Shown here one piece after another: positions 1-41,262 of a stretch of 41,262 nucleotides of DNA; position 1 is the stretch's first letter; each line of letters begins with the position of its first letter. The notes under the pieces were generated by a model. That model saw nothing but the letters and a program-made list of their open reading frames with translations, did not search any database and was not told where the DNA came from. A program made the translations under genes and the position numbers. Source of the stretch: an uncultured Algimonas sp. (GTDB taxonomy: Bacteria; Pseudomonadota; Alphaproteobacteria; Caulobacterales; Maricaulaceae); assembly GCA_937923575.1 (NCBI GenBank), contig CALDUL010000034.1:1-41262 (forward strand). The letters are read 5' to 3'.

Positions 1-340
1 TCGGGCAGGCCGCAGCTTGCATAGGCTGCGCCCCACCGCCGAAAGGTGGTGTCCCGGATGCGCGCGGTGCTACCCGCTCTCATCCTCGGCCTGCCACTGC
101 ACGGCAGACCCACATCCCGGCCCGTTCGGACCTCATCCCCACCGCGGTCATGCAACCTCCTCGTAAACGGGAATGATGCGCCGTTGTACCGAACGCTCGG
201 AAGGGGTGGACGGGATTGGCAGGATCTACGGTGGTCGTGGAGTTCGCGGGGCAGTCTGCCAGGGATGTGTCTCGCGAGAGAGGGCGACGGGCTCAATCCC
301 GGATCAAGCCCGGGGAGGGAGATTCGTACGGGAAGCCACC
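1..340. other. Left-edge region with stem-loops, no confident gene
   Basis: No convincing gene is seen. The first 110 bases carry three neat stem-loops: 11-16 with 25-30 (CGCAGC/GCTGCG), 33-37 with 45-49 (CCACC/GGTGG) and 91-95 with 103-107 (CTGCC/GGCAG). On the minus strand a strong GAGGAGG (156-162) precedes ATG 151 of a 23-codon ORF ending at 80. Its TGA overlaps an ATG at 83 that stays open to the window edge (27 codons, translation unrecognised). This could be the start of a translationally coupled gene, a leader peptide followed by hairpins, or chance. RNase P RNA, tmRNA and SRP RNA signatures were looked for and not found. Confidence 0.3.
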
Positions 341-368
341 AAAAAGAAAGCCGCCCATCGGGCGGCCC
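341..368 (-). terminator. Rho-independent terminator of the small secreted protein gene
   Basis: Read on the minus strand this is GGGCCGCCCGATGGGCGGC followed by TTTCTTTTT: a GC-rich hairpin with a U-rich tail. It lies about 50 bases after the stop codon of the minus-strand gene that ends at 417. Confidence 0.8.
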
Positions 369-416
369 TTACTCGCAGATCGGGTCGGTCACTTCGATCG
401 ACGTCGAGGCGTGGTC

Positions 417-1052
417 CTATCGAACGCGTTTGACCTTAATGCGGCGTTTCTTGCCGTTGAAGCTCATCTTATAGCCGCCGAAGCCGCTGCGCTCGATCTC
501 GGCATAGGTCCCTGCGGGCGGCTTGCCTTCGTCCATGCGGGCATCGGTGTCGGTGGTCTGCTCCCAGACCTGACCATTGGACATGTAAAAGCGCTTTCTG
601 ACGACGTCGAATGTGGTCACGCGCGCAAGATTCATCCGGACTTCGCCGTCCTGGACCATGGCGAGCGCGGCTTCCTCCCGCTCCTCCTCAAAGTCGCGGC
701 CGAAATTGTCGACCGTGTCAGGGGTTTTTTCGCCAATGCCGACGACGCGGCCCATGCGACCGAGCAGGCCGGGGCGTTTGACCTTGGCCTCTGGCGTGGT
801 GACGACGGCCCCTGTCGGGGCGGAGATTGCGCTATTCACGACGGGGCGTGCGGCGGGAGTCGGAGCCGAAGTCGCTATTGCCGGTTGAGCGGCGCGGACA
901 CGCAGCACGGCGTCGAAACAGGCGAGGCGTTCCGCGTCATTGCCAATGGCCGCGCAGGCATCGAGGCCGTCCGTGGCTTGAGCGGATGCGGCCGACGGCA
1001 GGATCAGCGCAGCGGCGGCGAGCGCCAGAACGGCGTTGCGGGAAACGGACAT
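417..1052 (-). CDS. Secreted protein of unknown function (211 aa)
   Basis: The N-terminus is a clear Sec signal peptide (residues 1 to about 24, hydrophobic ALAAAALILPSAASA, cleavage expected after ASA). The mature protein opens with a Cys-pair motif, DACAAIGNDAERLACFDAVL (residues 31-50). That pattern recurs at the N-terminus of many small proteobacterial periplasmic proteins and may form a disulfide. The middle (about 55-110) is Ala/Pro-rich and probably disordered. The C-terminal part (about 140-211) is basic and ends in a KKRRIKVKRVR tail. I recognise no enzyme motif. The gene stands alone behind sppA, has its own terminator at 341-368, and is probably exported to the periplasm. Function unknown. 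Confidence 0.75.
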   Translation of the reverse strand: MSVSRNAVLALAAAALILPSAASAQATDGLDACAAIGNDAERLACFDAVLRVRAAQPAIATSAPTPAARPVVNSAISAPTGAVVTTPEAKVKRPGLLGRMGRVVGIGEKTPDTVDNFGRDFEEEREEAALAMVQDGEVRMNLARVTTFDVVRKRFYMSNGQVWEQTTDTDARMDEGKPPAGTYAEIERSGFGGYKMSFNGKKRRIKVKRVR

Positions 1053-1146
1053 GGTGACCTCCTCAAATCCCCACCGCTATGCCAGCGATGGGGAGTGCGC
1101 GACAAGGGGGCCGCGCATATTCTCCGGCTCGGAGTCGGCGGGCTGC

Positions 1147-3015
1147 CTACCGAACTGTAGGCAGATCGGCGCGGAGCTCCTGGCCCTGACGCATGGCGCG
1201 GGCGCGGGCCTCGATCAGAGTGCGCGCTTCGGGCGAGTTGATCAGGGCGGAAATCGCTTCGAAATCCGCGCCTGCCTGTGCCGTACCGGAGAACAGCTCT
1301 TCGAACAGCTCTTCCTGCGTCTTGGCGCGGGGGAAGGTCTTCAGCCGAACATCCGCATCGGCTTCGATCTCCGCGAGGCGCTTGGCGGCGGCGACGGCGG
1401 TATCGAACCCGCCGAGCTCGTCGACCAGACCATTCGCCAGTGCCTGCTCTCCGGTCCAGACGCGGCCTTCGGCAATCGCGATGACCTCGTCACGGGTCAA
1501 GTCGCGGCCATCCGCGACCAGTCCGACGAACTCGTCATAGATGTCGTCCATCTCGCGCTGATAGCCCGCGCGCTGTGCCTCGGTGAACGGCTCGTCGATA
1601 TTGTAGGCTCCGGCATATTCGCCGCCGACGCGGATACCGTCGAGATTGTAGCCGACCTTGGCGAAGGCGTCCTCAAAGGCGATCTTGCCGCCATAGACGC
1701 CGATCGATCCGGTGATCGTTTGGGGCAGGGCGACGATGTGGTCCGCTTTGGCCGAGACATAATAGCCGCCGGATGCCGCATATTGGCCCATGGAGATGAC
1801 GACGGGCTTGCCCGCGGCCTGCACGCGCTCTGCGGCCGCCATGATCTGGTCGGACGCCGCCGGACTGCCGCCGGGCGAGGACACGCGGAACACGACGGCG
1901 ACGACATCCTCATCATCGAGGGCGGCGTCAAGGCCGGCTGCAATGGTCTCGCCGCCCATATTCATGGCGGGCGAGAAGATCGAGCCACCGCCGCTCTGGC
2001 CGGGCAGGATCGGACCCTGGCCGCCGACGACGGCGATAACGGGCTCGCCGGTGATGACCTTGGGGCTGTATTTGGTGATGGACTTGAAGATCGTGTCGTC
2101 GTCGCCCGCTTTCTCGCGAATGTAGTCTTTTACCTCTTCGAGATAACCGAGCTCGTCGATCATGCCGGCGTCACGCGCCGCTTCTGCGGAGTGAGGCGCT
2201 GTGCCGAGTACGCCGAGCAAGGTTTGCAGCGGAATATCGCGGTCCTCGGCAATATTGGCCGTGACGCTGTCGAACAGGCTCTGGGTCAACGACAGGCTGC
2301 TTTCGCGGTGCGCGTCCGTATAGCCGGTTTCGGTGTAGCTATTGACGGCTGTCTTATAGTCGCCGTGGCGAATGAATTGCGGCTGGGCGCCGATCTTTTC
2401 CATGACACCGCCGAGAAACTCGGACTGGGAATAGAGGCCGGCCGTTGCGAGACTGGTCGAGGCCTGCATCCAGATCTCGTCAGACGCGCTGATCGCCTGG
2501 AACGGCACGACGGAGGTGGAGCTGAGACCTTGCGCATGAGTGATGACGAACTTCCCGCTCTGCTTGAACTCGATGAGCGCGAGGCGGAGCTCCTCAGATG
2601 TGGCGGGGGTAAGGCCGCCCGATTCGCCGCGGATGAAGACGCCCTTGACCTGTTCGTCCTCGGCGGCTCGGTCGAGCGAGCGCACAATGCCGACGGCCGA
2701 TTGCGGCGTATTTCCGAACAGCGTCGGCGCCGTCGGGTGATCGATGATTCCCTCGCGCAGATCGATGGTCAGGACGATTGGCTCCGTTGTCTTGGCGCCC
2801 GCCGCCGCCATGGCGCCTAGCGCGCCGAACAGCATGAACAGTAGGAAGATAAAGGCGACCAGACCGACGACGACGCCCAGCACCGTTATAAAGAACAGCT
2901 TTGCACCGCTCATCGGCTGGCGACGCAGTGTCACGCCGTCGGAAGTCGCAAAGGCCGGCCCACCAGACGTGGACCCAGAGGTGGAGGAGGGGGATGTCAC
3001 CGCAATGTCGGTCAA
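1147..3015 (-). CDS. sppA: Signal peptide peptidase SppA, 67-kDa tandem-domain type
   Basis: Inner-membrane serine protease (family S49) that degrades cleaved signal peptides in the periplasmic leaflet. The protein has 622 residues, as expected for the long form with two tandem S49 domains. A cytoplasmic N-terminus is followed by one membrane anchor at about residues 40-72, then the N-terminal domain (about 80-310) and the C-terminal catalytic domain (about 320-590). The family uses a Ser-Lys dyad split between the two domains. Here K221 (in RHGDYKTAV) and S415 (in QYAASGGYY) sit where E. coli SppA has K209 and S409, so the enzyme looks active. The first ATG gives full family length. A separate transcription unit is likely, because its left neighbour has its own terminator and the region upstream holds a plus-strand tRNA. 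Confidence 0.95.
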
Positions 3016-3254
3016 GAGATGGCCTCTCGTTAAGGGGCGAGCCCCGCTAAGGGCTTCGCCGATTTATTGTTTTTCGATATGTGGCATGGGCAGCGCGGTC
3101 TGTAAAGGCCGGGCGGGCGCTCCGCCGCAGTGCGCATCGGCGCCTGCTGTGGACCAAGCTGCATGAAAGGCGTTGCATTCTGGTTCCGGCGCTTTTAATG
3201 GCCGTGCTCGCAAGACGGGTGAGCGGTCCCAACCAGGCCGAACGCAGCGCGTTT

Positions 3255-3329
3255 TGGGGTGTGGCCTAGTGGTAGGGCAACTGTTTTTGGTACAGTAGAT
3301 CGCTGGTTCGAATCCAGCCACCCCAGCCA
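3255..3329 (+). tRNA. tRNA-Gln, anticodon TTG
   Basis: A complete cloverleaf. Acceptor arm TGGGGTG (3255-3261) pairs with CACCCCA (3319-3325). The D-loop contains AGTGGTAGGGC, the anticodon stem-loop is CTGT-TTTTGGT-ACAG with anticodon TTG, and the T-arm is CTGGTTCGAATCCAG. Discriminator G is at 3326 and CCA is encoded at 3327-3329. The gene stands alone between sppA (minus) and the TonB locus (plus). Confidence 0.97.
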
Positions 3330-3672
3330 CCCGGCTTGTCGATTCCCGCAACTACCATCCCATCGGATATGCTGATCGCTGTCACTAGGGTCGCGCGCAG
3401 CGCCTCTGTGGCGTTCTGGCCGAAGGGCAGGGCAGGCGATGCAATATGCGTGGTCAAATTTAACATGGCGCAAGCTATGGCCCCTCTCGCACCGTCTAGC
3501 CGATCCGGCGGGTCCGAGAGTCAACCCCGATCAAGCGAAAAATTGATGCGGAAATCTCCTATAAAAACGTTGCACACCCGTCAGAGTAATGATTGATTAA
3601 GAAAAATTGCCCGTGTAGCGCGGGCATCCGACTGGTCCATGAAGAGTCCGGCGGAGATTTAGGAGGATGTGA
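3330..3672 (+). promoter_or_regulatory. Upstream region of the TonB/DUF3450 locus
   Basis: 343 bases without a gene between tRNA-Gln and the first DUF3450 gene. The AT content rises towards the gene (about 3535-3610), which is where a promoter is expected. TTGCAC at 3570-3575 is a possible -35 element with only a weak -10 (TGATTA, 3594-3599). GTAA-N7-TTAA (3586-3600) is a degenerate CtrA-like site. A stem-loop TGCCCG/CGGGCA (3608-3613 with 3621-3626) would lie in the 5' leader. A strong Shine-Dalgarno, AGGAGG, sits at 3661-3666. No clear Fur or Zur box was found here, unlike in front of the second tonB. Confidence 0.35.
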
Positions 3673-4581
3673 GTGGTGCAATTTGCAACGGCCCAGCGCT
3701 ATGCTGCGAGCGTGTCCAATGTGGCATCGCAAGTGGCTTTACGGGGCGCGTCCCGTGCTCTCGGATTAACCGCAAGCGCTATTCTGCTCTGCTCTGTCGC
3801 TGTGCCGGCGCAGGCCCAGGACCGGACGGAAGAATACCGCGCGTTGCTGCAGGAAGTCAGCGACCGCACGAATAATGTCACGCAGCGCCAGTTCTACCTC
3901 TCGCAACAGGAAGCGCAGATCGCGAACCTGCGGGAGCGCATCGCCGAGGCCAAGGCGTCTGACGCCCGGGCCGAACTTCGCCCGATTCTCGACAACATGG
4001 TCGAGGGGTTGGACGAGGTCATGACCTCCGATCTGCCCTTCGCGATCGAGGAACGCTTCGCGCTGCTCGATGACCTTCGCAACGATCTGCGCGCGCCTGA
4101 TGCGTCCATCACCGACGGTTTCCGCCGCGCACTCGATCTCTACGCTGCCGAAACAGAGCTCGGCCTGTCGGTCGGCTCCTACACTGGAAACAATCCCGTC
4201 AATGCGGGCGGCCGCTATCAGGCCTGCCTCGCCGATCCGATGTCCGCCGTCTGCAGCCTGTCCGAAGATCAGGTGAAGCAGGTCAAGTCGGTCGAGGATC
4301 GTCCGGGTGTCGATGCAACCGACGTGATCGAGGATTTCAACCGGTCCGGCCAGCTGCCCGACGGCAACTACATCCACTATGGTCGTCTCGCGCTCTTCTA
4401 TCTCGAGCGCGATAGTTCGGTCGGGTATCGCTACAATCTGGGCAGTAAGTCCTGGGACAAGGTCAATAATTCCGATCTGCTGGGTCTGCGCCAGAATGTG
4501 CGCATCGCACGCGGCGAGAGTGCCGTGTCCACCATGACCGTGCCGATCCAAGTCGGCGAACGCGGTGCGGATGCCAGCTAG
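3673..4581 (+). CDS. DUF3450 periplasmic coiled-coil protein, first copy
   Basis: Exported 302-residue protein with a long N-region, a hydrophobic core and a likely signal cleavage after VPAQAQ (about residue 49). A coiled coil (about 50-110) comes first. The C-terminal DUF3450 domain contains HYGRLALFYLERD and YNLGSKSWDKV, which match RFGRTSFLYLEKG and YNIGSKSWDTL in the next gene. Compared with that paralogue it carries an insertion of about 40 residues holding two cysteines (YQACLADPMSAVC). DUF3450 genes are typically the first genes of TtpC/ExbB/ExbD/TonB clusters; their exact job is not settled, but a periplasmic partner of the motor is likely. The start is GTG 3673, six bases after AGGAGG; GTG 3676 is an alternative. 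First gene of the probable operon. Confidence 0.88.
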   Translation: MVQFATAQRYAASVSNVASQVALRGASRALGLTASAILLCSVAVPAQAQDRTEEYRALLQEVSDRTNNVTQRQFYLSQQEAQIANLRERIAEAKASDARAELRPILDNMVEGLDEVMTSDLPFAIEERFALLDDLRNDLRAPDASITDGFRRALDLYAAETELGLSVGSYTGNNPVNAGGRYQACLADPMSAVCSLSEDQVKQVKSVEDRPGVDATDVIEDFNRSGQLPDGNYIHYGRLALFYLERDSSVGYRYNLGSKSWDKVNNSDLLGLRQNVRIARGESAVSTMTVPIQVGERGADAS

Positions 4582-4716
4582 GCACGCGCTTATCATTTCA
4601 CCGGGCGGGGCATTCGCGCCGCTCATCCTCCACACGCCGGACCTACCGACCGGCGCTTCGACCCGGACCGCGTCAGACGTGTCGCGGTCATCAGACATGA
4701 AACTGGGAAGGACACC

Positions 4717-5508
4717 ATGTTGAGAACACTAAAAGCCAAGCGCCTTGCGCTCGCGCTCGCATCGGGGACCGCAATCGGCCTGAGCGGCGTGTTGCTGGCC
4801 CCGACCATGGCCTCCGCCCAGCTTGACAGCGCCCTGTCAGCCGCGCGCCAATCGACGGCCAGTTCCGCCGCCGCGCAGCGTCAGGTCGAACAGGCCGATG
4901 ATGCCGCCGGTTCCGCGGTCCGCGAATACCGCGCCGTGCTGCAGCAGCTGGACAACACCAAGCTGTTCGCCGCTCAGCAGCAGATCTTCCTGGATAGCCA
5001 GAGCTCCGAGATCAACTCGATCCGCAACCAGCTCGGCACGGTCGAGCAGATCAAGCAGGGCATGAGCCCGATGATGCTGCGCATGACCATCGCACTGGAA
5101 GACGCCATCAAGTCGGACGTTCCGTTCCGCCTCAACGAGCGCATGAGCCGCCTCGAGCGCGTTCAGGCCGCTCTCGGCAGCCCGGATGTCTCGCCCGCAG
5201 AGCAGTACCGTCAGGTGCTCAACGCCTATAAGATCGAGGCGACCTATGGTTACTCGACGGAAAGCTATGAGGGTGTCCACCCAGAGAAGCCCGGTTCCGT
5301 TGTCGACTTCATCCGCTTCGGCCGGACCTCTTTCCTCTATCTGGAGAAGGGTGCCGACGGCATCGCCAAGCGCTACAATATCGGTAGCAAGTCGTGGGAC
5401 ACACTGTCCGATCTCGACAATCGCCAGGTTCGTCAGACCATTCGCGTTGCACGCGAACAGGCTGCGCCCGAAATCATCTACGCCCCCGTCTCCGTCGGCT
5501 CCAACTAG
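4717..5508 (+). CDS. DUF3450 periplasmic coiled-coil protein, second copy
   Basis: A 263-residue paralogue of the preceding gene. It has a signal peptide ending near PTMASAQ (residue 35), then a Gln/Ala-rich coiled coil (about 40-115) and the DUF3450 core with FIRFGRTSFLYLEKG and RYNIGSKSWDTL. It lacks the cysteine-bearing insertion of the first copy and is closer to the usual family length. It lies 135 bases after copy one and 30 bases before the TtpC-like gene, so all are probably co-transcribed. Two DUF3450 genes in tandem suggest that two different partners, or a hetero-oligomer, serve the same motor. Shine-Dalgarno is weak (GGGAAGG at 4705-4711). Confidence 0.88.
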   Translation: MLRTLKAKRLALALASGTAIGLSGVLLAPTMASAQLDSALSAARQSTASSAAAQRQVEQADDAAGSAVREYRAVLQQLDNTKLFAAQQQIFLDSQSSEINSIRNQLGTVEQIKQGMSPMMLRMTIALEDAIKSDVPFRLNERMSRLERVQAALGSPDVSPAEQYRQVLNAYKIEATYGYSTESYEGVHPEKPGSVVDFIRFGRTSFLYLEKGADGIAKRYNIGSKSWDTLSDLDNRQVRQTIRVAREQAAPEIIYAPVSVGSN

Positions 5509-5538
5509 CCCCGTCTGATCGAAAGAGAGCGAAACACT

Positions 5539-6963
5539 ATGACACTTCGTAACAAAGCTATCGCCGGCTTCATCAGCACGGCCATGATCGCGACGGCCTT
5601 GCCGCTCGTCGCTGCGACTTCCGCGCAAGCGCAAGTCAACTCCATCCCGCAACTGCTGCAGACGATCCGCAATGATTCGGCTGAGCAGGAGCGCATCAAC
5701 CGCCAGCGCGTGCAGGAATTCCAGGCCAACGCCTCGCAGCAGACCTCGTCGCTGAGCCAGGCGCGTGCCGAGCTTGCACGGATCGAGCAGCAGGCACGGT
5801 CGGTCGAGAACCGCTTCGCGTCCAACCAGCGTCAGATCGAATCGCTCAAGGGTGAGCTCACAGCCGCTCAGGGTGAGTTTGGCGAAGTCTTCGGTCTCGC
5901 CCGCTCCATGGCTGGTGAGTTCAAGTCCACGCTGGACCGCTCGCTGATCACCGCTCAATACCCGAACCGCACACAGGTTCTGGGTCGCGTCGCCAACTCC
6001 GACGCCCTGCCGTCCACCACGGATCTGAATGCGATCTGGGAAACCATGCTGCAGGAAATGCGCTCGCAGCGCGAAGTCGCGGAATTCGAAGCCAATGTCG
6101 CTGGCCTCGAAGGTCAGACCGGCGTGACACGCGTCGGCCCGTTCGTCGCTTTCACTCAGGGTGACGGCAACTTCCTGCAGTACAACCCGCCAACGGACAC
6201 AGGCGAAGGCCTGCCGCTGCTCTCGCTCCTGCCGGCTCAGCCAGGTGGTGCGATCCAGTCCGCGGCTCAGAACGTTCTGAACGCCACGCCAGGCAATGTC
6301 GTCTACGCGCCGATCGACCCGACACGGGGTGAGCTGCTCAAGACATTCGAACTGCAACCTGGGCCGATGGAACGTGCGCTCCAGGGTGGTGTGATCGGTC
6401 AGATCATCATGGGCCTCGGCGCCATCACGGCTATCCTCGGTATCCTGCTGATCATCCGTCTCTTCCTCGTCCGCATGGCGGTCGCCGGTCAGAAGCGCAA
6501 AGCGCAACCTGCCAAGGGCAACCCGCTGGGCCGCGTGATGATGGCCTATGAAGGCGCTCAGAATGCCGACACGGATACGGTCGAGCTGAAACTCGACGAA
6601 GCGATCCTGCAGGAAAGCCCGAAGCTCGAGTTCGGCCTGAACTTCATCAAGCTGATTGCCGGTATCGCACCGCTGCTCGGCCTGCTGGGTACCGTGACCG
6701 GTATGATCCAGACCTTCCAAGCCATGATGATCTATGGTGCCGGTGACCCGCAGCTGATGGCTGGCGGTATCTCGGTCGCCCTCGTGACAACCATGCTCGG
6801 CCTGATCGTCGCTATCCCGCTGCTGATCATCCACTCGCTCGCCGCTTCGCTGGCTCGCGGTGTGCAGAGCACGTTGGAAGAGCAGTCCGCCGGTATCGTG
6901 GCGCGCCACGTCGAAGCCCGCGGTGTGGGCACCGTCGGTGTCGCACCCGTCACCAACATCTAG
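5539..6963 (+). CDS. TtpC-like ExbB/TolQ-family protein with periplasmic extension
   Basis: A 474-residue protein combining a signal peptide (residues 1-32, ending ATSAQAQ), a periplasmic coiled-coil region (about 33-280) and a C-terminal MotA/TolQ/ExbB channel domain. Three membrane segments are visible: about 284-312, about 368-395 (IAPLLGLLGTVTGMIQTF, the family signature) and about 410-440. This architecture matches TtpC of the Vibrio TonB2 system, where it works together with a separate short ExbB. The next gene is that short ExbB. It probably takes part in coupling proton flow to TonB across the inner membrane. GGT, GCT and CGT codons look more frequent here than in the housekeeping genes further right, hinting at high expression. 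The symbol ttpC is not assigned because homology was judged by eye. Confidence 0.9.
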   Translation: MTLRNKAIAGFISTAMIATALPLVAATSAQAQVNSIPQLLQTIRNDSAEQERINRQRVQEFQANASQQTSSLSQARAELARIEQQARSVENRFASNQRQIESLKGELTAAQGEFGEVFGLARSMAGEFKSTLDRSLITAQYPNRTQVLGRVANSDALPSTTDLNAIWETMLQEMRSQREVAEFEANVAGLEGQTGVTRVGPFVAFTQGDGNFLQYNPPTDTGEGLPLLSLLPAQPGGAIQSAAQNVLNATPGNVVYAPIDPTRGELLKTFELQPGPMERALQGGVIGQIIMGLGAITAILGILLIIRLFLVRMAVAGQKRKAQPAKGNPLGRVMMAYEGAQNADTDTVELKLDEAILQESPKLEFGLNFIKLIAGIAPLLGLLGTVTGMIQTFQAMMIYGAGDPQLMAGGISVALVTTMLGLIVAIPLLIIHSLAASLARGVQSTLEEQSAGIVARHVEARGVGTVGVAPVTNI

Positions 6964-7063
6964 TTCGGAACGGCCCGGGATTTCCCGGGCCGACCGCCAC
7001 TTGCGCAGTGCCTGACGTCACGTCCGGCCTTCGCTGACACACCGAACAAGAGGAAACGCTCCC

Positions 7064-7591
7064 ATGGGCAATGTCATCGCAGGCCTTCAGGCCTTCCTGC
7101 AACAGGGTGGATGGGTTCTGATCCCGATCGCCGGCGTCATCTTCGTGATGTGGACGCTGATCCTGGAGCGCTTCGCTTACTACCTTCTCGCGCATAAGCC
7201 GATGAAAGCGCGGCTGCGCAATGAATGGAACGCCCGCGCGGACCGTTCGTCCTGGCGCGCACTCGCCATTCGCGACCAAATGGTCAGCCAGGTGAAGGAA
7301 CGCACCATCTCCAATGTTTCGATCATCAAGACGCTCGTGGCCCTCGCGCCGCTGCTGGGTCTGCTCGGAACCGTGACGGGCATGATCGGCGTGTTCGACG
7401 TGCTGGCCTACTCCGGCTCATCCTCCGCCCGCCTGATGGCTGGCGGCGTCTTCAAGGCGACGATCCCGACCATGGCTGGCATGATGGCCGCCCTGTCCGG
7501 TCTGTACTTCGCCACCGTCCTGCCGCGCTGGAGCGCGCGCGAAACCGCCCGCTTCGCCGACGAACTCGTCGTCGAGCGCGGTAGCTACTAG
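7064..7591 (+). CDS. exbB: ExbB proton-channel protein of the TonB motor
   Basis: Short ExbB of 175 residues, typical of TonB2-type systems. It has three membrane segments: about 13-42 (WVLIPIAGVIFVMWTLILER), about 90-118 (VALAPLLGLLGTVTGMIGVF, the channel signature) and about 127-155. ExbB forms the pentameric inner-membrane channel around an ExbD dimer and drives TonB with the proton gradient. It follows the TtpC-like gene by 100 bases and precedes exbD by 11 bases. The ATG at 7064 is preceded by AAGAGGAAAC, an acceptable ribosome site. Having both a long and a short ExbB is standard for this type of locus. Confidence 0.93.
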   Translation: MGNVIAGLQAFLQQGGWVLIPIAGVIFVMWTLILERFAYYLLAHKPMKARLRNEWNARADRSSWRALAIRDQMVSQVKERTISNVSIIKTLVALAPLLGLLGTVTGMIGVFDVLAYSGSSSARLMAGGVFKATIPTMAGMMAALSGLYFATVLPRWSARETARFADELVVERGSY

Positions 7592-7602
7592 GAGCCCGGA
7601 CC

Positions 7603-8022
7603 ATGAGAAGAGCTCGCCGCAAGAATAATTCCGATGAGGGTGAAGTCGATATGACACCCATGTTGGACATCGTGTTCATCATGCTGATCTTCTTCATCGT
7701 GACGGCCGTCTTCCTCGACGAAAGCGGTCTCGATCTGACGCAGCCGCCACCACCGCCGGAAAACACACCTCCGCCGCCCAACAGCCCGCCAGCCATCACT
7801 GTCTATGTCGATGACAATAACAGCTGCTCGGTCGACGGTCTGCGGACGACATGCGACCGCGTGCTGGCCCGGGTCGAGCGTCAACTGGCTGACAAGCCGG
7901 GTGCATCGGTGATCCTGCGCTTCCACCCGAAGTCCAAGAACCGGGTTCTGATCCAATTGAAGGACGGCCTCGATAACAAGGGTCTGCAGAGCAAGATCGA
8001 AGTGCTGGAAGGCGCGGCATAA
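7603..8022 (+). CDS. exbD: ExbD, proline-rich variant
   Basis: A 139-residue ExbD with a basic cytoplasmic start, one membrane helix (about 19-40) beginning DMTPMLDIVFIMLIFFIVT with the conserved membrane Asp (residue 22), and a periplasmic domain. Two oddities stand out. The linker after the membrane helix is almost pure proline (PPPPPENTPPPPNSPP). The periplasmic domain carries two cysteines (NNSCSVDGLRTTCDRV), absent from the second ExbD. ExbD is the proton-carrying stator/rotor partner of ExbB. Eleven bases separate it from exbB, so the two are translationally close; a second exbD follows 124 bases later. GGAGCCCGG precedes the ATG. Confidence 0.92.
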   Translation: MRRARRKNNSDEGEVDMTPMLDIVFIMLIFFIVTAVFLDESGLDLTQPPPPPENTPPPPNSPPAITVYVDDNNSCSVDGLRTTCDRVLARVERQLADKPGASVILRFHPKSKNRVLIQLKDGLDNKGLQSKIEVLEGAA

Positions 8023-8146
8023 GAGCCGCGGCTCGGTGACGCTGGGCGGTCCTCGGTCCGCTCGACCGCCGGGCAAATTCCAGCTTCTCAACCTCTCTGC
8101 ACAAGACGCTTGCGACTCGCTGCAAGAAATGATATAAGGTAACACT
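8023..8146 (+). promoter_or_regulatory. Inter-exbD spacer with hairpins and a possible internal promoter
   Basis: The spacer begins with a perfect 12-bp palindrome GAGCCGCGGCTC (8023-8034). A second hairpin follows, GGCGGTC/GACCGCC (8045-8051 with 8064-8070). Further on, TTGCGA (8110-8115), 17 bases and TATAAG (8133-8138) form a plausible sigma70-type promoter just in front of exbD copy two. A transcript from it would start almost at the ATG. The hairpins lack U-tails, so they are more likely processing or stability elements than terminators. Confidence 0.3.
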
Positions 8147-8542
8147 ATGGGACGTCGTTCTAGAACAGTAGTCGAAGACGAGGGCACGGAGCTCAACATG
8201 ACTCCGATGCTGGATGTCGTTTTCATCCTGCTCATCTTCTTCATCGTGACCTCGGTCTTCGTGAAGACTCCGGGTCTTGAGCCCAACAAGCCGACGGCCG
8301 AAACCGATGTGGAATGGAATCCCACGATCCTCGTCGCGGTCGACAGCCAGTCCAAGGTCTGGATCGACAAGTCTCCTTATGATCTGGAGGAAATCCGTCC
8401 GATCCTGGTGGCGCTGCGGGACGAAACGCCCAAGGCGAATGCGATCATTCAGGCCGACCGCGATAGCGACGTCGGAACCGTCATGGGTGTGCAGCAATTG
8501 TTCCAGGACCTGGGTGTCACCACCCGCGTCGGTACCGAATAG
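8147..8542 (+). CDS. exbD: ExbD, second copy
   Basis: A 131-residue ExbD with the membrane helix ELNMTPMLDVVFILLIFFIVT (about residues 17-40) containing the essential membrane Asp (D23), and a compact periplasmic domain (about 50-131) without cysteines. It has neither the proline linker nor the Cys pair of the first copy. Two unequal ExbDs beside two ExbB-type proteins suggest either a heterodimer in one motor or alternative motors. AAGG at 8137-8140 is the only ribosome-site candidate. The tonB gene follows 104 bases downstream. Confidence 0.93.
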   Translation: MGRRSRTVVEDEGTELNMTPMLDVVFILLIFFIVTSVFVKTPGLEPNKPTAETDVEWNPTILVAVDSQSKVWIDKSPYDLEEIRPILVALRDETPKANAIIQADRDSDVGTVMGVQQLFQDLGVTTRVGTE

Positions 8543-8646
8543 GGCCGCCCGCGTCAGGCGGGCACCCACTGACCTCGCGTATCGCGGGTCAATAGTTTTT
8601 CAGGCAAGGCGTCTCTGTCGCCCGGCCATGTGAGAGGAAGAAAGTC

Positions 8647-9270
8647 ATGGGTGCTTTGCGCTGGCTTGCCGTTATTCCCGCAGCGATCGTCACGGTCCTG
8701 CTGTTCGTGCTGATGATGAGTTTGATTTCCGAGGAATTCAAACCTGAGGACAAGCTCGAGCTAAATGCCTTCGAGATCAACCCGAAGGTCGAGGATGTGC
8801 AGATCCTCGAGCGCGAGACGACCATCACCAAGATCCAGAAGATCGAAACGCCGCCGCCGCCGCCGCAAATCGAACGCGCCAAGGCCGATCGTCCGGCCGA
8901 GCCGATTTCCTCCATCGAGGGTGCCGTGCCTGAATTCGAAGCGCCGCAGATCGACCGTTCCGCCTTTAAGATCACGGTGTCTGACCGCGACGCACAGCCA
9001 CTCGTGCGTATTCCGCCACAGATGCCCCCGCGCGCCGAGAGGTCCGGCCACTGCCGCGTGAAGTTCAATGTGAGCCCCGAGGGCCAGCCCTTCGACGTCA
9101 CGGCGACCTACTGCTCGCAAAGCCTGTTCGAGCGTCCGTCCATCCGGTCGGTCCAGAAATGGAAATACAACCCGAAGATCCAGGACGGTCGTCCGGTCGG
9201 CCGGGTCGGCGTGGAGAGCAAGATCACCTTCCGTCTCGCCGATGAGCGCGGCAACATCATTCCCGAATAG
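8647..9270 (+). CDS. tonB: TonB energy transducer (short, TonB2-like)
   Basis: A 207-residue TonB. One N-terminal membrane anchor (about 6-26), then a short acidic and proline linker (PPPPPQIERAKADRPAEP), then the C-terminal TonB domain (about 120-200). TonB carries the force made by ExbB/ExbD to TonB-dependent receptors in the outer membrane. The length and the short linker match TonB2-type transducers rather than long TonB1. Two cysteines in the C-terminal domain (GHCRVKF and TYCSQSLF) are spaced to form a disulfide and are conserved in the second TonB at 11194. AGAGGAAGAAA precedes the ATG. Confidence 0.93.
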   Translation: MGALRWLAVIPAAIVTVLLFVLMMSLISEEFKPEDKLELNAFEINPKVEDVQILERETTITKIQKIETPPPPPQIERAKADRPAEPISSIEGAVPEFEAPQIDRSAFKITVSDRDAQPLVRIPPQMPPRAERSGHCRVKFNVSPEGQPFDVTATYCSQSLFERPSIRSVQKWKYNPKIQDGRPVGRVGVESKITFRLADERGNIIPE

Positions 9271-9277
9271 GGAGCTT

Positions 9278-9342
9278 CCTAAACAGGGCACTCCCTAAGC
9301 AGGGCATGATGGATCGGAGCGGGCTGCTCCATAAACGGGCCA
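9278..9342 (+). repeat. Imperfect direct repeats in the leader of the TPR gene
   Basis: CCTAAACAGGGCA (9278-9290) and CCTAAGCAGGGCA (9294-9306) are near-identical with a 16-base period. A more degenerate third copy, CCATAAACGGGCCA, lies at 9329-9342. Between copies two and three is a hairpin GGAGC/GCTCC (9316-9320 with 9326-9330). They lie at the start of a 235-base gap between tonB and the TPR gene, in which no other gene is seen. Confidence 0.5.
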
Positions 9343-9505
9343 TGAATACCGGGGAGCGGGGCAGAATGTCCCACTTCTCCACCCGGTCACGGTGCCCATA
9401 TCGGTGCCATGATCGCGCCTCTTTCGGAGTGTTCCGGCGGGGCGGCCCGGTGCTCACACGTCATGGACGTCGTGTGGGCATTCCAAGACACACAGGAGAC
9501 ACAAC

Positions 9506-11032
9506 ATGATCTCGACATTGAAGAACAAGACAGCCTCGCTGCTCGGTGCCAGTTTTATGGCCTTGGCCGTCGTGGGTGTCGTCGCCCCGGCGACGATCGA
9601 CGTGGCTCATGCCCAGGACGAGGGACGTCAGTTCTCCGCCGACGCCGGTGAGAAGGTGAACGAAGCCCTGACACTGATGAATGCCAACAATCCGCAGGGC
9701 GCGATCAGCGTGCTGCAGAACCTCGTCGCGACCAAGACGGACCTCAATCCCTATGAGCGCTCGACGATCTACCAGATGCTGGGCCAGAACTACAACGATG
9801 TGGACAATGTCTCGCAAGCGCTGAGCTCGTTCCAGAACGCCATCAACGCCGGCGGTCTGCTGCCGAACGAAATCGGCAACATCCAGGTCGTGATTGCGCA
9901 GCTGATGATCGTGAACGGTCAGTACCGCGAAGGTGCAACGGCGCTGGAAAACTACATTGCGCAGTCCGGTCAGGAAAAGCCGAACTATGTCGATCTGCTC
10001 GTCCAGGCCTGGGTCGAGGCGGAAGATTACCGCCGCGCGCTCCCATGGGCGGAGAAGTGGTTCAACCGCGCCAGCCCGAAGGAGCGTAAGCACTTCGATC
10101 TGCTGAACTTCCTCTACAACAATCTCGGCATGCAGGGAAAGCAGGCCGATATCGTCAAGGAGATGATCCAGAAGTGGCCAGAGGACAACACGCTCTGGAA
10201 CAACTGGGCCTCCATGCTCGCCAATGGCGGGCGTGAACAGGACGCCTTCGAGGTCAACAAGATGCTCTATCTCGGCGGTGCGCTGACGACGGAGCCGGAA
10301 ATCAAGAAGGTCATCCAGTATTACTCCTTCTACGAAATGCCCTATCAGGCTGCGCAGATTCTCGAGCGCGAGATGAACAACGGTCGCGTGTCACGGACAC
10401 CGCAGAACCTCGAAGAGCTGTCGACCTATTACCGGACGGCGCGCGAGTATAAGAAAGCGATCCCGATTCTGGAACAGGCGGCTCAGCAGGCCAATACGGC
10501 CAAGCTCTATGCCGCGCTCGGCGAGGCTTATTACAACGAAGGCCAGTGCCAGCAATCTGAGGCTGCTTTCGGCAAGGCGATCGACCGCGGCTATGACGCG
10601 GGCAAATCCTGGATGCAGGTGGCCAACTGCCGCTATGACTCCACGCAAAGCGCGCCGCGCCTGGAATGCTCGGCATATGACTTCGAGAATTACGAGACCA
10701 AGAAGTCGGCCGTGAAGAGCGCAATCGCTCAGGCTCCGATCTCCAAGATCCGCGCCGATGCCGTGGCCGCTTTCAACAAGGTCCCGAGCGGTTCGCGCGA
10801 ATCGCGCAACGCCAAGAAGTGGATCAGCTTCGTGTCCAATGAGGAAGAAGCCTTTGTGAACCGCTGCCTGTTCGAGATCAATGTCGAGCGCGAGCTCTGC
10901 TACTCGAAGATCAAGCTGGCCTATGACAACCAGGCCTTCACCGGTGGCGATCTGAAAATCGATGACCCGGCGTGTCTCGAATATAAGGCGGATTACGACG
11001 CGAAATATGTGACGGTCACGACCAACCAGTAA
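9506..11032 (+). CDS. Periplasmic TPR protein of the TonB locus
   Basis: A 508-residue protein with a signal peptide (residues 1-36, ending DVAHAQ) followed by helical TPR-type repeats through about residue 390, for example ALTLMNANNPQGAISVLQNL, AGGLLPNEIGNIQVVIAQLM and AKLYAALGEAYYNEGQCQQS. A C-terminal segment of about 120 residues carries several Cys. TPR proteins of this kind close TonB2-type clusters (as in Shewanella and Vibrio relatives) and are thought to act as periplasmic scaffolds between the motor and outer-membrane receptors; this role is inferred. CAGGAGACACAAC is a good ribosome site before ATG 9506. A rho-independent terminator follows at 11073. Confidence 0.9.
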   Translation: MISTLKNKTASLLGASFMALAVVGVVAPATIDVAHAQDEGRQFSADAGEKVNEALTLMNANNPQGAISVLQNLVATKTDLNPYERSTIYQMLGQNYNDVDNVSQALSSFQNAINAGGLLPNEIGNIQVVIAQLMIVNGQYREGATALENYIAQSGQEKPNYVDLLVQAWVEAEDYRRALPWAEKWFNRASPKERKHFDLLNFLYNNLGMQGKQADIVKEMIQKWPEDNTLWNNWASMLANGGREQDAFEVNKMLYLGGALTTEPEIKKVIQYYSFYEMPYQAAQILEREMNNGRVSRTPQNLEELSTYYRTAREYKKAIPILEQAAQQANTAKLYAALGEAYYNEGQCQQSEAAFGKAIDRGYDAGKSWMQVANCRYDSTQSAPRLECSAYDFENYETKKSAVKSAIAQAPISKIRADAVAAFNKVPSGSRESRNAKKWISFVSNEEEAFVNRCLFEINVERELCYSKIKLAYDNQAFTGGDLKIDDPACLEYKADYDAKYVTVTTNQ

Positions 11033-11072
11033 GTCGCTCGCGGCTTCCAGGCCGCGCGGTTAAACGAAATGA

Positions 11073-11102
11073 CCCAGCTTCCTTCGGGGGGCTGGGTTTT
11101 TT
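11073..11102 (+). terminator. Rho-independent terminator of the TonB locus
   Basis: CCCAGC (11073-11078), loop, GCTGGG (11091-11096), then six T residues (11097-11102). It separates the TPR gene from the second tonB, so that gene needs its own promoter. Confidence 0.9.
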
Positions 11103-11123
11103 GATGTCATGACGTGAACTCTA

Positions 11124-11146
11124 GAAAAGTGATAATATAACTTTTA
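11124..11146 (+). promoter_or_regulatory. Putative Zur box 1 upstream of second tonB
   Basis: Core GTGATAATATAAC flanked by GAAAA on the left and TTTTA on the right. Against the remembered gammaproteobacterial Zur consensus (GAAATGTTATA-N-TATAACATTTC) it matches 18 of the 22 defined positions, with the dyad centred at 11135. It lies just upstream of the likely -35 element of the second tonB. No experimental evidence; the consensus in this lineage may differ slightly. Confidence 0.6.
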
Positions 11147-11175
11147 TTGGCCGTCACAGTATGTTATTATATAAC
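11147..11175 (+). promoter_or_regulatory. Putative sigma70 promoter of second tonB
   Basis: TTGGCC (11147-11152), a 17-base spacer, then TATAAC (11170-11175). Transcription would start near 11182, directly at the GGAGG ribosome site, giving a very short leader. The -10 element lies inside Zur box 2. Confidence 0.5.
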
Positions 11176-11180
11176 TATAC
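11158..11180 (+). promoter_or_regulatory. Putative Zur box 2 over the -10 region
   Basis: ATGTTATTATATAAC (11161-11175) matches the central part of the Zur consensus (ATGTTAT-N3-ATAAC). With the flanks AGT and TATACT it forms an imperfect palindrome. The centre at 11169 is 34 bases from box 1, about three helix turns, which suits two dimers on one face. It overlaps the predicted -10 element, so zinc-loaded Zur would block transcription. Confidence 0.65.
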
Positions 11181-11193
11181 TGGAGGACCGAAT

Positions 11194-11880
11194 ATGAGTG
11201 ACATGCAACAGCGGCTGAACGGCCCAGACAAATCGGCGGGTCAAAATTCGGGACCTCTTACATTGGGGCGTCTGGCAGCCGGTATCGGCGCAGGCGCGGT
11301 GACGGCAGGGTTGTTCGTTCTCATGGCCGGGCTGATCCGCGAGGAGTTCCAGCCGGAGGACAAGCTGGAGCTCGCCCAATATGAGATCAATCCGCGCGTC
11401 GATGATATTGCGGTGCAGACCCGCACCATAACGATATCGAAGATGCCGAAGCTCGACATCCCGCCGCCGCCGCCCGTTGTCGAAATTCCTGCCACGACCC
11501 GACCCAGTGAGCCGATTGTCGACGTCACCGGCGCGAAGCCCGACTTTAAGCCGCAGAACATCGCTTTCAAACCGGTAACAATCGTGGAGACCGACCGCGA
11601 CGCGCAGCCTATCACGCGCATCCCGCCGCAAATGCCGCCGCGCGCCGACCGCTCCGGCCATTGCCTGATGCGCTTCAATGTGAGCGTCGAGGGTCAGCCC
11701 TATGACGTCGACGCCGTCTCCTGCAGCCAGTCGCTCTTCTCCGGAGCATCCATTCGTGCGGTGCAGGGCTGGCGCTATCGGCCAAAGATCCGCGACGGCC
11801 AACCGCGGCCCTATCTCGGCGTGGAGACTCGGATCAGCTTCCAACTCGCCGATGAGCGCGGCCGGATCATAGCCGAATAG
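11194..11880 (+). CDS. tonB: Second TonB energy transducer, probably zinc-regulated
   Basis: A 228-residue paralogue of the TonB at 8647. The C-terminal domains align closely (shared RIPPQMPPRA, SGHC, CSQSLF, LADERG), including both cysteines. It differs by an extra cytoplasmic N-terminus of about 25 residues before the membrane anchor (about 30-50) and a different linker (PPPPPVVEIPATTRPSEP). It lies behind the locus terminator and has its own promoter with two Zur-like boxes. It is therefore likely induced under zinc starvation and may plug into the ExbB/ExbD motor encoded upstream to energise zinc-related receptors. ATG 11194, preceded by TGGAGG, is preferred over ATG 11161, which lies inside the operator. 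Confidence 0.92.
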   Translation: MSDMQQRLNGPDKSAGQNSGPLTLGRLAAGIGAGAVTAGLFVLMAGLIREEFQPEDKLELAQYEINPRVDDIAVQTRTITISKMPKLDIPPPPPVVEIPATTRPSEPIVDVTGAKPDFKPQNIAFKPVTIVETDRDAQPITRIPPQMPPRADRSGHCLMRFNVSVEGQPYDVDAVSCSQSLFSGASIRAVQGWRYRPKIRDGQPRPYLGVETRISFQLADERGRIIAE

Positions 11881-11995
11881 GAGACCAAGATGAGCGGTTT
11901 AACAGCAACGCTGCTCTGGCTGCAGATCGCCGGCGCGACCGGACGAACATCGAAGCGCAAAAGACGAAGCCCTAGGCAAAGCCGCCCGCGCCTGA

Positions 11996-13246
11996 CTACT
12001 TGCGGTTCGAAAACACCAGCGCCGCCGTGATCGCGGCCGCGCCGAATTCTTCCTCGCGCGGGATGACGCCGTTCTTGATGTAGCGCAGCACGTCCTTGTT
12101 CAGCGCCGCCGTCAGCGACCAGTTCCAATAACGCAGCACAGTCTGCGCCTTGTCCGTGCTGATGGTGTCATAGGCCTCCACTACGCGGGCGAAATCAGGG
12201 TGAGTGCTGCCATCGAGATCATGCAGCGGGCGTCCGAGGCCTTTCCACAGGATCTCCAGCTGCGCGCGTTTCAGGCCAGGGGCCTTGCAGAGGATGGCCA
12301 GCGCTTCGCCGCCCTTGTCGGTCAGGATCTGCGCGCCGGTGGCGGGCTTGATCCCGGCCATATAGCTGATTTCCTGCGTGATCTCGCGCGTCAGCCCCGT
12401 GCGTTGCACATCCGCAATGGCCTCTTCCAGCGAGGCATAGGGCGAACGTTCGGCAGCCGCACGGTTGCGTTGGCGGCGTTCGATAAACTGCAGCGCCTTG
12501 CGCACGCCCGCATCCGACCAGCCGGATTGAGCGGCCAGCGGGTAGAGATCCTGGCAGCTTTCCTGCAGCACATTTCGGGTCACGGCGAAGCGGTGCATGA
12601 TGCGTTTGCGATTGGCCGCATCCGCCCACCAATACATGGTCAGGCCATGTGACGGCCGCAGCTCGTCACGCTTGAGCAGCAGTTCGATATAGGGCTGATG
12701 GCTGCGCGAGACGGTGAGGATTCGCTGGATCGCGGTCTCGCTCATGGCGGCGACCTTGTTCTTCAGCACGGTCTCGCAAACATTCTCTTCCATGAACTCG
12801 ACCAGCGTATCGACCACGGCGTCCGAGAGATGGCGGCGGCGGGCGATGACTTCGCGGTGCGCGCCCGAAACCTTGCGCGCGATCTGGATCAGATCGGAGT
12901 CGGTCAGCGATTTGGACTTCTCCAGCACATGGCGCGCGATTTCGATATCGTCCTTGGCGAGGATGACGAGGATCGTCCGCGGCGCCTCGTTGAGCATGGT
13001 CAGCCGCTTGGCGACGGCTTCGCGGATGTCGGGTTCGGCAGAGCGGAGCAGCTCGACCAGAACATCACCCGCCATATGACGTTCCTGCGGCGTCAGCTTC
13101 GAGGCAGGCAAGCAGATGGCATCAGCCAGGCGTTTGGCCAGCTGGCGGCGGACGTCCTCGGCCTTGGCCTCATTGGTCGGCGCAGGGGAGAGCTGCAAGG
13201 GCTGGCCTTGCATAGGAGCGTGTTGCTGTTGCGCCGCGTTGTTCAT
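11996..13246 (-). CDS. DUF2336 domain protein
   Basis: A 416-residue soluble protein belonging by pattern to the DUF2336 family, which is widespread in Alphaproteobacteria and of unknown function. It begins with a Gln/Pro-rich disordered stretch (about 1-25). Helical HEAT-like repeats follow (AKRLADAICLPASKLTPQERHMAGDVLVELL, then repeated L-I-A patterns) up to about residue 200, with a second helical domain to the end. No signal peptide or membrane helix, so it is cytoplasmic. The start at ATG 13246 (MNNAAQQQ) is chosen because the family-like sequence begins soon after; no clear ribosome site supports any start, and ATG 13285 is possible. A perfect hairpin GTCCGC-AAA-GCGGAC lies 19-33 bases upstream. 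Divergent from the peptidase gene. Confidence 0.8.
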   Translation of the reverse strand: MNNAAQQQHAPMQGQPLQLSPAPTNEAKAEDVRRQLAKRLADAICLPASKLTPQERHMAGDVLVELLRSAEPDIREAVAKRLTMLNEAPRTILVILAKDDIEIARHVLEKSKSLTDSDLIQIARKVSGAHREVIARRRHLSDAVVDTLVEFMEENVCETVLKNKVAAMSETAIQRILTVSRSHQPYIELLLKRDELRPSHGLTMYWWADAANRKRIMHRFAVTRNVLQESCQDLYPLAAQSGWSDAGVRKALQFIERRQRNRAAAERSPYASLEEAIADVQRTGLTREITQEISYMAGIKPATGAQILTDKGGEALAILCKAPGLKRAQLEILWKGLGRPLHDLDGSTHPDFARVVEAYDTISTDKAQTVLRYWNWSLTAALNKDVLRYIKNGVIPREEEFGAAAITAALVFSNRK

Positions 13247-13342
13247 CGCTGGGTGTCCCCGGTCGTCCGCAAAGCGGACAGTCATAACAGGCGGTAGGCA
13301 AAAGCCCTTAACACTCCGTGACCAGACACTTATGCGCGCGCC

Positions 13343-15457
13343 ATGCCGAACACGCCTTTCCCGACTTCCGCCACTCCGCCCCGTGCCGAGAAGCGCCCGC
13401 TCGCGCAGTCTCGCTTCGGCCATGACTGGGTCGATGACTACGCCTGGATGAAAGACGACAATTGGCAGGTGGTGCTGCGAGAGCCAGACACGCTCAGCGC
13501 GCCGATCCGCGCCCATCTGGAGGCGGAGAATGCCTATACGAAATCCGTACTGGACCCGCTGTCAGCGCTGGAAACCACGCTGTTCGAGGAGATGAAAGGA
13601 CGGTTGGAGCCGGACCGCTCATCGGTCAAATTGCCGGACGGGCCTTGGGCCTATTACCACCGCTACGAACCGGGGCAGGAGCACGGCAGCTATCGCCGCG
13701 AGCCGGTTGGGGGAGGCGCCGTGCAGGTGATGCTGGACGCGGATGCGCTTGCAGAGGGCCACAGCTTCTTCGATGTGTCGGACGTCTCGCACAGCCCGGA
13801 CCATGCCCATCTCGCCTACGGAATCGACACCAAGGGCTCCGAGAATAACGACGTCTATGTCGCGCATGCGGACGGCAGCGGGACCGCGCGCTTTACGGGC
13901 ATTGATACGGCGGCAGGTGCGCTGGTCTGGGGCGCGGGATCGCGCACACTGTTCTGGGTCGAACGCGACGCCAATCAGCGCCCCTCGACCGTGCGCCGCA
14001 AGCGCATCTTCGAAGACGGGGAGGCGGCGCTGGTCTATTCCGAAGCCGATCCCGGTTTCTTCGTCGGCGTCGGCAGCTCGGATGATGATCGCCATATCGT
14101 TATCTCGGCCCATGACCACACCACCAGCGAAGTCTGGGCCGTAGACGCGGAAGCGCCCGACAGCGACGCCGTCTGCTTCGCCGCCCGCCGCCGCGGGGTC
14201 GAGTACAGTGTCGCGCCCCACGGCGGCGCGAGCTACATTCATTCCAACGACCAAGGCGCGGTGGACTTTGCCATCTTCCGCTCCGCTACACCGCTTGGCG
14301 CGCAGAGCGACCCGGCGGAATGGAAGCCTTTCATCCAGCATCAGCCGGGACGGCTGATCCTCGGCCTCGATACTTACGCAGGCCATATGGTCCGGCTGGA
14401 GCGTGAAGACGCCCTACCGCGCATCGTCATACGCGACATGGAGAGCGGGGAGGAGCACGCCATCGAGATGGACGAGCCGGCCTACAGTCTTGGCCTCGTC
14501 GGCGGCTACGAATACGACACGACCACGATCCACTATAGCTACAGCAGTCCGACGACGCCGGGGTCCGTCTATCGCTACGATATGGCGACGCGAGAGCGCG
14601 CGCTGGTCAAGCGCCAGAGCGTGCCGAGCGGGCACGACCCGGCGGACTATGTGACGGAGCGGATCTCGGTCCGGGCGCGCGACGGCGAAGAGATTCCGGT
14701 CACGCTGCTCTACCGCCGCGGCGTGACGCCGGACGGGACCAACCCGCTGCTGCTCTATGGCTATGGCTCCTATGGCCACACCATTCCGGCCGATTTTCGC
14801 ACGACACGGCTCAGCCTCGTGGACCGCGGCATGGTCTACGCCATCGCCCATATTCGCGGCGGCATGGCCAAGGGTTATGGCTGGTATGAGGCTGGGAAAC
14901 TGGCGACCAAGACCAACACCTTCAACGACTATGTCGATGCGGGCCGAGCGCTGGCAGAACTCGGCTGGACGGCGCGGGGCAAGGTTGTTGGCCACGGCGG
15001 CTCGGCGGGCGGCTTGCTCGTCGGTGCAGCGCTGAATCAGGACCCGGAGCTCTTCGGCGCAGTCATCGGTGCGGTGCCCTTTGTCGACGTGCTCAACACG
15101 ATGAGCGACGGAGAACTGCCGCTGACCCCGCCGGAATGGCCCGAATGGGGCAACCCGCTGGAAGACGAATCCGCCTTCCGCACCATCCTATCCTACAGCC
15201 CCTATGAGAACGTCCGTACAGCCGACTATCCGCCTGTGCTGATCACGGGTGGGCTGACGGACCCGCGCGTGACCTATTGGGAGCCCGCCAAATGGGCGGC
15301 TGTACTGCGCGAAAACCAGACCGGCGATGCGCCGATCCTGCTAAAGATGAATATGGATGCCGGCCATCAGGGGGAGAGCGGGCGCTATGCCTCGCTCAAG
15401 GAGACGGCGGCGGAGTATGCATTCGCGCTCGCCGCGGTGGGTCTGGCAGGGGCCTAG
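13343..15457 (+). CDS. ptrB: Oligopeptidase B (protease II, S9A family)
   Basis: A 704-residue prolyl-oligopeptidase-family serine peptidase that cuts short peptides after Arg or Lys in the cytoplasm. The N-terminal two thirds (about 75-420) form the beta-propeller gate and the C-terminal third the alpha/beta hydrolase. The triad is visible as S554 (GHGGSAGGL), D640 (GGLTDPRV) and H675 (DAGHQGESGRY), matching the order and spacing of E. coli PtrB. The preceding YGYGSYGH and AHIRGG motifs are also typical. No signal peptide. The stop codon overlaps, convergently, that of the EF-hand gene by four bases. Confidence 0.95.
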   Translation: MPNTPFPTSATPPRAEKRPLAQSRFGHDWVDDYAWMKDDNWQVVLREPDTLSAPIRAHLEAENAYTKSVLDPLSALETTLFEEMKGRLEPDRSSVKLPDGPWAYYHRYEPGQEHGSYRREPVGGGAVQVMLDADALAEGHSFFDVSDVSHSPDHAHLAYGIDTKGSENNDVYVAHADGSGTARFTGIDTAAGALVWGAGSRTLFWVERDANQRPSTVRRKRIFEDGEAALVYSEADPGFFVGVGSSDDDRHIVISAHDHTTSEVWAVDAEAPDSDAVCFAARRRGVEYSVAPHGGASYIHSNDQGAVDFAIFRSATPLGAQSDPAEWKPFIQHQPGRLILGLDTYAGHMVRLEREDALPRIVIRDMESGEEHAIEMDEPAYSLGLVGGYEYDTTTIHYSYSSPTTPGSVYRYDMATRERALVKRQSVPSGHDPADYVTERISVRARDGEEIPVTLLYRRGVTPDGTNPLLLYGYGSYGHTIPADFRTTRLSLVDRGMVYAIAHIRGGMAKGYGWYEAGKLATKTNTFNDYVDAGRALAELGWTARGKVVGHGGSAGGLLVGAALNQDPELFGAVIGAVPFVDVLNTMSDGELPLTPPEWPEWGNPLEDESAFRTILSYSPYENVRTADYPPVLITGGLTDPRVTYWEPAKWAAVLRENQTGDAPILLKMNMDAGHQGESGRYASLKETAAEYAFALAAVGLAGA

Positions 15458-16038
15458 CGGCGTCTGCGCACCTCTGAGCGGGCGCGGATCAAGCCCTTCT
15501 CCAGCTCTTCGGCGGTGACGCTGCCGTCGCCGTCGAAATCCGTCTCGGCGAGAAAGCGCTGGCCGCGACCGATGAATTCGTCCCGGCTGATGACGCCGTC
15601 GCCATTGCTATCCATGGTCGCGCGCGGATCAGACGATCGGCTACCCCGGCGCCCACCGCCCTGCGCGCCTCTATCGCCGCCGCCGGACTGAGCGCCTCCG
15701 CGGCCACCCCGTCCTTCGCTGCGTGGCGGGCGCGGGTCGCTCTCTTGCTCCGAGTCGCGCTCGACACGCGGCCGGCTGCGCCGCATGGCCTGCAGTTCCG
15801 CGCGGTTGAGAAAGCCGCTGTCATCCGTGTCGAGCGCATCGAATTGAGCGTTGCGGGCCTCAGAGAGTTCGATGGCGCTCACATCGCCGGAGGCGTCCGC
15901 GTCGAGGCGATCGAACTCGACCTGGAGACTGCGTTGCGCGCGCTCTCCCTGGACCTTCGGGTCAGGCGCGCTGGAGCAGGCGCACAGCAGGACAGAAGAG
16001 AGCAGGGCAGCCGCGAATGCAGTCAAACGTGTCATCAT
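15454..16038 (-). CDS. EF-hand calcium-binding lipoprotein
   Basis: A 194-residue lipoprotein. The N-terminus ends in a lipobox (LLCAC, lipidated Cys about residue 21). Four EF-hand loops are readable: DADASGDVSAIE, DTDDSGFLNRAE, DSNGDGVISRDE and DFDGDGSVTAEE, arranged as two pairs separated by a low-complexity Gly/Arg/Ser-rich linker of about 50 residues. It probably binds Ca2+ in the periplasm or at the outer-membrane inner face; the partner is unknown. The second of two adjacent ATG codons (16035) is equally possible. Its 3' end overlaps the convergent ptrB stop. Confidence 0.88.
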   Translation of the reverse strand: MMTRLTAFAAALLSSVLLCACSSAPDPKVQGERAQRSLQVEFDRLDADASGDVSAIELSEARNAQFDALDTDDSGFLNRAELQAMRRSRPRVERDSEQESDPRPPRSEGRGGRGGAQSGGGDRGAQGGGRRGSRSSDPRATMDSNGDGVISRDEFIGRGQRFLAETDFDGDGSVTAEELEKGLIRARSEVRRRR

Positions 16039-16125
16039 GAGCTTTCGAAAGAAAAGGCAGATCTACCCGGTCAAACGATTGGCCGCGGGATGTCCTGCAC
16101 AAGATGGACAAGAGTACACGCGGGG

Positions 16126-16617
16126 TTACGCAAACCGGCCCGTGTCCCGGTTCTTGTCCAGCTCTGCGGCTTCCATCACTCGCCCGTTCATCACGCCGTA
16201 GACGCCCGGCGCGCAGGTCTGCGCGGCGATGACCGCCCCGCCGAGATTGAACGGCGCGTCGCTGGACCCCAGACTGAACGGCCGCATGGCGCCGGTCAGC
16301 ACGATCGTCTTTCCGCGCACCCGTTGCGCAAGGTAACGCGCGGTCGCGCCCATCGTGCCGGAGCCGTGGGTGATGACGATCAGGGTCTCTGGCGCGGCCT
16401 CGATGGCCTTCACCAGCTCCGCTCTGTCCGCGTCGATCATGTCGAGACTGTCGAGGGTCAGAACTTCCTCCACACGCGCGATTTCGGCGCGCGCCTGAGC
16501 GAGAATGACGGGAACGCAGCTGCCCGCTTCCCGATCGAAGACAAGGGCTTCGCGGACCATGTCATGCACCTTGTCCAGCGTTCCGCCCGTCGTGAGAATG
16601 AGTAAGTCTTTAGCCAT
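16126..16617 (-). CDS. Single-domain asparaginase-like protein
   Basis: A 163-residue protein equal to only the N-terminal domain of L-asparaginases (normally about 330 residues). It keeps TTGGT (residues 9-13), the Lys before VLTGAMRP (K103) and PFNL. However, the second catalytic motif HGTDTM reads HGSGTM (84-89), so the usual Asp is Gly. Short asparaginase-domain proteins are common in Alphaproteobacteria; whether they hydrolyse asparagine is doubtful on these residues. It ends naturally and is not a broken gene. The start at 16617 is preferred because CAGGTGAACAC provides a ribosome site; an upstream ATG (16638) has none. Divergent from panD, which consumes aspartate; a link is speculative. 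Confidence 0.8.
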   Translation of the reverse strand: MAKDLLILTTGGTLDKVHDMVREALVFDREAGSCVPVILAQARAEIARVEEVLTLDSLDMIDADRAELVKAIEAAPETLIVITHGSGTMGATARYLAQRVRGKTIVLTGAMRPFSLGSSDAPFNLGGAVIAAQTCAPGVYGVMNGRVMEAAELDKNRDTGRFA

Positions 16618-16680
16618 GTGTTCACCTGAACCGCCCATAAACGCCGCGCAAGCTACCTTTGCGAAATCGGTGCTTCTCCT

Positions 16681-16708
16681 TTTGCCGGGGTTCGCCCAAC
16701 CCTATATG
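16681..16708 (+). promoter_or_regulatory. Putative promoter of panD
   Basis: TTTGCC (16681-16686), a 16-base spacer and TATATG (16703-16708), placing the start of transcription about 20 bases before panD. Inferred by eye only. Confidence 0.35.
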
Positions 16709-16734
16709 ACGTAGGCGTAACGAGGAGATCGCAG

Positions 16735-17106
16735 ATGATCCTGACAATGATGAAGGGCAAGATTCACCGAGCCACGGTGACTCAGGCCGACCTCCACTAC
16801 GAGGGCTCGATCTCGATCGACCGCGACCTGCTCGACATGGCCGGGATACTGCCCAATGAGCAGGTGGACATCCTCAATATCAATAATGGCGAGCGTTTCA
16901 CCACCTATGCCATCACCGCCCCGCGCGGGAGCAAGACATTCGGTCTGAACGGTGCCGCCGCGCGCCGGGTGCAGCTGGGCGACAAGATCATCATCATCAC
17001 CTATGCGCAGATGGAGGCCGAAGTGGCCAAGTCCTATGTGCCGGATGTGGTACTGCTGGACGAGAATAACGACGTTATCGGGCCGAAACGCGCCGCAAAC
17101 GAATAG
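16735..17106 (+). CDS. panD: Aspartate 1-decarboxylase
   Basis: Pyruvoyl enzyme converting L-aspartate to beta-alanine for pantothenate and coenzyme A. The 123 residues are normal for the family. The self-processing site Gly24-Ser25 is present in HYEGSIS, and the expected [21 protein letters not shown] and [10 protein letters not shown] motifs follow. The proenzyme is cleaved before Ser25, which becomes the pyruvoyl group. CGAGGAG is a good ribosome site seven bases before the ATG. Monocistronic by appearance, with a bidirectional terminator at 17253. Confidence 0.96.
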
Positions 17107-17252
17107 CTCCAGCGCTCGGTCACACGCCGTAGTCGGAGCAGTCCGCTTCAGTGCGACCGACTTGCGCCTGATTCTGCCGGGCGCCGTGAAGGCTCCGCGT
17201 TCAGGAGGTGATTGACAGCTACAGTCCTGTCTACGCCGTGCCAGCCCCAACG

Positions 17253-17286
17253 AAAAAAGCCCCAGCCTTTCGGCCGGGGCTTTCTT
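17253..17286 (-). terminator. Bidirectional terminator between panD and rplI
   Basis: AAGCCCC and GGGGCTT flank a GGCC/GGC-containing loop. On the minus strand the stem is followed by TTTTTTCG (end of the rpsF-rpsR-rplI operon), on the plus strand by TTTCTTATT (end of panD). Confidence 0.88.
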
Positions 17287-17308
17287 ATTCGTCGCGATAG
17301 ATCGGAGC

Positions 17309-18037
17309 TTATTCGCCGCCGATCTCCGTGGCTTCGCCTTCCGCCGGCTCTTCGGCCGGCTTGGCGATGGGCTCCGGATGTGCGGCGCGGGACAGTTCCG
17401 CCTCGGTCGCTTGCAGCTCGGATGCGTCGCCTTCGGTGATGGCTTCGCCCTCGATGGCTTCGGGTGCGTCGCCTTCGAACATGGAGGCCGCGTTTTCGGC
17501 GCGTTCTGCCATCATCTCTTCGGCATCGGCACGGTCTTCGGCCTGCTGCGTCGCAATCACGTCCTCGCCCTTGGCTTGGCGCTCGGCCTCGTCCTCGGAG
17601 CGGGCAACATTGACCGTGATCGGCACGGACACTTCAGCGTGCAGACGCACGGACACGTCGTGAACGCCGAGCGTCTTGATCGGCTTCTCGGTGACGATCT
17701 GGTTGCGCTTGACCGAAACGCCCTTGGTCTGCAGCGCTTCGTAGATGTCGCGCACGGAGACGGAACCGTAGAGCTGGCCCGTGTCGCCGGCACGGCGGAT
17801 CATGATCACTTGCGTGTCCTTGATGGCTTCGCCGTCGGTGGAGGCTTTTTCGCGGTTCTCGGCATTGCGCTGCTCGAGATATTCACGCTCGGCCTCAAAC
17901 CGGGCCTTGTTGGCCTTGGTCGCGCGCAGCGCCTTTTCCTGCGGGATCAGGTAGTTGCGGGCAAAGCCAGGCTTGACCGAAACCACATCGCCCATGGCGC
18001 CGAGCTTCTCGACGCGCTCAAGTAGAATAACGTCCAT
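17309..18037 (-). CDS. rplI: 50S ribosomal protein bL9 with long acidic tail
   Basis: Ribosomal protein bL9 binds 23S rRNA near the L1 stalk. The first 150 residues contain the N-terminal RNA-binding domain ([32 protein letters not shown], signature intact), the long connecting helix and the C-terminal domain ending about residue 148. Beyond that is a tail of about 90 residues rich in Glu, Ala and Asp, giving 242 residues against 149 in E. coli. Alphaproteobacterial L9 often has an extension, but this one is long and looks disordered. Last gene of the rpsF operon, 11 bases after rpsR, with AAGGAGAAGAACG before ATG 18037. Confidence 0.96.
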
Positions 18038-18048
18038 CGTTCTTCTCC

Positions 18049-18309
18049 TTATTTCACTTCATAGGGCATCAGGCCCAGGAAGCGTGCGCGCTTGATGGCA
18101 CGGGCCAGTTCACGCTGTTTCTTGTGCGACACGGCCGTAATACGGGCCGGTGCGATCTTGCCTTTTTCCGACGTGTAACGACCCAGCATTTTGGGATCCT
18201 TATAGTCGATTTTCAGGCCGTTCTCGCCGGAGAAGGGGCAGACCTTGCGACGACGACGGAACGGCGTCCGGCTCGGCAGGTTCTCAATGCGGATGTCTTG
18301 TTTAGCCAT
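18049..18309 (-). CDS. rpsR: 30S ribosomal protein bS18
   Basis: An 86-residue bS18, normal length, with the family core [31 protein letters not shown] followed by [27 protein letters not shown]. It binds the 30S platform as a heterodimer with bS6, encoded immediately upstream. Twelve bases separate the genes. CCTAGGGAGACTGATCC contains its ribosome site. Confidence 0.97.
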
Positions 18310-18321
18310 GGATCAGTCTCC

Positions 18322-18672
18322 CTAGTTGCGGTCGCGGCGCTTGCGCTCTTCGCGCTTCTTCAGGATCGGCGATGGGTCCTCGTTGAACTCCTCGACGGCG
18401 ATGGTGAGATAGCGCAGCACATCTTCGTTGATGCGGTGCTGACGCTCGATCTCGTGCAGGGCACCCGGCTCGGCATTGACCTTGAGCAGGGAGTAGTGCG
18501 CCTTGCGGTTCTTGTTCATGCGGTAGGCAAGGTTGCGCAGGCCCCAATATTCGGCACCTTCGACGGTCGCGCCGAGGTTCTCGATCTTGGAAGCCAGTGT
18601 CTGCATGAATTCCTCGACTTGATTCGAGGAGATGTCTGGGCGCGTGAGCACCACATGCTCGTAAAGAGCCAT
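18322..18672 (-). CDS. rpsF: 30S ribosomal protein bS6
   Basis: A 116-residue bS6 with MALYEHVVLTRPDIS at the start and the WGLRNLAYRMNKNRKAHY strand typical of the family; the tail is basic (KKREERKRRDRN). The start at ATG 18672 is fixed by the conserved N-terminus and by AAGGATAGGAC just upstream; the reading frame remains open further upstream but that part does not look like protein. First gene of rpsF-rpsR-rplI. No priB gene lies between rpsF and rpsR. Confidence 0.97.
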   Translation of the reverse strand: MALYEHVVLTRPDISSNQVEEFMQTLASKIENLGATVEGAEYWGLRNLAYRMNKNRKAHYSLLKVNAEPGALHEIERQHRINEDVLRYLTIAVEEFNEDPSPILKKREERKRRDRN

Positions 18673-19053
18673 AGTCCTATCCTTCGGATATTGGCGACGG
18701 CAGTACAGGTCCGCGAAGGTGGGGCCTGAACCGATGGATGTGCGATCCGGAAGAGCCCGGGACACACCGTCGTCCGGTGAAGACCGCGCGATATACAGGT
18801 CGGGCAGAGATAGCAACACCCGTGACACAGCCGAAAGGCGGCGCGCGGACCGAGCGCGGCGAGGGAGCACGGGGTTTTTCGGCCAGCGTCCATCGGGACC
18901 GTCCAGCGCAGCTGGAACCTCGCCTTATGGGGCGGGACGAGCGCGCAGGCGGTCGAGCTCCGAGCCCTCGGCGTCTACCGATACAAAAGGGGATGGATCC
19001 CGGATGAGGCTCGGAAAGAGGGGAGACAGGTGACCGGGCCGAGCGACCGCGCT
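18673..19053 (-). promoter_or_regulatory. Leader/promoter region of the rpsF operon
   Basis: 381 bases with no gene, between the coiled-coil gene and rpsF (both minus). It should contain the rpsF promoter and, by analogy with other bacteria, a leader RNA bound by the S6:S18 dimer. I could not identify the conserved leader fold or a clear -10/-35 pair by eye. Confidence 0.4.
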
Positions 19054-20715
19054 TTACGAAGAGCTCCGCAGTCCCAGCGTCAAATCCGCAATCCGCGCTT
19101 CGATGTCGTCGTCCGACAGATCGTCACCCAAATCCTTCAGCGTGGCCGGTTTAATCGGACTCTCTGATGGCACCTCTGGCGCGATATCCGGCACGGCAGC
19201 CGGGGCCTGCTGTTGTCGCACCATCTGCTGCTGGTTCAGCGCGGCGGCGACGTCGCGGTAGCGGCGGTCGAAATCGGTCACAGACGCCTGGGCTTCGATC
19301 AGCCGCGTACCGGCTTCGTCGAGCTGGAAGCTCTGCGTTTCGATGATGCTTTCTAGCCTCTCGCGCTCCAAATCCTGCGAGGTGCGGATCTTACGCAATT
19401 CCTGGACGTCGCGCGCGGCATTGCGCACGATCTCGTCCTTGATTTCCAGCTGTTTGCGGAGCTCGTCGACCTGCGCCTTGAGCGCGCTCATCTCGTCCTC
19501 GCGGGCGATGACGGTAAATTCGGACTGGGTCTTGAAGTTGCGGATGTCCTCATGGAGGCTGACCATCTCGCCCTTCATTTGGTTATTAGCGCGCTGGGCG
19601 TGGTCGAGCGCATTGCGCAGCTCGATGTTCTCAGAGCCGAGGCCTTCCGCTTGGGCCCGGAAATCAACGGTGTCCTGACGCAGGCTGTCCATCATCTTCT
19701 GGGTTTCGAGCGTCTGCGTGCTCTTTGTGTCGAGCTGTGCCGTGAGGTCCGTGACCTTTTCGCGCAGCACCTGATTTTCGCGGCGTTCGACATCCAGCGA
19801 GGTCTGGGAGCGCTCTGCCGCCAAGGCGTGCTTGTCGCTCTGCTGGCGCGTAGCGCCGAGCACGCGTTCATAGTCCTGCAGCGATTTCTGCGCGACACTC
19901 ATTTTCGAGTGCAGTTGTTCGAGCACGGCCGTGCGCTCGGCGAGACGGCGACGATGGTCGTCGAGATCGGCGCGCATGACGTCGAGCTTTCGCTTGGCGT
20001 CATCGATTTCGGACTCCAGCGTCCGGTTGCGCGCCTTCAGGCGGCGGTTTTCCGGCTCCAGCCGGTTGAGCATGGAAAAGTCGAGCTCGGCACGCTCCAC
20101 GAACCCGGTGAGATTTTCGATACGTTTCTGCGCGCGGCGGTAGAGCTCCTCGCCCGACTGAATATCGGATGCGATGCGGGCCACGTCGAGGCGCATGGTC
20201 GAGAGATCGGCGCGGCCGTCGCGCGCGGGCGCGGGCGGCACGTTGAAGCTGAAGTCCTCTGCCGCGATCCCGGTGGCTGACGTCTCTTGGGCTGCGGTTT
20301 CGTTTGTCAGCGGGGCTGCGGCTCGCGTGGGTGTGGCGGTGCGAGGGGCAGGTTGAGGGGCGGGCGTCGTAGCGACTGCGGCGGGCGCTACGGGCATCTC
20401 GGCCACGCCGTCCAGCAGGGCATCGACATCGACGTCGATCATGCCGGGGGTGGCGTCCTCGGTTGGTAGGCCGCCGAGTTCGGCCGACAGATCCATCTCC
20501 TGATAGCGTTTCAGGTCGTCATTGACGAAGGCGCGGTCGCCAATGCCACCCGTGTCCGACGACTGAGCGGGCTGCGTGGCTGCGAATTCCAATTGCGCCC
20601 AGGCTTCGTCCAGATCGGTGGACGCCGTACTCGCCGAAGGCATGGGAGAGTTCAGGGGAGAATTCTGAGGAGCCTTTTTAGCCTCCGTATCCTTCTTGCG
20701 TTTGAAAAATGCCAT
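19054..20715 (-). CDS. Large cytoplasmic coiled-coil protein of unknown function
   Basis: A 553-residue protein with a basic start (MAFFKRKKDTEAKK), a low-complexity Pro/Ala/Thr-rich region (about 15-170) containing short acidic segments, and a long heptad-rich coiled coil from about 175 to 500. The coiled coil includes LEQLHSKMSVAQKSLQDYER and VTDLTAQLDTKSTQTLETQK. A Gln/Pro-rich stretch follows, and an acidic tail (LGDDLSDDDIEARIADLTLGL) that resembles a short protein-docking peptide. No signal peptide or membrane segment. The layout recalls polar or cytoskeletal organising proteins, but I recognise no family. It is divergent from fabD, and the spacer holds a perfect CtrA-type site, so cell-cycle control is plausible. 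It interrupts the usual ribosomal-to-fab gene order. Confidence 0.75.
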   Translation of the reverse strand: MAFFKRKKDTEAKKAPQNSPLNSPMPSASTASTDLDEAWAQLEFAATQPAQSSDTGGIGDRAFVNDDLKRYQEMDLSAELGGLPTEDATPGMIDVDVDALLDGVAEMPVAPAAVATTPAPQPAPRTATPTRAAAPLTNETAAQETSATGIAAEDFSFNVPPAPARDGRADLSTMRLDVARIASDIQSGEELYRRAQKRIENLTGFVERAELDFSMLNRLEPENRRLKARNRTLESEIDDAKRKLDVMRADLDDHRRRLAERTAVLEQLHSKMSVAQKSLQDYERVLGATRQQSDKHALAAERSQTSLDVERRENQVLREKVTDLTAQLDTKSTQTLETQKMMDSLRQDTVDFRAQAEGLGSENIELRNALDHAQRANNQMKGEMVSLHEDIRNFKTQSEFTVIAREDEMSALKAQVDELRKQLEIKDEIVRNAARDVQELRKIRTSQDLERERLESIIETQSFQLDEAGTRLIEAQASVTDFDRRYRDVAAALNQQQMVRQQQAPAAVPDIAPEVPSESPIKPATLKDLGDDLSDDDIEARIADLTLGLRSSS

Positions 20716-20815
20716 CTTGCCACTCGCTCAAATGAAAGAGACTCCACGCCTCGATCGTCGGGGCACACGCGAAAAGCGGGACCCCCATCCCAACCCCGGC
20801 GCTAGGGTAGCATGG

Positions 20816-20840
20816 TTAACGGGTCGTTAAGGGTCGTTAA
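20816..20840. promoter_or_regulatory. CtrA-type site within a tandem repeat
   Basis: TTAACGGGTCGTTAA (20816-20830) is an exact TTAA-N7-TTAA, the full CtrA recognition sequence known from Caulobacter. It overlaps a tandem 10-base repeat GGGTCGTTAA (20821-20830 and 20831-20840), which creates a second TTAA-N6-TTAA. It lies 101 bases upstream of the coiled-coil gene start and 85 bases upstream of fabD, so it could act on either or both. Confidence 0.6.
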
Positions 20841-20924
20841 CGGCTGGCAGGTCCGCATTGTTTTCTGTAACCGAAAGCGAAACCAATGGCGCAGACAGCC
20901 CGCCCCGTAGCACAAGAGACACTG

Positions 20925-21866
20925 ATGATCGCTTTCACTTTCCCCGGTCAGGGCAGCCAATTCGTCGGAATGGGCCAGGCGTTGGCCGACGCCAGCCCGG
21001 CAGCCAGAGCCGTGTTCGACCGCGTCGATGCCGCGCTGGGGGAGAAGCTGTCCGATCTGATGTGGACGGGCGATGCGGACGAGCTCACATTGACCGCAAA
21101 CACTCAACCCGCGCTGATGGCCTGCGGTATGGCGGCGATGGCTGCGCTGGAAGAGATGCACGGAATCACGGTGACGGATGCCCGGTTCGTGGCGGGTCAC
21201 AGCCTGGGCGAATACACCGCACTCTGCGCGGCGGGTTCGATCAGCCTGGAAGACACTGCCCGCCTGCTGCGCATCCGCGGCAATGCCATGCAATCCGCCG
21301 TCCCTGCGGGCAAGGGCGCCATGGCCGCGCTGCTGGGGGCGAGCTTCGAGCAGGCGGAAGCCGTCGTGGAGAGCGGTCGGGAGGCCGGCGACTGCCAGAT
21401 CGCCAATGACAATGCGCCGGGCCAGATCGTGATCTCCGGCGAAAAACGAGCGGTGAAGGAAGCGGCGGCGTCCGCAAAAGGCCACGGCGTCAAGAAAGCG
21501 GTCATCCTGCCTGTCTCCGCGCCGTTCCATTGCTCACTCATGCAGCCCGCTGCGGACGCCATGGCCGAAGCGCTGGCCGAGGTGGACATCAGCGCGCCGT
21601 CCGTCACCTTTATAAACAATGTGCAAGCCGCGCCCGTCAGTGAACCCGTGCAGATTCGCACGGACCTCGTCACCCAGGTCACGGGCCGCGTCCGCTGGCG
21701 CGAATCGATGCAGCTGATGTTCGACGAAGGCGCGCGGACTTTCGCAGAGCCCGGCTGCGGCAAGGTGCTGTCCGTCATGATGCGCCGCGCGTTAAAGGAA
21801 GCGACGGGCGTACCGCTGGACACACCAGAAGCGCTGGCCGCCTTTGCGGAGATGGTGAAGGGCTGA
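20925..21866 (+). CDS. fabD: Malonyl-CoA:ACP transacylase
   Basis: Transfers malonyl from CoA to acyl carrier protein, starting fatty-acid elongation. It has 313 residues, normal for FabD. The pocket residues are visible: FPGQGSQ (Q9), nucleophile S93 in GHSLGEY, R118 and H202 in APFHCSLM. ATG 20925 is preferred because FabD proteins begin directly with this strand (MIAFTFPGQG); ATG 20886 would add 13 unrelated residues. Ribosome site weak (AAGAGACAC). First gene of fabD-fabG-acpP-fabF-mltG-gmk, all plus strand. Confidence 0.96.
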   Translation: MIAFTFPGQGSQFVGMGQALADASPAARAVFDRVDAALGEKLSDLMWTGDADELTLTANTQPALMACGMAAMAALEEMHGITVTDARFVAGHSLGEYTALCAAGSISLEDTARLLRIRGNAMQSAVPAGKGAMAALLGASFEQAEAVVESGREAGDCQIANDNAPGQIVISGEKRAVKEAAASAKGHGVKKAVILPVSAPFHCSLMQPAADAMAEALAEVDISAPSVTFINNVQAAPVSEPVQIRTDLVTQVTGRVRWRESMQLMFDEGARTFAEPGCGKVLSVMMRRALKEATGVPLDTPEALAAFAEMVKG

Positions 21867-21906
21867 GCGCCCTCCAATTCGATCCATATAAACTAGGAGA
21901 GACAAC

Positions 21907-22647
21907 ATGTTCTCACTCGAAGGAAAACGCGCTCTCGTAACGGGCGCGACAGGCGGGCTTGGCGGGGCGATCGCGCGCAAGCTGCATGCCGCGGGGGCGC
22001 ATGTCGCGCTCTCGGGCACGCGCGCCCATGTGCTGGAAGAGCTGGCGGCGGAGCTGGGCGAGCGCACGGCGGTGACGCCAGCGAACCTCTCGGACGCCGA
22101 TTCGGTCGATGCGCTGCCCAAACAGGCCGCAGACGCTCTAGGTGGCGGCATCGACATTCTCGTCGCCAATGCGGGCATCACGCGGGACGGCCTGCTCATG
22201 CGGATGAAGCCCGAAGACTTCCACGATGTCATCAAGATCAATCTGGAGAGCTATTTCCGGCTGTCCAAGGCCTGTCTGCGTCCGATGATGAAGGCGCGGT
22301 CGGGTCGGATCATCGGCATCACCTCCGTCGTCGGTGTGACGGGCAATCCGGGCCAGACCAATTACGCCGCCTCCAAAGCGGGCATGATCGGATTTTCCAA
22401 GGCCTTGGCCCAAGAAGTCGCGACCCGCGGCGTGACGGTCAATTGCATCGCGCCGGGCTTCATCACCTCGCCCATGACGGATGAGCTGAATGAGGCGCAG
22501 AGAGAGGCGACCTTGGCGCGAATCCCCGCCGCGCGGCTGGGTACGGGCGACGACATCGCGGCGGCAGCGCTTTATCTCGCCTCCGACGAGGCCAATTACG
22601 TGACGGGCCAGACCCTGCATGTGAACGGCGGTATGGCCATGATTTGA
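21907..22647 (+). CDS. fabG: 3-oxoacyl-ACP reductase
   Basis: NADPH-dependent reductase of the elongation cycle, a short-chain dehydrogenase of 246 residues. The cofactor motif TGATGGLG is at 12-19, NAG at 88-90, and the catalytic S140, Y153 and K157 (ITSVVG, YAASKAG) are all present. The C-terminal YVTGQTLHVNGGMAM is typical of FabG. It starts 40 bases after fabD, with TAGGAGAGACAAC as a strong ribosome site. Confidence 0.97.
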   Translation: MFSLEGKRALVTGATGGLGGAIARKLHAAGAHVALSGTRAHVLEELAAELGERTAVTPANLSDADSVDALPKQAADALGGGIDILVANAGITRDGLLMRMKPEDFHDVIKINLESYFRLSKACLRPMMKARSGRIIGITSVVGVTGNPGQTNYAASKAGMIGFSKALAQEVATRGVTVNCIAPGFITSPMTDELNEAQREATLARIPAARLGTGDDIAAAALYLASDEANYVTGQTLHVNGGMAMI

Positions 22648-22652
22648 TTGAG

Positions 22653-22837
22653 GTTTCGAACTTCGCTCGAAACTGATAAATCTGCGATATTCTGCCCGGC
22701 GGCAGGGTGGCGCGTCCGGGTCTGCTATGCTAATCCCGGCGAAGCAAAGTGGGGGGCTGGGGTTGTTTTGTGCCGCCTACCTCCCAAACTGTGCCAAAGA
22801 CACGCCGGGCAGTCCGGCGGAGAATTAAGGAAAATCT
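22653..22837 (+). promoter_or_regulatory. Hairpins and leader upstream of acpP
   Basis: The fabG-acpP spacer starts with a perfect stem GTTTCGA/TCGAAAC (22653-22659 with 22667-22673) and has a second, CTGCC/GGCAG (22692-22696 with 22701-22705). Neither has a good U-tail, so partial termination or RNA processing is possible. TATGCT at 22726-22731 could be a -10 element for a separate acpP promoter, which is expected since acyl carrier protein is made in excess of its neighbours. AAGGAAAATCT precedes the acpP ATG. Confidence 0.35.
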
Positions 22838-23074
22838 ATGTCTGACGTTATGGCTCGCGTGAAGAAGATGGTCATCGAGCATCTCGACGCCGAAGAAGAC
22901 AAAGTCACGGAAAATGCCCACTTCATCGACGATCTGGGCGCTGACAGCCTCGACAATGTCGAGCTGGTGATGGCGTTCGAGGAAGAGTTCGACATCGAAA
23001 TCCCTGACGATGCGGCTGAGACCATCCAGACGGTCGGCGACGCCGTGAAGTTCATCTCCGAGAAAGTCGGCTAA
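22838..23074 (+). CDS. acpP: Acyl carrier protein
   Basis: Acidic 78-residue carrier of growing acyl chains. The phosphopantetheine attachment site is S37 in [18 protein letters not shown]. The usual helix-II sequence is DSLDTVEL, so N40 replaces Thr, a common alphaproteobacterial variation. Length and acidity are normal. It sits between fabG and fabF, 11 bases before fabF. Confidence 0.98.
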
Positions 23075-23085
23075 GGACTTCTCGC

Positions 23086-24369
23086 ATGACACGTCGGGTC
23101 GTTGTCACGGGCCTGGGCCTGGTCACACCCGTCGGTTGCGGGGTCGAACCCGCCTGGAAAAACCTAACGGACGGGCACTCCGGTGCCCGCCGTATCACCT
23201 CTTTCGAGACAGAGGATCTTGCCTGCAAGATTGCAGCGCAAGTACCGCGTCGCGATGAATTTCCCGATCGGGCGGATGCTTTCGATCTAGACGCGCTGAT
23301 GAGCAAGCGCGACGCCAAACGGCTCGACGATTTCATCCTCTATTCCATCGCTGCCGCCGACGAAGCGCTGGCCGATGCCGGCTGGTCGCCCAAGGATCTG
23401 GACGAAGAGGCTCAGCACCGCACCGGCGTCATGATGGGCTCCGGCATTGGCGGGCTGCAGACGACCTATGAGGCGTCGATCACGCTTCACGAAAAGGGCC
23501 CGCGCCGCCTGTCGCCCTTCGTCATTCCGGCCATGCTGATCAATCTGGCGTCTGGCCAGGTGTCGATCCGTCATGGGCTCAAAGGCCCGAACCACGCGGT
23601 GGTCACGGCCTGTGCTACAGGCGCCCACGCCATTGGCGATGCGGGCCGGCTGATCAAATATGGCGATGCGGACGTCATGGTCGCGGGCGGCGGCGAAGCG
23701 GCCATCAACCGCCTCGGCATTGCGTCCTTCGTGGCGTGTCGCGCCATGACGACGGGCTTTAACGATACGCCGGAAAAGGCTTCCCGTCCCTATGATAAGG
23801 ACCGCGACGGCTTTTTGATGGGCGAAGGCGCGGGCGCTGTGGTGCTCGAAGAATATGAACACGCCAAAGCGCGCGGCGCGACGATCTATGCCGAACTGGT
23901 CGGCTATGGCCTGTCCGGCGATGCCTATCACATTACTAGCCCCGCCCCGGAGGGCGAGGGCGGTTTCCGCGCGATGCAGGCCGCGCTCGCCAATAGCGGT
24001 CTGAACGCGTCCGACATCGGCTATGTCAACGCACACGGCACCTCCACGCCAATGGGTGACGAGCTGGAAGTCAAAGCGGTGGAGCGCCTGTTGGGCGACC
24101 ACGCGGGCAGTGTTCTGATGAGTAGCACCAAATCCGCGACGGGCCACCTGCTCGGCGCGGCGGGCGCTATCGAAAGCATCTTCTCAATTCTCGCTCTGCG
24201 CGACGGAATTGCGCCGCCGACGCTCAATCTTGATAATCCGAGCGTCGAAACCGCGCTCGACCTCGTCCCGCACAAGGCCAAACCATTCGAAGCCGTGGCG
24301 GCCATGTCCAATAGCTTCGGCTTTGGCGGCACCAATGCGGCCGTCATTTTCGCCAAACTGGATAGGTGA
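23086..24369 (+). CDS. fabF: 3-oxoacyl-ACP synthase II
   Basis: Condensing enzyme that elongates acyl-ACP with malonyl-ACP. It has 427 residues. The Cys-His-His triad is present: C176 (TACATGAH), H317 (NAHGTSTP) and H354 (KSATGHLLGAAG). The C-terminal FGFGGTNAAVIF loop is also typical. It begins 11 bases after acpP, and its TGA overlaps the GTG start of mltG (GTGA), indicating translational coupling. Confidence 0.97.
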   Translation: MTRRVVVTGLGLVTPVGCGVEPAWKNLTDGHSGARRITSFETEDLACKIAAQVPRRDEFPDRADAFDLDALMSKRDAKRLDDFILYSIAAADEALADAGWSPKDLDEEAQHRTGVMMGSGIGGLQTTYEASITLHEKGPRRLSPFVIPAMLINLASGQVSIRHGLKGPNHAVVTACATGAHAIGDAGRLIKYGDADVMVAGGGEAAINRLGIASFVACRAMTTGFNDTPEKASRPYDKDRDGFLMGEGAGAVVLEEYEHAKARGATIYAELVGYGLSGDAYHITSPAPEGEGGFRAMQAALANSGLNASDIGYVNAHGTSTPMGDELEVKAVERLLGDHAGSVLMSSTKSATGHLLGAAGAIESIFSILALRDGIAPPTLNLDNPSVETALDLVPHKAKPFEAVAAMSNSFGFGGTNAAVIFAKLDR

Positions 24370-25430
24370 GCGACCCGCGCGACGAGCTCGCCGCTGTTAA
24401 GGCCGAGACCACCCGCAAGAATCGCGGCGTGCTGATCCTGCTCGCGCTGGGCGGGCTTCTCACTTTCGGACTGGGACTGGCAGTCGTCGGCTATAGCTGG
24501 CTGAACTGGCGCTATGAAAGTGCATTGGCAACACCGTCCGGCACGACTGTTTTCGAAGTCCCGCGCGGTGCGGGCATGTCGCGGATCGCGGATAAGCTGG
24601 AGAGCGAAGGTCTGATCAGCGATGCGCGCTTATTCAAGGTCGTCACGCGGCTCCGCGGTAATGAGAACAATTTCAAGGCGGGCGAATTCCGCGTGACCGA
24701 AGGCGCGAGCATGGCGCGCATCTACACCGATCTGGTCGAGGGCCGCCCGGTCGAATATGCCTTTACCGCGCCCGAGGGCATGACGTCCGCTCAGATCGTG
24801 CGTGCTCTGGATGAGGCGGCGGCTTTTGTCGACGACGGGCCGACTATACCGCCCGAAGGCGCGCTGCTCCCGGATACCTATAATTTCGCGCGCGGTACCA
24901 AGCACAGCACAGTCCTTGCCCGAATGACGGCCGCGCAGGACGCGCTGCTCGATGAGTATTGGCCGCAGCGTAATCCCGACATTCCCGTCAAGACGCGCGA
25001 GGAAGCGATCATCCTCGCTTCCGTCGTGGAGAAGGAAACGGGCATTGGCATGGAACGCGGCAAGGTCGCGGGCGTGTTCACCAATCGCCTGCGCCGCGGC
25101 ATGAAGCTGCAAAGCGACCCGACGATCATCTACGGCATATCCAAGGGCGAGATCCTGCGCGGGCGCGATGGCAAGCAGCGCCGCATTCGCCGCTCCGAAA
25201 TCGACCGCAAGACGGATTGGAACACCTACCAGATTCCGGCCCTTCCGAAGACGCCGATCTGCAATCCCGGCCGCGACGCCATATTGGCCGTGCTAAACCC
25301 CGACGAGACGGACGCGCTCTATTTCGTCGCGGACGGCACGGGGGGGCATGCCTTTTCTCGCACGCTGGCCGAGCACGAACGGGCCGTTGCAAAATGGCGC
25401 AAGATACAGAGGGAGCGCGGGCTCCGATGA
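24366..25430 (+). CDS. mltG: Endolytic murein transglycosylase MltG
   Basis: Inner-membrane lytic transglycosylase that cuts nascent peptidoglycan strands and may act as terminator of glycan elongation. It has 354 residues: a short cytoplasmic start, one membrane helix (about 21-43), a LysM-like region, then the YceG domain with the catalytic Glu at E222 in ASVVEKET (E218 in E. coli). LQSDPTIIYG and NTYQIPALPKTPICNPG are family hallmarks. GTG start overlapping fabF by four bases. In related genomes yicC usually follows; here gmk follows directly after 10 bases. Confidence 0.95.
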   Translation: MSDPRDELAAVKAETTRKNRGVLILLALGGLLTFGLGLAVVGYSWLNWRYESALATPSGTTVFEVPRGAGMSRIADKLESEGLISDARLFKVVTRLRGNENNFKAGEFRVTEGASMARIYTDLVEGRPVEYAFTAPEGMTSAQIVRALDEAAAFVDDGPTIPPEGALLPDTYNFARGTKHSTVLARMTAAQDALLDEYWPQRNPDIPVKTREEAIILASVVEKETGIGMERGKVAGVFTNRLRRGMKLQSDPTIIYGISKGEILRGRDGKQRRIRRSEIDRKTDWNTYQIPALPKTPICNPGRDAILAVLNPDETDALYFVADGTGGHAFSRTLAEHERAVAKWRKIQRERGLR

Positions 25431-25440
25431 GGATGAAGCG

Positions 25441-26088
25441 ATGAGCGATCTGGACGAACTCAAGAGCCAGCGCCGTGGGTTGATGATCGTGCTGTCCAGC
25501 CCGTCGGGTGCGGGCAAGACGACCATGACCCGCCGCCTGCTGGCGCAGGACTCTGCGATTGCGATGAGTGTATCGGTCACCACGCGCCAGCCCCGACCCG
25601 GCGAGCGCGACGGCGAGGATTACTACTTCATCACCAAGGAAAAGTTCGGCGAGTTGGAGGCTGACGGCCAGCTGTTGGAACATGCCCGCGTGTTCGACAA
25701 TTACTACGGCACGCCGCGAGGTCCGGTCGAAGAGGCGCTGTCCCAGGGCAAGGACATCGTTTTCGACATCGACTGGCAGGGCGCGCAGCAGCTCGCCGAA
25801 GCGTCAGCCGATGACCTCGTGAAGATCTTTATTCTGCCGCCGAATATGCGGGAGCTGGAGCAGCGCCTGCGCTCGCGCGCGCAGGACAGCGACGATGTCA
25901 TCGCGCGCCGCATGAGCAAGAGCGAGGCCGAGATCAGCCATTGGGCGGAGTATGATTATGTGCTCGTCAACGAGAACATCGACCGCGCGATGGGCGAGCT
26001 GCTCTCCATCGTGACCGCCGAACGCATGCGCCGCAAACGGCAGCCCTGGCTGAGCGGATTCGTCAAGCGGCTGGTGAGCGGCGGTTAG
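25441..26088 (+). CDS. gmk: Guanylate kinase
   Basis: Phosphorylates GMP to GDP with ATP. It has 215 residues. The P-loop SSPSGAGKTT is at 19-28; the GMP-binding signature follows with TTRQPRPGERDGEDYYFI and EHARVFDNYYGTP. The start at ATG 25441 (MSDLDELKSQRRG) is set by GAGGATGAAGCG upstream. Last gene of the fab-mltG-gmk run; the next gene converges. Confidence 0.96.
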   Translation: MSDLDELKSQRRGLMIVLSSPSGAGKTTMTRRLLAQDSAIAMSVSVTTRQPRPGERDGEDYYFITKEKFGELEADGQLLEHARVFDNYYGTPRGPVEEALSQGKDIVFDIDWQGAQQLAEASADDLVKIFILPPNMRELEQRLRSRAQDSDDVIARRMSKSEAEISHWAEYDYVLVNENIDRAMGELLSIVTAERMRRKRQPWLSGFVKRLVSGG

Positions 26089-26109
26089 CGCCAAGGGGGT
26101 CTCGTCGAA

Positions 26110-26141
26110 CGTTGTTTTTCAAGATTACAACGCCCTAGGGC
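26110..26141. terminator. Possible terminator between convergent gmk and lipoprotein gene
   Basis: CGTTGT (26110-26115) pairs with ACAACG (26127-26132) around an 11-base AT-rich loop. A perfect palindrome GCCCTAGGGC (26132-26141) is adjacent. There is no U-tract, so a rho-independent terminator is uncertain. Confidence 0.3.
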
Positions 26142-26175
26142 ACTTACGAAAACTCTCAGATGCTGAACCGACGCT

Positions 26176-27519
26176 CTAGTTGACGGTCTTTGTCGAGCCG
26201 CCGTAGTCGCCAATGCCGAACTCCGGCACGCTCATCACCGTCCCGGCATTGGGTCCATCGACGACGCGCACGATGGAGCGACCATCTGGCTCGGTCTTCA
26301 GCGTCTGGACCGGCTCGCCGTCCACAACGGCATCCGGTGTCACGCCCACTTGCGCGACCGCGCCACTCTCGAACCCGTCGGCAATGGCGTCGATGATGAA
26401 GGCCTGTGCTTCGGCCAGCGTCTCCGCGATCAGCGTGTCCCCAGTCTCCGCATCCATCCACTGTTCGACGCCGAGCACCATGCGCTCCATCTTGCCGAAT
26501 TCGTCATCGCCAGCCTTTTCCAAGCTATCGGCATAGAGCTTGTCGGCTTTGGCGAATGCCTTGTCGCGGCGCTTCGCGGCCTTGCGCTGGCGTTTCTCCG
26601 ACGGGTCGGCTGCGATAGCGGCCTGATAGATGGCTTCCGCCCGCATGCGTTGCGCGTTGCGCTCCACGTCCAGCGCGGAGACGAGCCGCTCTCGCATGTC
26701 CATCTGCAATTCTTCCTCAGGCAAATCGCCCGTGTCGGGGAGCGCGATCGGGTCGGAATGATAGACATAGGCACCGGCGTAGCGGCGGTTGCTCAGCAGG
26801 CGTTCACGCGCCTTGTCGATGCGCCGCTGTTCCCGACGGTAGTCGAAATTTCCGAAGCCTTCGCGGGCGAGCTGCAGCCTTTTGTTCGAGGCTTCGACCA
26901 GCTCGACATAGCGGATCACATCGCTGTGGCGCAGGTTCGAGCGCACGCGCACGGCGGAGCCATCGGTCGAAATCGTATAGTCCGTGGCGAGCACATAGGC
27001 GTCGTCTGGCAGGTCCTTCGTGCGTTCGATGACCTTGACGGCGACGTCCACTTCGAGATCGTCCAGCTCGGATTCCAAGCCGTTGGCAAGGCTCTCGTCC
27101 AGCGCCTCCATGTCGACGCCCGCATTGACGGCCCGCGCCGTGCGCGCGGCCCGGCCCTTGGGCGCGGCGTCCAGTGCGACGATGGCGCCGACTGCGCCGA
27201 TGACGGTCACCGGACCGCCGAGATTGGATAGCTCCGCTACCGGTCCGGCCATCGGGTTCTGGGTGATCGAGTTCCAGCCCGCGCCAACGCCTTCGGTATT
27301 GGCGGCGATGACGATAGTGGGCTTCCGAGGCTCGACCGCCGCGGCAGCACCGCCTACCTGCATGTCAGACGGAGCGCCCGTATTCGGCGTGACAGCCCGC
27401 GCCTGGCTTTCGAATTTCGGCGCGTCGGGAATGGGACGATTGGCGGGAGAGGTCGCCGAAGACGCACAGGCCCCCAATAGCGTCGCGCTCATCAGGCTCG
27501 GCAATAGGACGTTTCGCAT
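26176..27519 (-). CDS. Large lipoprotein of unknown function
   Basis: A 447-residue lipoprotein: signal sequence MRNVLLPSLMSATLLGAC with lipidated Cys18. The mature part has an Ala/Pro-rich lead (about 20-70) and a Gly/Ala/Val-rich, weakly hydrophobic segment (about 83-105, VAELSNLGGPVTVIGAVGAI). A charged helical middle includes a Lys/Arg/Ala-rich stretch (EKRQRKAAKRRDKAFAKADKLYADS, about 310-335), and a beta-like tail follows. No known domain recognised. ATG 27519 is chosen for the lipobox and for GGAG six bases upstream. It separates gmk from rsmA, which are usually closer in related genomes. A near-perfect CtrA-like site lies just upstream. Confidence 0.8.
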   Translation of the reverse strand: MRNVLLPSLMSATLLGACASSATSPANRPIPDAPKFESQARAVTPNTGAPSDMQVGGAAAAVEPRKPTIVIAANTEGVGAGWNSITQNPMAGPVAELSNLGGPVTVIGAVGAIVALDAAPKGRAARTARAVNAGVDMEALDESLANGLESELDDLEVDVAVKVIERTKDLPDDAYVLATDYTISTDGSAVRVRSNLRHSDVIRYVELVEASNKRLQLAREGFGNFDYRREQRRIDKARERLLSNRRYAGAYVYHSDPIALPDTGDLPEEELQMDMRERLVSALDVERNAQRMRAEAIYQAAIAADPSEKRQRKAAKRRDKAFAKADKLYADSLEKAGDDEFGKMERMVLGVEQWMDAETGDTLIAETLAEAQAFIIDAIADGFESGAVAQVGVTPDAVVDGEPVQTLKTEPDGRSIVRVVDGPNAGTVMSVPEFGIGDYGGSTKTVN

Positions 27520-27531
27520 ATCGGTCTCCAC

Positions 27532-27546
27532 ATAACCTTTCGTTAA
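27532..27546. promoter_or_regulatory. Near-match CtrA site upstream of the lipoprotein gene
   Basis: ATAACCTTTCGTTAA: ATAA-N7-TTAA, one mismatch from the full CtrA consensus, 13-27 bases before the lipoprotein ATG (minus strand). So close to the start codon it would act by steric block if functional. It could be chance in this AT-richer spot. Confidence 0.3.
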
Positions 27547-27694
27547 GGTCTGGTTTTGCGAGCGCGCGGCCATGCGTCAAGACCGCAGGTCGGTAACATT
27601 GTCGTGCCTTAAAACAGCGGGCACGGCTCCGGGCAACGGAACGCCGCGGTCTGCTGCGCGCCCATCCGCATATATTCGACGCGCAAATTGCGGA

Positions 27695-28519
27695 CTAACG
27701 CGCCTCGACGAGCCGGTGAAAGGCGGTGACCGGCAGCGTTTCCGGCCGCGCCGTCGGCTCCACCTCCGCGCGTTCCAGCCAGTCGGATAGCGTCAGCTTG
27801 TGGCGCTTGGCATAGGGCTTCAGCGAGGCGCGGATCATCTTGCGGCGCTGCCCGAAACAGGCCTGGGTGAGTTCACCCAACGCTTTCAGGTCATTGAACG
27901 GCGCGTCCAGCGGGTCGAGCACGACCACGGCGCTGTCCACCTTGGGTGGGGGTGTGAACAGCCGGGCGGGCACCTCCATGGCGATACGGGTGTGCGCCAC
28001 GCTCTGGCAGAGCACGGCGAGGCGACCGTAAGCATTCTCGCCCGGCTGCGCGCAGATGCGTTCGGCGACTTCGAGTTGGAACATCAGCACCAGCTGCTCC
28101 CAGAAACGCGGCTGCGTCGTCACCCAATCGACGAGCATTTTGGTCCCGACGTTATAAGGCAGGTTGGACACGATCTTGCGCGGGGCGGGCATGGCGTCCG
28201 CAATGTTCAGCCGCAGCGCGTCGCCGTGGTGGACCGAAAGACGACCGGACGCGCGGGCGATATCGTCCAATGGCGGAAAGAAGCGCGCGTCCATTTCGAT
28301 CGCGAGCACGGACTCCGCGCCTTCGAGCAGCAGCGCACGCGTGAGACCGCCCGGACCGGGGCCCACTTCCGCGACGTGCGTGCCGGCCAGCGGTTTGGCG
28401 AGGCGCGCAATGCTCCGCGTCAGATTTAGATCGAGCAGGAAATGCTGGCCCAGCGACTTGTCCGCGCGCAGGCCGTGGATCGCAACGGTCTCGCTCAAGG
28501 TAGGCAGTTTATCCAGCAC
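27695..28519 (-). CDS. rsmA: 16S rRNA dimethyladenosine transferase
   Basis: KsgA/RsmA dimethylates two adjacent adenosines in helix 45 of 16S rRNA with S-adenosylmethionine. Visible motifs are KSLGQHFLLD near the start, the cofactor loop EVGPGPGGLT and the catalytic NLPYN. Length about 274, normal. The start is uncertain: GTG 28519 (MLDKLPTLSE) gives the family-like N-terminus, TTG 28531 adds four residues, and neither has a strong ribosome site. Either start overlaps the end of pdxA, so translation is probably coupled. Last gene of lptF-lptG-surA-pdxA-rsmA. Confidence 0.93.
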   Translation of the reverse strand: MLDKLPTLSETVAIHGLRADKSLGQHFLLDLNLTRSIARLAKPLAGTHVAEVGPGPGGLTRALLLEGAESVLAIEMDARFFPPLDDIARASGRLSVHHGDALRLNIADAMPAPRKIVSNLPYNVGTKMLVDWVTTQPRFWEQLVLMFQLEVAERICAQPGENAYGRLAVLCQSVAHTRIAMEVPARLFTPPPKVDSAVVVLDPLDAPFNDLKALGELTQACFGQRRKMIRASLKPYAKRHKLTLSDWLERAEVEPTARPETLPVTAFHRLVEAR

Positions 28520-29561
28520 GATGATCCGCAATCTCTCTGGCGACCCGAAGCGCCTCTATCAGCGAGTCCGGTCGCGCTATGCCTTGGCCCGCAATGCCGA
28601 ACGCCGTGCCGTGGTCGGGGCTGGTGCGTACAATGGGCAGGCCCAGCGTGACATTGACGCCGCGGTGAAAGTCTAGCGTCTTGACCGGGATCAGCCCCTG
28701 GTCGTGATACATGGCCAATACGCCGTCGTAATTCATGCGGGCTTCGGCGTGGAATAGCGTGTCGGCGGGCAGGGCGTCGGTCACGTCGTGACCCTCGGAT
28801 CGCAGCAGGCGGCAGACCGGGTTGATGATGTCGCGCTCCTCTGTGCCCAGCGCGCCGTTCTCGCCCGCATGAGGGTTCAGCCCGCAGACGGCGAGACGTG
28901 GCCGCTCCAGCCCGAAGTCCACGCGCAGCGCGCCGAGCAGCGTGCGTGCGGCCGACAGAACGGTCTTGGACGTCATGGCCGCCTTGGTCTCCGACAGCGG
29001 AATATGGATTGTTGCCAGCGCGACCCGCAGCGGCGCGCGCTCGCCATCCGGCGCGGTCAGCATCATCACTGGGCCGGGCGGGTAGGGGGCGTCCACGCCT
29101 TCGCAGAGCGTGCCAAGATATTCCGTATGGCCGGGAAAGGAGAAACCCGCGCGGTAGAGCACATCCTTGGCAATCGGGTTGGTCACGACAGCGGCGGCGT
29201 CTCCCGCGAGCGCGCGGCGAACAGCGGTCGATATGCTGCCCGTGATCGCTTCGGCATGCATGGTGTCGGCCTGACCGGGCACGGCGCATGAGCCATCGAT
29301 CGGCAGAATCGGGAGAGCGTCGGAGAAGGCCCCGGACGCTTGCGAGAGATCGTCGATGATCGCGACGGGATGATCGGCGCGCGCGACGGAGCGCAGCACG
29401 GCGGGCGGGGCGATGACGGCAAAGGCGAGCTCACGCCGCTCTCGCAATCTCTCCCAAGCCTTCCAGGTGATCTCCGGCCCGATCCCGGCCGGGTCGCCCA
29501 TTGTCAGGGCGAGGGGGGTCAGCGCGAGGGGGGTCAGCGCGAGCGGAGCCCGCCCCGTCAT
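28509..29561 (-). CDS. pdxA: 4-hydroxythreonine-4-phosphate dehydrogenase
   Basis: NAD-dependent, metal-dependent enzyme of pyridoxal-phosphate synthesis. It has 350 residues. The expected TMGDPAGIGPE motif is at about 20-30, and the metal-binding histidines lie in TIHIPL, NPHAGENG and MYHDQGLIPVK. Unusually, the residues before the first motif are a pentapeptide tandem repeat PLALTPLALTPLALT, encoded by a 15-base DNA repeat; the usual enzyme needs only the last LALT. It begins two bases after surA and overlaps rsmA at its 3' end. Confidence 0.95.
   Translation of the reverse strand: MTGRAPLALTPLALTPLALTMGDPAGIGPEITWKAWERLRERRELAFAVIAPPAVLRSVARADHPVAIIDDLSQASGAFSDALPILPIDGSCAVPGQADTMHAEAITGSISTAVRRALAGDAAAVVTNPIAKDVLYRAGFSFPGHTEYLGTLCEGVDAPYPPGPVMMLTAPDGERAPLRVALATIHIPLSETKAAMTSKTVLSAARTLLGALRVDFGLERPRLAVCGLNPHAGENGALGTEERDIINPVCRLLRSEGHDVTDALPADTLFHAEARMNYDGVLAMYHDQGLIPVKTLDFHRGVNVTLGLPIVRTSPDHGTAFGIAGQGIARPDSLIEALRVAREIADHRAG
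29503..29547. repeat. In-frame 15-bp tandem repeat in pdxA
   Basis: Three units of GTCAGSGCGAGSGGR: 29503-29517, 29518-29532 and 29533-29547. Units 1 and 2 differ by one base, units 2 and 3 by two. Being a multiple of three bases, copy changes add or remove PLALT without a frameshift. Confidence 0.85.
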
Positions 29562-29563
29562 GG

Positions 29564-30814
29564 CTACGACCGGACTGTGATGGTGGCCTTGCGGCGAAGG
29601 TCACGCAGGTGACGGCGGGACGCCTGGGCCAGCTGCGTGTTGATCAGGCGGTTCTCGATCTCGTCGCGTGTCGGGATTTCGCTGCCCGTCGTCGTGCGGT
29701 CGCAGACCATGATCGATGTGGCGCCGTTCGGACGCTCGACCGGGTCGGACAGCTGTCCGATCTCGGTCGTGCTGATCTTTTCCAGCAGGAGCTCGTTCAT
29801 TTCGGAGGCTTTCAGCTCGCCCATGCTGGCCGTGCTGACGCCGTCCAATGCTTTGACCTCTTCCTCGGCCGTGTCGCAGCCGACCAGCTTGCCCTGTAGC
29901 GCAACGAGTCGCGCTTCCGCGCCTTCGCCCTCGATCGTGACCTGGCGCAGGTCATAGAGCGTATCTGAGGTCGAGACCTTTTTCTCCATCAGCGCGACGA
30001 CATAGACGCCGCCGGGCACGACGATGGGATCAGACAGCTCGTTCTGGTCCAGCAGGTCCAGCACCGCGTCGATCTCGGGACGCATCTCGCCCTTTTTGAC
30101 CCAGCCGATATCGCCGCCTGCCGCGGCGGATGGGGCAGAGGAAAATTGCTGTGCGAGCAGCGGGAAAGGTGCGCCCTGCGCGACCTGTGAAATCATGGCG
30201 CGCGCGCCTTCCAGCGCGCCTTCCGCGCCGCCGATTTCGGGCGTGGCTTCGATGTAGATCTCGGCCACCCGGTATGACGGCTTGGACGCATTGGCGGTGA
30301 GGCGGCTGAGCGTCTCGTCGATCACCGAATCAGAGATACGAATACGCGAACCGAACAGGCCGTTGGTCAGCCGTTGCCATGCCACATCGGAGCGCTGCTG
30401 ATCGCGCAGCGTCTCGATCGACACGCCGGCAGACGCGAGGCGTTGCACCACGTCCTGCGGGTCGAGGCCATTGCGGCCGATTAGCTGTGCCACGGCCTGA
30501 TTCACTTCCCGGTCGTCGATCGTCAGATCATAGCGCTCGGCTTCCTGCATCTGCAGGTGCTCGTCGACGAGATTGCGAAGCGCGGTGTTCTGCACGCGGA
30601 TCAGCGATTCTTCGGTGCGCTCCACGCCAGTCGTGGCGAGCATGAACATGATGCGCTGATTGAGGTCATGGCTGGTGATGATGTCATTGTTGACCACTGC
30701 TGCAATGGAATGAGCCGCCGGCGAGAGCTCCGCCTGTTGAGCGTAGGCATTCACGCCGGAGAGCGCGGTGGTCGCCGCGAGTGTGGCGATAGTCAGAAAG
30801 CGGCGAACCGTCAT
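29564..30814 (-). CDS. surA: Periplasmic chaperone/peptidyl-prolyl isomerase SurA
   Basis: Chaperone for outer-membrane proteins, including LptD. It has 416 residues with a signal peptide (1-25, cleavage after NAYA). The SurA N-terminal domain (IAAVVNNDIITSHDLNQRI, about 38-180) is clear. The first parvulin domain (about 195-290) has YRVAEIYIE and GGDIGWVKKGEM. A second, degenerate domain (about 300-400) follows, with two extra cysteines (VGCDT and MVCDR). The gene order lptG-surA-pdxA-rsmA is canonical except that lptD is missing. Start ATG 30814, with AAGGACGAGAC upstream. Confidence 0.94.
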   Translation of the reverse strand: MTVRRFLTIATLAATTALSGVNAYAQQAELSPAAHSIAAVVNNDIITSHDLNQRIMFMLATTGVERTEESLIRVQNTALRNLVDEHLQMQEAERYDLTIDDREVNQAVAQLIGRNGLDPQDVVQRLASAGVSIETLRDQQRSDVAWQRLTNGLFGSRIRISDSVIDETLSRLTANASKPSYRVAEIYIEATPEIGGAEGALEGARAMISQVAQGAPFPLLAQQFSSAPSAAAGGDIGWVKKGEMRPEIDAVLDLLDQNELSDPIVVPGGVYVVALMEKKVSTSDTLYDLRQVTIEGEGAEARLVALQGKLVGCDTAEEEVKALDGVSTASMGELKASEMNELLLEKISTTEIGQLSDPVERPNGATSIMVCDRTTTGSEIPTRDEIENRLINTQLAQASRRHLRDLRRKATITVRS

Positions 30815-30963
30815 GTCTCGTCCTTATCCGTGAAGGCGGAAGTCGGCGCGTCTTAACCGCTCCGATAGGGCGCGGCAATGAACGGCCTGAGTCTGTATAG
30901 CGCAATATAGGACGCGTGCTGCGCCCATAGGCTTAACATTCGGTCATCACGCAGTCGCCCGTA

Positions 30964-32058
30964 TTAGCCGTCCTCGATCCGCGCCAGATGCGCTATGCCG
31001 AGTGCGAGCACGACCAGCGGAACGGACCAGGCGGCGAGGAAGACCGGGACGATGGCGACGGAGCCAAATGCCCCGACCATCGAATCGGCGAAGAAAACGC
31101 CGAAGCCCAGCACGGCCCCGGTGATGAGCAGGCGCAGCGTGCCGCCTTCGCGCGCGAGGCTCATCGACACGCCTGCCGCGATGAAGGCCATGGCGATCAG
31201 CATAACCGGCAGGGACAGCAAACGGTTGAACTGCAGGCGCAGACCTTGCGCGGAAAAGCCCGCTTCCTCCGTCTCCGCGATCGTTTGCGGCAAGTTCCAG
31301 AATGCCGTGCGCTCCACGCCGGACGCCTGTTTGGCCAAGGTTTCCACGTCGATCGTCGTGGGCAGCGAAATGGCGGCATGTCTCTGCGTCGGCTCGCCCG
31401 TCGCGTTCTCGATCACCTCTTCCAGTTGCCAATAGCCTTGGGTGACGAGGCGCGCGGTCTTGGCATCGAACCGGCGTTCAAAGACGGTGCGGCCGTCCGA
31501 ATCGACGCGCAGGATCAGAAATTCGGCCTCGATCAGCGTGCGCGAATTGAGGTCGAGTGCGTTTGCGTGAATGACCCGCTGCTCTCCTTCGCGGCCCTCT
31601 CTCAGCCAGATCTCGTCGTCATAGAGACGCGGGCCTTCGCCCAGCCATTCCGCCGACAGCGTCTCAAACGTGTCATAGGCGCGGCTGGCCAACGGGTTGA
31701 ACAGCACCGCCCAAACGAGGCCCAGTCCGCCTGCGAGCCAGATTGCAGGCCGGATAATCGACCAGGCGCTCTGCCCTGACGCACGCATGACGATCAGCTC
31801 CGAGCGGCGGTTCATGCCATTGATCGCGCCCATTACGCCAAACAGCACGACGAAGGGAATCGTCTGCTCGATCAGCGACGGGGTTTCCAGCGCGGTCAAC
31901 AGGAACAGCTTGCCCGAGCCGATGTCGACAGCCGAGCCAAGATCACGGTTGGCCTCCACGAAGTCGACCAACATGATGATGCCCGTCACGACCAGAAAGG
32001 CCACGAAAAGCGACATGGCGGTGCGCCGCAGGATGTATCGAAACAGCTGACGCGGCAT
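30964..32058 (-). CDS. lptG: LPS export permease LptG
   Basis: Inner-membrane half-transporter of the LptB2FG complex, which extracts lipopolysaccharide. It has 364 residues with the typical layout: two N-terminal membrane helices (about 12-33 and 60-80), the coupling-helix region NGMNRRSELIVMRASGQS, another helix (about 100-120), a periplasmic beta-jellyroll (about 125-265) and three C-terminal helices. Its ATG overlaps the lptF stop (ATGA). A gap of 149 bases with no gene separates it from surA. Confidence 0.94.
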   Translation of the reverse strand: MPRQLFRYILRRTAMSLFVAFLVVTGIIMLVDFVEANRDLGSAVDIGSGKLFLLTALETPSLIEQTIPFVVLFGVMGAINGMNRRSELIVMRASGQSAWSIIRPAIWLAGGLGLVWAVLFNPLASRAYDTFETLSAEWLGEGPRLYDDEIWLREGREGEQRVIHANALDLNSRTLIEAEFLILRVDSDGRTVFERRFDAKTARLVTQGYWQLEEVIENATGEPTQRHAAISLPTTIDVETLAKQASGVERTAFWNLPQTIAETEEAGFSAQGLRLQFNRLLSLPVMLIAMAFIAAGVSMSLAREGGTLRLLITGAVLGFGVFFADSMVGAFGSVAIVPVFLAAWSVPLVVLALGIAHLARIEDG

Positions 32059-33242
32059 CAGGGCGTCGCCTGTTCCGGAACTTGCCGGGATGATTGCGTC
32101 GCGAGCGCGGCCAGTCCGGCCTCATAGGCGGCGGCTGCCCGTTTGCGCCCGCGCCGCGCGACTTTGCGGCGGCGCATGAGGTAGAGCGTGCCCAGAACGA
32201 TCACCCCGCCCGGCACGCCGTATTGCAGGGCGTTGAGCGCGATATTGCCTTCCGCCGCCGAGGTCATGCCAAAGCCGATCAGCCGCAACAAAAAGCCCGT
32301 CACGGCGCAGATGATGATGGTGCGGCCATAGCCCAGCCGCTTGTGCTCGCCCCGGATCATGAAACACAGCGCGAGTATGACCAGCGCGACATTGTAAAGC
32401 GGCGCAGTGATACGCGCGTGGCCTTCCGCGGCGAACTCGGCCCGCTGCGATCCATAGACGAAACTTGCCGGATCGGGGCGCAGCAGCTCGTGCAGATAGA
32501 GGTCCGAGGCTTTCAGGCGCAGCCGCGTATCCGCACTCAGCACGTCGGACAGGTCCAAGCGGTAGTCTTGAAATTCGATGACATCCAGCGTGCCGTCTTC
32601 GAGCCGTTCCTGCACCGCACCGTCGCTCAGCAGCAGGGCCGCGCCAATGGGTGTGCGCTGCACGACACCGGTCTTGGCCGTATGGGTCTGCACGCCGTCG
32701 GGATCGCGACCGTCACGGATGATGACGTCCTCCAGCTCTCCGCCCTGCGTGATCTCTCGCGCGTAAAGCGTCAGGCCGCGCGCGGGACTGACGAATTCTC
32801 CGGGTTGGACCAGCTGCGAGGCGAGATCGGTCCGAACCTTGAGAATTTCGGTCCGCATCTGGCGGAAAGAGGCCGGCTGCACGACCAGCGTGATCAGCAA
32901 GTGGATAATCATGGCGAACACGCCCAATCGGACCAGCGGGGAACCGATCTGCCAGGGTGATGCACCGGCTGCCTTGGCGACGATCAGCTCGCTATCGCCG
33001 CTCATCCGGTTCAGCGCGTAGAGCGCGGCCATGAAGACGGCCAGCGGCAGGATGATGCCGATCAGCTGTGGCAGGGCGAGGCCCGTGATCTTCAGGAACG
33101 TCAGCGCGCTCTGCCGGTTCTCCACGATCAGATCGAGCGTCTGCAGGCTCTGCGTCAGCAGGGCGAGCAGGGCCAGCGCGGATAGCGCCAGCACGGTCGG
33201 CCAAAAGGCCTGGCCGAACAGATATCGCTGCAGCAATGGCAT
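32058..33242 (-). CDS. lptF: LPS export permease LptF
   Basis: Partner of LptG in the LptB2FG lipopolysaccharide extractor. It has 394 residues: helices at about 14-34, 52-75 and 100-122, with the coupling helix ALNRMSGDSELIVAKAAGAS, the periplasmic jellyroll (about 130-265), then three helices. The tail is very basic (MRRRKVARRGRKRAAAA). First gene of the minus-strand run lptF-lptG-surA-pdxA-rsmA and divergent from pepA across 170 bases that must hold both promoters. Confidence 0.94.
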   Translation of the reverse strand: MPLLQRYLFGQAFWPTVLALSALALLALLTQSLQTLDLIVENRQSALTFLKITGLALPQLIGIILPLAVFMAALYALNRMSGDSELIVAKAAGASPWQIGSPLVRLGVFAMIIHLLITLVVQPASFRQMRTEILKVRTDLASQLVQPGEFVSPARGLTLYAREITQGGELEDVIIRDGRDPDGVQTHTAKTGVVQRTPIGAALLLSDGAVQERLEDGTLDVIEFQDYRLDLSDVLSADTRLRLKASDLYLHELLRPDPASFVYGSQRAEFAAEGHARITAPLYNVALVILALCFMIRGEHKRLGYGRTIIICAVTGFLLRLIGFGMTSAAEGNIALNALQYGVPGGVIVLGTLYLMRRRKVARRGRKRAAAAYEAGLAALATQSSRQVPEQATP

Positions 33243-33412
33243 GGGTGGAAGTCGTGTCCTCTTGCGCGGTCATCGGTCCTGCCCGATTTGACCCGTCGCG
33301 CAGGCGCGACGCCATAACGCTGTTAAAACGCGTCTATGGGGTTTACCAGCGGGAACCGCGTGAATATCCGGCCATTTAGCGCCTGCGCACTTGAAACAAC
33401 CAAGACGAGATT

Positions 33413-34909
33413 ATGACCGACATTCTGCCTTTTGCCGTGACTGAAACCATTGATGTCGAGTTCGTCTCCGACGCCGCCGCGACCGAAGGCGCTGCGCTTG
33501 TAATCGCGACCAAGGGCAAGTTCGGGCCGCACTACACCCATGCGGGCCTGGACGCCGTGGCAAAGGCCACAGGATTTTCGAATAAAACAGGCCAGACATT
33601 CTCGACCTATGCAGCCGACGGCAATAGTGCCGTGCGCGTCTTCGTGCAGGCGCGCGGCTCGAATGATGTGTTCGATTACGAAATGGCGGTCGCGAAAACA
33701 GCCAAGGCGCTGCGCGGCTCCGGCACGGGCTCGCTCACCGTGCATCTTGCGGGATCTGATTCGTCGCCGGACGATGCCGCCCGCGCGGCGGTCGGCGCTC
33801 GGCTCGCGACCTATTCCTTCAACCGTCACAAATCCAAAGCGACAGCGCCGAAGAAACCCGCGCTGAAGCGCGTCCGCATCGCATGCGACGACCCGGCGGC
33901 GGCGCGCGATGCCTATGACAATTACTACGGGCCCGTGACCGACGGCATCGTGTTTGCGCGCGATCTGGTGAACGAGCCGCCGAACGTCATCTACCCAGAG
34001 AATTACGCCGCGCGCCTGCGGGGCCTGACGGATCTCGGTGTCGAGGTCGAGGTTCTTGGCGAAGCGGAAATGGAAGAGCTTGGCATGCATTCGCTGCTGG
34101 GTGTCGGCAAGGGCTCGACCCGCGACAGCCAGCTGGTCGTGATGCGCTGGAATGGCGGCAAGGACGGAGACGCCCCCGCCATGATCGTCGGCAAGGGCGT
34201 GACGTTCGACAGCGGCGGCATCAGCCTGAAACCCGGCGCCAACATGTGGGACATGAAGGGCGACATGGGCGGCTCGGCAGCGGTCTCCGGTTCCATGATG
34301 GCGCTGGCCAAGCGCAAGGCGAAGGCCAATGTCATTGGCATCGTCGGCCTGGTCGAGAACATGCCCGATGGATCGGCGCAGAACCCCGGCGACATCGTCA
34401 CCTCCATGTCCGGTCAGACCATTGAAGTCCAGAACACGGACGCGGAAGGCCGCCTCGTGCTGGCCGACGCGCTCCACTACGGCATTACCAAATACAAACC
34501 CGCGGCCTGCGTCGATCTCGCCACACTCACGGGTGCGATCATCGTTTCGCTCGGCCATGAACACGCCGGGCTGTTCTCCAATGACGACGGTCTTGCCGAA
34601 CAGCTCAGCCTCGCGGGCGAAGCCTCCACGGACAAGATCTGGCGTCTGCCGATGGGCGAGAGCTACGACAAGCTGCTCAATAGCCCCAATGCCGATATGA
34701 AGAACATCGGTGGCCGCGCGGCGGGCTCGATCACGGCGGCGCAGTTCCTGAAGCGCTTTGTCGGCAAGGACACGCCCTGGGCGCACCTCGACATCGCTGG
34801 CACGGGCATGAAGCCATCCGGTCGCCACGACGCGCGCGAGAGCACGTTTGGGACTGGCTTCGGCGTGCGGCTGCTGAACCGCTGGATTGCGTCGAACTAC
34901 GAAGGCTAG
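33413..34909 (+). CDS. pepA: Leucyl aminopeptidase (M17)
   Basis: Two-metal cytosolic aminopeptidase, hexameric in the family. It has 498 residues. The N-terminal macrodomain-like part (1-165) is followed by the catalytic domain with GKGVTFDSGGISLKP (metal ligands Lys and Asp), DMKGDMGGSAAV and the signature NTDAEGRL containing the ligands Asp and Glu and the catalytic Arg. No signal peptide. In Alphaproteobacteria pepA typically precedes holC, as here, with one base between them. Confidence 0.96.
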   Translation: MTDILPFAVTETIDVEFVSDAAATEGAALVIATKGKFGPHYTHAGLDAVAKATGFSNKTGQTFSTYAADGNSAVRVFVQARGSNDVFDYEMAVAKTAKALRGSGTGSLTVHLAGSDSSPDDAARAAVGARLATYSFNRHKSKATAPKKPALKRVRIACDDPAAARDAYDNYYGPVTDGIVFARDLVNEPPNVIYPENYAARLRGLTDLGVEVEVLGEAEMEELGMHSLLGVGKGSTRDSQLVVMRWNGGKDGDAPAMIVGKGVTFDSGGISLKPGANMWDMKGDMGGSAAVSGSMMALAKRKAKANVIGIVGLVENMPDGSAQNPGDIVTSMSGQTIEVQNTDAEGRLVLADALHYGITKYKPAACVDLATLTGAIIVSLGHEHAGLFSNDDGLAEQLSLAGEASTDKIWRLPMGESYDKLLNSPNADMKNIGGRAAGSITAAQFLKRFVGKDTPWAHLDIAGTGMKPSGRHDARESTFGTGFGVRLLNRWIASNYEG

Positions 34910-34910
34910 C

Positions 34911-35360
34911 GTGGCCGAATACTGGTTCTACCACCTCGAAGCCTCGACGCTGCAGCAGGTTCTGCCGGACCTGCTCGGCAAGACGTTGGGCAAGGGGTGG
35001 CGGGCGATGGTGCGGCTGCCGGACGGGGCGAACTTGTCCGAATGGGACGACTTTCTCTGGACCTTTCGCGACGACAGCTTCCTGCCGCATGGGCGGGAGG
35101 ATCAGGGCCGCGCGGACCAGCAGCCGGTGCTGCTTGCCAACGGTGCGAAGACGGCGGAGGGCTTCCACGCGGTGTTTGTCGTGGACGGAGCCGAGATCGA
35201 ACCAGGACCGGAGACCGAGCGGGTCATGGTCATGATCGATGGGCGCTCGTCTGAGGCCGTGTCTCGGGAGCGCGCGCGGTGGAAACGCCTATCCGCGACG
35301 GACGCCAAGCTGTCCTACTGGCAGCAGGGCGAGCGCGGGGGCTGGGAGAAGAAGGCCTAG
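34911..35360 (+). CDS. holC: DNA polymerase III chi subunit
   Basis: Clamp-loader accessory protein linking polymerase III to single-strand-binding protein. It has 149 residues, normal for alphaproteobacterial HolC. It begins MAEYWFYHLEASTLQQVLPDLLGKTL, with WRAMVRL, LWTFRDDSFLPHG, QPVLL and FHAVFVVDGAE as expected. GTG 34911 is the start, one base after the pepA stop, so it is translated by coupling; no separate ribosome site is evident. Its stop overlaps that of convergent purD by three bases. Confidence 0.93.
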   Translation: MAEYWFYHLEASTLQQVLPDLLGKTLGKGWRAMVRLPDGANLSEWDDFLWTFRDDSFLPHGREDQGRADQQPVLLANGAKTAEGFHAVFVVDGAEIEPGPETERVMVMIDGRSSEAVSRERARWKRLSATDAKLSYWQQGERGGWEKKA

Positions 35361-36643
35361 AGCGCCCGATGCGCGATGTCGGTGCGGAACTGCTTTTGGC
35401 TCCACTTGATGTCCTCGACAGCCGCATAGGCCGCGTCCACCGCCTCTCGCAGCGTCTCTCCCGAAGCGGTCACATTCAGCACCCGCCCGCCATTGGCTTT
35501 GAGCTTGCCGCAATTGCGCCCGCGCCGCGTGCCGGCATGGAAGACGACGATGCCGTCGCGCTCATTGACCTCTTCGACGCCGTTGATGATCGAGCCTTTT
35601 TTGTAAGCGCCCGGATAGCCCTTGGCGGCGAGCACGACATTGACGACTGGATCGTCGAGCCATGCGGGGGCCTTGGCCGTATTCAGCTTGCCCTCGACGG
35701 CAGCGAGCAGCAGCGGGAGAAGATCGGATTGAAGGCGGCGCATCAGGACTTGGCATTCCGGGTCACCAAAACGGACGTTGTACTCGATTAGTTTCGGGCC
35801 TTCATCGGTGATCATCAGCCCGGCGAACAGCACACCGGTGAAGGGCGCGCCGTCCTTTTTCATGCCGTGCAGGGTCGGTGCGATGATGGTCTGCATGACG
35901 TCGGTCATCATCTGCTTGGTAAAGACGGGGGCGGGAGAGTAGGCGCCCATGCCGCCCGTATTGGGACCCTTGTCGCCGTCCTCTGCACGCTTATGGTCCT
36001 GCGCGCCAAGCAGTGGGATCGCCGTCTCTCCATCGCAGAGCGCGAAAAAGCTGACTTCCTGGCCCGTCATGAATTCCTCGATGACGACTTTAGCCGAGGC
36101 GTCACCGAATTTGCCGGAGAAGAACTCGTCCAGCTCGGACTTTGCGGTGCTCAAGTCTTCGGCGATCACCACACCCTTGCCCGCCGCCAGCCCGTCGGCC
36201 TTCAGCACATAGGGCGCGCTCATCGTGTCGAGATGGGCCTTGGCCGCCTCAGATTCGGTGAAGACACCATACGCGGCCGTCGGAATCTGATAGCGGTCGC
36301 AGAAATCCTTGGTGAAGGCCTTGGAGCTCTCCAGCATGGCGGCCGCTTCCGTGGGGCCGAAGACCTTGACGTCGCGCTCGTGCAGAACGTCGACCAGACC
36401 CATGGCGAGCGGCTGTTCCGGGCCTACGACGACGAGGTCATAGCCGCCGCGGTCGATCAGGCCGAGCAGGCCGATCATGTCGTCGGCTTTGACGTCGACG
36501 ACCGCGCAAACCTCCGCGATGCCCGCATTGCCGGGCGCACAGGTCAGCTCTCCAAGCAGCGGGCTCTGCGCGAGCTTCCACGCCAGCGCATGTTCGCGAC
36601 CGCCGGAGCCAATGAGAAGGACGTTGAGTTTATCGCTAGCCAT
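35357..36643 (-). CDS. purD: Phosphoribosylamine-glycine ligase
   Basis: ATP-grasp enzyme making glycinamide ribonucleotide, the second step of purine synthesis. It has 428 residues. It starts with GSGGREHALAWKL, followed by GPEQPLAMGLVD, the ATP-grasp core (VLKADGLAAGKGVV, IEEFMTGQEVSFFAL) and NVRFGDPECQVLM. All family landmarks are intact. It lies 18 bases downstream of the glutamine amidotransferase gene, so the two are probably co-transcribed. Confidence 0.97.
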   Translation of the reverse strand: MASDKLNVLLIGSGGREHALAWKLAQSPLLGELTCAPGNAGIAEVCAVVDVKADDMIGLLGLIDRGGYDLVVVGPEQPLAMGLVDVLHERDVKVFGPTEAAAMLESSKAFTKDFCDRYQIPTAAYGVFTESEAAKAHLDTMSAPYVLKADGLAAGKGVVIAEDLSTAKSELDEFFSGKFGDASAKVVIEEFMTGQEVSFFALCDGETAIPLLGAQDHKRAEDGDKGPNTGGMGAYSPAPVFTKQMMTDVMQTIIAPTLHGMKKDGAPFTGVLFAGLMITDEGPKLIEYNVRFGDPECQVLMRRLQSDLLPLLLAAVEGKLNTAKAPAWLDDPVVNVVLAAKGYPGAYKKGSIINGVEEVNERDGIVVFHAGTRRGRNCGKLKANGGRVLNVTASGETLREAVDAAYAAVEDIKWSQKQFRTDIAHRAL

Positions 36644-36661
36644 GAGTGGCCACCTAAGCCC

Positions 36662-37420
36662 TCACGCCGCTTTTGTCAGCCCGCGCGCCACTATCTTGCC
36701 GTCGCGTATCCACAGTAACGCGCCGCGCTCCAACGCGGTGTCGTCGTCTGCCATCGGCTCGGATGACAGGCGAATGCGGTCTTCGCTCTGCGCCATGAAA
36801 AGTCCGGGATCGTCGGCAATCTCTTCGCCGACTTGCGTGCGGCGATGGACATGGACGAAGACGTTGCGCTCCAGCCCGACGATGAAATTGCCGATGCCCA
36901 TATAGCGCATGCGCTGCGCCCAATCCTGAAAGATCGGCCAGGCCGCCTCGATGTCCTTTGCCGCTTCGAGATCGCGCTGCAGTATATGAGCGCCGCCTTC
37001 ACTATCGGCCGTTCCCTTGCGCGGGTCGTGGCCAAATTCCTGAAGCAGCCGCGTCTCCATGCCCTTGAGCTCGCCATTATGCATGAAGATGCCAGCGGCC
37101 GCATTCGGCAGCGGCCAGCAAATATGGTAGGGTTGGGTGTTCTCCATCGACCGCCCGCCGCTTGACGCCGCGCGCAGATGCAACAGCCAGACAGGCGCGT
37201 CATGCGCCGCGTCGAGCTGGGTTTCGTAGAGGGGGTTTCCGTGGGCGAGCTGGTCGAGCTTTACGATCTCGTACTGTTTGCGCTCGTCCTGCTCATCAAG
37301 CCACGCCATGCCCCAGCCTTCCTGATTGGTCCACGGTATGCCGCCGTGGCGTTCAAGCGTGCGCAGGTCGTCCCCCGGGAAGTGAGGTGTGGCGGAGGAA
37401 GAGAGGTAGAGTTCGCACAT
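36662..37420 (-). CDS. Class II glutamine amidotransferase domain protein
   Basis: A 252-residue stand-alone Ntn-type glutamine amidotransferase of the YafJ/EgtC-like group. The start Met is followed directly by Cys2, the expected N-terminal nucleophile after Met removal. LLHLRAASSG (the conserved Arg), HNGEL and DSEGGAHIL match the family. There is no synthase domain, so it must work with a partner or as a glutaminase-like enzyme; the acceptor is unknown. Directly upstream of purD. Confidence 0.85.
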   Translation of the reverse strand: MCELYLSSSATPHFPGDDLRTLERHGGIPWTNQEGWGMAWLDEQDERKQYEIVKLDQLAHGNPLYETQLDAAHDAPVWLLHLRAASSGGRSMENTQPYHICWPLPNAAAGIFMHNGELKGMETRLLQEFGHDPRKGTADSEGGAHILQRDLEAAKDIEAAWPIFQDWAQRMRYMGIGNFIVGLERNVFVHVHRRTQVGEEIADDPGLFMAQSEDRIRLSSEPMADDDTALERGALLWIRDGKIVARGLTKAA

Positions 37421-37488
37421 TACAACAGAAGCGCGTGGGCGAAGTGAAAGTTGCGGGCAAACGCGCGCCGGTGACGACAGGAGCGACT

Positions 37489-37881
37489 TTAATCGTCCAC
37501 CACAGTGTCGACCGAATAAGGATCGGTCCGTTCACGCTCGATCCGCTTGCGCGTCTCTTCCGTCGTGTCGATCCCATAGGGACCAAAACCGATCCCGATT
37601 TGAGGTTTGCCGCGAATATCGTCGGGTTGCTTCGGCAATGGCTTGGCGAGCCGTTCGAGCTGGCGCAGCCGTGCGGCGTTGCGGTCCGCGTCCGTGTCGA
37701 GACGCTCTTCTTCGGTATAGACGCCGGTCGTGCGCAGCGGGTCCGGAGCGGTCGCGGCGCAAGGTCGTTCCACCGTGCGCCCTAGCGCGTCGACGCCGGA
37801 GCAGGTGAGGGTCTGGGCCGTCTGGGCGTAAGCGGGCATGCCGAACGCGGCGAAGGCGAGGAGTGCGAGGCGAAGCTTCAT
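37489..37881 (-). CDS. Small secreted protein of unknown function
   Basis: A 130-residue protein with a signal peptide (1-19, ending PAYAQ). The mature protein has two cysteines (LTCSGVDALGRTVERPCAA), then a charged segment (TEEERLDTDADRNAARLRQLERLAKPLP) and an acidic tail. No domain recognised. It sits between folE and the amidotransferase gene, all minus strand, and may share their transcript. Function unknown. Confidence 0.7.
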   Translation of the reverse strand: MKLRLALLAFAAFGMPAYAQTAQTLTCSGVDALGRTVERPCAATAPDPLRTTGVYTEEERLDTDADRNAARLRQLERLAKPLPKQPDDIRGKPQIGIGFGPYGIDTTEETRKRIERERTDPYSVDTVVDD

Positions 37882-37932
37882 GGGAAGCGCCTGTGCGCAC
37901 GATGTCTTGTCGTCAACTTAAGGACAGGACAG

Positions 37933-38532
37933 CTACCGCCCGGTCAGGCGCAGGAAACGGTCCTGCAGGGCAGCGTCGGACTTGAACGCGCCGGTAAAGC
38001 TCGTCGTGATGGTCGATACATCCGGGTGATGGACGCCGCGCGTGCTCATGCACTGGTGCACGGCGTCGATCATCACGGCGGTGCCTCTGGGGGCCAGCGC
38101 GCTCTCGATGGCGTCGCTGATCTGCGCTGTCATGGTCTCCTGCGTCTGCAGCCGCTTGGCGTAGACTTCGACGACCTTGACCAGCTTGGAGATTCCGACG
38201 ACGCGGTCCGTCGGCAGATAGGCGACCCAGGCCTTGCCGAGAAACGGCGCCATGTGGTGCTCGCAATGGGACTCCACGTCGATATCGCGTAGCACGACCA
38301 TATCGTCATAGCCGGACACGTCCTCGAATGTGCGTGACAGCGCCTCTGCCGGGTCCTGGTCATAACCGCGGAACCACTCGCGATAGGCGTTGATCACGCG
38401 CTTGGGCGTGTCGATCAGCCCCTCGCGCGCCGGGTCATCGCCCGCCCAGGCGATCAGCGTGCGGACGGCGTCCATCGCCTCTTCGGGCGTCGGCCGTGTG
38501 GACGAAACAGGCTTGAGGTCGGGTTGGCTCAT
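37933..38532 (-). CDS. folE: GTP cyclohydrolase I
   Basis: Zinc enzyme that opens the purine ring of GTP to start folate synthesis. It has 199 residues. The zinc ligands are visible in ESHCEHHMAPF (Cys and His) and VHQCMSTRGVHHP (Cys); YLPTDRVVGISKLVKVVEVYAKRLQTQE is the family core. The start at ATG 38532 fits family length; the frame is open upstream but not gene-like. 51 bases separate it from the next minus gene. Confidence 0.96.
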   Translation of the reverse strand: MSQPDLKPVSSTRPTPEEAMDAVRTLIAWAGDDPAREGLIDTPKRVINAYREWFRGYDQDPAEALSRTFEDVSGYDDMVVLRDIDVESHCEHHMAPFLGKAWVAYLPTDRVVGISKLVKVVEVYAKRLQTQETMTAQISDAIESALAPRGTAVMIDAVHQCMSTRGVHHPDVSTITTSFTGAFKSDAALQDRFLRLTGR

Positions 38533-38722
38533 GGCGGCGATATAGGGGGCGAAGGGCGCAGACGTAAGGGACAAAACGGTCCGGCATCGCTGCGAAAACA
38601 GCGCACCGACTTTAGCTGCAGGCAAGGAATTTGGAACGATCTGCCGTCTCGCCCCGTTGATAATATGCGGGAACACCGATATCTCAGCTTATTTAACCAG
38701 TTGAAATGTTATTGTTTTCGCC

Positions 38723-38738
38723 TTGGCAATCCTGCCAA
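38723..38738. promoter_or_regulatory. Perfect inverted repeat upstream of secreted repeat protein
   Basis: TTGGCA-ATCC-TGCCAA, a perfect 6+6 dyad 24 bases before ATG 38762, in an AT-rich spacer. It could be a repressor operator or a leader hairpin. Confidence 0.45.
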
Positions 38739-38761
38739 ACGCTAGACGAAAGACCATTTTT

Positions 38762-39241
38762 ATGACCGCCCTTAAGACCGTACTGATTTCTGCCGCTGCT
38801 CTCGCAGTCGCAATGCCCGCCCTCGCCGGCGACGGTCACTCCCAATACAAGACGACGACGCAGATGCAGACCAAGACATCCGCGCCCATGACCGACACAG
38901 CCATGACCGATACGGCCATGACCACGACCGCCAACACCGCCGTGATGGGCAGTGTCGAGATGGCACCCTCGAAGGTGAACGACACCGTCGGCGAAATTCT
39001 ACAAGCGGATGGTGACGCCGACCGCGAAATGGATAGCAAGATCATCGTCGCCGGTGACCAGCAGGTCGAAGACGACCGCTTTCGCAGCATCGACGATGAC
39101 GGCATGATCCGCGACAATGCGATCGTCGTGCCCGGTTCGAACAACACACTGACGACCGTGACCTGCCCTGCAGGCACCGAAGCGCAAGTGGACATGACCT
39201 GTCTGATCACGGGTGACTATATCGCCGATATCGACGGCTAA
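38762..39241 (+). CDS. Secreted acidic protein with MTDTA repeats
   Basis: A 159-residue protein with a signal peptide (1-22, cleavage after PALA). The mature part starts with Thr/Gln/Met-rich sequence containing the short repeat MTDTAMTDTAMTTTA (about 42-56). It becomes strongly acidic (ADGDADREMD, VEDDRFRSIDDDG) and ends with two cysteines (TVTCPAGTEAQVDMTC) that may form a disulfide. No known domain. The start at 38762 is chosen for the signal peptide; the frame upstream is open by chance. A long-stem terminator follows, so it is a single-gene unit. Confidence 0.75.
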   Translation: MTALKTVLISAAALAVAMPALAGDGHSQYKTTTQMQTKTSAPMTDTAMTDTAMTTTANTAVMGSVEMAPSKVNDTVGEILQADGDADREMDSKIIVAGDQQVEDDRFRSIDDDGMIRDNAIVVPGSNNTLTTVTCPAGTEAQVDMTCLITGDYIADIDG

Positions 39242-39267
39242 GTCCCACAATCTCGAAGGGGAGAACG

Positions 39268-39297
39268 ACGCCCTCGACCCTTTCGGGTCGGGGGCGT
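39268..39297 (+). terminator. Rho-independent terminator of the secreted repeat protein gene
   Basis: A stem of 13 pairs (ACGCCC-T-CGACCC with GGGTCG-G-GGGCGT) around a TTTC loop, followed by TTATCGTTTT. It lies 27 bases after the stop codon. Confidence 0.88.
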
Positions 39298-39307
39298 TTA
39301 TCGTTTT

Positions 39308-39892
39308 CTACCCGCAGACCATCGGCTCCGTCGTCAGCCCCCAGCGGTTGATCTCCTCGACGCTCATCCAGTGGATGTCGTCTGATCCGGCGGCCTCCGT
39401 ACGGAAGTCGTAAAAATCTGGGTCGATCCCCATGTCTTCGATGAAGCGGCGGCTCATGGCGCGGTGTGGATCAAAGCGCACATCCTGCGCATCGAAGCCC
39501 GTGCCGCCCCAGCTGTGCACACCGATCCGCGCGCCGCATTCCGCCGTGCGTGTCTTTCCGGCCAGGAAGAGATCGACGGCGCCCGAGGCAATCACGCTAT
39601 TCGCGTCCAGATGGGTGTTCAGCTCCGCGCGACGGATCGAGCGCGCAAGGCGGTAGTTGCTCGTCACATCCTTCGTGCCCGGCATATTCTGCAGCACCAG
39701 CGTGTCGACTTCGGGATGATCGGCCACCAGCCCGCGTATGGAGGCCTGGCTGTCGCCGGTGGTCACGCCATTGCCATAGGCGCGCGCGCCATCGACGGAG
39801 AGCTGCAGCAGCCCTTCGCTCGGTGTGCGCAGCAGGGCGCCGCCGATGATGACCAGCGCCGCCGCGCCCAGTCCGACCAGATCCCATCTCAT
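39308..39892 (-). CDS. Membrane-anchored ClpP/SppA-fold protein, copy 2 (COG3904-like)
   Basis: A 194-residue protein with an N-terminal membrane anchor (about 5-21) and a periplasmic domain resembling COG3904, a ClpP/crotonase-fold group. The region after the anchor has VDTLVLQNMPG (equivalent to the Ser-Pro-Gly-Gly loop of the fold), the possible nucleophile S103 in VIASGAVDLFLAG, and H126 in ARIGVHSW. It is clearly a paralogue of the gene just upstream, sharing DLFLAG, ECGARIGVHSW and the surrounding pattern. The start at ATG 39892 follows the upstream stop by 10 bases, so the two form an operon. Activity is unproven. Confidence 0.8.
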   Translation of the reverse strand: MRWDLVGLGAAALVIIGGALLRTPSEGLLQLSVDGARAYGNGVTTGDSQASIRGLVADHPEVDTLVLQNMPGTKDVTSNYRLARSIRRAELNTHLDANSVIASGAVDLFLAGKTRTAECGARIGVHSWGGTGFDAQDVRFDPHRAMSRRFIEDMGIDPDFYDFRTEAAGSDDIHWMSVEEINRWGLTTEPMVCG

Positions 39893-39902
39893 CCGAATGC
39901 CC

Positions 39903-40628
39903 TCATCTGAAGAGGCCGAAAAAGCCCGCGCGTTCACAGGACGCGCCGTCGCCCAGCAGGTCATAGGTCGCAATGTCGTCCGTCGTCAGGAAATAGAGAG
40001 AGCTGTGGGGCGCGGCGTCGCGGGCGAAGCTGTAGAAGCCGTCCGCCACGCCCAGCCTGTCGTGAAAGGCCTCCATCCGGTCCTCCAGCGGGTCGTAGCC
40101 GAGCGTGCGCGGCTCACTTCCGTCCTCGCTGGCCCAGCTGTGCACGCCGATCCGCGCGCCACATTCCATCGACCGCTCTTCGCCCGCCAGGAACAGGTCC
40201 ACCCCGCCGCTCGCGATATAGCTCGTGCGCTCCAGATGAGTGTCGATCCCGCGCGCGCGGATCAGCTCGGCAATTCGGGAGTTCACGCGCAGGTCGGTTG
40301 TGCCCGCCACATTGCGCAGCACGATGGTCTCCAGCTGTGGATTGGCGTTCAGCTGTTCCAGCACGTCGGCGAAACTCTCGCTATCCGTCCCGCCATAGGC
40401 ATAGGCGACCGGACCCTCGACGCGCAGGTTGAAACGGTCGTCCGGGGTGAAGGGCGTCGATAGCGCTTCATAGACGAACATGATCGCCAGCAGCGCGACG
40501 ATGAACAGGCCGATACGTGGGCGGTGCTGCACCGGGCGGCGGGGCAGCTCGTCTTCCGGCTGCCAATCAAAGCCGTGGCCGGCGTCGCGCCACTCATCAC
40601 GCCATCCATCATGGGGGTTCCAAGCCAT
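39903..40628 (-). CDS. Membrane-anchored ClpP/SppA-fold protein, copy 1 (COG3904-like)
   Basis: A 241-residue protein with a charged, Trp-rich cytoplasmic N-terminus (1-38), one membrane helix (about 39-56) and a periplasmic domain. The domain contains LETIVLRNVAG, S140 in YIASGGVDLFLAG (the ASGG step resembles the nucleophile motif of SppA) and H163 in ARIGVHSW. A C-terminal extension (about 170-241) shares a pattern with copy 2. Paralogous to the next gene, with which it forms a two-gene unit. ATG 40628 is divergent from cysS with only 26 bases between start codons, so the promoters must overlap the opposite genes. Substrate unknown. Confidence 0.8.
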   Translation of the reverse strand: MAWNPHDGWRDEWRDAGHGFDWQPEDELPRRPVQHRPRIGLFIVALLAIMFVYEALSTPFTPDDRFNLRVEGPVAYAYGGTDSESFADVLEQLNANPQLETIVLRNVAGTTDLRVNSRIAELIRARGIDTHLERTSYIASGGVDLFLAGEERSMECGARIGVHSWASEDGSEPRTLGYDPLEDRMEAFHDRLGVADGFYSFARDAAPHSSLYFLTTDDIATYDLLGDGASCERAGFFGLFR

Positions 40629-40654
40629 AGAATGAGAATATAGGGAGCGCGGCA

Positions 40655-41262
40655 ATGGAAAACCAAGACGACACCCAAAATCCGCTAAGGCTGTACAACA
40701 GCCTGACGCGCCAAGTGGAGCGGTTTGTCCCGCGCGATCCCGCACGAGTGACGATGTATAATTGCGGGCCGACGGTCTATTCATACGCCCATATCGGCAA
40801 TGCGCGGGCGGCTGTCGTCGCCGACGTGCTCTTCCGCGTGCTGTGCCATATCTACGGCGAAGACGCTGTGCATTATGCGCGGAATATCACGGATGTTGAC
40901 GACAAGATCATCGCGGCAGCGACCGAGCAGGGCGGGCCGATCAGCGAGATCACGGAGAAATACGCAAAGATCTATCAGGACGACCTCGCCGCGCTGAACT
41001 GCCTTCCGCCGACCGTTGAGCCCAAGGCGACCGACCACATCGGCAACATGATCGCGATGATTAGCGAGTTGCTGGAAAAGGGATTCGCTTACGCAACGGA
41101 CGGCCACGTCTTCTTCGACGTGTCTAAATATGACGACTACGGCAAGCTATCCGGCAATACGCTCGACGCGCTGCGCGGCGGCGACCGTGTGGGCGAGGGC
41201 GAAGTCGCGCGCAAACGCAACCCGGCAGACTTCGTGCTTTGGAAGCCGGAGCTGAACGGCGT
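40655..41262 (+). CDS. cysS: Cysteinyl-tRNA synthetase, N-terminal part
   Basis: Class I aminoacyl-tRNA synthetase, cut by the window end after about 202 residues. The zinc ligand C37 (YNCGPTVYSYAHIGNAR) and the HIGN version of the HIGH motif are in place, followed by NITDVDDKII and SKYDDYGKLSG, all diagnostic. ATG 40655 with AGGGAG eight bases upstream is the start. Divergent from the COG3904-like pair. Confidence 0.97.
   Translation, partial: MENQDDTQNPLRLYNSLTRQVERFVPRDPARVTMYNCGPTVYSYAHIGNARAAVVADVLFRVLCHIYGEDAVHYARNITDVDDKIIAAATEQGGPISEITEKYAKIYQDDLAALNCLPPTVEPKATDHIGNMIAMISELLEKGFAYATDGHVFFDVSKYDDYGKLSGNTLDALRGGDRVGEGEVARKRNPADFVLWKPELNG

Follow-up and report, generated by a model that had tools for sequence, protein, structure and literature searches.

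In the window, i.e., the whole stretch of 41,262 nucleotides of an uncultured Algimonas sp. that was analysed, the second of two tonB genes (tonB2) is preceded by two palindromes which very probably are operators of Zur. Judged from the sequence, zinc-loaded Zur would repress tonB2, and zinc starvation would set the gene free. A paralogous tonB has Zur-type operators in front of it, with the exbB genes left in a general operon, and this arrangement is conserved in a marine group of the Caulobacterales. The gene tonB2 (11194..11880, forward strand) encodes a product of 228 amino acids matching the Pfam model TonB_C (PF03544, 1.9e-9) and no NCBIfam model, and has a Shine-Dalgarno sequence, GGAGG, at 11182-11186. 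In an alignment, the protein revealed a proline stretch, a hydrophobic N-terminus (the membrane helix was judged by eye) and a C-terminal TonB domain. The following gene lies on the opposite strand and encodes a DUF2336 protein. Upstream, on the same strand as tonB2, are exbB1 with a long N-terminal extension (5539..6963) and exbB2 (7064..7591; both Pfam MotA_ExbB), exbD1 (7603..8022) and exbD2 (8147..8542; both Pfam ExbD), tonB1 (8647..9270; Pfam TonB_C), which has no box in front of it, and a gene for a TPR-repeat protein (9506..11032; of the Pfam TPR models matched, TPR_14 alone exceeded its cut-off). The latter is followed by a predicted intrinsic terminator on the forward strand (11071..11098), a 12-pair stem and a T run, which splits the upstream genes from tonB2.

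Two dyads centred 34 bp apart had originally been noted at tonB2, and both were recovered at that spacing: box A (GTGATAATATAAC) at 11129-11141 and box B (GTTATTATATAAC) at 11163-11175, neither assigned to a strand, with centres at 11135 and 11169. The palindrome type GTTA-N5-TAAC is matched exactly by box B and with one mismatch by box A. Box B sits within a longer palindrome, ATGTTATTATATAAC (11161-11175), in which a longer tonB2 reading frame starting at the ATG at 11161 would begin. The likely -10 region TATAAC (11170..11175, forward strand) is located inside box B. The likely -35 region TTGGCC (11147..11152, forward strand), read by eye 17 bp away from TATAAC, is downstream of box A. This pair was absent from the list of the promoter scan, which gave GTCACA-17-TATACT (ending at 11181) and ATGACG-16-GATAAT (ending at 11136). 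The assertion that box B covers the only plausible promoter was therefore too strong in the word "only", even though box B does overlap TATAAC and abuts the alternative -10 region TATACT (11176-11181, forward strand).

How far such sites might arise by chance was estimated in several ways. The pattern RTKATNNNATMAY, composed with both tonB2 sites already in view, matched the window twice, exactly at boxes A and B, at an expectation of 0.24; at least two matches occurred in three of 100 shuffles. As an independent matrix we used four Caulobacter boxes that are given as predicted upstream of Zur-regulated genes (PMC4176598). By this matrix no other site of the window equalled boxes A and B, which scored 18.3 (the maximum) and 14.25; the one after them had 10.1. 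In random sequence of the window's base composition 0.028 sites scoring at least 14.25 are expected per window. The exact sequence GTTATNNNATAAC is present at two sites of the 2.58-Mb assembly, one of them being box B. The other site (C118:15601) precedes a gene for a protein with only a sub-cut-off match to DUF1570. A loose form of the motif showed no clear excess over a reversed-pattern control in the own assembly (15 versus 13 and 10 versus 13 sites), and its counts were likewise not above the control in three of five relatives. Because the loose motif behaves like its control, the case for the boxes rests on their position and their conservation.

Conservation was studied in two sets, which overlap and are not independent of each other. 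The set with linked tonB genes consisted of 23 genomes (the window plus 20 plus 2 stretches), all but the window picked for two close tonB matches; 4 of 26 stretches of relatives (L168-L171) possessed one tonB only and were excluded. The best site in 360 bp around each tonB start was scored against dinucleotide shuffles. With the Caulobacter matrix, a box was found at the second tonB in all 23 genomes at p<0.05 (18 of them at p<0.01) and at the first tonB, the control, in none. For the second set 80 of 85 loci were kept and split by eye. Group A comprises 46 loci (L204-L248, L263) with at least 54% identity to tonB1, from Hellea, Algimonas, Litorimonas, Robiginitomaculum and uncultured relatives; the remaining 34 loci belong to Maricaulis, Oceanicaulis and others, including some MAGs titled Robiginitomaculum. 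All 24 second tonB genes of group A had a box at p<0.05, 21 of them at p<0.01, compared to 0/46 first tonB genes. In 22 of the 46 loci the stretch examined, in some cases ended by a contig end, contained no second tonB. Outside group A, 4/24 second and 1/33 first tonB genes reached p<0.05 (one locus offered too little upstream DNA), and a score of at least 11 was attained by the second tonB of L270 and L275 only. These two loci exhibit near-abutting Zur-type boxes before the second tonB.

The arrangement of the boxes varies among the relatives. In G048, whose tonB2 (L058) shares 77-79% identity with that of the window, two boxes occur with the same 34-bp spacing, and box B (GTTACAGAATAAC) coincides letter for letter with the box predicted at znuM in C. 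crescentus. Abutting 13-mer boxes were found in L070, L071, L076 and L077, one of which belongs to Litorimonas, and single boxes elsewhere. The tonB2 box arrangement is also present in records titled Litorimonas cladophorae, Algimonas arctica, Hellea balneolensis and Robiginitomaculum antarcticum, so cultured strains usable for tests are among its carriers.

In front of exbB1 and tonB1 the Caulobacter matrix disclosed no strong box, the best site before exbB1 scoring 6.9. A weak related site, GATATAAGGTAAC (8131..8143, no strand assigned), which ranks third in the window, lies just before exbD2, and 12 of the 17 relatives' loci scored have GTRATAAGGTAAC at the corresponding position. The region upstream of exbD2 reached p<0.05 in 10/17 loci with the Caulobacter matrix and in 11/17 with a tonB2 matrix, a signal that stems from one near-fixed sequence (GTAATAAGGTAAC) abutting the start codon. 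It may be a weak Zur site, or only a -10 region plus ribosome-binding sequence. The constitutive expression ascribed to the upstream motor is an inference: exbB1 and tonB1 have no strong box in front of them, but the weak site at 8131-8143 precedes exbD2.

The suggestion to look for the same boxes upstream of TonB-dependent receptors was borne out for one ZnuD-like receptor operon. A site with one mismatch (C12:9965, L007) heads this operon, which encodes a small protein with His residues together with a TonB-dependent receptor that includes an acidic stretch containing His. A fragment of this receptor (379 residues) matched ZnuD with 222.7 bits, at a whole-protein cut-off of 950, and the next model with 63.3. 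Matches to the ZnuD-like receptor were obtained in 18/18 genomes searched, and among 17 parsed genomes a box preceded its operon at p<0.05 in 13, the receptor operon being the only one scored in this test; among the 13, the own genome and G045 were first noticed via the motif. In L007 and L091 the small protein with the His-containing segment is encoded between the box and the receptor gene. The boxes anticipated at znuABC did not materialize, since none of the 18 genomes gave a match to ZnuA (PF01297); of 14 control genomes, 11 did. Outer-membrane zinc capture may weigh more in these 18 genomes. Five genomes, the own one (box at L012:1501-1513) plus G005, G045, G046 and G059 (loci of the relatives L081, L082, L088 and L092), also have a Zur-type box just before the start of a gene for a CDF exporter, the own exporter being FieF-like; these loci were selected by the motif itself.

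Regarding the regulator, the genome encodes two members of the Fur family. The L001 protein was best matched by Fur (105 bits; Zur 35), whereas the L002 protein was best matched by the NCBIfam model for Zur (112.5 bits, below the model's cut-off of 167; Fur 30), and its nearest solved structure is E. coli Zur (4mtd, 98.9 bits; best Fur-named structure 30). The genome thus contains a zur gene, as the original prediction demanded. Zur orthologues were found in 111/136 genomes of the family. Of the 23 genomes bearing the box, 20 have one, and the three exceptions (G006, G048 and G100) are 70-76% complete. Autoregulation of zur was also considered and discarded, since no box lies upstream of the own zur and only 2 of 29 scored zur loci, whose starts were estimated, reached p<=0.01. 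Expression of tonB genes is often under the control of Fur, and with L001 a Fur-like protein is at hand, by which tonB2 could be a TonB for iron starvation. The consensus of Fur is a 7-1-7 box, and by our own reading box A holds TGATAAT, one half of it. Yet the Fur consensus fitted 1/25 tonB2 promoters at p<0.05, compared to 23/25 for the Zur consensus, the best match to a 7-1-7 box in the tonB2 promoter of the window was 8/14 (p 1.0), and one box of G048 is identical to a Caulobacter Zur box. We therefore rejected control of tonB2 by Fur and consider it very improbable that the boxes are Fur sites. A similarly slight chance is given to the idea that the palindromes are merely AT-rich promoter sequences, conserved for a sigma factor without any repressor. 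It gains from the overlap of box B with the -10 region and from the loose-motif counts, and the fixed sequence before exbD2 demonstrates that promoter or ribosome-site sequences can mimic the motif. The regions upstream of tonB1 (0/23) and exbD1 (2/17) are devoid of the palindrome signal, though, box A is situated upstream of the likely -35 region, and substitutions among the relatives preserve the dyad; in L070 and L076, for example, two perfect boxes abut each other. Binding by Zur remains by far the best account of the two boxes. In the presence of zinc, one Zur dimer would occupy box B over the -10 region of tonB2 and a second one would take box A, next to the -35 region on its upstream side, by which tonB2 would be turned off; when zinc falls, Zur would leave and TonB2 would be made.

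Once released, TonB2 would power receptors for zinc, one candidate being the ZnuD-like protein, since the same box recurs at its operon. Alternatively, Zur may control a TonB2 that serves receptors generally and just tops up the TonB supply, in line with the common TonB_C domain it retains; we rate this reading as less likely than not, though by no means remote. It is somewhat weakened by the faster divergence of tonB2. In a protein tree of 13 tonB2 and 11 tonB1 products, end branches measured 0.7-1.96 in 9/13 of the former and at most 0.25 in 11/11 of the latter, which fits narrowed partners but equally a relaxed constraint. A single origin of tonB2 was not supported by this tree, which needs three label changes and is made unsure by its long branches.

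The motor partners of TonB2 were sought by searching seven genomes for PF01618. Each of the seven encodes both ExbBs of the operon plus a single TolQ-like protein, and in G005, G014 and G098 there was no match beyond these. TolQ was above the NCBIfam cut-off in all three genomes tested (G000, G014 and G046), and G046 additionally encodes MotA. The own genome (G000) and three of the same genus (G045, G046 and G059) possess an extra protein of the ExbB/MotA family (261-269 amino acids), for which NCBIfam gave merely a trace MotA match in one genome; G045 and G059 also yielded a short partial PF01618 match. Its gene (L308:1399-2214, G000:C1:67360; in relatives L306, L307 and L309) lies in a cluster of its own beside an ORF of about 330 amino acids, and no box precedes it in the four genomes (p 0.19-0.32). 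None of the ExbBs of the seven genomes had a Zur-type box to itself, and an ExbB dedicated to TonB2 was dismissed on this ground. For the same reason, and because no exbB lies beside tonB2, TonB2 most likely joins the ExbB of the adjacent upstream operon, which it probably borrows. In G005, G014 and G098, which are complete genomes, TonB2 could choose only between the operon ExbB and TolQ. The own genome, G045, G046 and G059 also offer the extra protein, so that TonB2 need not rely on the upstream ExbB there, although in the own genome the latter is the more probable partner.

The original prediction had TonB2 use the ExbB/ExbD motor encoded just upstream. For ExbB this agrees with the search; for ExbD, an unlinked third gene, exbD3 (L078:4556-4954, equal to G000:C8:11558-11953), calls for a revision. 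It stands alone beside serS and is preceded by 12-bp inverted arms, GTGTTATATTAT and ATAATATAACAC, of the Zur-box type. Of 24 unlinked exbD loci, chosen by eye from a list, the Caulobacter matrix placed 13 and the tonB2 matrix 16 at p<0.05; for the linked exbD1 it was 2/17 and 1/17, respectively. For exbD3 of the own genome the two matrices gave borderline p values of 0.060 and 0.042. The exbD3 neighbourhood varies among the genomes, while AT-rich dyads, as judged by eye, persist. Since this unlinked gene bears similar, weaker boxes, ExbD may be swapped as well as TonB, and TonB2 would perhaps act together with a Zur-controlled ExbD3. In its full form, Zur would release TonB2 and ExbD3, and these would take the places of TonB1 and ExbD1/2 around an unchanged ExbB ring, so that a zinc-specific machine arises from an exchange of parts and no second motor has to be built. 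We put this forward tentatively and find it rather doubtful, its chances being slightly lowered by the extra ExbB/MotA-family protein in the four genomes of the genus. If the proposed Zur control of tonB2 is true, the group offers a test of whether a TonB motor acquires its cargo preference through an exchange of TonB, perhaps along with ExbD, on a common ExbB.

Among the papers listed in searches on the group or on a Zur-controlled second tonB, none, as far as titles and the starts of abstracts go, describes this arrangement. The design is no one-off: all the second tonB genes detected in group A share the box, and Acinetobacter has a complete Zur-controlled Ton system. In A. baumannii the promoter of the tonB belonging to TonB1-ExbB1-ExbD1 is reported to contain a Zur-binding consensus, this tonB is up 4- to 5-fold under zinc chelation, and the predicted Zur targets include ZnuD receptors (PMC3516566). 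The boxes described here are of the same GTTA-N5-TAAC type as those of the C. crescentus Zur regulon, to which the TonB-dependent receptors znuK, znuL and znuM belong (PMC4176598), and in our control genome search Caulobacter likewise gave no ZnuA match. Unlike in the Algimonas group, neither tonB nor exbD is in Table 1 of that report, which holds the genes altered in a zur mutant (PMC4176598). The boxed CDF exporter gene of the own genome and four relatives, a candidate Zur target, recalls Xanthomonas czcD, a CDF exporter gene described as Zur-linked (PMC6103462). Acinetobacter tonB, exbB and exbD are presented as one putative Zur-regulated operon (PMC3516566; PMC6103462), a dedicated set in which exbB and exbD are cotranscribed with tonB. 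By comparison, tonB2 has no exbB and exbD of this kind and stands alone, the adjacent exbB, exbD and tonB1 genes are without a strong box, and the third exbD is located elsewhere. The arrangement is probably a variant of the Acinetobacter scheme, in which one, perhaps two, Zur-controlled subunits would work on a shared ExbB.
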